Positions 1 to 64,000 of a stretch of 64,000 bases of DNA are shown one piece after another (the first letter of the stretch is position 1; every line of letters starts with the position of its first letter). The stretch is from Flavobacteriaceae bacterium (GTDB lineage: Bacteria; Bacteroidota; Bacteroidia; Flavobacteriales; Flavobacteriaceae). The notes under the pieces were generated by a model that ran no database searches, was not told where the DNA came from, and worked only from the letters and a program-made list of their open reading frames with translations. Both the position numbers and the translations under genes were made by a program. Where the stretch lies: contig JAHEKV010000004.1 of assembly GCA_024638165.1 (NCBI GenBank), positions 62,001 through 126,000 on the forward strand. The letters run 5' to 3'.

Positions 1-345
1 AAAGCTCAAAGAATTCAGGAAAAAGCTGCGGGTATTGGTTTTGATTGGGAACAGCCAGAACAAGTTTTTGATAAGGTTAGAGAAGAACTGCAAGAGTTTT
101 CTGAAGAGGTGACAAGGCAGGATAAGGATCGAATGGAATCAGAGTTTGGAGATATTCTTTTTGCTCTGATCAATTATGCTCGATTCTTAAAAATTAATCC
201 AGAAAACGCCCTTGAACGTACTAATAAAAAGTTTATTTATCGATTCCAATATTTGGAGGAAAGAGCAAGGGAAGAAGGTAAATCATTATCAGAAATGACT
301 CTTGATGAGATGGATGTATACTGGGAAGAAGCCAAACGCAAATGA
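1..345 (+). CDS. mazG: MazG-family nucleotide pyrophosphohydrolase, C-terminal part (5' truncated by window edge)
   Basis: Frame open from base 1 (KAQRIQEKAAGIGFDWEQPEQVFDKVREELQEF...); EFGDILFALINYARFLKINPENALERTNKKF is the typical MazG signature. Confidence 0.9.
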   Translation, partial: KAQRIQEKAAGIGFDWEQPEQVFDKVREELQEFSEEVTRQDKDRMESEFGDILFALINYARFLKINPENALERTNKKFIYRFQYLEERAREEGKSLSEMTLDEMDVYWEEAKRK

Positions 346-1727
346 CAAGAATATCTAAATATCTCAAGGAGGTTCCGTATAATTTCAAGCTAGCCTTCCC
401 GGTAATCTTAGGAATGCTTGGCCATACTTTTGTGGCTTTTGCCGACAATATAATGGTCGGTCAATTAGGCCCTACTGAACTTGCTGCTGTTTCTTTAGGA
501 AATAGCTTCTTATTTATTGCCATGTCACTAGGAATAGGCCTATCCACAGCGATTACTCCACTCATTGCAGAAGCCGATGGAAACGGAAAGATATTAGGGG
601 TAAGAAAAGTGCTTCGTCATGGGTTATGGATATGCACTGTAGTAGGAGTAGTACTTACGATTATCATTATCACTGCCAGCCCTCTGATGAATAAAATGGG
701 ACAACCTAAAGAGGTGCTTGTTTTCGCTATACCCTTTTTATGGATTGTTGCGATCTCTCTAATTCCGATGATGATTTTTCAGGCGCTAAAACAGTTGTGT
801 GATGGGTTATCAAGAACCCGTATACCTATGTACGCCTCTTTAATAGGAAACCTGATCAATGTGTTATTCAACTATTTATTGATTTTTGGGAAGTTTGGCT
901 TTCCAGAGATGGGAGTTATAGGAGCTGGTTTAGGAACCCTTATTTCCAGAATCGTTATGGTGATTCTTTTGGTCATCTTCTTACGCCTTGATTCATTCTA
1001 TGATCCCTACCTAAACGCCCTTAATTTAAGATGGGTGAGTGTAACCTTTTCTAAACGAATCCTGGCCTTGGGGTTACCCTCTTCTTTACAAGTGTTCTTC
1101 GAAGTGACCTTGTTTACTTCTGCGATTTGGTTGAGTGGTATTTTAGGAACCCTTGATCAGGCGGCGAATCAAATCGCTTTAAACCTATCTTCAATGACCT
1201 ATATGGTCGGAATGGGATTAAGTGTAGCTGCCATGATTCGTGTAGGAAATCAACTTGGGCGCCGGGACTATTTAAAATTGAAGGAGGTAGCACAGTCTAT
1301 CTTTTTTCTTACCCTCTTATTGCAAATTAGTTTTGCTCTTTTCTTTTTAATCTTTAGAAACGACTTGCCTCATCTTTATCTCGATAGTTCGGATATAGAA
1401 AATGGAATCGACAATGCTTATGTTCTGGGACTAGCAAGTGTGTTACTTCTCTGGTCAGCCCTGTTTCAAATTTCAGATGGGATTCAAGTGGTAATTATTG
1501 GTGCACTTCGTGGAATGCAGGACGTGAGAGTTGCTGCTGTTATTACTTTTGTATCTTATTGGTTAGTAGGCTTTCCCATATCTTACTATTTAGGATTAAA
1601 AACGGATTTTGGTGCCGAAGGTATTTGGATGGGCTTGTTAGCTGGGCTCACTGTTTCTTCGATACTTTTGTATGTTCGATTTAATTATCTCGTAACCCAT
1701 AAAATAAACGTTAATGTCACTACCTAA
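342..1727 (+). CDS. MATE family efflux transporter
   Basis: 461 aa polytopic protein; MATE-like N-terminus (FPVILGMLGHTFVAFADNIMVGQLGPTELAAVSLGNS). Confidence 0.9.
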   Translation: MTRISKYLKEVPYNFKLAFPVILGMLGHTFVAFADNIMVGQLGPTELAAVSLGNSFLFIAMSLGIGLSTAITPLIAEADGNGKILGVRKVLRHGLWICTVVGVVLTIIIITASPLMNKMGQPKEVLVFAIPFLWIVAISLIPMMIFQALKQLCDGLSRTRIPMYASLIGNLINVLFNYLLIFGKFGFPEMGVIGAGLGTLISRIVMVILLVIFLRLDSFYDPYLNALNLRWVSVTFSKRILALGLPSSLQVFFEVTLFTSAIWLSGILGTLDQAANQIALNLSSMTYMVGMGLSVAAMIRVGNQLGRRDYLKLKEVAQSIFFLTLLLQISFALFFLIFRNDLPHLYLDSSDIENGIDNAYVLGLASVLLLWSALFQISDGIQVVIIGALRGMQDVRVAAVITFVSYWLVGFPISYYLGLKTDFGAEGIWMGLLAGLTVSSILLYVRFNYLVTHKINVNVTT

Positions 1728-1938
1728 ATATCTTATTGCTGATAATTCTGATTTTCCAGAAGTTGTTTTTGTGGTTCACACTGAATTCCCTCGGTTTATT
1801 CTTAATGTGACCAACGATGAAATTCAATGGTTTGAGGATTTCTCTGAGGAAGATGAAGAACTACTTCCCAAAGAGGCTGAAAACTTTGTGAAAGAAGCTT
1901 TAGAGTTTTATGATCGAGAAGTTGAGCGCAGCGAGTAG
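1714..1938 (+). CDS. small conserved acidic hypothetical protein
   Basis: 74 aa ORF overlapping the MATE gene end by 14 bp and followed closely by the PAP2 gene; operon-like layout. Confidence 0.7.
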   Translation: MSLPKYLIADNSDFPEVVFVVHTEFPRFILNVTNDEIQWFEDFSEEDEELLPKEAENFVKEALEFYDREVERSE

Positions 1939-1940
1939 CT

Positions 1941-2495
1941 ATGGTTGAATCTTTCCTAGAATTAGATCAAGGACTCCTTTTGTGGATTCAAAAGATGGGA
2001 AGCCCTTTTTGGGATCCTTTATGGTTTTTTATTACTAAAAAGGAAAATAGTATTCCCCTTTACCTTCTCATGCTATTGATCTCTTACCGTAAACTGGGAA
2101 GAGAACGTTTTTTATACCTCTTAGTTTTTATTGCCGCGCTAATTACTGTGTCTGATCAGGTAACCAATTTATTTAAGAATGGTTTTATGCGACTACGTCC
2201 TTGTCATGATCCTGAAATGATACCATTGCTACGGGATTTAGATTATTGTGGGGGAAAATTCAGTTTCTTTTCAGGTCACGCATCTAATAGCTTTGCTTTT
2301 GCAACTTTTTTTACAGGAGTGTTGGGAAGATATATGCCTCTAGTTCGCTGGTTACTGTTATGGGCGTTTCTAATGGCCTTTAGTAGAGTCTATCTCGGCG
2401 TGCATTATCCGATAGATATTATTACCGGTGCATTTTTTGGTAGCTTTTGGGGAATTCTTTTTTCGAAACTATTTAGCCGATATATTATTAAATAA
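1941..2495 (+). CDS. PAP2 superfamily membrane phosphatase
   Basis: PAP2 motifs FFSGHASNSFAFA and SRVYLGVHYPIDIITG. Confidence 0.9.
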   Translation: MVESFLELDQGLLLWIQKMGSPFWDPLWFFITKKENSIPLYLLMLLISYRKLGRERFLYLLVFIAALITVSDQVTNLFKNGFMRLRPCHDPEMIPLLRDLDYCGGKFSFFSGHASNSFAFATFFTGVLGRYMPLVRWLLLWAFLMAFSRVYLGVHYPIDIITGAFFGSFWGILFSKLFSRYIIK

Positions 2496-2501
2496 GAGAG
2501 A

Positions 2502-4094
2502 TTGAAAGCTAAATCAACGATTTACTGGTTACTTTCATTGATTATTCTCTATTTCTTGGGAATGTTACTTCCTCTAATGGAGAATGATTCGGCACAATTT
2601 GCAGTCATGGCGAGTCGAATGGTTATCGAGAATGACTTTACTCACCTTTACAAAGGATCGCTTCCTTACCTCGATAAACCTCATTTACATTACTGGCTTG
2701 CCGCAATCAGTATGAAGTTATTTGGTATTCATGCATTCAGTTATCGTCTTCCAGGAGTTTTATTGCTGTTTGTTGGAGCTTACTTCGTATTCAAAACGAC
2801 AAAGCTTTTATACGATGAAAGAACAGCACACTTCAGTGGCCTTGTTTTTATAGCCTCCCAAACGATAATTTTAGCGGGCTTTGATCTTCGAACGGATGCA
2901 GTTCTTACCGGATTAGTCGCTTGGGCTATTTATCATCTCACTCGCTATATCTATGATGAGAAGTTAAATCAACTTTTGTGGGGTGCTTTGATTGCTGGTT
3001 TTGCATTTGCTACTAAAGGACTAATTTCGATTGTAGTTATTGGGGGAGTGGTTTTGGCGCTATTAAGTGCCAAACAGAAGTGGGGTTTGTTATTTCGAGT
3101 TTCTACCCTTGGTGCACTGCTGGTATTTCTATTTTCACTTTTCCCCGTGCTTTACGCGTACTACATACAATTCGACCTACATCCTGAGCTTGTCGTTAGA
3201 GGGGTTTCTAATCGTTCAGGTATTAAATTTTTATTTTGGGAGCAGAGTTTTGAGCGATTGAGTGGGGAAGGGCACGGTAAGACAGGTAATGATCCTTTTT
3301 TCTTTTTTCACACTTTTTTATGGGCTTTTATGCCCTTCTCTTTAGTTGGAATCGTGGGTCTATATAAAACGTTGAGATCGAAATCTTCAGAGGTGCCTGT
3401 TTTAAAGAGTTTGACCGTTGCTCTAGTACTATTATTAGGGTTAATGAGTTTGGCTCAGTTTAAGCTTCCTCACTATTTGAATGTTCTTTTACCTCTTATT
3501 ACACTTGTTTTTGCTCCGGCAGTTTTACGATTAGTCGATCAAAAGATTGGAAAGTCTCTTTCTGTATTTACTTTCACGATCTATGGGATCGCCTCTGTCC
3601 TTATTTGTATACCCTTCTACGATTATGTAGCTGGAGGAGTTTTTCTGGGGGTAGTTATACTATCATGGATGCTATACCATAATAGAGTCTCTATGGTCTC
3701 TTGGCTGTTATCCGGTGTGCTTGCTTTTAATCTTCTCGCTTTTACCGTTTTTTACCCGAAACTACTCGGTTATCAATCGGATATTTCCTTCAGCAAAAGA
3801 TTAAATCTTCAAGATGTGGAATTAGTAAATGCTACGAATAAACACACGTGGAACTTAGATTTCTTTTTTCAAACCCATTTAGCCGAACGTTCTGTAGATG
3901 AACTTGTTGATCGTCATGAGATTTATGTGCTGGTCGATATGGACACCTATCAAAGACTGAAGTCATTGCGGCCTGATGCTATAGAATATGCATCCGCTCT
4001 GCATTATAGGGTTACTAAGCTCTCTCTAAAATTTTTATCGCCTAGGACGAGGTCTTCTGCTCTCGAGGTTCGGAGAGTGGTTTGGTTACCATAG
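2502..4094 (+). CDS. GT39/ArnT-like membrane glycosyltransferase
   Basis: 530 aa; N-terminal ENDSAQFAVMASRMVIENDFTHLYKGSLPYLDKPHLHYWLAAISMKLFG typical of GT39/ArnT-type; TTG start. Confidence 0.85.
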   Translation: MKAKSTIYWLLSLIILYFLGMLLPLMENDSAQFAVMASRMVIENDFTHLYKGSLPYLDKPHLHYWLAAISMKLFGIHAFSYRLPGVLLLFVGAYFVFKTTKLLYDERTAHFSGLVFIASQTIILAGFDLRTDAVLTGLVAWAIYHLTRYIYDEKLNQLLWGALIAGFAFATKGLISIVVIGGVVLALLSAKQKWGLLFRVSTLGALLVFLFSLFPVLYAYYIQFDLHPELVVRGVSNRSGIKFLFWEQSFERLSGEGHGKTGNDPFFFFHTFLWAFMPFSLVGIVGLYKTLRSKSSEVPVLKSLTVALVLLLGLMSLAQFKLPHYLNVLLPLITLVFAPAVLRLVDQKIGKSLSVFTFTIYGIASVLICIPFYDYVAGGVFLGVVILSWMLYHNRVSMVSWLLSGVLAFNLLAFTVFYPKLLGYQSDISFSKRLNLQDVELVNATNKHTWNLDFFFQTHLAERSVDELVDRHEIYVLVDMDTYQRLKSLRPDAIEYASALHYRVTKLSLKFLSPRTRSSALEVRRVVWLP

Positions 4095-4959
4095 GTTTCC
4101 TAAAATGGAAGTAAATCCCAATGAGAGAAACTAGGGCGTTGACCACGAAAAAAGAGATCGATAAGGCCACAGCACCATTGGTCTCGACACCTAAAATCTG
4201 CGCTCCATAAAAGAAGGTGACTTCTCGTGCGCCAATGCCTCCAAGAGTTATGGGTAATACAGATACGATAGAGGAGAGAGTAAATAGGAATAGATAGCTT
4301 AGGGTATGATCTGAAAGACTCAGACCTTCGAGTAGTACCCACGTCGCTATTATTTGTAATCCCTGGAGAATTAGAGAATAACCAACGGTTCGTAATTGGG
4401 TGCTTGCGTTGAAGCTAGTAGATTTCTTTATAATGTAATGAGCAGATATAGAACCGATTACCCAAAGTGTAAAAACAGTAGCAATAGTAAACTGCTGTGA
4501 CATGGACCAGGGGATTAAGGCCACAAATTGAGCGCTGTTTAGTATAAAGAAAATTAGACCAAAGAAGCCTAATGCGTATAGACCACCTATGCGGTCAATG
4601 AGAAGACATCCGATAATTGGCTTAATCGATTTTCTGGTTTGTTTCTGTATAGCATAGCCTTTATATGCATCTCCTCCAATCCCTCCAGGAAGAAATAGGT
4701 TGTAAAACATCCCTTGTAAATAGAGTTTCCAATGATATCCCGATGGAACTTCTGCACCTATAGACTTAAATAGATTTAATAGTCTGAAGTGGGCGAGGTA
4801 CTTGGAACCGAGTACTAGTGTGAATGAAGCCAATAGAGTAAAGAGAGGAAGACTGCTGAGGTACTCAACGAAATCTCCCGTATTAATCGTGTTAAACACA
4901 AAATATAAGAGGAGACCGCTTACGATTACCTTTAGTGCGGTTATTGCCTTCTTTTTCAA
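4042..4959 (-). CDS. flippase-like / lysylphosphatidylglycerol synthase TM-region (UPF0104) family membrane protein
   Basis: 305 aa multi-TM; LFLPGGIGGDAYKGYAI and LPITLGGIGAREVTFFYG motifs. Confidence 0.85.
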   Translation of the reverse strand: MKKKAITALKVIVSGLLLYFVFNTINTGDFVEYLSSLPLFTLLASFTLVLGSKYLAHFRLLNLFKSIGAEVPSGYHWKLYLQGMFYNLFLPGGIGGDAYKGYAIQKQTRKSIKPIIGCLLIDRIGGLYALGFFGLIFFILNSAQFVALIPWSMSQQFTIATVFTLWVIGSISAHYIIKKSTSFNASTQLRTVGYSLILQGLQIIATWVLLEGLSLSDHTLSYLFLFTLSSIVSVLPITLGGIGAREVTFFYGAQILGVETNGAVALSISFFVVNALVSLIGIYFHFRKPMVTKPLSEPREQKTSS

Positions 4960-4963
4960 CAGA

Positions 4964-5932
4964 TTACCTTTGGATTTGATTCCCTATACTTACTCTACCA
5001 ATGCGATAAGGTCGCTTATTTTGAGATTCGTAATAGGTTCTGATCAGCATTTCCATGATGATACCTACCGTGAAGAGTTGTATACCTGCAAGTATAAATA
5101 GTAATCCGAAAATCAGTAACGGACGTTGTCCAATGTCGTTCCCAAAATAGAATTTTTCTACTAGTAGCCATCCGTTAATTCCCATTCCAATAAGAATGAG
5201 GAAAAACCCAAAAATTCCGAACAGATGAATAGGACGTTGAAGATATTTGCGAATAAAGAGTAGAAGCATCATGTCTGCCACAACTTTAAAAACACGCTCT
5301 AATCCATATTTTGAAACTCCAGCGTGTCTCGCGTGGTGCTTGACAGGAACTTGCTTTATTTGAGCACCTTCTAAGAAAGCTAGAAGGGTGATAAATCGGT
5401 GCATCTCACCGTAAAGATTCAAGTTCTTTGCAATGTCTTTTGAGAAGACCTTCAATGCACAGCCATTATCCTTAATATCAAGACTTGTCACTTTTCTTAC
5501 CAAGAAGTTGGCGACCTTAGAGGGGATCGTCTTTAACCAGGAATCTTTTCTTTTTTGACGAATACCTGTTACTAGATCATAGTGTTCGTTGATGGCCCAA
5601 TGCAACATTTCAGGAATATCCGAGGGGTCATTTTGTAGGTCTCCGTCCATGGTGATGATGAATTCTCCCTTGGCATAATCAATTCCAGCAGCAAGGGCTA
5701 AACTTTGCCCATAATTCTTTTTTAGTTCGATCAGATGAACCGATTCATCGCCCATTTTTTTAATCACACGAACCGTTTCATCGGTTGAAAAGTCGTTCAC
5801 ATATACGATCTCATAGCTATAACCTTCTAAGCTTTCATGGATCTTCTCAGTAAGTAAGACTACATTGTCCTGTTCATTATATAAGGGGACAACAATAGAG
5901 AGAAGTTGGTCGGTAATTGGAGTTTTGCTCAT
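4964..5932 (-). CDS. glycosyltransferase family 2, DPM/GtrB-like with C-terminal TM helices
   Basis: SIVVPLYNEQDNV, TMDGDLQNDPSDIPEM, then two C-terminal TM segments. Confidence 0.9.
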   Translation of the reverse strand: MSKTPITDQLLSIVVPLYNEQDNVVLLTEKIHESLEGYSYEIVYVNDFSTDETVRVIKKMGDESVHLIELKKNYGQSLALAAGIDYAKGEFIITMDGDLQNDPSDIPEMLHWAINEHYDLVTGIRQKRKDSWLKTIPSKVANFLVRKVTSLDIKDNGCALKVFSKDIAKNLNLYGEMHRFITLLAFLEGAQIKQVPVKHHARHAGVSKYGLERVFKVVADMMLLLFIRKYLQRPIHLFGIFGFFLILIGMGINGWLLVEKFYFGNDIGQRPLLIFGLLFILAGIQLFTVGIIMEMLIRTYYESQNKRPYRIGRVSIGNQIQR

Positions 5933-5936
5933 AAGG

Positions 5937-6572
5937 TTAGTGCTTATTAGTCTCCTTCAGAAATTCGGGAAGTAAACTTTTAAAACGATTGATTCTGGGT
6001 ATTGAAACTGATCGAATATAAGGGTCGTTAGGATGATTCTTTTCGTAATCTTGGTGATAGTCCTCAGCCGGATAAAAAATCTCAAAAGGAACCACCTCGG
6101 TTGCAATAGGGGCGCTATAATATTCGGCGATACTATCGATATAAGATTCAATAATCAATTTCTCTAATTCGTTTTGATAAAAAGCAATCGATCGATATTG
6201 CTTTCCTTTATCTGGTCCTTGTCGATTGACACTAGTGGGGTCATGCGAAGCGTAGTATACACTTACCAAATCGGCAAAACTCCTCACCTTAGGGTTGTAA
6301 TATACAGCAACGGCCTCTGCATGCGAAGTACGGCCATAACTTACCTCTCGATAGGTTGGGTTTTTCTCTGTTCCTCCGCTATATCCTGAAATAACTTCGT
6401 AGACCCCTTCTACACTCTCATAGACCGCCTCAACGCACCAGAAACATCCAGAGGCAAAATAGGCTACTGCTGCATCTTCGGGAACACCTTCGGGAGTTAT
6501 TTGAGGTTGCGTTTGGCTTTGCGTTTGACAAGCTTGAAGCACTAGAAGGACGACGAGAATGAAACGTTTCAT
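5937..6572 (-). CDS. msrA: peptide-methionine (S)-S-oxide reductase MsrA, predicted lipoprotein
   Basis: YFASGCFWCVEAVYESVEGV active-site motif; N-terminal lipobox-like LVLQAC. Confidence 0.92.
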   Translation of the reverse strand: MKRFILVVLLVLQACQTQSQTQPQITPEGVPEDAAVAYFASGCFWCVEAVYESVEGVYEVISGYSGGTEKNPTYREVSYGRTSHAEAVAVYYNPKVRSFADLVSVYYASHDPTSVNRQGPDKGKQYRSIAFYQNELEKLIIESYIDSIAEYYSAPIATEVVPFEIFYPAEDYHQDYEKNHPNDPYIRSVSIPRINRFKSLLPEFLKETNKH

Positions 6573-6574
6573 TT

Positions 6575-6727
6575 CTAGAGTTTTTTTAAAATACGTGCAT
6601 TAACAAAGAGTAGGACAGCGAAAGAGAGCATTAACCAAAACCATAAATCAAAGGTAGATTCAAGCCCTCTGTTGATCGCAAGTCCTGCACTAGTTAGAAT
6701 TCCTAGATAGTTAAATCTAAGCACCAT
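6575..6727 (-). CDS. small predicted membrane protein (50 aa)
   Basis: Read from sequence, not in ORF track: MVLRFNYLGILTSAGLAINRGLESTFDLWFWLMLSFAVLLFVNARILKKL*, two hydrophobic segments, same strand as msrA and secA. Confidence 0.45.
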   Translation of the reverse strand: MVLRFNYLGILTSAGLAINRGLESTFDLWFWLMLSFAVLLFVNARILKKL

Positions 6728-6761
6728 TTCACGACGTATGACTGCAATATCTTTGATAAGG

Positions 6762-9700
6762 CTACGATTTAAGAACCCATTGTCCTGATTTCAGGAGCGG
6801 TTCGGCTTGTTTAAATTTCACTTCTTTTTCTTCTCCACTTAACGGATTCAGAATAATGACTTTTTCGTTTCTACCAATTTTTGGTTGTTGACGAACAACG
6901 GTTTCTACTTTTGGGCTTGTCCCAGTGGCAGATGCACCCGCAGCACGATTTTGACTTGCCAACTCATCGCTGTTTAATACTTCCTCTTTAGAAAGATTCA
7001 GCTTTTCCCGTTTAGGTTGTTGCACTTTCGAAGCATCTCTAACTCCTTCAGGGCTTTTCGTAGGTATTCCTGCTTTGAACAAGAAGCTGATTAAATCTCG
7101 ATTAACACTATCAATCATCGTTCTAAACAACTCAAAGGCTTCAAACTTGTAGATCAGAAGCGGATCTTTCTGCTCATGAACGGCTAGCTGCACCGATTGC
7201 TTTAATTCATCCATCTTACGTAAATGGTTCTTCCAAGCCTCATCAATGAGTGCTAATGCAATATTCTTTTCGAAGTCTGAAATCAGTGATTTACCTTTTG
7301 ATTCAAAAGCCTTCTCTAAATCGGTAACGATTTGAAGGGTACGATTACCATCGGTGAATGGAACCACAATTCGCTTGAATTGATTATTTGGATTTTTGAA
7401 TACTTGCTCAATAACAGGAAACGCCTGATTAGCGCTTCTCGCTAACTGATCACTATATGCCTCGAATGCTTTTTGATAAAGCTTCTGTGACAGTTCGGTT
7501 ATTGAACCTTTGTCGAATTCTGTTTCACTAATCGCTTCAACAATCCCGAAAACTTGAATACAATCATAGCTAAACTGCTTGTAATCAGAAGAATTCTTCG
7601 CTTGCTCTACAATGGACTCAGCAGTATCGAAAATCATATTAGCGATATCTACCTTCAGTCGCTCGCCAAATAGGGCGTGTTTTCTGCGCTTGTATATAAC
7701 CTCTCGCTGAGCATTCATTACATCATCATACTCAAGAAGTCGTTTACGAATACCAAAGTTGTTTTCTTCCACTTTCTTTTGTGCGCGCTCAATAGATTTA
7801 GTCATCATGCTGTGCTGAATGACCTCACCTTCTTCGAGTCCCATTCGGTCCATGATTTTCGCCATTCGCTCAGAACCAAATAAACGCATCAAATTATCTT
7901 CTAAAGAAACATAGAACTGTGAACTTCCTGGGTCTCCTTGTCTTCCTGAACGACCTCGAAGCTGTCTGTCTACTCGACGGGAATCATGCCTTTCTGTTCC
8001 AATAATTGCTAACCCTCCCGATTGTTTTACTTCTTCTGAGAGCTTAATGTCGGTTCCACGACCTGCCATATTTGTCGCTATGGTTACGACTCCTGGGTTT
8101 CCAGCTTCGGCAACAATATCTGCCTCTTTTTGGTGCAACTTTGCGTTGAGTACGTTGTGTTTTATTTTTCTAACACTCAGTAACTTAGAAAGTAATTCTG
8201 AGATTTCTACCGAAGTCGTACCAATAAGAACAGGTCTTTTTTGCTCTGACAGTTTTACAACCTCCTCGATAATTGCATTGTACTTTTCTCGTTTTGTTTT
8301 GTAGATCAGATCCTCTCGGTCTTCTCTCGCAATCGGACGATGGGTAGGGATTTCAACCACATCTAATTGGTAAATTTCCCAGAATTCCCCTGCTTCAGTT
8401 ACCGCAGTACCGGTCATTCCCGACAACTTGTGATACATTCTAAAATAATTCTGAAGAGTAACCGTTGCAAAGGTCTGTGTAAGAGCTTCAATTTTCACCT
8501 TTTCCTTGGCTTCAATCGCTTGGTGGAGGCCATCAGAATAGCGACGTCCTTCCATAATACGACCGGTTTGTTCATCAACAATTTTAACTTTATTGTCGAT
8601 AACCACATATTCTACATCTTTTTCGAATAGGGTGTAGGCCTTAAGAAGTTGAGTTAGGGTGTGAATTCGCTCACTTTTTACGGAGAAATCACTAAAGAGT
8701 GCTTTCTTACGGTCGGCTTCTTCTTCAATAGATAAGCCGGCACTTTCGATCTTAGCAATTTCACTTCCGATATCAGGGAGAATGAAGAAATGTTCGTCTT
8801 GACCGGCAGATAAGGTCTGAATTCCTTTTTCGGTAAGTTCGATCTGATTGGTTTTTTCATCAATAGTAAACCAGAGGTCCGCATCAACCTTTGCCATTTC
8901 TTTACCATTATCTTGTAGGTAAAGACTTTCTGTTTTTTGTAAAAGTTGCCTAACACCTTCCTCGCTCAAAAACTTGATGAGCGCTTTGTTTTTTGGAAGA
9001 CCTCGATGCACTTGTAAGAGTTTAAATCCACCTGAGGTAGTTTCGCCACTTTGAATGAGTTTTTTGGCCTCTACTAATAAATTGCTTAGATAGCTTCGTT
9101 GTTGTTGTACAAGATCTGCAACTACTGGTCTTAAGGCGTCGAATTCATGGCGTTCTCCTTCTGGTACTGGCCCTGAGATAATTAGCGGAGTTCGAGCGTC
9201 ATCTACAAGTACAGAATCAACCTCATCCACGATTGCATAATGTGGCTTTCTCTGAACGAGTTCGGTAGGTTGATGGGCCATGTTATCTCTTAGGTAATCA
9301 AATCCGAATTCGTTATTGGTACCATAAGTGATGTCTGCGGTATAAGCCACTTTTCGTTCAGCAGAGTTGGGTTGGTGAAGATCGATACAATCAACGCTTA
9401 ATCCATGGAATTCAAATATAGGTGCCATCCATTGACTATCTCGTTTGGCTAGATAGTCGTTTACTGTTACTAAGTGAACCCCTCGGCCCGTTAAAGCGTT
9501 TAGGAATACAGGAAGGGTAGCTACCAAGGTTTTACCTTCTCCGGTTTGCATTTCGGCAATTTTACCTTGATGCAGAACGATACCTCCAATGAGCTGAACA
9601 TCGTAATGCACCATATCCCAAACTACTTCTTTCCCAGCAGCATTCCATGAGTTCTTCCAAATAGCTTGTTCACCTTCAATGGTTACATATTCTTTTTTGG

Positions 9701-10124
9701 CCGAAAGCTCTCGATCGAACAGAGAGGCCGATACAGATAGATGTTGGTTTTCTTTAAATCTTTTTGCAGTTTCTCTAACCAAAGCAAATGCCTTGGGTAA
9801 AAGATCGTTTAGAACCTGTTGCTCTTGCTCAATTTTAGAGTTCTCTAAAGTATCGATCTCTTGGTAAAGTGCTTCACGCACATCGATATCTTCGGTAGCT
9901 TCAATTTGCTGCTCAAGGGCATTTATTTCTTCGGTAATCGAAGCGGTAGCCTCTTTAATCTCTTTTTTGAAATTTGCAGATTGTGTTCTTAGTTCGTCTA
10001 AATCAAAGTTTTCAAGTTCCTTTTCAGCTTCTTTAACCGCTTCGACTAGGGGTCTCAACGATTTTACATCCTTTTCTGATTTATCTCCGACGAATACTTT
10101 TAAAATCTTGTTTACGATCCCCAT
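6762..10124 (-). CDS. secA: preprotein translocase ATPase SecA
   Basis: 1120 aa; [66 protein letters not shown]. Confidence 0.98.
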   Translation of the reverse strand: [1120 protein letters not shown]

Positions 10125-10172
10125 GTTTCTTTCTTTCGCGTACTTGTTGTAGTGACGATAAATTTAATTAAA

Positions 10173-10193
10173 AAAGCCTCTTGTAGAGGCTTT
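10173..10193 (-). terminator. Rho-independent terminator downstream of the DUF2795 gene
   Basis: AAAGCCTCT-TGT-AGAGGCTTT hairpin followed on the minus strand by a T-rich stretch. Confidence 0.7.
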
Positions 10194-10219
10194 GATTGAA
10201 GTGTTTTCGATAAATACGG

Positions 10220-10444
10220 TTAGTATTCATCCTCATTCCAAAGGTAGTCTTCTTCAGAAGGGTAGTCAGGCCAGATTTCTTCGATTGATTCGTAAATTTC
10301 TTCACCCTCTTCTTCCATTGACTGAAGGTTTTCAACAACCTCAAGAGGTGCACCTGTTCTAATGGCATAGTCGATAAGCTCATCCTTGGTAGCAGGCCAA
10401 GGCGCATCGCTTAAATAAGAGGCAAGTTCTAACGTCCAGTACAT
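10220..10444 (-). CDS. DUF2795 family small protein
   Basis: MYWTLELASYLSDAPWPATKDELIDYAIRTGAPLEVVENLQSM resembles the DUF2795 fold; acidic C-terminus. Confidence 0.8.
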   Translation of the reverse strand: MYWTLELASYLSDAPWPATKDELIDYAIRTGAPLEVVENLQSMEEEGEEIYESIEEIWPDYPSEEDYLWNEDEY

Positions 10445-10529
10445 ATATTTTTAGGTTTAATTTTTTGCAAAAATAGAAGTTCGATGCTATCTACCTACTC
10501 CTTTTCAAAAAATCGTTGTTAAATATTGG

Positions 10530-10655
10530 TTAATCTCTTCGCTTGTCCTTTAAAAACCGACGTTCTCGCCGTTTTTTATTTCGTCTTTTCATTTGAACTA
10601 GAAGAAATAAATAGACCACAACCAGCGCACCTAATAGGAAATAAAAATTCTGCAT
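10530..10655 (-). CDS. small single-TM protein with basic tail (41 aa)
   Basis: Read from sequence, not in ORF track: MQNFYFLLGALVVVYLFLLVQMKRRNKKRRERRFLKDKRRD*. Confidence 0.55.
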   Translation of the reverse strand: MQNFYFLLGALVVVYLFLLVQMKRRNKKRRERRFLKDKRRD

Positions 10656-10662
10656 ATCTAAT

Positions 10663-11802
10663 CTATTTTCGAGCAAGTTCAGCCCTGCGAATATATAAGA
10701 TTCCCAGACTAATGGCCAATAGTATAGCCGTTGACCCTATTTCTTGTGCCCCCGTGAGTTGAATAATCACAGTAAAAAGCGCGCTAATCGCTAGTCCTAA
10801 CCAAACCAGTCTTTTGTTGTAAACGACCCCTAGTATAGCTAAAGGGTTAATCCAGAGGATGTTGAAGTTGTTTTTAGTAGCAAGATGTTCTGTTCCTAAC
10901 ATCATAAAAACTAAAAATATACCAGTGACACTAAGGATTCCGAATAATAAGTGTTCTAATTTATCGAGAATTGAAGAGGATGCTTTGGGCCAAATTCGAT
11001 AGAACGAAAAGGCCAAAAACAGGATAGCTACAAAAAGGGGAGAAGTGAAGAAGCGGTTGTTTTTGGATCTGAAATAACGCACGACCAGATTATTTTCATT
11101 TTCTATTAGAAATTCATCGCCGAGTCGGGCACCACTCATTTTTTTATACAAGTAATCAGGTAAAAACAGCGTTTGCGTATTCGTAATTTGGCGGTCTACC
11201 GCACTTCCTAGTATCAGGGTAATACCCCACCGACTCCAAGAGTAGGGATCTAAATATTCATTGATTAATTTTCGGTAAGTGGTTTCCGTATTGATTTCAT
11301 CTGCATAAGTAATCTCTAATCCTGTTGCCGAGCTAATGATTTCGGGAATTTTGGTGGCGCAATTATTCTCTAGAAATTCATAACGATAGAAACGGTTTTC
11401 AGGAAGTAATTCCTCATTGAGTGCATTGAAAAGTTTCTGTTTTTGGGTTGAATTCAGATTCAGCTGTTGTTCGATTACTCCTCTACCATAATGTTGGTAA
11501 TAGTTCGCGAATTGAATAAAACTTGAGGTAGATAGAAAGTAATCGAGCTCTCCTTTAAGAAACTTTAGGTAAAAGTTAGGAGCTTCGAAATCAAACGTTC
11601 CGTAATTAAAAACGATATCTAATCCTTGATAATGATCTTTAACTCGTATGGCCGAATGGCCGAATGCGGCATGAAGCTCTGGCCCAGGACTGCAAGTAAG
11701 TACGCTTACACTTGACCCTTCAGATAACTGAATTTGACCAATGATCGTTTGAAATGATCCGTAGGTCATTAAAAGGAGGAGAGTTCTCAGGAATCGCATC
11801 AT
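10663..11802 (-). CDS. DUF4105 / Lnb-type N-terminal periplasmic domain protein
   Basis: VSVLTCSPGPELHAAFGHSAIRVKD and NNCATKIPEII motifs, C-terminal TM helices. Confidence 0.85.
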   Translation of the reverse strand: MMRFLRTLLLLMTYGSFQTIIGQIQLSEGSSVSVLTCSPGPELHAAFGHSAIRVKDHYQGLDIVFNYGTFDFEAPNFYLKFLKGELDYFLSTSSFIQFANYYQHYGRGVIEQQLNLNSTQKQKLFNALNEELLPENRFYRYEFLENNCATKIPEIISSATGLEITYADEINTETTYRKLINEYLDPYSWSRWGITLILGSAVDRQITNTQTLFLPDYLYKKMSGARLGDEFLIENENNLVVRYFRSKNNRFFTSPLFVAILFLAFSFYRIWPKASSSILDKLEHLLFGILSVTGIFLVFMMLGTEHLATKNNFNILWINPLAILGVVYNKRLVWLGLAISALFTVIIQLTGAQEIGSTAILLAISLGILYIRRAELARK

Positions 11803-11865
11803 AATTCAAATATAGAAAATGCAGTGCCCATAAAAATGTACATTTACAGACGAATTCAAAATTTG

Positions 11866-12540
11866 ATGCGCAAATCAATCCCCAATCTAATCACCCTTTT
11901 GAACGCTTTGTGCGGATGGTTAGCCATTTACTATTCGAGTAAAGGCGCTTTTGATTATGCTACGGGATTATTAATAATCGCAGCCGTATTTGATTTTCTT
12001 GACGGGTTTCTAGCTAAACGTTTGAATGCCTTTTCAAAAGAGGGAGCTTTACTTGACTCCATGGCTGATTTAATCAGTTTTGGTGCGACACCGGCACTTT
12101 TTATTTTATTTCGATTTGAGTCTTCGGAGTACTTTATCCCCTTAGTGATTAGTTCAGGTTTTTTGTTTTCTTGTGCACTTTGGCGACTCGTTAGATATAC
12201 ACTTCATGCTGCAGAGACTAAGCCGTATTTTGAGGGTATGCCAACTCCAGCGATGACTTTAAGTATCGTTGGTACGTCCTACTTTCTAACTTCTTTGACT
12301 TCTTTAGATCATAGTCAAGAGGCTATGGTGATTGTAGTGTTATCTGTGATTTTAGGTCTTTGGATGATCAGTAAAATACCCACATTGAGTTTTAAGGTAA
12401 CAGAATGGTCTTTCTCCGCGAATTGGCAGCGTTACTCCTTCGTAACAGTAACTGTTGTCGGGTTGGTATTTCTGGGTATTTCAGGCGTTCCTGTCGCGCT
12501 TGGAGCCTACCTGCTATTTTCCCTTTTCCTCAAAAGCTAA
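11866..12540 (+). CDS. pssA: CDP-diacylglycerol--serine O-phosphatidyltransferase (start at internal Met of listed ORF)
   Basis: [23 protein letters not shown]...[39 protein letters not shown]-alcohol phosphatidyltransferase motif. Confidence 0.92.
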
Positions 12541-13269
12541 TCGCTTTTTGCGAAGCTCAAAATTCTGTCCTAGGTAGACTTTTCGAACCATTTCATCCGC
12601 AGCTAGCTCTTCAGGTGCCCCTGCTTTTAATATGTTTCCTTCAAACATTAAATAGGAACGTTCTGTAATAGCCAGCGTTTCTTGAACGTTGTGGTCGGTT
12701 ATTAATATCCCGATGTTTTTATGCTTCAGCTGGGCAACAATTCGTTGGATGTCTTCTACGGCCACGGGATCAACTCCCGCAAAGGGCTCATCAAGTAAAA
12801 TGAACTTAGGGTCTGTTGCTAAGGCCCGGGCTATTTCTGTTCTTCGACGTTCTCCTCCAGATAAAAGATCTCCTCGGTTCTTTCGAATATGGGTTAGTGA
12901 AAACTCTTCAAGTAGCTCCTCCATCTTCTCCTTTTGTGCTGTCTTAGAAAGGGAGGTAGTTTGCAGTACACTTAGAATGTTTTCTTCGACGCTTAGTTTG
13001 CGAAATACGGAGGCTTCTTGTGCCAAGTAACCAATACCGTTTTGTGCCCTCTTATACATCGGATAATCGGTAATCTCTTTATCGTCTAGATAAATGGCAC
13101 CTCCATTGGGTCTAACTAAACCTACAATCATGTAAAAAGAGGTGGTTTTACCAGCACCGTTAGGTCCTAATAAACCGATGATTTCTCCCTGGTTTACCTC
13201 GAGAGAAACACTTTTGACAACCGTACGCTGATTGTATACTTTCTTAAGATTGGTAGCGCTAAGCTTCAC
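12514..13269 (-). CDS. lptB: LPS export ABC transporter ATP-binding protein LptB
   Basis: Walker [18 protein letters not shown], signature [16 protein letters not shown], LptB-type spacing. Confidence 0.95.
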
Positions 13270-13615
13270 GATTTTCGTTTATGGCATCTAAATATTCATA
13301 AGCTCTTCTGAGGTGCGGAATTACAATAGTTCCACCAATGAGTGTAGCGATACCTAGACTTTCTTTGATTTCTTCTGAATTTGCGCCGGCTTTACGTGCT
13401 CCCTCAATGTGATAGCGAACACAGTCATCACAACGAAGCACCGCAGAGGCGACTAACCCTAATAACTCTTTTGTTTTGACATCTAAAGCACCTTCGGTAA
13501 ATGCGTTAGTGTCCAAATTAAATATACGTTTGATCAATTTTTGATCATCGCTAAGAATACGCTCGTTCATTTTCGAACGATAGGTATTGAATTCCTCAAC
13601 TAGTGAATTAGCCAT
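13259..13615 (-). CDS. carboxymuconolactone decarboxylase (AhpD-like) family protein
   Basis: [28 protein letters not shown] with CxxC. Confidence 0.9.
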
Positions 13616-14414
13616 TAGATTTTTGTTTGCGAATTACAATTCTTGAAATGAAGATACTAAACTCGTATAAGATCAGAACCGGTATCGATACGATTACCTG
13701 ACTTGCTACATCGGGTGGAGTAATCACTGCGGAAATAACAAAGATGATAACAATAGCAAATTTGCGGTACGTTTTTAAAATTTCAGGAGTTACTAATCCT
13801 ATACGTGTTAAAAAGTAGATTAGAATGGGTAACTCGAACATGATTCCGCAAGCGATTACAGAGGCTCTGACGGTAGAGATGTAGGATGAAATATCGATTT
13901 CGTTTGCTACCTCTTGACTTACGGTGTAGGTTCCTAAGAAGTTAATCGAAAGAGGTGCGATTACATAATAACCAAAAAGAACTCCTAAAAAGAAGAGTGA
14001 AGATGCTACAATGATGAATCCCCTTGAATGTTTTCGTTCGTTTTCATACAATCCAGGACTTATAAAGCGCCATAACTCCCATAGGAGATATGGAAAACCT
14101 ACGATAATACCAGCCCAGATAGAAGTCCAGATATGTGCAGAGAACTGCCCAGCCATCGTTCTGTTTTGTAAAGTGAAGGGTAGACTATCTGCGCAGAAAT
14201 CAGAGGTCACTCCAAAGAAGGTGGCAATCTGGCAAAAGAAATGATAGGTCGGAAAATTCATATTCTTCGGCCCAAATATGATCGTATCGAAGATGAACCC
14301 TTTAAAAACAAAGGCGAAAACTGCAATGATCATAATCGCGAGAATAGAACGAATTAAGTGCCAACGTAGTTCTTCTAAATGGTCTAAAAAAGACATCTCG
14401 TCTCTATTACTCAT
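13608..14414 (-). CDS. tatC: Sec-independent (Tat) translocase subunit TatC
   Basis: SFLDHLEELRWHLIRSI and FLTRIGLVTPEILKTYRKFAIVIIFVISAVITPPD. Confidence 0.95.
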   Translation of the reverse strand: MSNRDEMSFLDHLEELRWHLIRSILAIMIIAVFAFVFKGFIFDTIIFGPKNMNFPTYHFFCQIATFFGVTSDFCADSLPFTLQNRTMAGQFSAHIWTSIWAGIIVGFPYLLWELWRFISPGLYENERKHSRGFIIVASSLFFLGVLFGYYVIAPLSINFLGTYTVSQEVANEIDISSYISTVRASVIACGIMFELPILIYFLTRIGLVTPEILKTYRKFAIVIIFVISAVITPPDVASQVIVSIPVLILYEFSIFISRIVIRKQKSNG

Positions 14415-15415
14415 ACTAAGCCTGCTTGAATCAAATTATGAAGATGCAAGATACCTACATATTCGTTATTATCGATAACGATCAATTGTGTGATTTCATT
14501 TGAATTCATTAGCTGAAGCGCTTCAGATGCCAATCGATCAGAATGAATCGATTTAGGATTGAGGCTCATCAATTCAGTTGCTTTCACCGTGTTGAAATCA
14601 GGACTTCTCTCTAGCATACGTCTTAGGTCTCCGTCGGTGATCATTCCGATCACTTTATCTTCTTCACAAACTGCCGTACAGCCTAATAAATTCTTCGAAA
14701 TCTCGACGATTACTTCTTTTAATGTACTTAAGGGCTGTACTCTAGGCAGTAATTCTGGGTTAATCAGGTCTTTTACCTTTAAGGTTAGTTTTTTACCTAA
14801 GCTTCCTCCGGGATGGTATTGAGCAAATTGTTCTGCTTTAAAGCCCTTATTTTCAAGTGTTGCCACCATTAGTGCATCTCCAAGCGCCAATTGAAGCGTT
14901 GTGCTCGCTGTTGGTGCTAAGTCATGCGGGCAGGCCTCTTTTTCGACAGGAGTTAAAAGGGTTAGCGTAGCACTTTTACTTACTATTGAATCTGAATTGG
15001 CAGTAACAGCAATAAAGGGCAATTCCAGATTTTTTAGGTGAAGGGCAAGAGTTTTGATTTCTTCGCTATTCCCACTTTTAGAGAGAATAAATACTAAATC
15101 TCCCTTTTGAATCATCCCTAAATCGCCATGAACTGCATCCGCAGCATGCATAAATAGCGCAGGAGTACCAGTAGAGTTAAAGCTTGCTACCCATTTCTGA
15201 GCAATAAGTGCACTTTTACCGACTCCACTTACTACAACTCTTCCTTTTAGATGAGTGATCATTTTAATGACCTCTTCAAAGTGTTGATTGATGGTATTCT
15301 GGAGATTTTCGAGAGCATCAATCTCAATTTGTAAGACACGATGCGCGATTTCTCTAAGATTTAAAGGTTTCTTCAAGGGTAAGCCGGTGAATTGTGAAAT
15401 ATGTGTTAAATTCAA
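14411..15415 (-). CDS. kdsD: arabinose-5-phosphate isomerase (KpsF/KdsD/GutQ family, SIS + CBS)
   Basis: GVGKSALIAQKWVASFNSTGTPALFMHAADAVHGDLGMI, CBS pair at C-terminus. Confidence 0.93.
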   Translation of the reverse strand: MNLTHISQFTGLPLKKPLNLREIAHRVLQIEIDALENLQNTINQHFEEVIKMITHLKGRVVVSGVGKSALIAQKWVASFNSTGTPALFMHAADAVHGDLGMIQKGDLVFILSKSGNSEEIKTLALHLKNLELPFIAVTANSDSIVSKSATLTLLTPVEKEACPHDLAPTASTTLQLALGDALMVATLENKGFKAEQFAQYHPGGSLGKKLTLKVKDLINPELLPRVQPLSTLKEVIVEISKNLLGCTAVCEEDKVIGMITDGDLRRMLERSPDFNTVKATELMSLNPKSIHSDRLASEALQLMNSNEITQLIVIDNNEYVGILHLHNLIQAGLV

Positions 15416-15476
15416 CTACGAAATTACAAATTATACCCCGAATACATCTGAATTGTTGATTGACAAGTAGACTCTG

Positions 15477-17672
15477 ATGATTCTAAACGAAAATGAATTA
15501 TATCAAACCCTGAGAAAATTCTTTGGATTCGCTGAATTCAAAGGATTGCAAAAGGAGGCTATAGGTGCACTTCTTTCAGGTCGAGATACGTTTGTTATTA
15601 TGCCAACAGGGGGTGGTAAGTCTTTGTGCTATCAGCTGCCGGCATTGATGTGCGAAGGAACCGCAATTGTTATCAGCCCGCTGATTGCCTTAATGAAAAA
15701 CCAGGTGGATGCGATAAGAAGTCAGTCAGCTGTTGCGGGAATAGCTCACGTTTTAAACTCCTCGCTGACCAAAACCGAGACCCAAACGGTTATCGACGAC
15801 TTGAAATCAGGAGTTACTAAATTATTATTTGTCGCTCCCGAGTCATTAACTAAGCAGCATAATATCGATTTATTAAAGTCGATACCACTTTCGTTTGTAG
15901 CTATTGATGAGGCGCATTGTATTTCAGAATGGGGTCATGATTTCAGACCAGAATACAGAAATATTCGAGCGATTATCGATCGATTGTCACCGGGAATACC
16001 TTTGATTGCACTTACCGCTACAGCTACTCCTAAGGTTCAGGAGGATATTATGAAGAACTTGGGAATGAAAGATGCGGTTTTACTCAAATCTTCCTTCAAT
16101 CGCCCCAATTTATATTATGAAGTTCGACCTAAGACCGAACAGGTTAATAGTGATATCGTTAAGCTTATAGCCCAACATCCGAATAAATCGGTAATCATCT
16201 ATTGCCTTAGCCGTAAAAAGGTTGAAGAACTAGCACAGATTCTGCAATTGAATGGTATCAAAGCGATTCCTTATCACGCAGGCTTTGACGCAAAAACTCG
16301 CGCGCTTTATCAAGATCAATTCTTGATGGAGGATGTGGATGTGGTCGTCGCAACTATAGCCTTCGGAATGGGCATCGATAAACCCGATGTTAGGCTAGTG
16401 ATTCATTACGATATGCCGAAGAGTATAGAGAGTTATTACCAAGAAACTGGTAGAGCAGGCAGGGATGGTGGTGAAGGTATCTGTATTGCTTTTTACTCCT
16501 CTAAGGATATTGAGAAGTTAGAAAAATTCAGTTCTGGTAAGCCAGTCGCTGAACAGGAGGTAAGTCAGGCGTTATTACAGGACGTTATTGCTTATGCAGA
16601 GACTTCGCTTTCGAGAAGAAAATTTATCCTTCATTATTTCGGAGAAGAGTTTGATGAGGTGAACGGAGAAGGAGCGGATATGGATGATAATGCCCGTAAT
16701 CCCAAAGAACTTTTTGAAGCCGGTGAAGAAGCTGCTCTTGCCCTGGATGTCGTTCAGAAGACTTCAGAAAAATTCAAAAGCAAGGAGATTGTTCGAATAC
16801 TAAGGGGGAAACCTAATGCGATGATCAGCTCTCATAAAACAGATGAAAAACCGTTTTTTGGATGTGGTCATGCCCATAAATCATTTTTCTGGCATGCATT
16901 GGTTAGACAACTAGTCATCGCTGGGTTTTTGAATAAATCGATAGAAAACTACGGTTTACTGCAGATTACCGAAAAGGGGTATTCCTTCCTTAAAAATCCA
17001 TCGAGTTTTCAAATGGTCCTTGATCGTGATTATGACCGGGAAGTAGCTGAGATTAATCAGGAAAAATCAAAAGGTGGAGGTGTAGACGACCAATTGCTGT
17101 CCATACTTAAAACACTCAGAAAAAAAGAAGCTGATAAGTACGGGGTGCCTCCCTATATCATTCTTCAAGATCCTTCACTGGAAGATATGGCACTCAAATA
17201 CCCGACCACTCTTGAAGAATTAGGACAAATACATGGGGTGGGAGATGCCAAGGCGAAACGATATGGTCAGCCATTTGTGAATTGTATAGCCCAGTATGTA
17301 GAGGAAAACGACATCATTAAACCTGATGAACTTGTGGTTAAATCTGCAGGCTCAAATTCGGGCTTAAAGCTCTATATCATACAAAACGTAGACCGAAAGT
17401 TTGCTTTTGACGATATTGCCTCTTCTAAAGGAATCACTCAGGAAGAACTGCTCCAAACCATGGAACAGATTGTGTTTAGTGGAACTAAGCTGGATATTGG
17501 TTATTGGGTTGACGAATTGTTAGATGATGATTCGCAAGAAGAACTTCATGATTATTTCATTGAAGCTAGTTCTAATAGTCTTGAGGATGCTATCACTGAA
17601 TTAGAAGAAGATTTTGAAGAAGAAGAAATTCGTTTATATCGCATTAAATTCTACTCTGAGCAGGCTATTTAA
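15477..17672 (+). CDS. recQ: ATP-dependent DNA helicase RecQ
   Basis: MPTGGGKSLCYQLPAL, DEAHCISEWGHDFRPEYRNI, HRDC-like C-terminal domain. Confidence 0.96.
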   Translation: MILNENELYQTLRKFFGFAEFKGLQKEAIGALLSGRDTFVIMPTGGGKSLCYQLPALMCEGTAIVISPLIALMKNQVDAIRSQSAVAGIAHVLNSSLTKTETQTVIDDLKSGVTKLLFVAPESLTKQHNIDLLKSIPLSFVAIDEAHCISEWGHDFRPEYRNIRAIIDRLSPGIPLIALTATATPKVQEDIMKNLGMKDAVLLKSSFNRPNLYYEVRPKTEQVNSDIVKLIAQHPNKSVIIYCLSRKKVEELAQILQLNGIKAIPYHAGFDAKTRALYQDQFLMEDVDVVVATIAFGMGIDKPDVRLVIHYDMPKSIESYYQETGRAGRDGGEGICIAFYSSKDIEKLEKFSSGKPVAEQEVSQALLQDVIAYAETSLSRRKFILHYFGEEFDEVNGEGADMDDNARNPKELFEAGEEAALALDVVQKTSEKFKSKEIVRILRGKPNAMISSHKTDEKPFFGCGHAHKSFFWHALVRQLVIAGFLNKSIENYGLLQITEKGYSFLKNPSSFQMVLDRDYDREVAEINQEKSKGGGVDDQLLSILKTLRKKEADKYGVPPYIILQDPSLEDMALKYPTTLEELGQIHGVGDAKAKRYGQPFVNCIAQYVEENDIIKPDELVVKSAGSNSGLKLYIIQNVDRKFAFDDIASSKGITQEELLQTMEQIVFSGTKLDIGYWVDELLDDDSQEELHDYFIEASSNSLEDAITELEEDFEEEEIRLYRIKFYSEQAI

Positions 17673-17696
17673 AGTCTGTTTTTTTGAATCAAAACG

Positions 17697-17704
17697 TACC
17701 TTTG
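17697..17704 (+). promoter_or_regulatory. Bacteroidota-type -7 box TACCTTTG upstream of the cysteine desulfurase gene
   Basis: Matches TAnnTTTG, 4 nt before the ATG at 17709; TTG run about 15-20 nt further upstream. Confidence 0.5.
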
Positions 17705-17708
17705 ATAA

Positions 17709-18848
17709 ATGACTCCAGTTTATTTTGATAATGCTGCAACTACGGCGCTTCGCCCGGAGGTTGTAACTACCATTTCTGAATCCCTTAGTGAACAATTTGG
17801 CAATCCGTCATCTACCCATTCTTTTGGAAGGTCAGCAAAAGCTTTAATCGAAAAGGCTAGAAAATCAATCGCAACCACCTTAGGGGCAAAGCCTAGTGAA
17901 ATTTATTTTACCTCTGGTGGAACAGAAGCGGATAATATGGTTCTTCGTTGCGCAGTTCGCGATCTAGGAGTAAAGAGAATTATTACTTCAGCGATTGAGC
18001 ATCATGCCGTGTTACATGCTGCAGAAGCGATGACTAAGGAATATGGAATAGAACTTGAATTAGTCGATATCGACGAACAAGGTTTTATTGACCTCAAAGA
18101 TTTAGAAAATAAACTCTCTCGCGAAAGTGCTCCTCAAACGCTGGTTAGTTTGATGCATGTGAATAATGAAATCGGAAATATCTTAGAGGTAGATAAAGTT
18201 GCTGAGTTATGTAAAACTCATCAAGCACTTTTTCACTCGGACACTGTTCAATCCGTCGGACATTACTCGTGGGACTTATCCAAAACATCGATACATTTTA
18301 TATGCGCTGCGGCACATAAGTTTCACGGTCCTAAAGGAATAGGATTCTTGTATATGCGCTCGGATGTTCCTTTAAAGTCGTTAATCGTAGGAGGGGGTCA
18401 AGAAAAGGGATTTCGAGCAGGTACTGAAAGTGTTCATAATATTTTAGGGATGGAAAAAGCCTTCACTTTGGCTTATCAAAATTTGGCTAAAGAAAAAGAA
18501 TATGTACTATCCTTAAAAAAGAGATTTATTGACGGGGTAAAGGCGCGTCTTCCAGAAGCAATTCTCAATGGAGGATGTAGTGATCTTGACCGTAGTACCT
18601 ATACCCTTGTGAATTTAAGACTTCCGATTACGGGAGATAAAGCAACCTTACTTCTTTTTCATTTAGATCTAAAAGGTATTGCTTGTTCTCAGGGTAGTGC
18701 TTGTCAGTCTGGAAGTAATACAGGTTCTCACGTACTTCGTGCGATAGCTGCTGCTGATTTTCCGTCTTTGCGTTTTTCTTTCTCTATCTACAACACCGTA
18801 GAAGAGGTGGATTACGTAATTGATACTTTAGCTAGCTATTTGGTGTAG
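17709..18848 (+). CDS. cysteine desulfurase (IscS/NifS family)
   Basis: VYFDNAATTALRPEVV, AAHKFHGPKGIGFLYM (PLP lysine), ACSQGSACQSGSNTGSHVL. Confidence 0.93.
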   Translation: MTPVYFDNAATTALRPEVVTTISESLSEQFGNPSSTHSFGRSAKALIEKARKSIATTLGAKPSEIYFTSGGTEADNMVLRCAVRDLGVKRIITSAIEHHAVLHAAEAMTKEYGIELELVDIDEQGFIDLKDLENKLSRESAPQTLVSLMHVNNEIGNILEVDKVAELCKTHQALFHSDTVQSVGHYSWDLSKTSIHFICAAAHKFHGPKGIGFLYMRSDVPLKSLIVGGGQEKGFRAGTESVHNILGMEKAFTLAYQNLAKEKEYVLSLKKRFIDGVKARLPEAILNGGCSDLDRSTYTLVNLRLPITGDKATLLLFHLDLKGIACSQGSACQSGSNTGSHVLRAIAAADFPSLRFSFSIYNTVEEVDYVIDTLASYLV

Positions 18849-19456
18849 GGAAAATTTCTTGCGATTTGCTTCATCATCTTCTCAACGAGTTCACGAGTAT
18901 TTTTCCCAGTGTTTCTATCGATAACCTTTTCGTGTCTCCACAATAACTTTGAAGATTGACCATCGACGAGCTTTAGTGTAATTCGACCAAAAGAAGGGGA
19001 AAGTACCCACAAATCAATCCAAGAAAACTGATTTTCTATTCCTTCTGATAATAATACACTAATAGAGAGGCTTCCTCGAATAACGGCATCGACCTTCAGT
19101 TTACGGGCTAATTCCTTAGATTCCATTAAAAGCGAACTTCTGTAGTCAATACCAGAAGAACGCATATTAGCTAAGGTTTCCTCGTATGGTTGAATCGTTA
19201 TATTCAAAGCATCGATTTGGTTCTCAATGTAATAGGTTAATTCTTTCTGTAAACTAGCCCCTTCTTCTTCAGAAAGTTGTCTGCGTTTTAATTCAGATAG
19301 TGAGAGGTCTAAATCAATGTCAAATGGAACTACCGCGATTACTTTATGGGATTCGGTAATGCTTTTAAAGTCGGGATGTATAAAACTACTTTTCTGCCCA
19401 ACAATAAGATTTGTAGTGCATAAGGTGAGCAGGAGGCCTAAAAGTAATTTTCTCAT
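18836..19456 (-). CDS. secreted hypothetical protein, possible GNA1162/CsgG-like outer-membrane assembly fold
   Basis: Signal peptide, VIAVVPFDIDLD...KLKVDAVIRGSLSI...ITLKLVDGQSSKLLWRHEKV. Confidence 0.6.
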   Translation of the reverse strand: MRKLLLGLLLTLCTTNLIVGQKSSFIHPDFKSITESHKVIAVVPFDIDLDLSLSELKRRQLSEEEGASLQKELTYYIENQIDALNITIQPYEETLANMRSSGIDYRSSLLMESKELARKLKVDAVIRGSLSISVLLSEGIENQFSWIDLWVLSPSFGRITLKLVDGQSSKLLWRHEKVIDRNTGKNTRELVEKMMKQIARNFPYTK

Positions 19457-19457
19457 A

Positions 19458-21218
19458 TTAGTTTATAGTGAGACTAAAGGTTTTTTTAGTCTTATTTCCC
19501 AGTAGATCCTCAATTTCAAATTCGAGTGTGTGAACTCCTGGTATTAATAAAATGTCTGATGTGTCAAAGGTAAAGCGATTCTGTTTAGGTTCGTGTTCGA
19601 ATAGAACCCATTGCCCATCAATAGATCCTTCGAAACTCTTAATCCCAGTTTCCTTGTCTTCTGCTTCGATTTCAAGATAGCGGTAACCATTAATCGCTTG
19701 GCCTGAGCTGAAGTTTCTAGGGGTGACTACTGGAGCAATAGAGTCATAGGCGAAATGGAAGTCTCCTGTATTTCTAAGGGTAACCGAAAGAGTATCTGAT
19801 TCGACTTTGCGAATAAAGTTGGTTCCTTTTTTACTTATTCTACCAAAGAATGCATAACTGAGCCAGCTCGGTTTTTGTTTGATTTCTTTTGGAATAATTT
19901 TAAGTAATAATGGATTTCGAACCAACACATCCTTAGGTCCAATGGATACGGTGTCTCCAGATAAATAAAAATCTAGATCTTCAATACTGTAAATACTATT
20001 CTCAATAGCAATCAGTTGAGCATCTAAAAGTTGATTATTCACACGTTGATTAATCTCCGAATTGCCAAAAGGTATGCTCATCTTCTTGACTTCTTCAACT
20101 CCTTTTGTAGTCCAATCAATACTAGAGGTATTTCCGGAGTAATCACTGAGGGTTAGTTTCCAATCATCTATTTTTCCTGCCTCGGCCTTAAATAGCTCGG
20201 TGGATGGACTGTTTTTAAAAAATCCAAGCGGATTACTCGTTTCCTTTGTGGTTAAGAGTACGCGATTATTTGAAGCTTCATAGAAATGATAATCAATACT
20301 TCTGTTGATCAATGGATTTTCAGTAAAATTGAATCGATCAATGATTAATTCAGAAATGAGGCTATCATTACGCTTTAACTCCAATCGATACCATCCATTT
20401 TTATTTGCAGATAGGTCAAGTCGGTCAAATGATTGTATCCCAAAACTGTAATACCCCTGAACGCTGATCGTATCTGTTGCCGAGTATCGGGTTCGTTCCT
20501 TAACGGTTTTCAAAGCGATCATGGTTCGGTTTTCAAAGGTGGTCACTACTTGCGGTTGTTCCGACTCATACAAGTAGAATCCTTGAATAGTGGGAGGATC
20601 GTGGTCTGCAGCTTCTAAGCCAAATTGAAGAGGATTCATTGGTTCTTCTGACTCCCTATCGCGTACTTCAAAATGCAGGTGAGGCCCAAACGAATTTCCG
20701 GTATTTCCCGAGTATCCAATAATTTCTCCTTTTTTAACGGGAATTTGAGTAGGTCTTAGATAACGTTGTATCTCATAGGTTTGGTGAAGGTACTGTTCCC
20801 CCTTAATGTAATTTTGGATTTTAGGACTAAATCGATTGAGGTGAGCGTAAACGGTGCTCTTATTTATTTCAGGATGATCTAGGTAAATCACTTTGCCATA
20901 ACTCCCTGTATCTACCTTAATTCGAGATAAAAATCCATCCTCGACCGCGTACACGGGAAATCCTTCTCTACCTTGTGTTTTGAGATCTACCCCCGCATGA
21001 AAATGATTGGGTCGCAATTCACCGTAAGTTCCTGAATAACGTAATGGAATTCCTAAAGGTGGATGTTCTCTTAAATTCAATTCCGTATTCGAGTACAAAC
21101 TATCCTGTGAATAAGATACTGAAATACAGATAGTTAAAATAAAAGCAAATAGAAGTTTTGAAGGAATTCGAGACATATTCACGAATAAAAGTGTTATTAC
21201 CAAAAAATACAAATCCAA
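19458..21218 (-). CDS. M23 family metallopeptidase (probable start about 21176)
   Basis: NHFHAGVDLKTQGREGFPVYAVEDGFLSRIKVDTGSYGKVIYLDHP... and GPHLHFEVRD motifs. Confidence 0.93.
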   Translation of the reverse strand: MDLYFLVITLLFVNMSRIPSKLLFAFILTICISVSYSQDSLYSNTELNLREHPPLGIPLRYSGTYGELRPNHFHAGVDLKTQGREGFPVYAVEDGFLSRIKVDTGSYGKVIYLDHPEINKSTVYAHLNRFSPKIQNYIKGEQYLHQTYEIQRYLRPTQIPVKKGEIIGYSGNTGNSFGPHLHFEVRDRESEEPMNPLQFGLEAADHDPPTIQGFYLYESEQPQVVTTFENRTMIALKTVKERTRYSATDTISVQGYYSFGIQSFDRLDLSANKNGWYRLELKRNDSLISELIIDRFNFTENPLINRSIDYHFYEASNNRVLLTTKETSNPLGFFKNSPSTELFKAEAGKIDDWKLTLSDYSGNTSSIDWTTKGVEEVKKMSIPFGNSEINQRVNNQLLDAQLIAIENSIYSIEDLDFYLSGDTVSIGPKDVLVRNPLLLKIIPKEIKQKPSWLSYAFFGRISKKGTNFIRKVESDTLSVTLRNTGDFHFAYDSIAPVVTPRNFSSGQAINGYRYLEIEAEDKETGIKSFEGSIDGQWVLFEHEPKQNRFTFDTSDILLIPGVHTLEFEIEDLLGNKTKKTFSLTIN

Positions 21219-21254
21219 TCAAAGTTAAATATTGCTTTGCCAATGATACTTGAT

Positions 21255-21262
21255 TACCTTTG
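21255..21262 (+). promoter_or_regulatory. -7 box TACCTTTG upstream of the coiled-coil/zapA genes
   Basis: TAnnTTTG match with TTG at 21232-21234, 20-nt spacer. Confidence 0.5.
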
Positions 21263-21281
21263 TTAAAATCGCTTGTGCTTT

Positions 21282-21569
21282 ATGAATGCCTTTTTTGAAA
21301 CATTGGGTGCGGTTGAGAATAGAGTTCAACAATTAATTGAACGTCTCAACTACCAGCGATCAGAAAATCAGGCTTTAAGGTTAGAAATTGAGCAGTTGAA
21401 AAGAGCGCTTCTTGTTAAGGAAGAAGCCCTTGGAATTTCTCAGAAGAAACTACAAGAAGCCAATAGAGGTGCAAGAGATGAGGGTAATCCTTTAGACAAA
21501 ACAGACGTAGAAAATAAAATTGATCGTCTAGTCAAAGAAATACAGTCGTGTATAGACACGCTTGATTAA
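21282..21569 (+). CDS. small coiled-coil protein preceding ZapA
   Basis: ENRVQQLIERLNYQRSENQALRLEIEQLKRALLVKEEAL heptad-like pattern; ends 8 bp inside the zapA ORF. Confidence 0.75.
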   Translation: MNAFFETLGAVENRVQQLIERLNYQRSENQALRLEIEQLKRALLVKEEALGISQKKLQEANRGARDEGNPLDKTDVENKIDRLVKEIQSCIDTLD

Positions 21570-21873
21570 TACAAAAAGTGGGATGAGCGAAAAGCAAAAA
21601 ATAAAAGTATCTATTGCCGATCGGGTCTATCCACTTTCGATAGCTGCCTCGCAAGAAGAGGGTCTAAGACAGGCCGCTAATAGCGTACAGCAAATGGTAA
21701 AGGAGTTTGAGAAGAGTTACGCAGTTAGTGATAAGCAAGATGTATTGGCCATGTGCGCTTTGCAGTTTGCGAATTCCTCGAATCAGCGATCAGGCCTCCA
21801 ACAACAAATCAACGACAGTATTTCTCGTCTAAATTTACTTGTACAAACCATTGATTCTGAATTGAATCAGTAG
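21562..21873 (+). CDS. zapA: cell division protein ZapA
   Basis: KIKVSIADRVYPLSIAASQEEGLRQAANSVQQMVKEFEKSYAVSDKQDVLAMCALQFA. Confidence 0.85.
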   Translation: MINTKSGMSEKQKIKVSIADRVYPLSIAASQEEGLRQAANSVQQMVKEFEKSYAVSDKQDVLAMCALQFANSSNQRSGLQQQINDSISRLNLLVQTIDSELNQ

Positions 21874-21887
21874 TGATAACGAAGTAA

Positions 21888-22056
21888 GATTACCCGCATT
21901 GTTTATTTTTTGACAAACTCAACGAAGATTAATTTCGAAAGAGTGATGACCTATTGCACGATCGTGCTCGCGAGTCTGAGATTTTCAAGTAGTAGGATAG
22001 CTCTAAACTTGTACTTAAAGGAGTTTGTACAAAACCTTCAATGCGGGTTTTTTATT
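21888..22056 (+). ncRNA. ssrS: 6S RNA candidate (6S-Flavo-like)
   Basis: Intergenic between zapA and rny. Closing stem ACCCGCATTG (21892-21901)/CAATGCGGGT (22039-22048), second stem ACAAACTC (21913-21920)/GAGTTTGT (22021-22028), internal bubble, distal imperfect stem and palindrome GCACGATCGTGC, 3' T-run. Confidence 0.8.
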
Positions 22057-22072
22057 AATATAAATTAAGACC

Positions 22073-23644
22073 ATGGATTCAATGATAAATGTGATAATTG
22101 GTGCGGTAGTTGGCTTATTAGCGGGCTATTCGATCACCATATTACTTCAAAAACGCAAAGGAGCTGCAGCCCTAGTTAGTGCCCAGAAAGAGGCTAAATC
22201 AATTTTAAAGGAGGCTGAAAAGGATGCTCAACAAATTAAAAAGGATAAGATTTTTCAAGCCAAGGAGAAATTCTTAGAGTTAAAAGCAGAACATGAAAAA
22301 GTCATTTTAGCTAAGGACAAGAAAATGGCCGAGGCTGAAAAGCGCATTCGTGATAAGGAATCACAAGTAGGTTCTGAGCTAAAGAAAAATAGTGTGCTTA
22401 ACGAGCGGTTGGAGAAAGAATTAAAGGAGATCGAAGGTCGAGTAGAGCGAATGGATCGAAAAGAACAAGAGATCGAAAAGATGCACCAAAACCAGGTGAA
22501 GCAACTCGAGGTGATCTCGGGACTATCTGCAGATGACGCTAAAGCCGAATTGGTAAACTCATTGAAAGATCAAGCGAAGACCGACGCCATGGCATTCATA
22601 CAAAATGCTGTTGAAGAGGCGAAGATGACTGCTCAACAAGAGGCACGAAAAGTTGTTATTAAGACGATTCAGCGAATTGGAACCGAAGAAGCCGTTGAAA
22701 ATTGTGTTTCTGTGTTTAATCTTGAATCAGATGACGTGAAGGGAAGAATTATTGGTAGAGAGGGTAGAAATATCCGTGCTATTGAGGCGGCTACTGGAGT
22801 TGAAATCATTGTCGATGATACTCCTGAAGCAATTATTCTTTCATGTTTCGATAGTGTACGTCGAGAGGTTGCTCGGTTGTCGCTGCACCGTTTAGTAACC
22901 GATGGCCGAATTCACCCGGCACGTATTGAAGAGGTTGTGAAGAAGACAGAATCTCAGATTAATGAAGAGATTGTTGAAATTGGTAAACGTACCGTAATCG
23001 ACTTAGGTATTCATGGCCTACATCCGGAACTTATCAAGGCGGTCGGAAGAATGAAGTATCGTTCTTCGTACGGTCAAAATCTATTACAACACTCCAGAGA
23101 AGTTGCCAAGCTTTGTGGCGTAATGGCGGCCGAACTGGGACTAAACCCGAAATTGGCCAAGCGTGCTGGTCTTCTTCATGATATAGGAAAGGTTCCAATG
23201 GCTGAGGTTGATATCGAAACACCACACGCGATTTTGGGTATGCAATGGGCTGAAAAGTACGGTGAGCATAAAGAAGTTTGTAATGCCATTGGTGCCCACC
23301 ACGATGAGATTGAAATGACGAGTTTACTATCTCCGATCATTCAAGTTTGTGATGCTATTTCTGGTGCAAGACCGGGTGCAAGAAGACAAGTCTTAGACAG
23401 TTACATTCAACGACTAAAAGATCTCGAAGACACTGCGTTAGGATTTAAAGGTGTTGAAAAGGCTTATGCCATTCAAGCGGGTAGAGAGTTACGCGTGATT
23501 GTGGGTAGTGAGAAAGTAAGCGATGATAAAGCGGCTGAACTTTCTTTTGAGCTTTCTCAAAAAATTCAAACCGAAATGACGTATCCAGGTCAAGTAAAGG
23601 TTACTGTTATACGTGAAACTCGTTCTGTAAATATTGCGAAGTAG
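22073..23644 (+). CDS. rny: ribonuclease Y
   Basis: N-terminal TM + coiled coil, KH domain [33 protein letters not shown] domain AGLLHDIGK. Confidence 0.97.
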
Positions 23645-23662
23645 AACGCTTAGATATGTGAT

Positions 23663-23693
23663 AAAAAAAGGGCTCCATTTGGAGCCCTTTTTT
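23663..23693. terminator. bidirectional Rho-independent terminator between convergent rny and DUF349 genes
   Basis: AAAAAAAGGGCTCC-ATTT-GGAGCCCTTTTTT. Confidence 0.9.
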
Positions 23694-23701
23694 GTTTAAA
23701 A

Positions 23702-25321
23702 TTAATCCTCAGATTTCTCTTCTTCGGCTTCTATTGGTTCTTCGGCCGCTGCAGCCTCTTCTTGTTCTTTTTGAAGCTTATTTCGTTCTACATTGAGTTT
23801 CTTAAGCTGTTCTTGCAGTTTATCAAGTTCTAACTTCTTCTTATCTATATTCTTTAGAACAGAGGCAATAAGGGGGTTGCTTGTATCATCGCTATTGAAG
23901 AACTCGAGGTTATTTTCAAGCTGACGAATTTCGGCCATAACCTCCTCCATTTGTTTTTTCAAATGAGAGCGTTCATTAAATACCTTATCTAATGGGCTTT
24001 GCTTTTGTTTAGATACTTTAGTGTTGCCATGTAATCGGTCAAAATAATAATTACAGGTTGCTTTAAAGGCTTTCCAGAGTGGATCCCCAATCTTTCGAGG
24101 AACGGGTCCTATCGCTTTCCAGTCTTTTTGTAAGGCTATGAATAACGGGGTGGTTTCATCGAAGTTATCTGAATCTTTTAGCGATTCTGCCTTTGCGATG
24201 AGTTCTTTCTTCTGAGTAATTCGATTTTTTTGTTCTTTTTTCTGGTTCTTATAGAAATCGTTTTTCGCCTTCGAAAATTGACCAAATTGTTTCTTTAATT
24301 CGGCTATCAATGATTTCTGAAGCGAATAGGGAACCCCTTCGATTTGGTAAAACGATTCTCTAATAGCAACTAGTTTTTTAAATTGAGCTTGTATGCCTTG
24401 GTGTGAATTAGCAATGGTGGCTGCTTCACGTTTAAAATCTGCTAAAATTTCTTTTTTTTGGGTGAGGCGCGTTTGTATTTCTTCGTCTCTCTTTTTTTGA
24501 AACTCTTGTCTTTTATCGTGCATCACCTTAGTTGCGTTGCTAAAACGTTCCCATATGCCTGCACGATGTTCCTTGCTTACAGGACCTAGTTCTTCTTTCC
24601 AAATACGATGAAGTTGTTGTAGTTCATTGTAAGCCTGTTGAAAATCATCTTCGTTGATTAAGGCTTCTGCTCGTTCTACGATTTTAATCTTTTCATCGTA
24701 ATTATGTTTGAAATCTTTGTCTCGAAACTCACGATTCAAGTCTAGAAAATCGTAGAAACGTTCTATATGATGGTGGTAGTTTGCCCAGAGATTATCGTTT
24801 TCTGTTTTTGGAACAGGGCCGGTTTCTCTCCACTTCGCTTGCAAATCTCTAAATTGAGAAAAGGTTGTATTGATATTTTCTTCAGTAGAAATTAACGATT
24901 TGATTTCTTCTATAATTTCTTGCTTCGTTTGAAGGTTCTGTTGAATTTGTCTTTCAAAGTTGATTCGAAACGCCTCTTTCTTCTGTCTGTATTCGCGATA
25001 AAGTTCTTGAAAGTCTTTGGCGCTTTTTGATTGAAAGTGAAAATCGATTTCGTTTCCATCATTTGCCAAGAAAGCTTCTTTTTCCTTTTCCTTTAACTCC
25101 TTAAGTTTAGTATCGAATACACGTTTAATTTGAGAAACGTGCTTTCCGATCTTCTCAACAGGAGCGTTTATTAACAAACGCTGTAGTTCTCCAACTAGAT
25201 TATCTGGTTCTAGGTGGTTGTAGCTATCTGGTTTAAGTTCAATTAACTCAAATGCTAAGGTTGATTTCTCTGCAGACTGATCCTGATTTTCCATACCCGT
25301 TTCTCTTAGGTTCTTAAGCAA
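23702..25321 (-). CDS. DUF349 domain-containing coiled-coil protein
   Basis: Repeated FxxLxxxWKxIGPVPRK.../LQAKWRETGPVPKTE... units typical of DUF349. Confidence 0.92.
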   Translation of the reverse strand: MLKNLRETGMENQDQSAEKSTLAFELIELKPDSYNHLEPDNLVGELQRLLINAPVEKIGKHVSQIKRVFDTKLKELKEKEKEAFLANDGNEIDFHFQSKSAKDFQELYREYRQKKEAFRINFERQIQQNLQTKQEIIEEIKSLISTEENINTTFSQFRDLQAKWRETGPVPKTENDNLWANYHHHIERFYDFLDLNREFRDKDFKHNYDEKIKIVERAEALINEDDFQQAYNELQQLHRIWKEELGPVSKEHRAGIWERFSNATKVMHDKRQEFQKKRDEEIQTRLTQKKEILADFKREAATIANSHQGIQAQFKKLVAIRESFYQIEGVPYSLQKSLIAELKKQFGQFSKAKNDFYKNQKKEQKNRITQKKELIAKAESLKDSDNFDETTPLFIALQKDWKAIGPVPRKIGDPLWKAFKATCNYYFDRLHGNTKVSKQKQSPLDKVFNERSHLKKQMEEVMAEIRQLENNLEFFNSDDTSNPLIASVLKNIDKKKLELDKLQEQLKKLNVERNKLQKEQEEAAAAEEPIEAEEEKSED

Positions 25322-25343
25322 AGTTAAACAAATGCTTATGCAC

Positions 25344-26114
25344 TCAAAGGGAATTCCATATTTCCCATGATTTTTCGGCTTGCCATTTGAGCATCATTGA
25401 TCCATTACAAATTCTAGTGCCACGAGCTTCACCTTCTTTGAGGAAAGCCGTTTTTTCTGGTCGATAAACAAGATCAAAGAGATAGTGCTTAGAATTGAGG
25501 TGATCGTATGTAATGTTTGGCTTCTGATCTACTTTTGGATGGGTTCCAAGAGGAGTACAGTTGATAATGATTTGGTGGCCTTCAATGAGTACCTTATCCA
25601 ATTCATTATAGGTAAAATCAATTTCATCGTTCGATTGTCTTCCTATTTTGGTAACCTTGATTTCCATCGATTCTAACGCGTAAATCACTGCTTTTGCAGC
25701 GCCTCCATTGGCTCCCAGAACTATTGCATTTTGATCTTCTGAACGAAGTAGGGGTTTGAACGAGGTTGAGAAACCATAGGCGTCTGTATTGTATCCTACT
25801 CGCTTATTATTTTCAATATGGATACAATTTACAGCCCCGATTTTAGTTGCTTCAGGGCTTAATGAATCGAGATGTGCAATAATCTCTTGCTTATAGGGTA
25901 TGGTGACATTGCATCCTTTGAGATTCTTGGTTTCCCAAACTTTTTCTAGGTCTTCAAGACTTTGAAGATCAAAGTTTTGATAGTGATGGGGGAGATTTAA
26001 ATGCTCAAACTTTTCTTTAAAAAAAACTCTAGAAAAGGAGTACTCAATATTTCTCCCGATCAGTCCAAAATTAAGTGCTTCTGTACCTTCCATAATATTC
26101 GATGGAATATACAA
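25344..26114 (-). CDS. aroE: shikimate dehydrogenase
   Basis: FGLIGRNIEYSFSRVFFKEKFE, GCNVTIPYKQEII, GANGGAAKAVIYAL. Confidence 0.93.
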   Translation of the reverse strand: MYIPSNIMEGTEALNFGLIGRNIEYSFSRVFFKEKFEHLNLPHHYQNFDLQSLEDLEKVWETKNLKGCNVTIPYKQEIIAHLDSLSPEATKIGAVNCIHIENNKRVGYNTDAYGFSTSFKPLLRSEDQNAIVLGANGGAAKAVIYALESMEIKVTKIGRQSNDEIDFTYNELDKVLIEGHQIIINCTPLGTHPKVDQKPNITYDHLNSKHYLFDLVYRPEKTAFLKEGEARGTRICNGSMMLKWQAEKSWEIWNSL

Positions 26115-27084
26115 TAAGAAATCCGGTCACCATAAATACCATAGCAAGTATTGATTCTGAAGTTGACCAGTCAGGCCAATATCTAGAATAATTACTCACA
26201 ATTTTGTGACCACTGCTATCTACAAGGTACAGTCCAGTTTCAGAAAGTTTATATATCGCCTTCTTCCATGGCCAAACTACAGGTATTGAACCAATAATAA
26301 AGCCTAGAATAATTGAGGTGGTTAATTTGCGAAACTTCCTTAAAACATAAACGAGCAAATGAGAAAGAGACACTAGGCCGGTAATGGAACCAAGTGTAAA
26401 TACGGCTAACACTTTGAGAAGTCGAATGTTTGTAGGTTCTTGAAGCAATTGAAAATTTCCTTGGATCAGATAACCAAAACTTAGATAAAGCGCATTCACT
26501 GAATCCACTAATAATAACACGTAGTTTCCTAGTAGAATGAGAAGAAATGATCCCGAAAGCCCGGGTAGAGTCATGCCAGTGACACTAATCATACCACATA
26601 GGAAAACATAAAGCAAATGGTCATTGGGTGCGATTGGAGGGATAAAGGCTAGCATAACACCAACGACTCCACCTGAGCCTATTCCCCAAAGAATTTCAGT
26701 TGACCAATGAGTGAACTGTTTTACAATAAAATATACAGACCCTAAAATCATTCCGAAAAAACAAGACCAAACCCATATTTCGTAATGAGTAATCAAGTAA
26801 TCTAGTACCTGTGCAACACTGAAATAACTGATTAACATCCCCAGTATTAATAAACTGAGGAACCCACCATTAACGTGTTGAAAGAAATTTTTGAAGTCTC
26901 CTTTAAACACTTGGGAAGCCGCCTTGCCATTAAATTGCTTCAGGGAATAGATAAATTCTTCGTAAAACCCACCTACATAAGCAATAATTCCTCCAGAAAC
27001 ACCGGGTACTTTGTTCGCTGCACCCATTAGCATTCCTTTGAAGACCAGTGCGATAAGATCAAATAAGGAACGTTGTTTCTTCAA
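26071..27084 (-). CDS. DUF368 domain-containing membrane protein (copy A)
   Basis: FKGMLMGAANKVPGVSGGIIAYVGGFYEEFI and MTLPGLSGSFLLILLGNYVLLL motifs. Confidence 0.92.
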   Translation of the reverse strand: MKKQRSLFDLIALVFKGMLMGAANKVPGVSGGIIAYVGGFYEEFIYSLKQFNGKAASQVFKGDFKNFFQHVNGGFLSLLILGMLISYFSVAQVLDYLITHYEIWVWSCFFGMILGSVYFIVKQFTHWSTEILWGIGSGGVVGVMLAFIPPIAPNDHLLYVFLCGMISVTGMTLPGLSGSFLLILLGNYVLLLVDSVNALYLSFGYLIQGNFQLLQEPTNIRLLKVLAVFTLGSITGLVSLSHLLVYVLRKFRKLTTSIILGFIIGSIPVVWPWKKAIYKLSETGLYLVDSSGHKIVSNYSRYWPDWSTSESILAMVFMVTGFLIVYSIEYYGRYRST

Positions 27085-27103
27085 AACAGTATGGTTTTAC
27101 AAT

Positions 27104-27985
27104 CTAGTTTGTGTTCCCCAACTTTGAAGCTTTTTCTAATCCTATGATCAAGAATAGACCTAATAGCGACAGTAATAGGGCTATTAGTAGTTGATCACTT
27201 TCTAAACCCAAACTGGGTAGGTATAAACTGCCACTGAAAACATCTTTCCATGGCCAGACCGCAGGGATAGACCCTGCTATAAAACCGGTCATTAATGCTA
27301 GTGTTGTGTTAGGGTGCCTATGAAAGAACCATTTTAGAATTCGGGCGAATGAAAGTAATCCGATAATTGCTCCGACACCAACCACAGCAATAGTCTTAAG
27401 ATCTCTTTGATGAACGGCTTTAAGAATAGGTTCATAACTTCCTAATATCACTAGTATGAATGATCCAGAAATACCGGGTAAAATCATCGCGCAAATGGCA
27501 AGTGCACCTGAAAGAAAAAGGTAGGGAAGTGTTGAAGTATCTTCTCCTACAGGTAAAAATCCAACACCTGCAGCTAGTAACATACCTATTATAGCGGCAA
27601 TGATAACTAAAGTTCGTTGCCCATTTATCTGCTTGGCCATGAGTAGAATACTGCCTAAGATCAGCCCAAGAAAGAAACTCCAGATCAAAACAGGATGAAA
27701 TTCTAATAGGTAGCTAATTCCCTTAGCTAAGGTTAAAACACTTGCGAAAATTCCTGCAAATAGGGTAACTAGAAATTTCAGATGAATTTTTTCGGCAACA
27801 AAGGCGAACCCCTTATTGGATAGCTCGCTAAGGAGGCTAGGTTTAATATTGCTAATGGCGTCTAGAAGTTTCGGATAGATGCCACTAATAAGAGCTATTG
27901 TTCCACCGGATACCCCAGGTACAACATCGGCAGCACCCATAGCCATGCCTTTCAAAAAGAGTGCAAGTGATTTTTTTAAATTCAT
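27104..27985 (-). CDS. DUF368 domain-containing membrane protein (copy B)
   Basis: LKGMAMGAADVVPGVSGGTIALISGIYPKLL and MILPGISGSFILVILGSYEPIL. Confidence 0.93.
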   Translation of the reverse strand: MNLKKSLALFLKGMAMGAADVVPGVSGGTIALISGIYPKLLDAISNIKPSLLSELSNKGFAFVAEKIHLKFLVTLFAGIFASVLTLAKGISYLLEFHPVLIWSFFLGLILGSILLMAKQINGQRTLVIIAAIIGMLLAAGVGFLPVGEDTSTLPYLFLSGALAICAMILPGISGSFILVILGSYEPILKAVHQRDLKTIAVVGVGAIIGLLSFARILKWFFHRHPNTTLALMTGFIAGSIPAVWPWKDVFSGSLYLPSLGLESDQLLIALLLSLLGLFLIIGLEKASKLGNTN

Positions 27986-28013
27986 AAGCGTATGCTTTGT
28001 GAACTGAGGTGTT

Positions 28014-29414
28014 TTAAGCAGAGCCAGAGGGCTTTTTCTTTTCTAAATAGGACTTCAACCAGTCAAGTTCACTCATTTCTTCAAAGTAGAAATAAAAATA
28101 ATCGGCAGCGGATGAGTCTAAGCGCATCGCTTGACAAAGTGTATTTTGTGCTTCATCTCTTTCATCTAAAAGTGCATGAATACCTGATTTAATAAATAGC
28201 AGTGCTGCTTCTTCAGGATGATGCTCTAAGGCTTCTAAAAGACATTCAATGGCTCTTGAATAATCTTTTTGTTCGAGTTGAATACTGATCCATTTAAGGT
28301 AACTGTTGAATTCGAAGTTGCCTAATTCGATGCTCTGTTCAAAAGCATAATCAGCTTTCTCGATTTCTCCTAAACTGTGGTAAATGTGTGCTGCTCTTCT
28401 CCAATAAAGGGCATTTTCGCCATCGATATTAAGCGCTTTGTTGATATGTTCCTGCGCCTTTAGAAGGTCTCCACTAACAAAATAGTATTTAGTGAGGGCA
28501 AGCCAGCCTTTATCCAATAATGGATCTAAATGTACCGTTTTATAAAAGTATTGTTCTGCCAGTGAGTGATTGCCTAACTTTTGATGACAATATCCGATTC
28601 TTAAATAGGCTTGAGGAGTAGGAGCATCCCATTCGAAACAGAACTCATAATTTTCAATAGCCTCATTGTATCTGCCAAGTTTTTCAAGAATATAACCCTT
28701 TTCGTAATAAGCCCCACTAAATCGATCATCGGATATAATGGCGAAGTCAAAAGCGGCTAGAGCTTCTTGAAATTTCTCTAATGCGACATACATCTTACCT
28801 AATTGATGCCAAGCAACCTCGCTATAAGGATTTTGCTCCAAATAAGTATTCAAGTAACTAATGGCCTCCTCGTAACCCTCGGTAAATTCATAACAGTAAA
28901 CGAGATTGTACATCGAGGCGTAATCGGTTGAATCCAAAGCTAAGCAGGTAGCAAAGTGAGGAATGGCTTCTTCAAAAGCGTCTAAGTATAGATATTCTAG
29001 ACCTAATAAAGAATGCACATCAAATGACTCTGGACAGAACTCGAGGGCCTTGTTTAGAATGTCTATGGCGCCTTTATGATCGTCGCTTTTCGATAAGATG
29101 TTGGCTTTTTGAATGAACAATTCTTCATTCATAGGATCGAAGATTTCTATTTCTTCGATGAGTATTCTTGCTTGATCTAATTTATCCTCTGAGACTAGAA
29201 TCTCTATTTCTAAAAATTTTAGTTCAATTGCCTGTGGGTGCTGCGCTTTTCCCATTTCTAAAGCACGCTTTGCCAGGAGGGTCTTGCCTTCGCCTAAATA
29301 GTGATGAATGATTTCTTCAAAGTCTTCAGAATCAAAGAAATAAACGTCATCCGTTTGAAGCATAGATTCGAACTTTCGTATGGCTTGTTCAGGATGTTCG
29401 TTAGGGTTGCCCAT
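28014..29414 (-). CDS. tetratricopeptide repeat protein
   Basis: Multiple TPR units (AWHQLGKMYVALEKFQEALAAFDFAI..., AYLRIGYCHQKLGNHSLAEQYFYKTV). Confidence 0.92.
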   Translation of the reverse strand: MGNPNEHPEQAIRKFESMLQTDDVYFFDSEDFEEIIHHYLGEGKTLLAKRALEMGKAQHPQAIELKFLEIEILVSEDKLDQARILIEEIEIFDPMNEELFIQKANILSKSDDHKGAIDILNKALEFCPESFDVHSLLGLEYLYLDAFEEAIPHFATCLALDSTDYASMYNLVYCYEFTEGYEEAISYLNTYLEQNPYSEVAWHQLGKMYVALEKFQEALAAFDFAIISDDRFSGAYYEKGYILEKLGRYNEAIENYEFCFEWDAPTPQAYLRIGYCHQKLGNHSLAEQYFYKTVHLDPLLDKGWLALTKYYFVSGDLLKAQEHINKALNIDGENALYWRRAAHIYHSLGEIEKADYAFEQSIELGNFEFNSYLKWISIQLEQKDYSRAIECLLEALEHHPEEAALLFIKSGIHALLDERDEAQNTLCQAMRLDSSAADYFYFYFEEMSELDWLKSYLEKKKPSGSA

Positions 29415-29494
29415 AATAGCTTATTGGTATTTTAAATTTACCTATACCACATGGGGGCGGGGTCAGAAAACCGATTGAATTATCAACACTTTAG

Positions 29495-30682
29495 TTAACA
29501 AGAGTAGCGATCAAGTACTGATAAGATGATAGCACACCCTTTTTTCAATTCTTTCGCTGATATACTCAATGGTGGGGTGATACGAACCGCTCTTTTCTCG
29601 TATAAAAGCCAAAAGAGAATGACTCCTTCTTTCATTCCCTCAATGACTAAGTGATTGGCGATTTCAGAATCTTTGAGAATCAGGGCTAGCATAAGACCCT
29701 TACCGCGAATTTCTTTGATAAGCGGATGTTTTAAAGAGGCTCTAATTAGAGCTTCATGTTGAATGGCTTTGCTTTGATATTTATTGGCTTCGATTTCTTC
29801 TAATGTAGCCAGTGCTGCAGCCGCGATTACAGGATTCCCACCGAAGGTAGTAATGTGGCCTAGGCGTGGCTTATAGCCCAATAAGCTCATATTTTCCTTG
29901 CTACTAACGAATGCCCCGATGGGCAGACCACCAGCCATTCCTTTCCCAATCACTAAGATGTCGGGGGTGATTCCATAGTGGCGATAAGCGAAAAGTTCTC
30001 CTGTACGGCCAAAACCTGGTTGAATTTCATCAAGAATCAAAAGGGCTCCCACCTCTTCACAGCGAGCTTTGACCTTTTTTAAGTATCCATTTTTCGGTTC
30101 AATAAAACCAGCTCCACCTTGAATAGTTTCTAGAATTACAGCAGCCGTTTCAGAAGTGATGTGTTCTAATTCTCTATCCTCATTGAAAGTGATATGACTT
30201 ATACCGGGTAATAGAGGTCTAAATGGGTTAATGCGTTCCTTGTAATCCATCAAGCTAAGGCTTCCGTAGGTATTGCCATGATAAGCTTGCTTAGCGGCGA
30301 TAATTTGCGATCTCCCGGTCACCGCTTTAGCGAGTTTCAGGGCACCTTCTACCGCTTCTGTTCCTGAATTTACTAGATATACATTCGATAATTCAGGTTC
30401 TAAAGAATCGGTTAATTTCTTCGCGTAACTTAGAACGACTTCTTGAATAAATTCTCCGTAGACCATCACGTGACTATGCTTTCGCATTTGTCGATTAACG
30501 GCTCTTCGAACTCTCGAATTAGCATGACCTACACTTACAGCAGACACGCCCGCTACTAAATCTAAGTAGCGTTTCCCATTAATGTCGTAGAGACAACTAC
30601 CTCGGGCCTTTTTAATTTCTAATCCAAGGGGGTGTTCGGTTGTGGGAGCTAGTAAAGATTTAAACTGTTCTAAACGACTCAT
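29495..30682 (-). CDS. class III (aspartate/acetylornithine-like) aminotransferase
   Basis: YLDLVAGVSAVSVGHANSRV, NSGTEAVEGALKLAKAVTGR, LILDEIQPGFGRTGELFA, GKGMAGGLPIGAF. Confidence 0.92.
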   Translation of the reverse strand: MSRLEQFKSLLAPTTEHPLGLEIKKARGSCLYDINGKRYLDLVAGVSAVSVGHANSRVRRAVNRQMRKHSHVMVYGEFIQEVVLSYAKKLTDSLEPELSNVYLVNSGTEAVEGALKLAKAVTGRSQIIAAKQAYHGNTYGSLSLMDYKERINPFRPLLPGISHITFNEDRELEHITSETAAVILETIQGGAGFIEPKNGYLKKVKARCEEVGALLILDEIQPGFGRTGELFAYRHYGITPDILVIGKGMAGGLPIGAFVSSKENMSLLGYKPRLGHITTFGGNPVIAAAALATLEEIEANKYQSKAIQHEALIRASLKHPLIKEIRGKGLMLALILKDSEIANHLVIEGMKEGVILFWLLYEKRAVRITPPLSISAKELKKGCAIILSVLDRYSC

Positions 30683-32217
30683 TTCTTTAAACCTTTAATT
30701 TTTTCAATAAAAGATTCTAAATCCCGAGTTCGTTCTTCGCCAAACCATTGAAACCCTTCAAGTAGCTTTTGATCTTCTGGGAAATCAGTATAGGGGTAAA
30801 GGGTTCCATTCGGATTTCGAAGAAAGGTAATCCTGCTGATTTCGCCTTCTTCAAAATTTAATCGAATCGCACTACAAGTGGTTTGATTGATTCCGATTAG
30901 GGCACCCTTGTCATCGTATAAGTAATAGATCACTTCGGCGTTTTTGTCGAGAAGTGCGCTTTCTAATCCGTTCGATAAGAATTTACCTTGTAGAGTAACT
31001 CCTTTGGCTTGGTTGTATCCTATTTGAGCGATTGTATCAAGGGTTGCAATAAAAGCGTTTTCTATCACATATAAGGAATCAAGAGCATTGGTTTCAGGAG
31101 TATTTGTAAAGTAGATGTAGTTGCCTGTAAGTTGACTTTCGCCACTCCAAATAATGGGATTTCCGATAAGCTCGGTAATACCTTTTTCATTGGTTACTAC
31201 GATACTGTCGCTCTTTCCACTAAAGTCTGTCTTAAAAAATCTAGCATTTGGGTAAGCAAAAAGATCTCTTTTCTTATCGGGTCCTGTAACAAAAAGATAA
31301 GAGGCGTGAACGTATAGAGAATCGCTTTCCACTCTTTTTGCGATGATTGCCTCGCCTGTAGCTACTAACGAATCTTTTGCTTTAAATATTTCAGCGAATT
31401 CAGCCGATAATCGACTCTCATTAATGGAGTCTAAAACTTTTACTTGGCCACTTGCTGCAGCATAATTTTCTAATTGATTGAAATAGATGGAGTCTCCAAA
31501 GAGCTTTCTTAAATCATAGTTGATTTTGGTGTTTGTTTTTCCATAACCCCTTTCCTTTTTGGTGTCATAGCTTCCTTGCTCAAAATAAAAGGTGTAGTCT
31601 TCTCCAGTAATAGTAGTAGGACCAAAAAAATCTGCAACTTCGTCTTCGGTATGATAGTCAAGACGATCAGAAATTAGATTGAATTTCTCGTTTTCTAGGG
31701 TGACCGACTCTTCGAAACGGTATAGTGATTGTTCGATTAGGTATCTTCCTTTATTACTCTTCAAGGTGTTTTCCTCATCAATGAGCGTACCGAACGATGG
31801 GTAGTAAGCCTCTTGATTCTTACGATCAAAATAGAGTGTTTCTGTGGTAAGGGTAGAGGTAGGGCTGGTTAAACGAACTTCTTGTCTAGCTTCAGCAAGC
31901 CTGGTTATTCCGCTGTATATCAATTCTTTAGAATTTAATATCAGCGTGTCTCCTTGATTGAATATGATATTCCCATACGCTTCGAGGCGATTCTCATCCG
32001 CGTATAAGTAGGCGATATCACAATCTAGTAAGGCTCCTTTGTGTTTGAATCGAACAGGCCCTGATTCATCTCTTTCAAAAATGGATGCTCCCGGATATTT
32101 ATCCTCTGATTTAGAGAAGTATCCTCCATAGAGTACCTCTATTTTTGCAGTTTCTTCAGATTGAGCAACCGCAAAGTGACAAACAAGCGCTAGGCCGAGT
32201 GCCACTAACCTTTTCAT
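30679..32217 (-). CDS. OstA/LptA-like periplasmic protein
   Basis: Signal peptide; repeated beta-taco-like segments (LEAYGNIIFNQGDTLILNSKELIYSGITRLAEARQEVRLTSPTSTL). Confidence 0.85.
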   Translation of the reverse strand: MKRLVALGLALVCHFAVAQSEETAKIEVLYGGYFSKSEDKYPGASIFERDESGPVRFKHKGALLDCDIAYLYADENRLEAYGNIIFNQGDTLILNSKELIYSGITRLAEARQEVRLTSPTSTLTTETLYFDRKNQEAYYPSFGTLIDEENTLKSNKGRYLIEQSLYRFEESVTLENEKFNLISDRLDYHTEDEVADFFGPTTITGEDYTFYFEQGSYDTKKERGYGKTNTKINYDLRKLFGDSIYFNQLENYAAASGQVKVLDSINESRLSAEFAEIFKAKDSLVATGEAIIAKRVESDSLYVHASYLFVTGPDKKRDLFAYPNARFFKTDFSGKSDSIVVTNEKGITELIGNPIIWSGESQLTGNYIYFTNTPETNALDSLYVIENAFIATLDTIAQIGYNQAKGVTLQGKFLSNGLESALLDKNAEVIYYLYDDKGALIGINQTTCSAIRLNFEEGEISRITFLRNPNGTLYPYTDFPEDQKLLEGFQWFGEERTRDLESFIEKIKGLKK

Positions 32218-33488
32218 GCTTTTCTAAATAAAGTCTGAGTTCGGTCTGGTCCTACTGAAACCACTGTAATAGGTACTTCAAGATGCTTCTCAAGGTATTC
32301 GATGTAATGGTTGAGCGCATTTGGAAGTTCATTCGTACTTTTTATACCTGTTAAGTCCTCTTGCCATCCTTCTAAGGTTTCATAAATTGGCTTGACGTAT
32401 TTCGCATCAATATCGAAGGGGAGATGCGCTATTTTTTCTCCATTGTATTCGTAATGGGTGCAAACTTTGATTTGCTCAAATCCGCTCAATACATCGGCTT
32501 TCATCATATTTAGTTCAGTCACTCCATTAATGGTTATGGCGTATTTTAAAGCAACTAAGTCGATCCATCCGCATCTTCTAGCTCTTCCTGTAGTCGCTCC
32601 GAATTCGTTACCAACTCGGCCAAGGGTTTCACCATCATTGTCAAATAATTCAGTTGGAAACGGACCACTACCTACACGTGTGGCATAGGCCTTGAAAATA
32701 CCGATTACATTTTCGATTTTATTGGGTGCAATACCAAGACCAGTACATGCTCCAGCGGCTGTTGTATTCGAGGAGGTTACAAATGGATAAGTACCAAAAT
32801 CGATATCTAAAAGAGATCCTTGGGCACCTTCTGCTAAGATTTTCTTTCCTTGTTTTTGCGCTTCTGCGAAGTATTGCTCGCTGTCGATTAGTGGCAATGA
32901 AGTGAGTACTTCAACCGCCGCAAAGAATTCCTTCTCCAGCGAGTCTAAATCAAAGTCTAGGGCTACATGGTAATTCTCAATCATTTGAAGATGCTTGTCA
33001 GCTAGTTGACGATAGCGATCTTTCCAGTCAGAAAATTCTAAATCTCCAACTCTGATACCATTACGACCTGTTTTATCCATGTAAGTTGGGCCAATTCCTT
33101 TCAGTGTTGATCCAATTTTCTTGCTTCCTTTGGCGGCCTCTGAAGCGGCGTCTAATAGTCTATGGGTCGGCAGAATTAAATGTGCCTTTCTCGATATAAG
33201 AAGCTTATCGGCTAGATTCATGCCATAAGGAGCAAGCTTCTCTAACTCTTTGGCAAAAATTACCGGATCGATAACTACACCATTACCCACTACATTTTTT
33301 GCATTTTCATGGAAGATTCCTGAAGGGATAGTGTGCAGTACGTGCTTGTTTCCGTCAAATTCTAAAGTATGGCCGGCATTCGGCCCTCCTTGAAATCTTG
33401 CGATGATGTCGTAATTCGACGTTAATACGTCAACAATCTTTCCTTTTCCCTCGTCTCCCCACTGAAGGCCGAGTAATAAATCTACCAT
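32214..33488 (-). CDS. purA: adenylosuccinate synthetase (start at internal Met)
   Basis: MVDLLLGLQWGDEGKGKIVDVLTSNYDIIARFQGGPNAGHTL. Confidence 0.97.
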   Translation of the reverse strand: MVDLLLGLQWGDEGKGKIVDVLTSNYDIIARFQGGPNAGHTLEFDGNKHVLHTIPSGIFHENAKNVVGNGVVIDPVIFAKELEKLAPYGMNLADKLLISRKAHLILPTHRLLDAASEAAKGSKKIGSTLKGIGPTYMDKTGRNGIRVGDLEFSDWKDRYRQLADKHLQMIENYHVALDFDLDSLEKEFFAAVEVLTSLPLIDSEQYFAEAQKQGKKILAEGAQGSLLDIDFGTYPFVTSSNTTAAGACTGLGIAPNKIENVIGIFKAYATRVGSGPFPTELFDNDGETLGRVGNEFGATTGRARRCGWIDLVALKYAITINGVTELNMMKADVLSGFEQIKVCTHYEYNGEKIAHLPFDIDAKYVKPIYETLEGWQEDLTGIKSTNELPNALNHYIEYLEKHLEVPITVVSVGPDRTQTLFRKA

Positions 33489-33498
33489 AGTTGCTCGA

Positions 33499-33948
33499 TT
33501 ATTCTTTTGATGATGATTTTCGCTCACCATAAAAGTACAGTGAGTGATTATTGATTTTGATATCGAAGACTTCTTCGATGGTTTGCTTTATAGATTGAAT
33601 TCTCGGATCACAAAATTCCATTACCTCACCTGTATCTGTTAAGATCACATGATCGTGCTGGCGATCGAAATACGATTTTTCGTATTGAGCCTGACCGGTT
33701 CCGAAAAGATGCTTTCGAACCAGTTTACATTCTAATAGTAATTCGATGGTGTTGTAAAGAGTTGCTCTTGAAACGCGATAGTTCTTTTGTTTCATTTTAA
33801 AGTAGAGCGACTCCACGTCGAAATGATCCTCACTATTGTAAATCTCATGGAGTATAGCGTAGCGCTCCGGTGTTTTCCGGTGACCATTTTCCTCCAAAAA
33901 ATTGGTGAAAACTTGCTTGACTATTTCTTGATTGCTGGATGAATCCAT
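33499..33948 (-). CDS. Fur family transcriptional regulator
   Basis: [56 protein letters not shown] and [15 protein letters not shown]. Confidence 0.93.
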
Positions 33949-33991
33949 AAATTTTATCCGAGAATATCCAAAGTGCTAAAGTAGGTCAAAT

Positions 33992-36211
33992 TTAAGTACG
34001 AATTACCCTATCAACTCCATTGATTTTCTTCAGTTTGTTGATAAGTTTCTGTAGGGTTTCATTATTCTTAACAATCACACGAATGCTTCCTGAAAAGGTT
34101 CCTCCTTTTTCTGAGAATTGAAGCGATTTCATTCCCACGTGCATTTGATCAGAAATAACCTGCGTAACACTGTTAACTAACCCAAGTTTATCAATTCCAC
34201 TAATGCTAATATCTGCATAAAAGTCTTCTTGAGTCGAATCAATCCAGCGGGCTTTCATAATTCGATATGCAAATTTAGATTGAAGAGAAACCGCATTCGG
34301 ACAATTCTTCTTGTGTACCTTGATCCCATCATTCACGGTCAAAAAGCCGAATACTTCATCTCCAGGAATCGGTTTGCAACATTCCTTTGATAACGTATAG
34401 TCTAACCGTTCTTCTTCATCTCCAAAAACTAGTAAATCAAGTTTAGTACTCAGCTCGTTATCGGCGTATGTACCTTCTGCTGGCTTAGTATTTCTTTGAA
34501 GTTTAGAGGTGAAAAAGCTAATAAGTGCATTATGGTAACGTGAGGCAAAAGACTTAATCATACCATTGGTAATCGTTCCCGTTGCTACTCGATAGAATAA
34601 ATCTTGAGAGGTTTTTAGTTTGAAATGGTTCACCAGTTTATTGACGGTCTCTTCATTCCATTTGATTTTTTGCGTACGAAGTTTTCTGCGCAATATTTCT
34701 TTTCCTTCATCAGCGATAGACTTTTTCTCAGCATTTAGGCTCGATCGAATTTTAGATAAAGCTTTTGCTGTTCGACAGTAGTCTAACCATGCTGTGGTCG
34801 GTTTTGCATTCTCAGAAGTTATAATCTCAACTTGATCTCCACTTTTTAAAGAGGTACTGAGTGGTACTAGTTTGTTATTAACACGAGCTCCTCTTGTTTT
34901 CATACCGACCTCGGTATGAACATAAAAGGCGAAATCGAGTGGGGTAGCATCTTTAGGGAGCGAAACCAAATCTCCTTTGGGCGTAAACACGAAGATTTCC
35001 TTAGCGTAGAGATTTAGCTTGAACTCTTCAACAAAGTCAACGGCATTACCATTTGAATTTTCAAGTGCCTCCTGTAAGCGATAAAGCCAAATATCAATTC
35101 CACCATCTTTGTGTTCTCCATGCTTGTACTTGTAATGGGCTGCGTAACCTTTTTCAGCGATTTCGTGCATTCGCTCTGATCGAATTTGAACCTCTACCCA
35201 CTTTCGATTGGGTCCCATGACGGTTACGTGTAACGCTTCATATCCGGTACTTTTCGGGGAAGTGATCCAATCTCTTAAACGAACCGGATTCGGTGTAAAA
35301 TAGTCGGTGATAATAGAATAAATCTTCCATGCCAAAAACTTTTCCTCTTCAGGTTTAGCACGGTAAATAATTCGAACGGCAAACTTGTCATAAATCTGAT
35401 CAAAACCTACGTTTTGATTTAACATTTTTCGATGGATGCTATGCACCGATTTCATTCGCCCCTTGACATCGAAGTCAATATGCTCTTTTTTTAGCGCATC
35501 TTCAATGACTCCCTTAAAGTTTTCAATATACTGCTGATTGTTATCGGCTTGAGACCTGATCTGACTCTGTATAGCTTCAAAAACTTGGGGTTGCGTATAT
35601 TTCAGTGCTAAGTCTTCGAGTACCGTTTTGATGTTATAGAGCCCTACGCGGTGAGCGAGTGGGGCATAGATGTAAAGGGTCTCTGAGGCAATTTTTTCCC
35701 TTTTATCGGGAGGCATTGACTCTAAGGTCAACATGTTGTGGTAGCGATCGGCAATTTTAATTAAGATCACGCGAACATCTTCATTCAGAGTTAGAAGCAT
35801 CTTTCTGAAATTCTCTGCTTGAAGACTATAATTATTCATGTCCTTTTTAAGACCTGCGATCTTAGTAAGTCCATTTACAATTCGTGCAACATTTTCTCCG
35901 AAATGCTCTTCGATATACTCTAAAGTGTAATCGCTATCCTCAACGACATCATGCAGTAAAGCGGCAATAATGCTCGTGGCGTCTAACCCTATTTCTTCTG
36001 CCACAATTTGAGCAACAGCTATCGGATGAAAAATATAAGCTTCTCCTGATTTTCTGCGTTGGTCTTGATGGGCATCTACAGCAACCTCAAAGGCAAGCCT
36101 AATCTGGCTTTTATCTTCTTCAGATAAGGTCTGATAGCTCGTTCTCAGAAGATCTTTATATTTCTGAACGATCGCCTTATTTTCTAATTCGAGCTCTTTT
36201 TCGGTTAACAT
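33992..36211 (-). CDS. spoT: bifunctional (p)ppGpp synthetase/hydrolase RelA/SpoT
   Basis: HD domain LLHDVVEDSDYTLEYIEEHFG, synthetase YEALHVTVMGPNRKWVEVQIRSERMHEIAEKGYAAHYKYK, TGS and ACT domains. Confidence 0.97.
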   Translation of the reverse strand: MLTEKELELENKAIVQKYKDLLRTSYQTLSEEDKSQIRLAFEVAVDAHQDQRRKSGEAYIFHPIAVAQIVAEEIGLDATSIIAALLHDVVEDSDYTLEYIEEHFGENVARIVNGLTKIAGLKKDMNNYSLQAENFRKMLLTLNEDVRVILIKIADRYHNMLTLESMPPDKREKIASETLYIYAPLAHRVGLYNIKTVLEDLALKYTQPQVFEAIQSQIRSQADNNQQYIENFKGVIEDALKKEHIDFDVKGRMKSVHSIHRKMLNQNVGFDQIYDKFAVRIIYRAKPEEEKFLAWKIYSIITDYFTPNPVRLRDWITSPKSTGYEALHVTVMGPNRKWVEVQIRSERMHEIAEKGYAAHYKYKHGEHKDGGIDIWLYRLQEALENSNGNAVDFVEEFKLNLYAKEIFVFTPKGDLVSLPKDATPLDFAFYVHTEVGMKTRGARVNNKLVPLSTSLKSGDQVEIITSENAKPTTAWLDYCRTAKALSKIRSSLNAEKKSIADEGKEILRRKLRTQKIKWNEETVNKLVNHFKLKTSQDLFYRVATGTITNGMIKSFASRYHNALISFFTSKLQRNTKPAEGTYADNELSTKLDLLVFGDEEERLDYTLSKECCKPIPGDEVFGFLTVNDGIKVHKKNCPNAVSLQSKFAYRIMKARWIDSTQEDFYADISISGIDKLGLVNSVTQVISDQMHVGMKSLQFSEKGGTFSGSIRVIVKNNETLQKLINKLKKINGVDRVIRT

Positions 36212-36242
36212 AAATTAAAGTTAGTAAAACTAAGGGGCTTTA

Positions 36243-37034
36243 TCAAAGACTACTCCGCTGACGAATAGCTTCAAAAAGAAGGATTGAGGATGCTACCGAA
36301 ACATTCATGGAATCGATCGCACCACGCATAGGTATAACGACATTCTGTGATGCGTTTTCTCTCCAAAATGCCCTTAAACCTTTGGCTTCTGATCCTACAA
36401 TAAAAGCCGTCGCCCTAGTATAGTTCTCTTTAAGGTAATTATTTGAGTTTTGGAGGGTCGCTGCATAAGAGCGAACATGATTCTCTTCAAAAAATACTTG
36501 GAGTTCTTCGTTAGTGCAAACGATTGAAGGAATGCTTAATGCACAACCCAGACTAGATCTCAAACAATTAGGATTGTACAGATCGGCAATGGGTTCGGTG
36601 ATAATAACTGCATCGATATTAGCTGCATCTGCAGATCGAAAAATGGCGCCTAAATTACCCGGTTTTTCAATGCGCTCTAACACTAGAAATAGGGGTGAGG
36701 TATTGGGCAATTGATACTTCGATAACTCATGATTTTTCTGCTTGAAAATACAGATAATCCCTTCAGTTGATCCGCGATAGGCAATTTTAGCATACAACTC
36801 AGTAGTCACTTCAAAACTCGAGTGGTTTTCTAGTTGTTTTAAAATCGAAGATTCACCCAGTAATTCAGGCTGTACAAAGGCGGTGTGCAAATCATAACCA
36901 GACTTCATGGCAATTTCAAACTCTCGTTTACCTTCGAGCACGAATAAGCCTCTTTGCTTTCGAAGTTTTGATTTCTCAGAGAGAGCAATGAGGTCTTTGA
37001 TGATCTTATTTTGTGAACTGCTAAGTACTTGCAT
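36243..37034 (-). CDS. TrmH/SpoU family RNA 2'-O-methyltransferase
   Basis: LERIEKPGNLGAIFRSADAANIDAVII, VGSEAKGL, VIPMRGAIDSMNVSVASSILLFEA. Confidence 0.95.
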   Translation of the reverse strand: MQVLSSSQNKIIKDLIALSEKSKLRKQRGLFVLEGKREFEIAMKSGYDLHTAFVQPELLGESSILKQLENHSSFEVTTELYAKIAYRGSTEGIICIFKQKNHELSKYQLPNTSPLFLVLERIEKPGNLGAIFRSADAANIDAVIITEPIADLYNPNCLRSSLGCALSIPSIVCTNEELQVFFEENHVRSYAATLQNSNNYLKENYTRATAFIVGSEAKGLRAFWRENASQNVVIPMRGAIDSMNVSVASSILLFEAIRQRSSL

Positions 37035-37045
37035 GGTATAAAAAG

Positions 37046-37073
37046 AAATCGAGCCTCATTTGAGGCTCGATAC
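37046..37073 (-). terminator. Rho-independent terminator downstream of amidohydrolase gene
   Basis: ATCGAGCCTCA-TT-TGAGGCTCGAT hairpin followed on the minus strand by TTTCTTTTT. Confidence 0.85.
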
Positions 37074-37075
37074 AT

Positions 37076-38398
37076 TTAGTCTTGTCGGCTATATTTTTCT
37101 TGATAGCGTTTCCAGAGCTCTGTTTGATGGGTTTCTAAAGAAATTTCTCTACCATCAATAAAAGCATGAGATAATTGGTTCGTACGCATATCTAAAGCGT
37201 CTCCTTCAGAAATAAATAGTGTGGCACTTTTTCCTATTTCAAGAGAGCCGTAGGTATCATCGATGCCGAGGATTTTCGCAGTATTGGATGAAATTAAGGC
37301 TAGTGCTTCTTCCTTACTAATTCCGTATCCGACACTATGGCCAGCGTAGAACGGAAGATTGCGAACTTGAAAATTAGCCTTAGACGCATTTTGAATTCCT
37401 ACTAGTAATCCAGCTTTATGCAATCTTGCTGCTAGTCCATAGACAAAATCGTAGGCATCATCGTCAAGATTTGGTAGTTCGTGGGGGTTGTGAACGAGTA
37501 CCGGAATAGATTTAGACTTTAAAAGATCTAATTGTTTCTCTGCAAAATAACCACCAACAATGACAATGTGTTTCACGCCGATTTTTTCTAACTCGGTGAC
37601 CGCATCAAAAATTTCGCGTTCACCATCTGCAGTAACATAAAGTCGTTGCGAGCCATCGAATAATCCTTTGGTTGCAGCATAAGGAAGGTGTGTCGTTTTT
37701 GCAGGTGTAGCATTATAGGCTTTTGCCTGCTCTAAAAACTCAATGATACCACTCCACTGCTTCAGGTAGTTTTTATTCGGCTGATACCCTCTAGGCTCTC
37801 CAACCCACCAACGTCCTCTTCTTAAGGTTGAGGGCCATCTAAGGTGAATTCCATCGTCTGTTTTTACTGCTGCGTCTTCCCAATTCCAGGCATCGAATTG
37901 TACTACTGAAGAACTTCCAGAGATTGTCCCTCCTTGTGGCGTTATTTGACCTAGGAGAATCCCATTTTGTCGAAGTGATTCAACTACTTGAGATTCGGCA
38001 TTATAGGCAATGATTGAACGAATGTGTGGGATGTATTCTCCAATCTCGTCTTCATCATCTGTTGCACGAACGGCATCAATTTCAACAAGGCCTAAACTTT
38101 TTGTAGGTGCGATAAAACCAGGATAGATATGTTTTCCGTTGGCTTTAATTACTCTTTCTGGACGCACAATTTTTGCATCTGCTTTACCAGAGTAATTGAT
38201 CACACCATTTTCGAAAATAAGTAAGCCATTTTCGATAACCTCACCTGTTCCAGTGTGTATAGTAGCACCTTCGATAGCAATTGCTTCCTTTTGAATATCT
38301 GCCGGTGTTTGTTGTGCGTTAACCGATAGGGCTACGCTTAAACAAAGTGTAAGTATTGATCTCATAATCATGTTCTTTATAGAATTAAAGCGTATCAC
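37076..38398 (-). CDS. amidohydrolase-like secreted protein lacking the HxH motif (true start probably 38362-38371)
   Basis: Signal peptide; AIEGATIHTGTGEVIENGLLIFENGVINYSG...GKHIYPGFIAPTKSLGL; C-terminal NTAKILGIDDTYGSLEIGKSATLFI. Confidence 0.85.
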   Translation of the reverse strand: MIRFNSIKNMIMRSILTLCLSVALSVNAQQTPADIQKEAIAIEGATIHTGTGEVIENGLLIFENGVINYSGKADAKIVRPERVIKANGKHIYPGFIAPTKSLGLVEIDAVRATDDEDEIGEYIPHIRSIIAYNAESQVVESLRQNGILLGQITPQGGTISGSSSVVQFDAWNWEDAAVKTDDGIHLRWPSTLRRGRWWVGEPRGYQPNKNYLKQWSGIIEFLEQAKAYNATPAKTTHLPYAATKGLFDGSQRLYVTADGEREIFDAVTELEKIGVKHIVIVGGYFAEKQLDLLKSKSIPVLVHNPHELPNLDDDAYDFVYGLAARLHKAGLLVGIQNASKANFQVRNLPFYAGHSVGYGISKEEALALISSNTAKILGIDDTYGSLEIGKSATLFISEGDALDMRTNQLSHAFIDGREISLETHQTELWKRYQEKYSRQD

Positions 38399-41369
38399 AG
38401 GTGAAACGTTCTTTTTTGTTCTGAATTGGGGTAACTACTTCTGCACCAGAAGCTTTTACCTTAAGCATCAACTTGGTAAGTTCTAGGCGTTCTTGTTGAA
38501 TGGATGCTTGAATTTCTTTGTCCTTTTCAATGTCGAAATAAGTAGCACCTTCGATAATGGTTTTTTCGGCTTTACTGTAAACCGAAAGTGGGTGTCCACT
38601 CCATAAAACCACATCTGCATCTTTACCTGCCTCGATACTTCCGACCTTGTGATCAATATGTAGTAGCTTAGCAGGGTTTAAGGTAACCATCTTCCAGGCT
38701 TCAAGTTCAGAAACTCCTCCGTACTTGACTGTTTTAGCAGCTTCTTGATTTAATCTACGCGACATTTCAGCGTCATCAGAGTTAATAGCCACAGTTACTC
38801 CTTGAGAGGCCATTATAGCTGCGTTGTAAGGAATCGCATCTTTTACTTCATATTTATACGCCCACCAGTCACTGAAGGTAGATCCACCTACACCGTGTTC
38901 GGCCATTTTATCAGCTACTTTATACCCCTCTAAAATATGGGTAAAGGTATTGACTCTGAAATCGAACTTTTCGGCCACTTTCATGAGCATGTTGATTTCA
39001 CTTTGTACATAAGAATGACTAGATATGAATCTTTTCGACTCTAAGATTTCTCCGATCGTTTCAAGTTCTTCGTCGATTCTATAGGGTTGTTTGCTCTTTT
39101 TCTTCGCTAAATATTCCCTACCTCTAGTGAAATAATCAGTGAATACTTGTTCAACTCCCATACGTGTTTGAGGGAATCTCGAATTTGACCCCCAATTCGA
39201 TTGTTTCACATTCTCACCTAGTGCAAACTTGATAAAGCCAGGAGCTTCCTTAAAGAGCATTTCGTCTGCTGTAGCTCCCCACTTTAATCTTAAAATGGCT
39301 GATTGACCTCCAATCGGATTGGCTGAGCCGTGAAGAAGCTGGGCAGAAGTAACCCCTCCAGCCAGATTTCTGTATATGTCTAGGTCGGTTGGGTCTACTA
39401 CATCTGACATACGTACTTCTGCAGAAGAGTTATGTCCACCTTCGTTAATCGCTAGGGCGGCGATGTGAGTATGCTCATCGATGATACCTGCTGTTAAGTG
39501 CTTGCCAGTGGCATCAATTACTCGAGCAGATTTAGCTTTTAAATCTTTACCAACTTTTTGAATTTTCCCAGATTTGATATGAACATCTGTGTTTTCAAGG
39601 ATCTCAGTTCCTGTCCATACGGTTGCGTTCTTAAACAGGAGCTCTTCAGCTTTCGGTTGCTCGTTGTATCCATGACCAACATTGGGATATCGTTCTTGTA
39701 GAGCATAGCTCGTCAACGTTTCAGTATCTTTACTTCTAGATTTAGAAGCAGTCGCTGATGCGACCATAGATACAGGGTGTGAATCGCCATTTTCGTCAAC
39801 GAATCGACCACTCAAAACGTCACCTTCTTTTTTAAGAGTGGCTCTGTAAAGTTGTCCCAGGCTATCTGAAAGACTCACACTTAACCAATAGTTAGCATAA
39901 TTTGATTTTACTTTAAGCTTCTCGTCTGCTCTTGTTGCAGCAACTTTTGGTTTTCCTATACTACCTGAAATATTGAGATTAATCTCTTGTCCATTGTGGT
40001 TGAGGGTATATTCACCTCGAAGATCTGGAGTATTTCGATCCTCATAAAGGTGCTTGTGACCATTTACCCAGTGCTCAAATAGAGTAGTTTCGTTTTCAAA
40101 GATAGGGCCAGAGGTAACGGTGAAATTTGCTTTCATGCCTTGTTTTAAGGCTCCAATCTCTGATTGTTTACCTAGAATTTCTGCAGGTATTGTGGTAAGT
40201 GCTGCAAGTGCGTCAGCCTCGCTTAAACCTCTTTCCATCGCTAATGCGACTTGCGTTTTTAATTGATTTGCTGATTTCAGACCTTTTGTGGTAAAGGCAA
40301 TACGAATGTCCTGATCTCTTAGAATTTTAGCATTCGATGGCGCCTGGTACCAGTGACGCATATCCTTAAGAGAGACATAATCTGCATATGCGGGGTCAGA
40401 TACATCGTAAGCTTTTGGGAAATTTAAAGGGACAATAACCGTAGCGTCGAAGTTTTTTAATTCTCTAACGTATTGATACTCATCACCTGATCCTAAAACA
40501 TGGTATTTAATACCAAATTGTTGACCTATTTTCAATGCACGAACGGTATTTCCGTTGGCACCTGCCTCAAAGAAATGTGGAAGATTTTTTTGTGCAATCA
40601 ATGCTTCTAGCGCTCGGTCTTTGGTGTTAACATTACCTGAGGCATACCAATTTAAGTCGTGATTAAGCTGTCTAAGAAGCGCCATAGCTCCCATTAGTGA
40701 GCTAGGGTAAGATTGAGTGGATTGAATGCTTTTTGAGAAGGAAAAGTAAGATCCTGAACGGTCGTCTAAAATTCTACTAGAGGCATCACCCTTGTCGTCT
40801 AAAGCCACTAATAGACTTGTTCCTCTTGCAATCCCATCTGCTCTATGGGTATTAACCACTCCAAACCCGGCTTTTCGAAGATCATCTGACTTATTTGAAT
40901 TATAGGTAAAGAAGTCGATTGCATTGGTTTCTGAACGGATGTGATCATTCCAATAAAAACCTTCTCTTGTTGGTTCGTATTGTGCAGATCTTCCAGCACT
41001 TGATTGTCGCTTCGGTTTTTCTACCCCAAGCTCGCTAAATACTTCGATAAAAGACGGGTATATGTGCGTTCCAGACAAATCGGTTACAACAGCATTGCTT
41101 GGAATTTGAACTCTTTTTCCCACAGAGACAATTTCATCGTTGTAAATGAGAAGTGTTCCGTTTTCAATAACAGTGGTCGGATCTACGTGAATAGTGGCAC
41201 CTGTAAATGCTCGGTAAACCTGTTCGGTGGTTTTCACCTCTGAATGCGCAGGAAAATAATCTTGTGCATATCCTAGGACAAAAGCCATAGAAAGGGCTAA
41301 GGTTAGTAGTTTTTTCATCTTCAGTTTTGTTTTACACTTAAAAATAGGAATTGAAAGGTTCTCTTTCAA
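38385..41369 (-). CDS. two-domain amidohydrolase-family secreted protein (994 aa)
   Basis: Two amidohydrolase-like halves; C-terminal half has AGIIDEHTHIAALA and NPAKLLHIDHKVGSIEAGKDADVVLWSGHPL. Confidence 0.88.
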   Translation of the reverse strand: MKENLSIPIFKCKTKLKMKKLLTLALSMAFVLGYAQDYFPAHSEVKTTEQVYRAFTGATIHVDPTTVIENGTLLIYNDEIVSVGKRVQIPSNAVVTDLSGTHIYPSFIEVFSELGVEKPKRQSSAGRSAQYEPTREGFYWNDHIRSETNAIDFFTYNSNKSDDLRKAGFGVVNTHRADGIARGTSLLVALDDKGDASSRILDDRSGSYFSFSKSIQSTQSYPSSLMGAMALLRQLNHDLNWYASGNVNTKDRALEALIAQKNLPHFFEAGANGNTVRALKIGQQFGIKYHVLGSGDEYQYVRELKNFDATVIVPLNFPKAYDVSDPAYADYVSLKDMRHWYQAPSNAKILRDQDIRIAFTTKGLKSANQLKTQVALAMERGLSEADALAALTTIPAEILGKQSEIGALKQGMKANFTVTSGPIFENETTLFEHWVNGHKHLYEDRNTPDLRGEYTLNHNGQEINLNISGSIGKPKVAATRADEKLKVKSNYANYWLSVSLSDSLGQLYRATLKKEGDVLSGRFVDENGDSHPVSMVASATASKSRSKDTETLTSYALQERYPNVGHGYNEQPKAEELLFKNATVWTGTEILENTDVHIKSGKIQKVGKDLKAKSARVIDATGKHLTAGIIDEHTHIAALAINEGGHNSSAEVRMSDVVDPTDLDIYRNLAGGVTSAQLLHGSANPIGGQSAILRLKWGATADEMLFKEAPGFIKFALGENVKQSNWGSNSRFPQTRMGVEQVFTDYFTRGREYLAKKKSKQPYRIDEELETIGEILESKRFISSHSYVQSEINMLMKVAEKFDFRVNTFTHILEGYKVADKMAEHGVGGSTFSDWWAYKYEVKDAIPYNAAIMASQGVTVAINSDDAEMSRRLNQEAAKTVKYGGVSELEAWKMVTLNPAKLLHIDHKVGSIEAGKDADVVLWSGHPLSVYSKAEKTIIEGATYFDIEKDKEIQASIQQERLELTKLMLKVKASGAEVVTPIQNKKERFTCDTL

Positions 41370-41373
41370 AAGA

Positions 41374-42504
41374 TTAACGTTTAGGTAGTTCTGCTAAGAG
41401 TTCGATAGAGAAAACAAGATCTGCCCCTGGAGGAATTACATTACCCGCTCCATTGCTACCAAAACCGAGTACAGAAGGAATACGAACCCAACGAAGTTCT
41501 CCAACCTTCATGGTCATTAAAGCTTCTTTAAAACCTGCAATCATAGCCGCATCAGGGTCTATCGTAGTTTTCATTGGGATAAATTGACCTCGATGCATCG
41601 CATTAATTTGATCAAAGTTTTCATCTCCTTCAGCAATCGATTGAATATTGGTGTCAAACAAGGTTCCGTCGACTAGCCATCCTGAATAGTTAACCGAGAT
41701 TTCTGTACCTATAGCTAGGGTTTCTCCGGTACCCTTACGCTCGATAACATATTCAACACCTTGTTCGCTTAATTCAGCATTTTCAAAACGTTTTTCGAAC
41801 TCGTTTTGACGTTCTTTCTTCGCTTCAGCATTACGTTTAGCTTCTTCTTCGATTACATTGAAGTAGTCTTCTAAAGTTTCAACCGCATTGAATTTTTTTG
41901 CTTGGCTCCCTACTCGTAAAATTTCTACCGTTTCTAGAGTCACTGGTTCTAGTGGTCGATCAGTCGGGTCAGTTGGGGTGGTAGCGATGGAATCTAAAGT
42001 TGCCTCTCCTGAAACTAGTTTTCCAAAAACCGTGTGTTTACCGTCTAGCCAAGGGGTTTCTTTATGAGTGATAAAAAATTGACTCCCATTGGTAAACGGC
42101 CCTGAGTTTGCCATAGACAATACTCCTTTAGAGTCATGTCTTAAGGTATCTACAAATTCGTCCTTAAATCGATATCCAGGACCACCTTGCCCTGTAGCCG
42201 TAGGATCGCCTCCTTGAATCATAAAATCATTAATCACTCTGTGAAACTGAGTTCCGTTGTAATAGGGCTGATTCGCATAATTATCGCTTACGCGTTTGCT
42301 GTTTCCTTCGGCGAGGCTTACAAAACTTGCCACGGTAACTGGAGTTTCTTCACTGTGAAGTTTTAATAATAACTCTCCTTTTGAGGTAGTCATTTTGGCA
42401 TACAAACCATTTTCTAGATCTCCGTTGGGGTTATTGCAAGAGATTAAAGTAGTTAACGCTGCTGCGAAGAGCAAGGACAAATTAAATTTCATTAGGTAAG
42501 GCAT
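41374..42504 (-). CDS. dual-domain peptidyl-prolyl isomerase: cyclophilin + FKBP, predicted lipoprotein
   Basis: Cyclophilin [31 protein letters not shown]...[46 protein letters not shown]...[37 protein letters not shown]; lipobox LTTLISC. Confidence 0.93.
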
Positions 42505-43519
42505 TAGAAGTTAATGATTCAATATAGTTTGGTAATAATGAAGTAAATAAATCAATGGTTTCTTGAAGGCTTGAAAAAGATTTTCCTCCTGCGGCGTTTT
42601 TATGTCCGCCTCCGTTGAAATGAGCACGTGCAAATTCATTCACATCGAAATCTCCTGTCGATCTGAATGACATTTTAATCGAGTTATCTTCGGCGTTTTC
42701 GATGAAAATAACTGAAAAACAACAACCTTTGAGACTTAATCCGAAGTTCACAAACCCTTCTGTATCTCCTCTTTTAAATCCACAAGATTTTTTGTCTTTT
42801 TCAGTAATGATCATATAGACGCTGTGGTAATCATCTAAGTAAGTTAGGGAGTCTAGACACCTTCCCATTAGTTTGAATCGACTTAATTCACTTTGCTCAA
42901 AGAGTAGGGCATTAATTTTAGTTTTATCTGCTCCTTTTTCGAGAAGGTCTGCAGCAATTAACAAAGTAGTTGCGTTTGCGCTCGGATATTTGAAATTTCC
43001 TGTATCGGTGACAATTCCTGTATACAAGCAGTTCGCAATGGCTGAATCGATATGATCGGTGCTATTCAAATGTTTTGCTAAATGGAAAATCATTTCGCAA
43101 GTAGAGCTCATCGAAGTGTCGCTGAATGTGTATTTAGCGTAGTCTGATGGTGAAATATGATGATCAACCATTAAAATGGGAGCAGAGCTGCTTTCGATGA
43201 ATTCTCCTAAAATGCCACATCGGGATAGATGATTAAAATCGAGGGTACAAATAAGACTCGCTGAGTCTAAGGCTTTTTTACAATCCTCGAAATTTTGATC
43301 GGCAATCAAAATTTCGTTCGCTCCGGGCATCCAGCCTAGAAAATCAGGAAATGCGTTGGGCGAACATACCGTCGCGGTATGGCCAAATTTTCTCATTAAA
43401 TGAGCCCAGCCTAAACTCGACCCAAGAGCATCACCGTCAGGATTTTGATGAGGTATGATGACTATGTTTTGAGGGGCTTCTAGGTACTCTGATAGACCTT
43501 CGATCGTTAATAAACTCAT
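42482..43519 (-). CDS. DHH-family bifunctional oligoribonuclease/PAP phosphatase NrnA-like
   Basis: [46 protein letters not shown]. Confidence 0.93.
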
Positions 43520-43593
43520 AACGTCGAAGATACAATTAATTTGATTTTAACTTGCTACTTTTAAAGACGCTTTAAGGCGTTCTAAATCGTTAA

Positions 43594-44631
43594 TTGATGA
43601 TTAAAAAACTTCCTTACCTAGTTCTTTCTTTACTCGTTTCATGCGGTCAGAATCCAAAGTCTGAAAGCGATGAAAGTCTCGTTTTTGTTGAAGAAAAACA
43701 GCAGCATTCGAGCCGTATCGCCTTTGGTTCCTGTAATAATGCTTATGCACCTAATGAACTTTGGGATGATGTTTTATTGGTGCAGCCAGAAGCATGGATA
43801 TGGGGAGGGGATATAGTATATGCCGATAGCGATGATTTTGAAACGATCGAGAAACATTACCATCGTCAATTAGAAAATAGGGAGTACAAGCGATTAACAG
43901 AGTCTACGAAAATTCTTGGTACCTGGGATGACCATGATTATGGTATGAATGATGGAGGGGTTACTTTCTCTGCAAAAGCTAAGAGCCAGCAAGCTTTCCT
44001 AAATTTTCTAAAGGTGGGCCAGAACGATTCAAGAAGAGATCAGGAAGGGGTATATTACTCTGAACAAATCCAAACAGAAGGACATATAGTAGAAGTTATT
44101 CTTTTAGATACTAGATATTTTCGATCTGACTTAACCCAAGGGACAGCGGGTAGACGTTACGATCCCAATTATGATGAAACAGCTACTATGTTGGGTGATG
44201 CTCAGTGGAATTGGCTTTCTCATCAACTAACCACTAGTACTGCTGATCTTATCTTTCTTGTATCGAGTATTCAATTTTTGTCAGCGGAGCACGGTTATGA
44301 AAAATGGCAAAATCTTCCTCACGAACGAGAGCGCTTAATTTCACTATTAAACCAGGTAGATCAGCCAGTTATGGTTTTGTCTGGTGATCGTCACATCTCT
44401 GAATGGTCCGTGCTTAAAACCGAAGACAAAGAAATTATTGATTTTACCTCGAGTGGTCTGACGCATTCTTATGAAAACTTCAGTGGAGAGTCTAATGCAC
44501 TTCGAGAAGGTAAAGTTATTTCGGTACCTTCTTATGGACTTCTTGATATCGATTGGAAAAACAGAGTGGTCAGCGGTAGAATGATCGGCAACGGTAATGC
44601 AATTTTACAGGAGCATACTTTTAAGTTCTAA
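43594..44631 (+). CDS. PhoD-like alkaline phosphatase/metallophosphatase lipoprotein
   Basis: IAFGSCNNAYAPNELWDDVLLVQPEAWIWGGDIVYAD, GTWDDHDYGMNDGG, VLSGDRHISEWS; lipobox LVSC. Confidence 0.88.
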   Translation: MMIKKLPYLVLSLLVSCGQNPKSESDESLVFVEEKQQHSSRIAFGSCNNAYAPNELWDDVLLVQPEAWIWGGDIVYADSDDFETIEKHYHRQLENREYKRLTESTKILGTWDDHDYGMNDGGVTFSAKAKSQQAFLNFLKVGQNDSRRDQEGVYYSEQIQTEGHIVEVILLDTRYFRSDLTQGTAGRRYDPNYDETATMLGDAQWNWLSHQLTTSTADLIFLVSSIQFLSAEHGYEKWQNLPHERERLISLLNQVDQPVMVLSGDRHISEWSVLKTEDKEIIDFTSSGLTHSYENFSGESNALREGKVISVPSYGLLDIDWKNRVVSGRMIGNGNAILQEHTFKF

Positions 44632-44638
44632 TTTTACC

Positions 44639-44646
44639 TACTTTTG
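44639..44646 (+). promoter_or_regulatory. -7 box TACTTTTG upstream of ndk
   Basis: TAnnTTTG match 22 nt before the ndk ATG; no clear -33 TTG. Confidence 0.35.
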
Positions 44647-44668
44647 CGGAAAATTTTAAAGAAAATCC

Positions 44669-45088
44669 ATGTCTGGAACTAGAACTTTTACAATGATTAA
44701 GCCAGATGCTGTTAAGGCAGGTCACATCGGGGCTATTCTAGAACGTATTAATGCTGCAGGTTTTCGCATTGCTGCGATGAAGTATACCCAGTTAAGTAAG
44801 CGCGATGCTGAACTTTTCTATGCAGTACATGCTGAGCGTCCGTTCTACGGAGAATTAGTTGAATTTATGAGTAGCGGTCCTATCGTAGCTGCTATCCTCG
44901 AAAAAGACAATGCTGTTGAAGATTTCAGAATTTTAATCGGATCTACCAACCCTGCAGAAGCTGCAGAAGGTACCATTCGTAAAGCTTTTGCCAAATCTAT
45001 TGGTGAGAACGCGATCCATGGTTCGGATAGCGATGAGAATGCTGCTATCGAATGCGCATTTCACTTCTCTGGAAGAGAAATCTTCTAG
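44669..45088 (+). CDS. ndk: nucleoside-diphosphate kinase
   Basis: [24 protein letters not shown] and [17 protein letters not shown]. Confidence 0.97.
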
Positions 45089-45092
45089 ATTG

Positions 45093-45383
45093 TCAAACGA
45101 GTAATACCGACTTGATATAATCGCCATTTAGTGCTTCATTGTACATGGCGATTATTTTTTTTCTACCAAACAGTAGCTCCTCTCGCAGGACTGGTGAACT
45201 CAAGTAAACCTTTAGTACCCCTTTAGTGAATTGAACATTTTTGGTGTAATTAGCTACTCCGGGTCCCATAATCTCTGGCCATAGTCTAATCACCTCTGCC
45301 TCAATAAGGCCTTTCTCTAGCTTATTGGTCTCGACAAATTGCTTGAGTACCTCGCTAAGACTTTGTTCTTTGTCTTTTCTCAT
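45093..45383 (-). CDS. DUF721 (DciA-like) family protein
   Basis: SLSEVLKQFVETNKLEKGLIEAEVIRLWPEIMGPGVANYTKNVQFTKGVLKVYLSSPVLREELLFGRKKIIAMYNEAL. Confidence 0.88.
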   Translation of the reverse strand: MRKDKEQSLSEVLKQFVETNKLEKGLIEAEVIRLWPEIMGPGVANYTKNVQFTKGVLKVYLSSPVLREELLFGRKKIIAMYNEALNGDYIKSVLLV

Positions 45384-46465
45384 TCTAGGTGATGAATTAC
45401 ATAGGGTCTACCGGTAGCTTTAACTACCTCCTCAGTTCTACTACTATTGGTGTCGCTAATGAATAATTGGCCGAAGAAATCGTTTTCAACAAGTGCAACT
45501 AAGCGCATCACTCGCTGGTCATCTAATTTATCAAAGATATCATCTAACAAGACGATCGGTTTTTGATTTTTCTGATTTTTAAGAAAAGCATACTGAGCGA
45601 AACGCAAAGCAATCAAAAAGCTTTTCTGCTGACCTTGACTTCCAAATTTTTTGATAGGATAGCCCTTTAAAAGCAACATCAAGTCATCCTTGTGTATTCC
45701 CGCTGAGGTGTATTGTATAAGACGATCCTTAGCAAGACTCTGTTCAAGAAGCGTTTTAAAATCGGTTTTAAGCAGTTCAGAATCGTATTTAACCTCGACA
45801 ATCTCACTCTCTATTGGGCTGATTGCCTTGTATTGTTCAACGAAGTGTTCAGCGAAATAGTTTAAGAATTGATTTCTCTTCTCAAAGATGATACTACCAT
45901 TTTCAATAAGTAGTTCATCATATAAGGCAAGGGTATCCTTCTGAAAAACATTGTTTTTTGCAAAGTATTTCAATAACGAATTTCTTTGACTTAGAGCCTG
46001 ATTGTACTTGAGAAGTGCGTTTAAATAGTCAGAGTCTGATTGAGAAATAATACTGTCAATGAATTTTCTCCTGATTTCACTGCCTTCAGAAATAAGGTCT
46101 CTGTCAGCAGGGGAAATAATAACTAAAGGGATTTTTCCAATGTGATCACTGATTCGATCGTACGTTTTACCATTGAGTTTTACCGTCTTTCTGATGCCCT
46201 TTTTGAAACCGATGAAAAGATCGAGATCTCTCTGATCGATCTTGAATTTACCCTCTAAGGTGAACAATTCAGCACCATGTCTAACGTTTTGAGTGCTTTG
46301 AGGATTAAAATAGCTTTTGGTAAAAGCTAAGTGATAAATAGCATCTAGAATAGTGGTTTTACCTGCGCCATTCCTGCCAACCAAGCAATTTATAGACGAA
46401 TCGAAATCGAATTGATCGGCTTCGAAATTCTTATAGTTGATTAGGGAAAGATATTCTAGATACAT
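45380..46465 (-). CDS. recF: DNA replication/repair protein RecF (start at internal Met of listed ORF)
   Basis: MYLEYLSLINYKNFEADQFDFDSSINCLVGRNGAGKTTILDAIYHLAFTKSYF...; FGSQGQQKSFLIALRFAQY; VLLDDIFDKLDDQR. Confidence 0.95.
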   Translation of the reverse strand: MYLEYLSLINYKNFEADQFDFDSSINCLVGRNGAGKTTILDAIYHLAFTKSYFNPQSTQNVRHGAELFTLEGKFKIDQRDLDLFIGFKKGIRKTVKLNGKTYDRISDHIGKIPLVIISPADRDLISEGSEIRRKFIDSIISQSDSDYLNALLKYNQALSQRNSLLKYFAKNNVFQKDTLALYDELLIENGSIIFEKRNQFLNYFAEHFVEQYKAISPIESEIVEVKYDSELLKTDFKTLLEQSLAKDRLIQYTSAGIHKDDLMLLLKGYPIKKFGSQGQQKSFLIALRFAQYAFLKNQKNQKPIVLLDDIFDKLDDQRVMRLVALVENDFFGQLFISDTNSSRTEEVVKATGRPYVIHHLE

Positions 46466-46527
46466 AACTAAAAATGGATGGTAAAAATAAGCATTGTTAC
46501 CCAGTCGGTAGATTATGATAAAAATTC

Positions 46528-46535
46528 TATTTTTG
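46528..46535 (+). promoter_or_regulatory. -7 box TATTTTTG upstream of TPR/ribH genes
   Basis: TAnnTTTG match in the recF/TPR divergent intergenic region; -33 element not clear. Confidence 0.35.
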
Positions 46536-46558
46536 CCCATCTAATATAATAGTATACC

Positions 46559-47323
46559 ATGGCGAGTTATCAGCGAAGAGGATATAAGAAATCAGTTAAG
46601 ACCGTTGAGTCTAACGAAGAGGTTGTAGATCAGAACAGTCAAACTGCTGAGGTTTTTTCAGCATTAGATTCAGGTGCATCTCGATCTGAAGAGTGGTTTA
46701 GAAAAAACCAGAAGATTATTTTAGGCTTGATCATTGCAATTGCAGTGGTGGGTATTGGAAGCTTTGCCTACAATGAGTTTGTTTTAGCTCCAAAGGAGCG
46801 CGAAGCAGCTAATGAACTATACTATCCACAGTCTTATTTCGAACAATCGACTCAACCCGGCGTTGCAAAAGACTCTCTGTTAGGTCTTGCGCTAAATGGT
46901 GCTCAGGGGAAATATGGATTCGTCGATATCATTGATAATTATTCGGGCACAAAAGCAGCTAAATTAGCTTCTTATGGTGCTGGAATGTCTTACTTGCAGT
47001 TAGGTCAGTACACTGAAGCGATCGCTGCTTTAGAAGGGTTTTCTTCAGATGATGCCATCTTATCAGCTTTAGCTAAAGGTGCTATCGCAGATGCTTATGC
47101 CGGTTTAGAGCGGTACTCTGATGCACTTACTGCTTATGAATCTGCTTTGAGTCAGGATACGAATGACTTTACAACGCCGATGTTCTTACGCAAAGCGTTA
47201 TTTATGGCCCTCGAGGTTAATGAAACGGGTAAAGCACTGAAATACGCAAAGCGTTTAAAGAAAGAGCATACCGGTAATACTGAGGCGTCTGGTATCGATG
47301 CGATTATCGGAAACCTAGAGTAA
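46559..47323 (+). CDS. membrane-anchored tetratricopeptide protein (YfgM-like layout)
   Basis: Single TM (ILGLIIAIAVVGIGSFAYNEF) followed by TPRs (ASYGAGMSYLQLGQYTEAIAALEGF, GAIADAYAGLERYSDALTAYESAL). Confidence 0.88.
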   Translation: MASYQRRGYKKSVKTVESNEEVVDQNSQTAEVFSALDSGASRSEEWFRKNQKIILGLIIAIAVVGIGSFAYNEFVLAPKEREAANELYYPQSYFEQSTQPGVAKDSLLGLALNGAQGKYGFVDIIDNYSGTKAAKLASYGAGMSYLQLGQYTEAIAALEGFSSDDAILSALAKGAIADAYAGLERYSDALTAYESALSQDTNDFTTPMFLRKALFMALEVNETGKALKYAKRLKKEHTGNTEASGIDAIIGNLE

Positions 47324-47325
47324 GA

Positions 47326-47796
47326 GTGGCTACGGCACATCATCATTTATCAACTTACGATTCATCTAAGGTTCCTTCGGGTGAGGGGAAACGGTTTGCT
47401 GTTATCACTGCAGACTGGAATGAAGAAATTACCCACGCGCTTAGAGATGGTTGTCTTTCGACATTAACTGAACACAAAGCAGAAACCATTGATCAGATTG
47501 CGGTACCTGGTGCGGTTGAGCTAACCTATGCGGCATCCAAATGTGTAAAGGCTGAGAAGTACGACGCCGTTATCGTTATCGGATGTGTGATTAGAGGTGA
47601 AACGGCGCACTTTGATTTTGTCTGTCAATCCATTACTCAGGGTATAACTGAGCTCAATCTAAAAGGAACCACACCAGTAATATTCTGTGTGCTAACCGAT
47701 AATCACATCGACCAATCAAGAGCTCGAAGTGGAGGTAAGCACGGCAATAAGGGTGTTGAGGCAGCGATAGCTGCTCTTCAAATGTCTGAAGTTTAA
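47326..47796 (+). CDS. ribH: 6,7-dimethyl-8-ribityllumazine synthase
   Basis: VPGAVELTYAASKCVKAEKYDAVIVIGCVIRGETAHFDFVCQSITQGI; RARSGGKHGNKGVEAAIAALQM. Confidence 0.97.
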   Translation: MATAHHHLSTYDSSKVPSGEGKRFAVITADWNEEITHALRDGCLSTLTEHKAETIDQIAVPGAVELTYAASKCVKAEKYDAVIVIGCVIRGETAHFDFVCQSITQGITELNLKGTTPVIFCVLTDNHIDQSRARSGGKHGNKGVEAAIAALQMSEV

Positions 47797-47830
47797 CTTC
47801 GGGTTCATCGATTCTTAGTATCTTTATTCT

Positions 47831-48118
47831 ATGGCATTTCTAAAGATGAAATCGCATAAAAAATTTGGATACCAACCTCGTTATTACAAGGGGGAGGGTT
47901 CTCCTTTTAAGATGGAACATCGTTTCGATGCTTTTCGCAGTACTGCCCAGCCTCCGAGAGGTTTAAAAAACAAATTGTTTTGGGCTATCGATGATCTTAA
48001 ATCGGGTGAGGAATCAAAAAAAAGCAACCGATTGGTCTTAACCATAGCTCTAATTTTAATCTTTTTCTTTTTAGTCATTATTGACTTTGATCTAAGCATT
48101 TTCACTAGTCGTGCCTGA
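47831..48118 (+). CDS. small membrane-anchored protein between ribH and mutL
   Basis: 95 aa; C-terminal TM LVLTIALILIFFFLVIIDFDLSIF; overlaps mutL start by 8 bp. Confidence 0.75.
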   Translation: MAFLKMKSHKKFGYQPRYYKGEGSPFKMEHRFDAFRSTAQPPRGLKNKLFWAIDDLKSGEESKKSNRLVLTIALILIFFFLVIIDFDLSIFTSRA

Positions 48119-49886
48119 AATTTTTAAGCTTCCAGAACATGTAGCCAATCAGATAGCCGCAGGGGAAGTTGTACAACGTCCGGCCTCAGTGGTTAAGGAA
48201 TTGCTTGAAAATGCGGTTGATGCGGGCTCTACAAGTATCACCTTGGTTATCAAGAAGTCAGGTAAGGAATTGATTAGTGTTATTGATAATGGGGTAGGTA
48301 TTGATAAAGAACAGTTAGAATTGGCCTTTGAGCGTCATGCGACTTCTAAAATTCGATCTGCAGAAGATTTATTTACCTTAAGTACAAAGGGGTTTAGGGG
48401 AGAAGCTTTAGCAAGTATTGCAGCCATTGCTCAAGTTAACTGTAAAAGTAGGGTTCAAGGTTCAGAGGAAGCTTTTGAATATACGAATCATGGCGGACAG
48501 TCTTACGATATCAAGGAAGTTGTCGCTGAGGTAGGTACCACTATTTCTGTAAAACATCTTTTTTTCAATATACCGGCTCGTAGAAACTTTTTGAAGTCGA
48601 ACTCAGTAGAATTGAAGCATTGCATTGATGAATTTCAGCGGGTAGCGCTTATTCATACCAATATTCATTGGAAAATGTATTCTGATGATCAGGTCTTATT
48701 TGACCTACCGACCTCCAATTTATTACAACGCATTGGCCATGTTTTTGGATCGAAATACCCTGAGCGTGTTGTGCCCATAAAAGAGGCCACCGAAGTGGTT
48801 AAAATTTCAGGCTACGTTCAAAAACCCGAATTTGCCAAAAAGTCGCGACAAGAACAGTTCTTTTTTGTCAATGGTCGCTATGTACGTCATTCCTATTTGC
48901 ACAAGGCAGTGATTAAGGCCTATGAGGGTCTTTTAAATAATGATTACCAACCCGGATACTTTATTTTTCTGGAGGTAGACCCTTCGATGGTAGATGTTAA
49001 TATACATCCGACCAAAACAGAAATAAAACTGGTTGATGAGTTCGAGATTTTCACTCTTTTACAGGCTACTGTTCGCCATAGTTTGGGACAATTCAGAGTC
49101 AATGCAAGTATCGATTTTGATCTCAATCCAGATTATCAGGTAGATTACCGATCTGAACGGTCGTCTTCTCCTAGCCGCATGCCGAAAATTCAAGTAGATC
49201 CCAGCTTCAACCCATTTGTGTCCGTAGATGCTAACGACGCTTTAGGATTTAGCCAACTCGTGGTAGAAACTGAGGCCAAGCAGGCCACCTTTTCTGACGA
49301 TTTTGAAGGAGACGCAATAAGCTTTGAGTCTTCACATTCACCTATTCAACTCGACACGAAATATCTCGTAATCGCTAGGGATACCCAACTAGTATTAATC
49401 GATCAATATAGAGCTCATCAGCGCGTGATTTACGAGCAATTATTGGCGGCAATGACCGTTGAGGTATCTAACTCTCAGCAATGGTTGTTTTCTGAAGAGA
49501 TTGAGTTAAACCCTTCGGAGCGTAATCAGTTCTCACAAATTGAAGATCAGTTAAGAGATTTGGGCTTTGCCATGAGTTTAACAGATCATCAACTTACCTT
49601 AAGTGGTGGTCCTGAATTTCTAGACACTCCTAATGCTCTTAAGCTTTTCAAGGAGCTTCTTAATCTTTCACAGGATAAATATTCTTTAGAGAGCTTTTCT
49701 ACTGCCGAGTTATCGGCTAGAATTTTATCTCGAAATATGGCGATTCGATCGGGGGTGAAGCTCTCGCCTGAACAAATGAGAAAACTTTTAGAAGATCTAA
49801 ATTTGTGTAAGGAACGCGAGTGGTCGCCAGATCAGAAACTAATTTTTAGGTTGATCGATGTTCAAGAAATTGCACGTAAATTCTAG
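48111..49886 (+). CDS. mutL: DNA mismatch repair endonuclease/ATPase MutL
   Basis: ANQIAAGEVVQRPASVVKELLENAVDAGST; TKGFRGEALASIAAIAQV. Confidence 0.96.
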   Translation: MPEIFKLPEHVANQIAAGEVVQRPASVVKELLENAVDAGSTSITLVIKKSGKELISVIDNGVGIDKEQLELAFERHATSKIRSAEDLFTLSTKGFRGEALASIAAIAQVNCKSRVQGSEEAFEYTNHGGQSYDIKEVVAEVGTTISVKHLFFNIPARRNFLKSNSVELKHCIDEFQRVALIHTNIHWKMYSDDQVLFDLPTSNLLQRIGHVFGSKYPERVVPIKEATEVVKISGYVQKPEFAKKSRQEQFFFVNGRYVRHSYLHKAVIKAYEGLLNNDYQPGYFIFLEVDPSMVDVNIHPTKTEIKLVDEFEIFTLLQATVRHSLGQFRVNASIDFDLNPDYQVDYRSERSSSPSRMPKIQVDPSFNPFVSVDANDALGFSQLVVETEAKQATFSDDFEGDAISFESSHSPIQLDTKYLVIARDTQLVLIDQYRAHQRVIYEQLLAAMTVEVSNSQQWLFSEEIELNPSERNQFSQIEDQLRDLGFAMSLTDHQLTLSGGPEFLDTPNALKLFKELLNLSQDKYSLESFSTAELSARILSRNMAIRSGVKLSPEQMRKLLEDLNLCKEREWSPDQKLIFRLIDVQEIARKF

Positions 49887-49889
49887 GCT

Positions 49890-50633
49890 ATGCTACAACA
49901 AATGACTCCCGCTGTACGTGGAATACTTATCGCTAATGTGTTGTTCTTTATACTGACTCTGGGCTTAGGTGACTTTATGTATGGTAGATTCTCCCTTTGG
50001 TTTATGGAGAATCCCAGATTTGGGTTTTGGCAATTTGCTACCCATATGTTCATGCATGGAGGTTTTGCTCATATACTCTTTAATATGTATGCGGTTGTAG
50101 CCTTCGGAACACCGCTTGAACGTCAATGGGGCCAAGAAAAATTCATTTTCTTTTTCTTCTCTGCTGGCTTAGGTGCCGCATTTTTGCACACCGGTGTCAA
50201 TTACATTTATTTCAATAGTGCCGTTGAAGCGATTGTTGATTCAGGGATATCTAGAGTACAACTATTTGAGGCTTTGACCTCTACCTCAGGGGTAAACTTA
50301 AATTATATTGAACGTGGTGTTTCTTACGAAATAGCAGAGCAATTGAGGTCTACGTTTTATACCCCGGCTGTCGGTGCTTCGGGGGCCGTTTACGGTGTTT
50401 TAGTAGCCTTCGCCTTTATGTATCCCAATGCTCGTTTGATGCTACTATTTCTGCCTTTTCCTATTAAAGCGAAATACTTTGTACCCCTCATCATTCTAGG
50501 GGATCTTTATTTTGGAATCACCAATCAAAATACTGGTATCGCTCACTTTGCTCACATTGGTGGTGCATTATTAGGCTATATTATGATGTGGTACTGGAGT
50601 CGAAATTCATTTAACAATCATCGTTGGAACTAA
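49890..50633 (+). CDS. rhomboid family intramembrane serine protease (copy 1)
   Basis: HMFMHGGFAHILFNMYAVVAFG, VGASGAVYGVL (catalytic Ser), IAHFAHIGGALLGY (catalytic His). Confidence 0.93.
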   Translation: MLQQMTPAVRGILIANVLFFILTLGLGDFMYGRFSLWFMENPRFGFWQFATHMFMHGGFAHILFNMYAVVAFGTPLERQWGQEKFIFFFFSAGLGAAFLHTGVNYIYFNSAVEAIVDSGISRVQLFEALTSTSGVNLNYIERGVSYEIAEQLRSTFYTPAVGASGAVYGVLVAFAFMYPNARLMLLFLPFPIKAKYFVPLIILGDLYFGITNQNTGIAHFAHIGGALLGYIMMWYWSRNSFNNHRWN

Positions 50634-51457
50634 TGGAAAACCTGCGCTACCGATGGAGTTTGATGAGTAGCTTTGATCGCTTTATTGCGATTCAAGTACT
50701 GGTTTTTTTGGTGATCTCGATTTTAGGTTTGATTGGATTGCCTTTAGATCGCTGGTTGGTTTTAAGCTCGTCTTTAACAACCTTATTATTTCAGCCTTGG
50801 AGCCTAATCACTTATAGTTTTATTCATGCTGATCTTTGGCACCTGATATTCAACATGCTCTGGCTCTACACCGCAAGTCGTTATTTTTTAACCTTATTCG
50901 ACACTGCCCGTTTATTTACCGTTTATTTCTTAGGCGTATTTTTCGCAGGACTTACTTTTTTATTCTCCTACGCACTTTTTCTATCCTCTAACGCCTATTT
51001 AGTTGGGTCTTCAGCTGGAGTGATGGCAGTGCTCATATTTATTGCTACCTATACTCCTAATCAGCCCATAAGAATCTTTATTTTCAATATTAAGTTGTGG
51101 CAGCTCGGAGCCTTTTTTGTCGTGATTGATTTATTACAACTAACCTCGGGCGTGAATTTTGGTGGTCGTCTAGCCCACCTCGTCGGGGCAGGAATTGGTT
51201 ATTTTATGGCGAGCCAGTTATTAAAAGGAGTGGAAATTGCTGATGGTTTACAGAATTATTTCAGACAAGGATTTCGATTCAATTTTACTCGTAAAAAGCG
51301 ATCTTTTAAGGTTTACAAAAACAAAAAGAAAACTAGCGCTGAGCCTCTATCAGATCAAGAGAAGATTGATTCCATTCTCGATAAAATCAGTGCGTCAGGA
51401 TATGAAAGCCTTTCTGCCGAGGAAAAAGAATACCTCTTTAAAAAGGGGCAGAAATAG
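50624..51457 (+). CDS. rhomboid family protein (copy 2) with basic C-terminal extension
   Basis: YSFIHADLWHLIFNMLWLY, LVGSSAGVMAVLIF, GGRLAHLVGAGIGYFMA; C-terminal tail with LDKISASGYESLSAEEKEYLFKKG. Confidence 0.9.
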   Translation: MELMENLRYRWSLMSSFDRFIAIQVLVFLVISILGLIGLPLDRWLVLSSSLTTLLFQPWSLITYSFIHADLWHLIFNMLWLYTASRYFLTLFDTARLFTVYFLGVFFAGLTFLFSYALFLSSNAYLVGSSAGVMAVLIFIATYTPNQPIRIFIFNIKLWQLGAFFVVIDLLQLTSGVNFGGRLAHLVGAGIGYFMASQLLKGVEIADGLQNYFRQGFRFNFTRKKRSFKVYKNKKKTSAEPLSDQEKIDSILDKISASGYESLSAEEKEYLFKKGQK

Positions 51458-52085
51458 AAATTTGCCTTAAATAGTCTAGTCCATGTCTAGGGCCTAGATT
51501 AAACAATAGATCAATAGCCGACAGATTGCTGAGAAACCCTGTACGCTCTTCAAATACCTGTGGATACCCTTTTTCTTCTATTACTTCTGTATTGCCCTTA
51601 CATAAGACCAAATGACGAAGATCTAACACTTCTGAGGTTGATTCGATTTTTTGATACGATTCAGTATATCGATCAGGGAATGCGATTCTAAATTGATCAC
51701 AGAGATACTTGGTGATTTTGAGGTTGTGCTCAAATAGATCTACTGCACTGCTATCAAACAACTCTTTGAACTCTCTCTCAAAAAATTCAAAATAAGGGGA
51801 TGTTCTATAAGCGGTAGTAATACTCTTCAAATGTTGTTTATTCCAATCAAAAACTCCTTCACTTCTAACTTCACTGTAGCGCTGTCGAATGTTCTTCTGA
51901 TGCTTTACAGGCAAGCTAAGATTTAGTTTTCCTTGGTCTGTAGCTATCGAGCATCTGCTTCGAAAGGTTTGCTTTTGAAAATTATCGTGTTTTTCAAAAA
52001 CAATCTTATCTCCGTATTTAGCTATTGCGGCAAGACTTTGGGTAGTGAGAAAATAGGAGGGATGCAGAAGTACAGCTTTCAACAT
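51438..52085 (-). CDS. WbqC family protein
   Basis: HPSYFLTTQSLAAIAKYGDKIVFEKHDNFQKQTFRSRCSIATDQGKLNLSLPV. Confidence 0.88.
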   Translation of the reverse strand: MLKAVLLHPSYFLTTQSLAAIAKYGDKIVFEKHDNFQKQTFRSRCSIATDQGKLNLSLPVKHQKNIRQRYSEVRSEGVFDWNKQHLKSITTAYRTSPYFEFFEREFKELFDSSAVDLFEHNLKITKYLCDQFRIAFPDRYTESYQKIESTSEVLDLRHLVLCKGNTEVIEEKGYPQVFEERTGFLSNLSAIDLLFNLGPRHGLDYLRQISISAPF

Positions 52086-52086
52086 G

Positions 52087-53784
52087 TTAAGCCTTTTTTC
52101 GCTTTCTCACTGCTTTAAAACCAAAATAGCCTACAAGGCCGAGTATAAACACCCATAGATAAGACTGAGGTTGCCCAGGCCCTTTTACGGTAGTAAAGAA
52201 ACGATCCCATCGCGGTTTCATTTTAAGTAAACCATCGTTGAAATGATCCCAACTCATCCAAATAAAAATAGGTTTACCTAAGATGTGGTCCTCAGGAACA
52301 AATCCCCAACTTCTGCTGTCCTCAGAGTGGTCTCGATTATCACCCATCATCCAATAGTAGTTCTTGGTTATACTTACTCGCCCGCTTGGACGACCATTTA
52401 CGACAAATTCCCCGTTTACTCGTTCTATGCTATTTCCTTCGTATTCGGTTAAAAGCTTCTTGTAGATCGGATAGTTGATTGAATTTAATTCGATTTCATC
52501 GCCTTCTTTGGGTAAGTAAATCGGTCCGAATTGATCCTCATTCCATGGGTATTGGTCGTTTTGCGGAAATATATTGTAGCCACTGACCCCTTTGGGTGTC
52601 AAATCCATAGAAACACTATCGATACTCGGATGCTGGGCTAGTAATTCTGCTCCAGCAAGAGTTAGATTAGCGGTAATCTCAGTCGATAAGGGTTCTTTAA
52701 GAGCAATTCGATTTTCTCGTAATACATTGACAGGAATACCATCACTTGTAGTATAAAGTTCAATGTTTCCTTCAGCAGTTTGATTGACCCCAATCAGGTG
52801 TGGAACAAGGGCATTGTATTGATCTTGAGTCAGGCTTTCAGCAATAAACTTTCTACTAAAGTCATCGGCATCGGCTTGGGTCAATAGGTTAGGAGATACT
52901 CCTTTTGAACTGTAGACTTTATGATTGTACATGGGTTTTGCACGCTCATCAAGTTCAAGCTGAACCCCATTGATATAAACAAAACCATCAATGATCTCTA
53001 ACGTATCTCCAGGTGTACCCACGCAACGCTTAACGTAATTTGATTTTTTATCTATGGGCTTTTTGACCCCTTTTTCTTTCACAAAGAATTGTCTGACGGT
53101 ATCGGCTGGCCAGTTAAATACAACGATATCATTCTTTTTAACCTTTTCAATTCCGGGTAATCTTAGATAGGGGATTTGCGGTTTTTTTAAATAAGACTTT
53201 ACCTTTAAAATAGGTAGGGTATCGTGAACCATAGGAGTGGACACAGCGGTCATAGGGATTCTAGCTCCGTAATGAAACTTACTTACGATTAGAAAATCAC
53301 CAATTCGTAGTGTACGTTCTAGTGATCCTGTTGGGATTGCATAGGGCTGCAGAAAATAGGTGTGAACCAGGGTAGCTGCTACCACTGCAAAGGTTAGTGA
53401 TGATAACCACTCACCTGTTTTGGTTTGTTCTGGTTTCTGACGATTGGTTTGAAACTCAGTGCTTGAGCTGTAGTTTAGGGGTACTAGGTAGAGCCCCAAA
53501 CTTAAGATCACCCAGAGCATTTCTATAGATTTCGGCTTCTTTTTAAAGGCGTACAAAAGATCAATCCAAAGAACTGGAAATAGGATTAGATTGATGATTG
53601 GTAAAAAGAAGAGAATCGTCCACCATTTGGGCCGCTCTAAAAAAGAGAGTGCTACTATTAGGTTGTAAACGGGTATGAATGCCTTATACCTCGCCTGACC
53701 TGCTTTTTGATAAAGTTTAAAAGTTCCTAGTCCGTGCACGAGTTGTACAGCTAAGAAGAAGATAAGCCACTGTGTTAAAGTCAT
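52087..53784 (-). CDS. lepB: signal peptidase I with large insertion
   Basis: QPYAIPTGSLERTLRIGDFLIVSKFHYG (Ser), KSNYVKRCVGTPGDTLEI (Lys), MMGDNRDHSEDSRSWGFVPEDHILGKPIFIWMS. Confidence 0.94.
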   Translation of the reverse strand: MTLTQWLIFFLAVQLVHGLGTFKLYQKAGQARYKAFIPVYNLIVALSFLERPKWWTILFFLPIINLILFPVLWIDLLYAFKKKPKSIEMLWVILSLGLYLVPLNYSSSTEFQTNRQKPEQTKTGEWLSSLTFAVVAATLVHTYFLQPYAIPTGSLERTLRIGDFLIVSKFHYGARIPMTAVSTPMVHDTLPILKVKSYLKKPQIPYLRLPGIEKVKKNDIVVFNWPADTVRQFFVKEKGVKKPIDKKSNYVKRCVGTPGDTLEIIDGFVYINGVQLELDERAKPMYNHKVYSSKGVSPNLLTQADADDFSRKFIAESLTQDQYNALVPHLIGVNQTAEGNIELYTTSDGIPVNVLRENRIALKEPLSTEITANLTLAGAELLAQHPSIDSVSMDLTPKGVSGYNIFPQNDQYPWNEDQFGPIYLPKEGDEIELNSINYPIYKKLLTEYEGNSIERVNGEFVVNGRPSGRVSITKNYYWMMGDNRDHSEDSRSWGFVPEDHILGKPIFIWMSWDHFNDGLLKMKPRWDRFFTTVKGPGQPQSYLWVFILGLVGYFGFKAVRKRKKA

Positions 53785-53786
53785 TG

Positions 53787-54482
53787 CTACAGGTTTAGTA
53801 CATCATTCATGGTAAAAATACCCTTTTTACCTACAATCCATTCGGCTGCAATTACCGATCCCAATGCAAAACCGTCGCGATTATGAGCCTCGTGACTTAA
53901 TGTGATCTCGTCGATCTCACTTTTGTAGTTTACGTGATGAGTTCCCGGGATTTCCTCTTTGCGAATGGAATAGATTGGAAGTTTTTCGGTGGAATCCCCT
54001 AATTGATATCCGTCAAATGCTCTTGCTTCTATGTGAGGTTGGGCTAGCGAAATAGCCGTTCCGCTAGGTGCATCGAGCTTATGTTTATGATGGATTTCTT
54101 CGATACTTACCTTATACTGCGAATAAGGTTTTAAGAGTTCTGCTAGTTTCTTATTTACCGCAAAGGTCAAGTTGACCCCCAAACTAAAGTTGCTTGAATA
54201 GATAAATGCAGTATTATTCTCTAGTGCCATTTCATTGGCTTTTTGTACTAGATGATCCCATCCGGTAGTACCAGAAATTACGGGAATTCCTTGACTTAGT
54301 GATAAGGCAACCAATTCAAAAGCTGAATCAGGCGTACTGAAATTGATCACAGCATCGGCACTTTCAGGAATCGATACCGGGGTATGACTCGTTGCCAAAA
54401 CAATTCGGTGACCACGCTCTTCAGCGATCTCCTGAATTCTTTTACCCATTCTTCCGTATCCAAGTAAAACGAAGTTACTCAT
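53787..54482 (-). CDS. dapB: 4-hydroxy-tetrahydrodipicolinate reductase
   Basis: VLLGYGRMGKRIQEIA, EIHHKHKLDAPSGTAISLA. Confidence 0.95.
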   Translation of the reverse strand: MSNFVLLGYGRMGKRIQEIAEERGHRIVLATSHTPVSIPESADAVINFSTPDSAFELVALSLSQGIPVISGTTGWDHLVQKANEMALENNTAFIYSSNFSLGVNLTFAVNKKLAELLKPYSQYKVSIEEIHHKHKLDAPSGTAISLAQPHIEARAFDGYQLGDSTEKLPIYSIRKEEIPGTHHVNYKSEIDEITLSHEAHNRDGFALGSVIAAEWIVGKKGIFTMNDVLNL

Positions 54483-55087
54483 AAGGTTATTTTTAGATTT
54501 AAACCGATTTCAGCCCCTATTTGAACGGGATGTTGTCTTAGTATCGGTTGAATAGAAACATTTAAATCTTCATTCATATTAAAGGGTTTTAGATGAGCGT
54601 CTACGCTTGCATCTAAAACATTCAGTAAATAAAGGCCAATGGCGATTAAGAGGGATGAGTCTCTCTGACTTTGAGCTTTTTTTTGTGCTTCTTCTAAGGC
54701 ACGGTCAGAAACATCAGGACCAATACCATCGAGGTTGACATCGTAAAATTCATCGGTAGAAAAACCAGCCGATCGTAGCTTAAATGCAGTTCGATAACGC
54801 AAGTATTCGGTTTGATTAAATTGATATACAAATACACCGGTACCTACGGCTGCCCAAGCTAACGGAACCTTCCAGTATTTTCGATTATAAAATTGACCTA
54901 AACCAGGAACCGCTGCAGATAAGAAACTTGCCCGAGAAGGAGATAATGGGTCTAGCGCTCTCTCTAATCTGCGCTGCTCACGTTCTAATTTACGTTCTTG
55001 TTTTACTTCATCTTTGGTAGTAGTGGTTTCTTGGGCATACGCTCGTCCCAAAAACAATAAAAAAATGATGAAGTAGATTCTATTCAC
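54479..55087 (-). CDS. DUF5683 domain-containing protein
   Basis: SRASFLSAAVPGLGQFYNRKYWKVPLAWAAVGTGVFVY; position after parB. Confidence 0.88.
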   Translation of the reverse strand: MNRIYFIIFLLFLGRAYAQETTTTKDEVKQERKLEREQRRLERALDPLSPSRASFLSAAVPGLGQFYNRKYWKVPLAWAAVGTGVFVYQFNQTEYLRYRTAFKLRSAGFSTDEFYDVNLDGIGPDVSDRALEEAQKKAQSQRDSSLLIAIGLYLLNVLDASVDAHLKPFNMNEDLNVSIQPILRQHPVQIGAEIGLNLKITL

Positions 55088-55955
55088 CCAAGAGTTGCTT
55101 TTTAAGCTGTATTAAATCTTTCGTAGAACTAAAAGTAATGGTGATCGAACCCGAACCACTTTGTGATGCCTTTAACTGAACCTTTCGGTTTAGTCCTTGT
55201 TCAAGATCGTCAATAGCACTCATCAATTTCTTCGAAGGACCTTTTGGTTCTGATTTTTCGTCCTTTGGAGAACCGTGTTTTTTAACCAATTCTTCGGTTG
55301 CCCTAACAGATAGTGACTTTTCAAGAACAATAACTAAAAGTTCAATCTGCGCTTCTTCATCATCTATAGCCATTAACGCCCTGCCGTGGCCCATCGATAT
55401 TTCTCTTCTTCTTAATGCGCCTTGAATTTGTGGATGAAGTCTTAGAAGTCTTAAGTAATTCGTAATGGTAGACCTTTTTTTACCTACTCTTTTACTCATT
55501 GATTCTTGAGTAAGGTCTATCTCGTCAATTAATCTTTGATAAGACAAAGCAATTTCGATAGGGTCTAAATCTTCACGCTGAATATTTTCAACTAAGGCCA
55601 TCTCAAGTGACTCCTGATCGTTGGCTTCTCTTACAAAAGCAGGGATAGACTCTAGTTTGGCCAGTTTACTGGCTCTTAATCTGCGTTCCCCTGATACCAA
55701 TTGATAGCTGCCGTCACTGATTTTACGAACAGTAATCGGCTGTATGATGCCTAACTCACTTATGGACTGTGCCAAGTCAGTTAAAGCTTCTTCATCAAAA
55801 GTAGTTCTAGGTTGGTAAGGGTTTACAGCAACTTCATCCGGATGAATAAAGGCCATCATTGGGCTATTCACCGCACTGATTGACGAGTCCTTATTGGGAT
55901 CTTGAAGTAGGGCAGATAACCCTTTTCCTAAAACAGGCTTTCGAGTTTTACTCAT
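55080..55955 (-). CDS. parB: chromosome partitioning protein ParB
   Basis: VLGKGLSALLQD; VNPYQPRTTFDEEALTDLAQSISELGIIQPITVR; LVSGERRLRASKLA. Confidence 0.96.
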   Translation of the reverse strand: MSKTRKPVLGKGLSALLQDPNKDSSISAVNSPMMAFIHPDEVAVNPYQPRTTFDEEALTDLAQSISELGIIQPITVRKISDGSYQLVSGERRLRASKLAKLESIPAFVREANDQESLEMALVENIQREDLDPIEIALSYQRLIDEIDLTQESMSKRVGKKRSTITNYLRLLRLHPQIQGALRRREISMGHGRALMAIDDEEAQIELLVIVLEKSLSVRATEELVKKHGSPKDEKSEPKGPSKKLMSAIDDLEQGLNRKVQLKASQSGSGSITITFSSTKDLIQLKKQLLGE

Positions 55956-56740
55956 GACTTCTTTTTAGATTTCTTTGCAGGCTTACGCTGCACTATTTCT
56001 TTGGCTAGGCTCAAATAATTAGCCGCTCCTTTACTGCTGGCATCATAGCTAATGATGCTTTCTCCGAAACTTGGAGCCTCACTTAGTTTTACGTTTCTCT
56101 GAATGATTGTCTCGAAAACCATGTCGCTAAAATGCTTTTTAACCTCTTCAACGACTTGATTAGAAAGACGTAGTCTCGAATCGTACATAGTGAGTAGCAT
56201 TCCTTCGATATCGAGATCTTTGTTGTATAACTTTTGGACACTTTTAATGGTATTCAAAAGTTTACCAAGCCCCTCTAGGGCATAGTATTCGCATTGGATC
56301 GGTACAATTACTGAGTCAGCAGCTGTCAGTGCGTTCAGGGTTAAAAGCCCAAGCGATGGGGCGCAATCGATGATGATATAATCGTAATCGTCTTTAACAC
56401 GGCTGATCGCCTCCTTTAGCATGTACTCCCTGCGTTTCTTCTCGATAAGCTCAATTTCAATGGCTACAAGATCAATATGAGCGGGAACGATAGATACGTT
56501 TGGTGAATTGGCAGGATAAATCACTTGGTCTACACCTGCGGTATGCTCTAACAATTGATAGGTACCTAACCCAACATTTTCTATATCTATACCAAGACCC
56601 GATGAGGCATTCGCCTGCGGATCGGCATCAATTAGTAAAACTTTTTGTTCTAATGCCCCTAAAGCCGCAGAAAGATTGACTGAAGAGGTAGTCTTACCTA
56701 CACCACCTTTTTGGTTAGCAATAGCAATGATTTTTCCCAT
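55952..56740 (-). CDS. parA: chromosome partitioning ATPase ParA/Soj
   Basis: IIAIANQKGGVGKTTSSVNLSAALG; DADPQANASSGLGI. Confidence 0.96.
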   Translation of the reverse strand: MGKIIAIANQKGGVGKTTSSVNLSAALGALEQKVLLIDADPQANASSGLGIDIENVGLGTYQLLEHTAGVDQVIYPANSPNVSIVPAHIDLVAIEIELIEKKRREYMLKEAISRVKDDYDYIIIDCAPSLGLLTLNALTAADSVIVPIQCEYYALEGLGKLLNTIKSVQKLYNKDLDIEGMLLTMYDSRLRLSNQVVEEVKKHFSDMVFETIIQRNVKLSEAPSFGESIISYDASSKGAANYLSLAKEIVQRKPAKKSKKKS

Positions 56741-56822
56741 GATACTTATAAAGAAGGTCTAAAATACAATTTTAGAAATGTAGCTAAAAACCTTTCTTGA
56801 AATTGTTGAAAATTGAGGGGTA

Positions 56823-57146
56823 TTATTGGTCTTTTGGTAGGCTGTCTCTCATTTCAATGATGAAAATATCCTCGTTGTTTTTTTTGAAAAAATAGCGCTC
56901 TCTGGCAAAGCGTTCCTTTTCAATGGAATCTGTGAATTTTTTTAAAAGTGCCTTATCTCTTGCTATTTCAGATTCTAAATAGGTCTTTTCTTGCTCTAAG
57001 TCTTTGATTTCGCTGCTAAGTTGCCATTGAATTAGAACAGAGTTCGAGTCAAAGAAAAGCATCCAAACGATGAAGAAACTAGTTATTAGTAGGTAAATAT
57101 TCTTGAATTGGCCCAGCCATGTTGGAAACTTCGTCTTTTTCATCAC
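56823..57146 (-). CDS. septum formation initiator family (FtsB/DivIC-like) protein
   Basis: One TM followed by coiled coil (IKDLEQEKTYLESEIARDKALLKKFTDSIEKERFARERYFFKKNNEDIFII). Confidence 0.88.
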   Translation of the reverse strand: MMKKTKFPTWLGQFKNIYLLITSFFIVWMLFFDSNSVLIQWQLSSEIKDLEQEKTYLESEIARDKALLKKFTDSIEKERFARERYFFKKNNEDIFIIEMRDSLPKDQ

Positions 57147-57748
57147 ACCATTTGCTGAACGGCTTTTATCACAAATTGAACTGAACGATCGTAGTGATGA
57201 TTATTGTTAATGATAATATCCGCCTCAGACTTAGAAGCTTCGATATAGTTCTGATGCATTGGCTTTACTTGCTCGGTATATCTTCGAAATACTTTAGTGA
57301 GTTCTTGTCCGCGTTCGGCAGTATCTCTAAGTACTCTCCTCATTAATCGGTGATCTTCATCAGTATCAATGTAAATCCAAAGGTCAACCATCGATTTTAT
57401 TTCTGGATGATTCATGAGTAGAATACCTTCTAAAAGTAGAATAGGCGTAGGGCTGATAGGATCTGTCTCGGGTTCTCTAGTTTCTTTTACAAAGCTGTAT
57501 ATAGGAGCGGGTATCGTATTCCCCTTTTTTAGCTCTTGAAGATGTTTTTCTAATAAATCGTAATCGAAGGCACTGGGATGATCAAAGTTTTGCACGCTGC
57601 GTTCTTCTGGGCTTAAATGATCCAGTGGATTATAGTACCTGTCTTGCGAGAGCACAGTAAGTTGATTCTTGTCGAATCCTTTTGCGATGGCATTGACAAT
57701 AGAACTTTTGCCGCTCCCTGACCCGCCTGTGATACCTATGATAAACAT
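57143..57748 (-). CDS. udk: uridine kinase
   Basis: IIGITGGSGSGKSSIVNAIA; SQDRYYNPLDHLSPEERSVQNFDHPSAFDYDLL. Confidence 0.95.
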   Translation of the reverse strand: MFIIGITGGSGSGKSSIVNAIAKGFDKNQLTVLSQDRYYNPLDHLSPEERSVQNFDHPSAFDYDLLEKHLQELKKGNTIPAPIYSFVKETREPETDPISPTPILLLEGILLMNHPEIKSMVDLWIYIDTDEDHRLMRRVLRDTAERGQELTKVFRRYTEQVKPMHQNYIEASKSEADIIINNNHHYDRSVQFVIKAVQQMV

Positions 57749-57785
57749 CCTTTGCTAATTAGTTTCTCAAAGTTACGAATTGCCG

Positions 57786-58862
57786 CTAGATACTGGCTAT
57801 TTTACCTGAGGATGTATCTCTTGTTGCGCCAGTAACCGTTCTCAGTACATTGATTTTCGAATGAACCCTTAGCCATCCCATAAGCGCAAAGATGACAGCC
57901 TCTTTATATTCAATGAGATAGGGCTCTGGAATCACGAGTTTAAAATTCGGGTCTAAGTATTTTTCAATACGAGATATGAGGAATGTATTGTAGGCTCCTC
58001 CTCCTGTAACTAATGCTTTAGAGTGTTTTGAATCGGATTTGGATAAGTTAATGGATTGGGCAATTTGATATCCGATATGTTCGCAACACGTATGTAATAA
58101 ATCGGCGGTTGAATAAGATCCGCTATCGAATAAGGGTTGCATTTGACTAAAATACCAAGCCTTGTCTAGGGATTTTGGAGCAGTTAACTTGAAATAATCT
58201 AGGTCATTTAATTCGTCGAAGAGATCTGGAATGAACTGTCCTGATTTAGCGATGTTTCCACCCTTATCGTATTCTTTTCCAAGTCTTTGTATCAGCTCGT
58301 TGAGTGGGGTGTTACACATTGAAATATCATAGGCAATCACACTATTATTTTGTTTGTAGGAGATGTTGGAGATACCTCCGAGATTCAAACAGTACTCGTA
58401 CCCCTTAAAAAGGGTGGTGTCACCTATAGGAACTAGGGGAGCTCCTTGTCCTCCGAGAAGAACATCCTCGGATCGAAAATCGTAAACAACGGGTAGGTTG
58501 AGTTGCTGCGCCCAATAGGTTCCATCACCGATTTGTACGGTTATTTTATTTTCAGGCTCATGTTTAACGGTATGTCCATGGCTAGCTATTAGATCCACTT
58601 TCTCATCAAGTTCCTTCAAAAAAGTTTTAAGACACTCTAGAGCGAATTGGCTGAATGACTGGTCTAACGAGGATCCATGTCGTTTATCTTTTTCACTGGC
58701 CTCCTGTAAGGCTTTTTTGAGTGGTGGAGAAATGGGATAGGTGTGTCCCTTGATCCAACGGTATTTAAACTGTTTTTCAGATTCGTAGAAGTGAACGCAG
58801 CAAAGGTCTATTCCATCTAAAGAGCTTCCAGACATCAGTCCAATTACCGTTTTGCTTGTCAT
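57786..58862 (-). CDS. anmK: anhydro-N-acetylmuramic acid kinase
   Basis: VIGLMSGSSLDGIDLCCVHF; SHGHTVKHEP; LNLGGISNISY; ALVTGGGAYNTFLI. Confidence 0.95.
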   Translation of the reverse strand: MTSKTVIGLMSGSSLDGIDLCCVHFYESEKQFKYRWIKGHTYPISPPLKKALQEASEKDKRHGSSLDQSFSQFALECLKTFLKELDEKVDLIASHGHTVKHEPENKITVQIGDGTYWAQQLNLPVVYDFRSEDVLLGGQGAPLVPIGDTTLFKGYEYCLNLGGISNISYKQNNSVIAYDISMCNTPLNELIQRLGKEYDKGGNIAKSGQFIPDLFDELNDLDYFKLTAPKSLDKAWYFSQMQPLFDSGSYSTADLLHTCCEHIGYQIAQSINLSKSDSKHSKALVTGGGAYNTFLISRIEKYLDPNFKLVIPEPYLIEYKEAVIFALMGWLRVHSKINVLRTVTGATRDTSSGKIASI

Positions 58863-58892
58863 TACTGGTTATGCTTGAGAACGAAAAGATAC

Positions 58893-58900
58893 TATGTTTG
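58893..58900 (+). promoter_or_regulatory. -7 box TATGTTTG upstream of murQ
   Basis: TAnnTTTG match 4 nt before the murQ ATG at 58905. Confidence 0.45.
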
Positions 58901-58904
58901 TGTT

Positions 58905-59717
58905 ATGAAACCACAAAAAGTAACTGAAAGCGATTCACATTACGGTGATTTAGAAAAAAAATCTGCCTTAGAGCTGGTTCAAATTATTAATGCTGAGGAC
59001 GCCAAAGTTGCAGATGCGGTAGCTCAGACTTTGCCAGAAATCGCCGAGTTAGTTGAAAGGGTTTTGCCTCGTTTTCTTTCAGGGGGGAGACTTTTTTATA
59101 TCGGAGCTGGCACCTCAGGTCGTCTGGGAATCTTAGACGCTTCTGAAATACCCCCTACTTACGGGCTTGATCACGACCGAGTTATTGGCTTAATTGCGGG
59201 AGGGGATTCTGCGATTAGAAAGGCGGTTGAATTTGCAGAAGACAATGAAGATGGGGCATGGGCAGATCTTTCAAAGTTTCAGCTGAATGAAAAGGATACC
59301 GTGGTTGGGATTACCGCTTCGGGTACAACTCCCTATGTATTGGGCGGAATCAAGAAATGTAGAGAACACTATCTTTTAACTGCCGGTATTTCTTGCAACC
59401 CAAACAGTCCACTCTCTGATTTAGCAGAAATTGCCATAGAGGCAGTAGTAGGCCCAGAGGTAGTTACTGGAAGTACACGGATGAAAAGCGGGACCGCTCA
59501 AAAAATGATACTCAATCTTATATCCACGACATTAATGATTCGCGCCGGCCTTGTTTTAGATAACAAGATGGTGAATATGCAACTGAGTAATAACAAACTT
59601 TGGGATCGAGGGGTGCGTTACATCGTCGAAGCTTTGTCAATCTCAAATGATGAGGCCTTAGAAGCCTTAAAAAAACACGGGTCTGTTCAGTCGGTTTTAA
59701 ACGCTTACGCTGAATAA
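58905..59717 (+). CDS. murQ: N-acetylmuramic acid 6-phosphate etherase (start at internal Met of listed ORF)
   Basis: RLFYIGAGTSGRLGILDASEIPPTYG; GPEVVTGSTRMKSGTAQKMILNLISTTLMIRAG. Confidence 0.96.
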   Translation: MKPQKVTESDSHYGDLEKKSALELVQIINAEDAKVADAVAQTLPEIAELVERVLPRFLSGGRLFYIGAGTSGRLGILDASEIPPTYGLDHDRVIGLIAGGDSAIRKAVEFAEDNEDGAWADLSKFQLNEKDTVVGITASGTTPYVLGGIKKCREHYLLTAGISCNPNSPLSDLAEIAIEAVVGPEVVTGSTRMKSGTAQKMILNLISTTLMIRAGLVLDNKMVNMQLSNNKLWDRGVRYIVEALSISNDEALEALKKHGSVQSVLNAYAE

Positions 59718-60875
59718 TTAAGCCTTCGGAACCATTTTAAATATCCCCTTACTCTCAACGCTTAAATAAATATTGCCGTCGGGTGCTTGGATCACCTCAC
59801 GCACTCTTCCGATATCAGAGAACCAGCGCTCACGTTTCATAACCTTATTGCCATCAAGTACTAATCGCTCTAGGTATTGAAACTTCAAAGAACCTGCGAA
59901 CAGAGAACCCTCTAATTCGGGGTAATTAGATTCATGCACATAAGCCATACCCGAGGGTGCGATAGAGGGTAGCCAATAGTAAAGAGGCTGCTCCATACCT
60001 TCCTTCTCGGTAATATCGGTAAAACTAGAGCCGTCATAGTTGATTCCGTAGCTGATGATAGGCCATCCGAAATTTTTACCCTTCTCAGATTGGTTAATTT
60101 CATCGCCTCCTTGAGGTCCATGTTCATGAACCCAAATGGCATCTAATTTAGGATGGTAAATCATTCCTTGCGGATTTCTATGACCATAGCTCCAGATCGC
60201 CGAACGTGCCCCATCTACTCCAACGAACGGATTATCTTCAGGAATCCTCCCATCTTTGTGAATGCGATAAATCTTCCCACCATCTCGGTAAATACTTTGT
60301 GGATTTTCATCTCGATTTCCGCGATCTCCAATTGAGAAATAAAGGTATCCCTCATCATCAAAAACTACCCTTGACCCAAAGTGAAAACCCTTATCAGAAT
60401 CTTCTTGCCCTCGATACAAGACGCTTAATTGTTCAAGCTGATCGCCTTTTAATTGAGCTCTAGCTACTGTCGTAGTTCCTTTTCCAGCCTCAGACCCCTC
60501 ACTCGAATAGGTCATATAAATCCAAGGTTCTTTTTCATAATTCGGATCTAAGGTCAAATCTAAAAATCCTCCTTGGCCTTGCTGCCAAATTTCTGGTATA
60601 CCCTTAATCTCTTGGCGATTGTTCTCATGATCAACCAACAACAGCTTTCCATTTTTCTCAGAGATCAGGTACTTACCATCAATAAATTCTAACCCCCAAG
60701 GGATATCAAGCCCTTCGACCACTAACTCTAATTCATAATTTTCTCCACCTGCTGTTATTTCACTAATGGTTTGTTTTCCCGTCGCGTTATCATTCGATAC
60801 TGAATCATTACATGCAACAAAACCAAGGGATAAGGCACTTAAAAGTCCTAAGGAAAGAATCGATGTGATTTTCAT
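59718..60875 (-). CDS. PQQ-dependent sugar dehydrogenase family lipoprotein
   Basis: EGLDIPWGLEFIDGKYLISEKNGKLLLV; FGSRVVFDDEGYLYFSIGDRG; GHRNPQGMIYHP; lipobox LSLGFVAC. Confidence 0.92.
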   Translation of the reverse strand: MKITSILSLGLLSALSLGFVACNDSVSNDNATGKQTISEITAGGENYELELVVEGLDIPWGLEFIDGKYLISEKNGKLLLVDHENNRQEIKGIPEIWQQGQGGFLDLTLDPNYEKEPWIYMTYSSEGSEAGKGTTTVARAQLKGDQLEQLSVLYRGQEDSDKGFHFGSRVVFDDEGYLYFSIGDRGNRDENPQSIYRDGGKIYRIHKDGRIPEDNPFVGVDGARSAIWSYGHRNPQGMIYHPKLDAIWVHEHGPQGGDEINQSEKGKNFGWPIISYGINYDGSSFTDITEKEGMEQPLYYWLPSIAPSGMAYVHESNYPELEGSLFAGSLKFQYLERLVLDGNKVMKRERWFSDIGRVREVIQAPDGNIYLSVESKGIFKMVPKA

Positions 60876-60917
60876 AGTAATTCTATTTAATGGCTTAAAA
60901 ATACATCTAAATTATCT

Positions 60918-60925
60918 TATTTTTG
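60918..60925 (+). promoter_or_regulatory. -7 box TATTTTTG upstream of tRNA-Pro
   Basis: TAnnTTTG match ending 10 nt before the tRNA 5' end. Confidence 0.5.
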
Positions 60926-60935
60926 CCCTCTCATT

Positions 60936-61009
60936 CGGGATGTGGCGCAGTCTGGTAGCGTACACGCATGGGGTGCGTGTGGTCGCTGGTTCGAATCCAG
61001 TCATCCCGA
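60936..61009 (+). tRNA. tRNA-Pro (anticodon GGG), CCA not encoded
   Basis: CGGGATG/CATCCCG acceptor, GCGC/GCGT D stem, CACGC-ATGGGGT-GCGTG anticodon arm, GCTGG-TTCGAAT-CCAGT T arm, A73. Confidence 0.96.
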
Positions 61010-61140
61010 CAACAAATACAACCAACTTCTAAAATCGAAGATTTTAGCTAATAATTAGAAAACCGCTAGAGAGCTTGCTCTTTAGCGGTTTTCTTTTATT
61101 TGTTGTAACGTGGTTATCAGAAGTTGGTTGTGTTTGTTGT
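61009..61140. repeat. 22-bp inverted repeat bracketing the tRNA trailer and terminator
   Basis: ACAACAAATACAACCAACTTCT (61009-61030) vs AGAAGTTGGTTGTGTTTGTTGT (61119-61140), 21/22 complementary. Confidence 0.9.
61059..61101 (+). terminator. Rho-independent terminator downstream of tRNA-Pro
   Basis: AAAACCGCTAGAGAGC-TT-GCTCTTTAGCGGTTTT (61059-61092), 16-bp stem with one G-U, followed by CTTTTATTT. Confidence 0.85.
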
Positions 61141-61192
61141 CAAACTCCCCCAAGGATCTTTTACCGCTAGGTAAAAGAATCCAGCGAGTTAA
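61131..61192. repeat. 62-bp hairpin-bearing direct repeat, copy 1
   Basis: tgtttgttgtcaaactcccccaaggatcttttaccgctaggtaaaagaatccagcgagttaa; 58/62 identical to copy 2. Confidence 0.95.
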
Positions 61193-61243
61193 CTCTTAAG
61201 CGGTCTTTTTAATAGATAAGCACCAAGGGTGCAGAAAGAATAA

Positions 61244-61305
61244 TGTTTGTTGTCAAACTCCCCCAAGGATCTTTTACTGCTAGGTGAAAGAATCCAGAGC
61301 GTTAA
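61244..61305. repeat. 62-bp hairpin-bearing direct repeat, copy 2 (contains DUF2911 stop codon)
   Basis: tgtttgttgtcaaactcccccaaggatcttttactgctaggtgaaagaatccagagcgttaa. Confidence 0.95.
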
Positions 61306-61838
61306 AGGATACTTATAGGTAATCTAACCTCTTTGCTACCCCAACCAATTACTAGATGGTATCCGCCGCTTACATTGTCGAATCTAATAGATAACACTTC
61401 GATCTCTGCTTCTGATTTCTTGACCTCAGCATTGAAACGACCGAAATCTTTGGATTGATCATAGCTGTAGGCTCCCCAGGTGTGGAGTTTCTTATTTAAG
61501 ATCACCTTCCAATCACTTTCACCAGGAATAGTGTATAAACTGTAGGTGCCTGCCGGAATCTTTGTTCCTTGAATTTTCATGTCTTTGTAAAAAATGATTT
61601 CTGTGGTCTCATTGGCACCGGTACGCCAAACAGTTCCTTTAGGAGCAAGGCTTTCAAGAGTTCGCCCTTTCAGTTGTGGACGAGAGTAGAGTACGCGTAA
61701 ATCGGGATTAGACATTCGATCTGGGCGCGCATAGCTCATGTCTAATGGACTTTTATCAAGGTTTGCAAAGCCACTTCTTTGGGCATTTGCCATTGAAAAA
61801 CTGAGAACTAAGGCAAGAAGAAGGTATTTCATAATCAT
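61302..61838 (-). CDS. DUF2911 domain-containing secreted protein
   Basis: YSRPQLKGRTLESLAPKGTVWRTGANETTEIIFYKDMKIQGTKIPAGTYSLYTIPGESDWKVILNK. Confidence 0.92.
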   Translation of the reverse strand: MIMKYLLLALVLSFSMANAQRSGFANLDKSPLDMSYARPDRMSNPDLRVLYSRPQLKGRTLESLAPKGTVWRTGANETTEIIFYKDMKIQGTKIPAGTYSLYTIPGESDWKVILNKKLHTWGAYSYDQSKDFGRFNAEVKKSEAEIEVLSIRFDNVSGGYHLVIGWGSKEVRLPISIL

Positions 61839-61866
61839 AGTTTTGGATGATGAATATACAATCTAA

Positions 61867-62283
61867 CTAGAAACTATTCTCGTCTATTTCAACTTTTAAA
61901 GAAACTCGGAGGGAATCAGGAAGTCTAGCGTAGCCACCTCGAAGATCGTAAAGTTCTTTAAAACCTCTCTTTTTTAAGTACTTAGCAGCATTCATGCTTC
62001 GGTTGCCAGATCGGCAGTAAAGATAAACGGGTTGTAAGGTGTCCCTATTTTCGAAATAAGACTGAAATTCTGTTGGTCTCAGAAAATCTACTTTTTTGGC
62101 CCCTTTTAGATGACCTTGATTGTACTCTGTAATGGTTCGAACATCGATTACCTGAACCGTTGAATCTTTGATGGCCTCGATAAATTTTTCAGGAGTCAAA
62201 CGTTTGATAATGGAATCATTAGTTTGTGCTTTAGTGCAGAAGATACCGAGGAGCGCACAAGTAATGGTGAAGAATAATTTCAT
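61867..62283 (-). CDS. secreted rhodanese-like domain protein
   Basis: VQVIDVRTITEYNQGHLKGAKKVDF; VYLYCRSGNRSMNAAKYLKKRGF. Confidence 0.93.
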   Translation of the reverse strand: MKLFFTITCALLGIFCTKAQTNDSIIKRLTPEKFIEAIKDSTVQVIDVRTITEYNQGHLKGAKKVDFLRPTEFQSYFENRDTLQPVYLYCRSGNRSMNAAKYLKKRGFKELYDLRGGYARLPDSLRVSLKVEIDENSF

Positions 62284-62427
62284 TGGTCGTTGATTTTTGA
62301 CAAAGTAATCTCAATTTAATATAAATCTATGTGATTTAGGTTACTTATATCAATGGTGAGTAACTTTTGATAAGTTGAGGTGAGTAAGGCGATGTTAATG
62401 GCTATTTTAGCTCAAAATAACGAGATT

Positions 62428-63375
62428 ATGAGTACAGAAATAGAACGTATACATACCCTTATAGTAGGATCAGGACCAGCAGGTTATACGGCTGCTATTT
62501 ATGCCGCAAGGGCAGATATGAAACCGGTTATTTACACTGGAATGGAGCCAGGTGGCCAATTAACCACCACAACTGAGGTGGATAATTTTCCTGGATATCC
62601 GGAGGGTATTGATGGTCCAACCATGATGGTCCAACTTCAACAGCAAGCTGAGCGATTCGGTACTGACGTTCGAATCGGTATGGTAACTGAAATCGTGCTA
62701 AGTAAAGAAGTTGGTGGTTGGCATAAAGCCACTATCGACGGATCAAAAGGAGTTGAAACACAAGCCGTGATTATTGCCACCGGGGCGTCTGCAAAATATT
62801 TAGGGATACCTAGCGAGCAGAAACTACGCGGAGGAGGGGTATCGGCATGTGCCGTATGTGATGGGTTCTTTTACAAGGGCCAAGAGGTAGCTATCGTTGG
62901 AGGTGGAGATACGGCAGCGGAAGAGGCTTCCTATCTCTCTAAAATTTGCTCTAAGGTGACTATGCTGGTTAGAAAAGAAGAGATGCGTGCTTCGAAAGCA
63001 ATGCAGCACCGAGTAGAGAGTATTCCCAATATCGAAGTACGCTACAATACCGAAGTGGATGAAGTATTAGGGGATTCAATAGTTGAAGGACTGCGAATGA
63101 AAAACAATAAGACGGGAGCGACTTCTGAGATATCGATCACTGGATTATTTATCGCAATCGGTCACAAACCTAATACTGACATATTCAAAGGTCAACTCGA
63201 AATGGATGAGGTCGGTTATATTAAAACTGTTGGTAAGTCTACAAAAACTACTATTCCTGGAGTTTTTGCTTGTGGTGATGCACAAGATAAAGAATATCGT
63301 CAGGCAATTACAGCAGCTGGGACAGGATGTATGGCGGCTTTGGATGCTGAGCGCTATTTAGCAGAATTAGAATAA
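62428..63375 (+). CDS. trxB: thioredoxin-disulfide reductase (start at internal Met of listed ORF)
   Basis: VGSGPAGYTAAIYAARADMKPVIYTGMEPGGQLTTTTEVDNFPG; CAVCDGFFYKG; GVFACGDAQD. Confidence 0.96.
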   Translation: MSTEIERIHTLIVGSGPAGYTAAIYAARADMKPVIYTGMEPGGQLTTTTEVDNFPGYPEGIDGPTMMVQLQQQAERFGTDVRIGMVTEIVLSKEVGGWHKATIDGSKGVETQAVIIATGASAKYLGIPSEQKLRGGGVSACAVCDGFFYKGQEVAIVGGGDTAAEEASYLSKICSKVTMLVRKEEMRASKAMQHRVESIPNIEVRYNTEVDEVLGDSIVEGLRMKNNKTGATSEISITGLFIAIGHKPNTDIFKGQLEMDEVGYIKTVGKSTKTTIPGVFACGDAQDKEYRQAITAAGTGCMAALDAERYLAELE

Positions 63376-63824
63376 TGACTATCCGTAACTTCAACCGTTT
63401 TTTATTCTTAAAACTACCCAGCGCCTTCCTGTGTGGAGTTCGTTTGATGTCTTTAAATAAAGAACGTGCTGTAGTTACGGTTACTCTTAATTTTCTGAAT
63501 AAAAATCCCTTCAAAAGCATGTTTTGGGCGGTTCAGGGGATGGCTGCAGAATTGGCCACTGGTGCCATTATATTGTCTGAAGTAAGAAGTAGCACCGTTC
63601 CTATCAGCATGTTAGTTACTCGTAATGAAGCTGAGTTTCTGAAAAAGGCAAAGGGGAAAATAACCTTTACTTGCACTGATGTAGCACTTGTGAAAAACCA
63701 GTTCGCTAAACATTTACAAAGTGAAACGGGTACGCGTTTTTGGATGCAAAGTGAGGGAGTCGATGAGCAGGGTGAGGTCGTGTCTCGTTTTCGATTTGAA
63801 TGGTCAGTCAAGGCTAAAGATTAA
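63375..63824 (+). CDS. DUF4442 domain-containing (hot-dog fold) protein
   Basis: FKSMFWAVQGMAAELATGAIILSEVRSSTVPISMLVTRNEAEFLKKAKGKITFTC; TAATGA overlap with trxB stop. Confidence 0.85.
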   Translation: MTIRNFNRFLFLKLPSAFLCGVRLMSLNKERAVVTVTLNFLNKNPFKSMFWAVQGMAAELATGAIILSEVRSSTVPISMLVTRNEAEFLKKAKGKITFTCTDVALVKNQFAKHLQSETGTRFWMQSEGVDEQGEVVSRFRFEWSVKAKD

Positions 63825-63900
63825 GATTCAAGTTTTAACGATTTTTTGAGATTTTGTTCGGTTAGGGTTTTCTATTTTAGAGTACCTAACAAAAAAAACA

Positions 63901-64000
63901 ATGGCAAAACTTGGTTTTAAATACACCCAATCTGTCCTTCAAAAAGTAAGTTTTAACAAAGAGCTCTTTTTTAAGGAAGTCCGTAAAGCAATACACTATC
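63901..64000 (+). CDS. hypothetical protein, N-terminus only (truncated by window edge)
   Basis: MAKLGFKYTQSVLQKVSFNKELFFKEVRKAIHY..., open to the window end. Confidence 0.75.
   Translation, partial: MAKLGFKYTQSVLQKVSFNKELFFKEVRKAIHY

Follow-up and report, generated by a model that had tools for sequence, protein, structure and literature searches.

RNase III processing stems occur around bacterial rRNA precursors, and bidirectional intrinsic terminators place a GC stem flanked by A- and T-tracts between convergent transcription units. REP and BIME elements are short intergenic hairpins that come in clusters. In E. coli, 3'ETS-leuZ, the 3' external transcribed spacer of a tRNA transcript, acts as an sRNA sponge (PMC8383071). 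The locus that we describe here, in a window of 64,000 nucleotides (the whole stretch of DNA analysed) from a member of the Flavobacteriaceae, recalls each of these systems and departs from each. It holds an element encoded directly 3' of a tRNA-Pro(GGG) gene and on the same strand, and its closest functional likeness would be to 3'ETS-leuZ, through an RNA from a tRNA trailer, predicted in our case from sequence; 3'ETS-leuZ is a simple trailer, whereas here there are a 130-nt covarying cloverleaf, an internal terminator and repeated conserved hairpins. One hairpin of the cloverleaf, H2, resembles a bidirectional terminator in its GC stem and its A- and T-tracts between convergent units, but the closing stem, hairpins H1 and H3, a C-rich linker and the repeated hairpin that we call M are extra, and M lacks a T-tract. 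The closing stem is like an RNase III processing stem in being long, perfect, constant in form and free in sequence, but it surrounds a terminator instead of a mature RNA, and cleavage is here a prediction. The M hairpins resemble REP and BIME in being short, intergenic and clustered, but occupy a single locus per genome.

An initial annotation had singled out two 62-bp copies, at 61131-61192 and 61244-61305, and both were recovered, identical at 58 of 62 positions with a start-to-start spacing of 113. They form only the last, 3' portion of a longer element, whose start lies at the 3' end of tRNA-Pro(GGG). Its parts and neighbours are given below; the eleven genomes of the genus are designated G000 (that of the window) to G010.

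60936..61010, plus strand: tRNA-Pro gene, anticodon GGG (ARAGORN; Rfam RF00005, 58.7 bits)
61008..61030, plus strand: closing stem, left arm (inverted repeat; covariation)
61029..61047, plus strand: hairpin H1, CTAAAATC-GAA-GATTTTAG
61057..61094, plus strand: hairpin H2, terminator-like, 17-18 bp and then TTTATTT
61105..61117, plus strand: hairpin H3, GTAAC-GTG-GTTAT
61119..61141, plus strand: closing stem, right arm (inverted repeat; covariation)
61142..61153, plus strand: C-rich linker, copy 1, AAACTCCCCCAA
61154..61182, plus strand: M copy 1, GGATCTTTTACCGCTAGGTAAAAGAATCC, 12 bp with a bulged A and a GNNA loop
61189..61254, plus strand: orphan right half of a second (A-type) cloverleaf, same sequence as the first right half in G004
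61255..61266, plus strand: C-rich linker, copy 2
61267..61295, plus strand: M copy 2, GGATCTTTTACTGCTAGGTGAAAGAATCC
61302..61838, minus strand: convergent DUF2911 gene (Pfam PF11138)

The tRNA-Pro(GGG) gene does not encode its CCA, the element begins flush at the tRNA 3' end, and a promoter-like TATTTTTG (TAnnTTTG), read by eye, stands about 10 nt upstream of the tRNA. Between the tRNA and the first M, the cloverleaf measures 129-134 nt and encloses its three hairpins with a closing stem of 22-23 bp, which in the window is the 23-bp inverted repeat 61008-61030/61119-61141. No other long inverted repeat like it stands in the 64,000-nt window. Since shuffled sequence gives about 0.9 inverted repeats per window at a minimum arm of 15, the notable feature is the 25-bp arm. 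The stem of H1 is unchanged in sequence across six genomes while its loop varies, and it occurs once in the genome. H2, called by a terminator scan and kept in the six genomes, has a GC stem preceded by an A-tract and followed by a T-tract, which suggests that it could serve as a bidirectional terminator for both convergent transcription units. H3 alternates between GCACC/GGTGC and GTAAC/GTTAC according to type, with two pairs changed on both sides. The CCCC run of the linker is the same in all distinct copies. Downstream, the orphan half contains the 3' half of H2, an H3 (61220-61232) and a right arm (61233-61254) and joins the first M at a short homology, GAGTTAA; the stop codon of the DUF2911 gene lies 7 nt past the second M. 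The three-hairpin cloverleaf is the minimum-energy form in G004, G010, G001 and G008; in the window the strands of H1 and H3 pair differently within the closing stem.

M itself is a 12-bp hairpin of 29 bases with a bulged A and, on the plus strand, a GNNA loop; the 62-bp repeat unit additionally takes in part of the cloverleaf's right arm (GTTTGTTGTC). Both copies fold as the initial annotation had it, as GGAT-CTTTTACY-GCTA-GGTRAAAG-(A)-ATCC, with plus-strand z-scores of -4.4 and -2.7. The pattern GGATCTTTNNCNGNNNGGNNAAAGAATCC matches twice in the window and in none of 100 shuffles, even when three mismatches are allowed; chance is excluded as its source. The two stem differences do become U-G pairs on the plus strand and A-C mismatches on the minus strand. 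The first copy folds at -13.7 kcal/mol on the plus strand against -12.8 on the minus; the second is much stabler on the plus strand (-11.2 against -5.2 kcal/mol), and its two changes thus favour that strand. Taken alone, the wobble argument for selection on a plus-strand RNA hairpin is weak, as two transitions would both be plus-strand wobbles about one time in four by chance, and these are the only wobble-type changes among all M copies. The selection claim itself is supported, chiefly by the conservation of the 29-mer, the GNNA loops, the covariation of the cloverleaf and a plus strand that folds more stably in six genomes of six. The loop, which had been called fixed, varies (GCTA, GCCA, GTGA) but always keeps its G and A at the two ends.

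How far does the element extend beyond the window? M is present in 13 copies in 7 of the 11 genomes, at one locus per genome: two copies each in G000, G004, G005 and G008, three in G001 (at spacings of 67 and 100) and one each in G010 and G003, the last at a contig end. The genome-wide search that had been proposed as a check found M in its own genome at this locus only. The surroundings are syntenic (murQ, GSDH, tRNA-Pro, the element, in some genomes a serine hydrolase, DUF2911, rhodanese and TrxR). The serine hydrolase adjoins the element in G001, G003, G005 and G008 and is missing in G000, G004 and G010; as this neighbour differs by clade, M belongs with the tRNA side and not with the convergent gene. 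In G002, G006 and G007 the tRNA is present but the element is absent, and in G009 the contig breaks before the locus. Of about 85,000 species genomes scanned, only six had M, all of them Flavobacteriaceae/Bacteroidetes MAGs whose contigs are the ones already described. When 301 genomes of the family were searched with a covariance model of M under stricter filters, this genus alone came up, the viral contigs, phages and plasmids searched gave no match to M, and no similar closing stem was seen at the tRNA-Pro loci of about 29 other genera. With the Rfam 15 covariance models only tRNA passes the gathering threshold, which sets aside any Rfam family; relaxed searches gave RAGATH-32 (E 0.15) and RsaA (E 0.26) in the window, below threshold, and Clostridiales-1 at 26.8 bits against a threshold of 48 (locus L006), and these matches are inconsistent between genomes. 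We found no literature on such an element in Bacteroidota. The cloverleaf-M element, limited to one uncultured Flavobacteriaceae genus, had no counterpart in RNA databases or in the other genera searched.

The conservation of M is of sequence. All 29 bases are identical among G000, G004, G001, G008 and G003; G005 differs in the loop only (GTGA), and G010 by one loop base and one stem base, an A-A mismatch that breaks one pair. The initial annotation had allowed that copies elsewhere might break the stem freely or that the element might be unique to this locus. Instead 12 of 13 copies have the stem intact and the remaining one lacks a single pair, and M, though confined to one locus per genome, is conserved over the genus. 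Protein identity between clades is 58-62% for GSDH and 52-56% for DUF2911, and fourfold sites are 26-42% identical, that is, saturated. That M is identical in spite of this indicates strong sequence constraint, and M appears to be held by its sequence. A 29-bp intergenic hairpin unchanged across species with saturated silent sites is a strong and unexplained constraint. The closing-stem arm whose end lies 12 bp short of M varies freely in its sequence between genomes, evidence against the region having been transferred recently as a whole. A constraint on sequence more than on structure is also what one would expect of a double-stranded DNA site, and we considered M as a palindromic operator or a site for an architectural protein (GGATnCTTTTACC-N4-GGTAAAAGnATCC), with the cloverleaf as a separate terminator region. 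One to three direct copies, a fixed locus and a long palindrome would suit it. However, M lies between convergent units and not in a promoter position, the genome has no further copies, the loop keeps G and A at its ends, and the one-base offset of the bulged A is found in all 13 copies, a feature that an ordinary symmetrical operator would not need. A DNA site is accordingly unlikely in our estimate, though well worth keeping in mind. One candidate of this type, the parS centromere site (TGTTNCACGTGNAACA), is not matched by M, and sites of the canonical type stand elsewhere, on G000:C21.

The cloverleaf is conserved in a different manner. Over six genomes 133 of the 134 closing-stem pairs are Watson-Crick, the exception being a G-T (T-G) pair in the window. 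Among the four A-type genomes 6 of the 22 pairs have changed on both sides and none on one side only, a level reached by 0 of 500 shuffles and compared with 1-2 pairs in slid controls. Taking the structure as a whole, 99% of cells pair, a figure that sliding lowers to 44-53%; RNAalifold finds double changes at 10 of 60 pairs. The cloverleaf has covariation support as a structured RNA, from four sequences in which template switching could mimic the signal. As to strand, G-U pairs number 13 on the plus and 1 on the minus, and the whole region in the window has z = -11.0 on the plus strand against -7.7 on the minus. The independent genomes number six, a small sample. One genome supplies most of the plus-strand wobbles, and the majority are plus-strand C-to-T changes, which transcription-coupled deamination of C on the non-template strand could mimic. 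From M itself there is no covariation support, its stem being nearly invariant.

Compensatory evolution would hardly be expected to leave arms this perfect, with very few G-U intermediates, and this suggests a process at the level of DNA. Replication template switching keeps stems perfect and yields double changes (PMC8794818), and the near absence of G-U pairs in the arms fits it. The whole region might then be a largely neutral, palindrome-rich terminator region shaped by template switching and tandem duplication, with M kept by conversion from copy to copy. Arms that change on both sides together, almost without G-U intermediates, are what template switching predicts (PMC8794818), and the array has visibly turned over: G000 reads tRNA, B cloverleaf, M, right half of A, M, and G004 reads tRNA, A cloverleaf, M, right half of B, M, the A- and B-type right halves thus standing in opposite order (window 61189-61254). 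M copies within one genome also tend to be alike, as with the GTGA loop in both copies of G005, which shows duplication or conversion to be active. Conversion within a genome, however, cannot hold M identical across species with saturated fourfold sites, and template switching, which does not explain the conservation of M or the plus-strand bias, has no obvious reason to favour one strand. We judge neutrality improbable as an account of the element, and think that template switching probably helps to keep the arms perfect. A closing stem that is perfect everywhere yet varied in sequence offers a clean, small test of compensatory selection against template switching. A strain-chimera assembly is an unlikely source of the orphan half, as the homology at the junction is only about 7 nt long and independent assemblies contain similar arrays.

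Several known classes were compared with the element and rejected. M is not an intrinsic terminator: the next sequence, AGCGAGTT.. or AGAGCGTT.., contains no T-run, and the terminator scan calls H2 and the orphan H3, not M. A REP/RAYT-linked repeat would need many dispersed copies, not one locus per genome, and a MITE is set aside by the single locus and by flanks in which no duplication was seen. An integron attC site needs RYYYAAC...GTTRRRY, and the ends read CGACAAC ... GTTGTC(A/T)AAC. A T-box-like pairing of the anticodon loop (UGGGGU with the linker CCCCA) would be fitted by any C-run, and the first M unit of G004 breaks the pairing. More broadly, the footprint of a mobile element, either MITE inverted-repeat ends or an attachment site for tRNA-targeting integrases, would explain why the element begins exactly at the tRNA 3' end, and G001 does carry an integrase element in the same tRNA. 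Yet the element has no other location in any genome and no match in phages or plasmids, and the sequence of its inner arm covaries at a fixed locus; we regard such an origin as very improbable indeed. The integrative element of G001 carries an integrase-like gene and is inserted in tRNA-Pro(GGG) (L087 on G001:C3; L079 on G001:C2, about 4160). The tRNA 3' end is duplicated there, and the cloverleaf and M now lie beside a tRNA fragment on another contig. The G001 cloverleaf, although separated from the intact tRNA gene by the integrated element, is still perfect; the integration may be a recent event.

What might such an element do? We favour, at a confidence that falls a little short of calling it probable, the interpretation that the tRNA-Pro(GGG) transcription unit yields a structured RNA peculiar to this genus, with the two hairpins as its 3' portion. 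Beyond the fold with its covariation, the plus-strand preference, the constraint on the sequence of M, the fixed locus and the restriction to the genus, all of which are shown, we infer for this RNA read-through, cleavage by RNase III, a binding partner and a function along the following lines. Most tRNA-Pro transcripts should end at H2, the terminator held in common with the convergent gene, and would then carry a single-stranded trailer that is easily trimmed. Read-through past H2 would allow the 22-23-bp stem to close, setting the cloverleaf flush against the acceptor stem of the tRNA. With about two helical turns, a form that is kept and a sequence that is free, the closing stem is a plausible substrate of RNase III. 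The C-rich linker and then one to three M hairpins would follow 3' of the cloverleaf. M would be read by sequence, probably as a docking or 3'-end-protecting hairpin for an RNA-binding protein or nuclease, and would sit just ahead of the point beyond which transcription would become antisense to the neighbouring gene. That this is a previously undescribed RNA element, in which a read-through tRNA-Pro(GGG) transcript, with its closed cloverleaf and GNNA hairpins, binds a dedicated protein and controls tRNA-Pro maturation or antisense RNA at the neighbour, is a more specific proposal, and a rather doubtful one. If H2 terminates well, little plus-strand RNA would get to the right arm and M, which counts against the model. 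The scarcity of G-U intermediates in the arms, the broken pair of the G010 copy and the G001 cloverleaf, still perfect though cut off from its intact tRNA gene, weigh against it too.

A regulatory function of another kind would place the activity in the linker, with CUCCCC as a C-rich seed for G-rich targets, stabilised by M and the cloverleaf in a small RNA derived from a tRNA trailer like E. coli 3'ETS-leuZ. The CCCC never varies, and the folds leave it mostly unpaired; several small RNAs use C-rich unpaired motifs, and a tRNA trailer can serve as a sponge for sRNAs (PMC8383071). But no Rfam sRNA is matched at threshold and no promoter was found. Flavobacteria, moreover, are not known for prominent use of G-rich Shine-Dalgarno pairing, and a seed of this kind seems to us fairly improbable. 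M stands beyond the tRNA terminator, and RNA from such a place usually counts as waste; if the element does act as RNA, it would show functional read-through of a tRNA terminator.

Other loci in these genomes show features that are of interest in their own right. In G009 a tRNA-Val(TAC) gene (L031, about 1520-1660) is followed by a cloverleaf-like inverted repeat of unrelated sequence (GCACACCAAAAGC/GCTTTTGGTGTG), absent from the G005 homologue. In G000 the 3' end of tRNA-Val TAC together with its terminator (about 55 bp) is directly repeated downstream (L044 on G000:C23, from about 1563), which resembles a tiny insertion or tandem duplication at the tRNA 3' end. Finally, most genomes of the genus carry two parS-like sites separated by about 1.89 kb (G000:C21:69874 and 71765, and their homologues).
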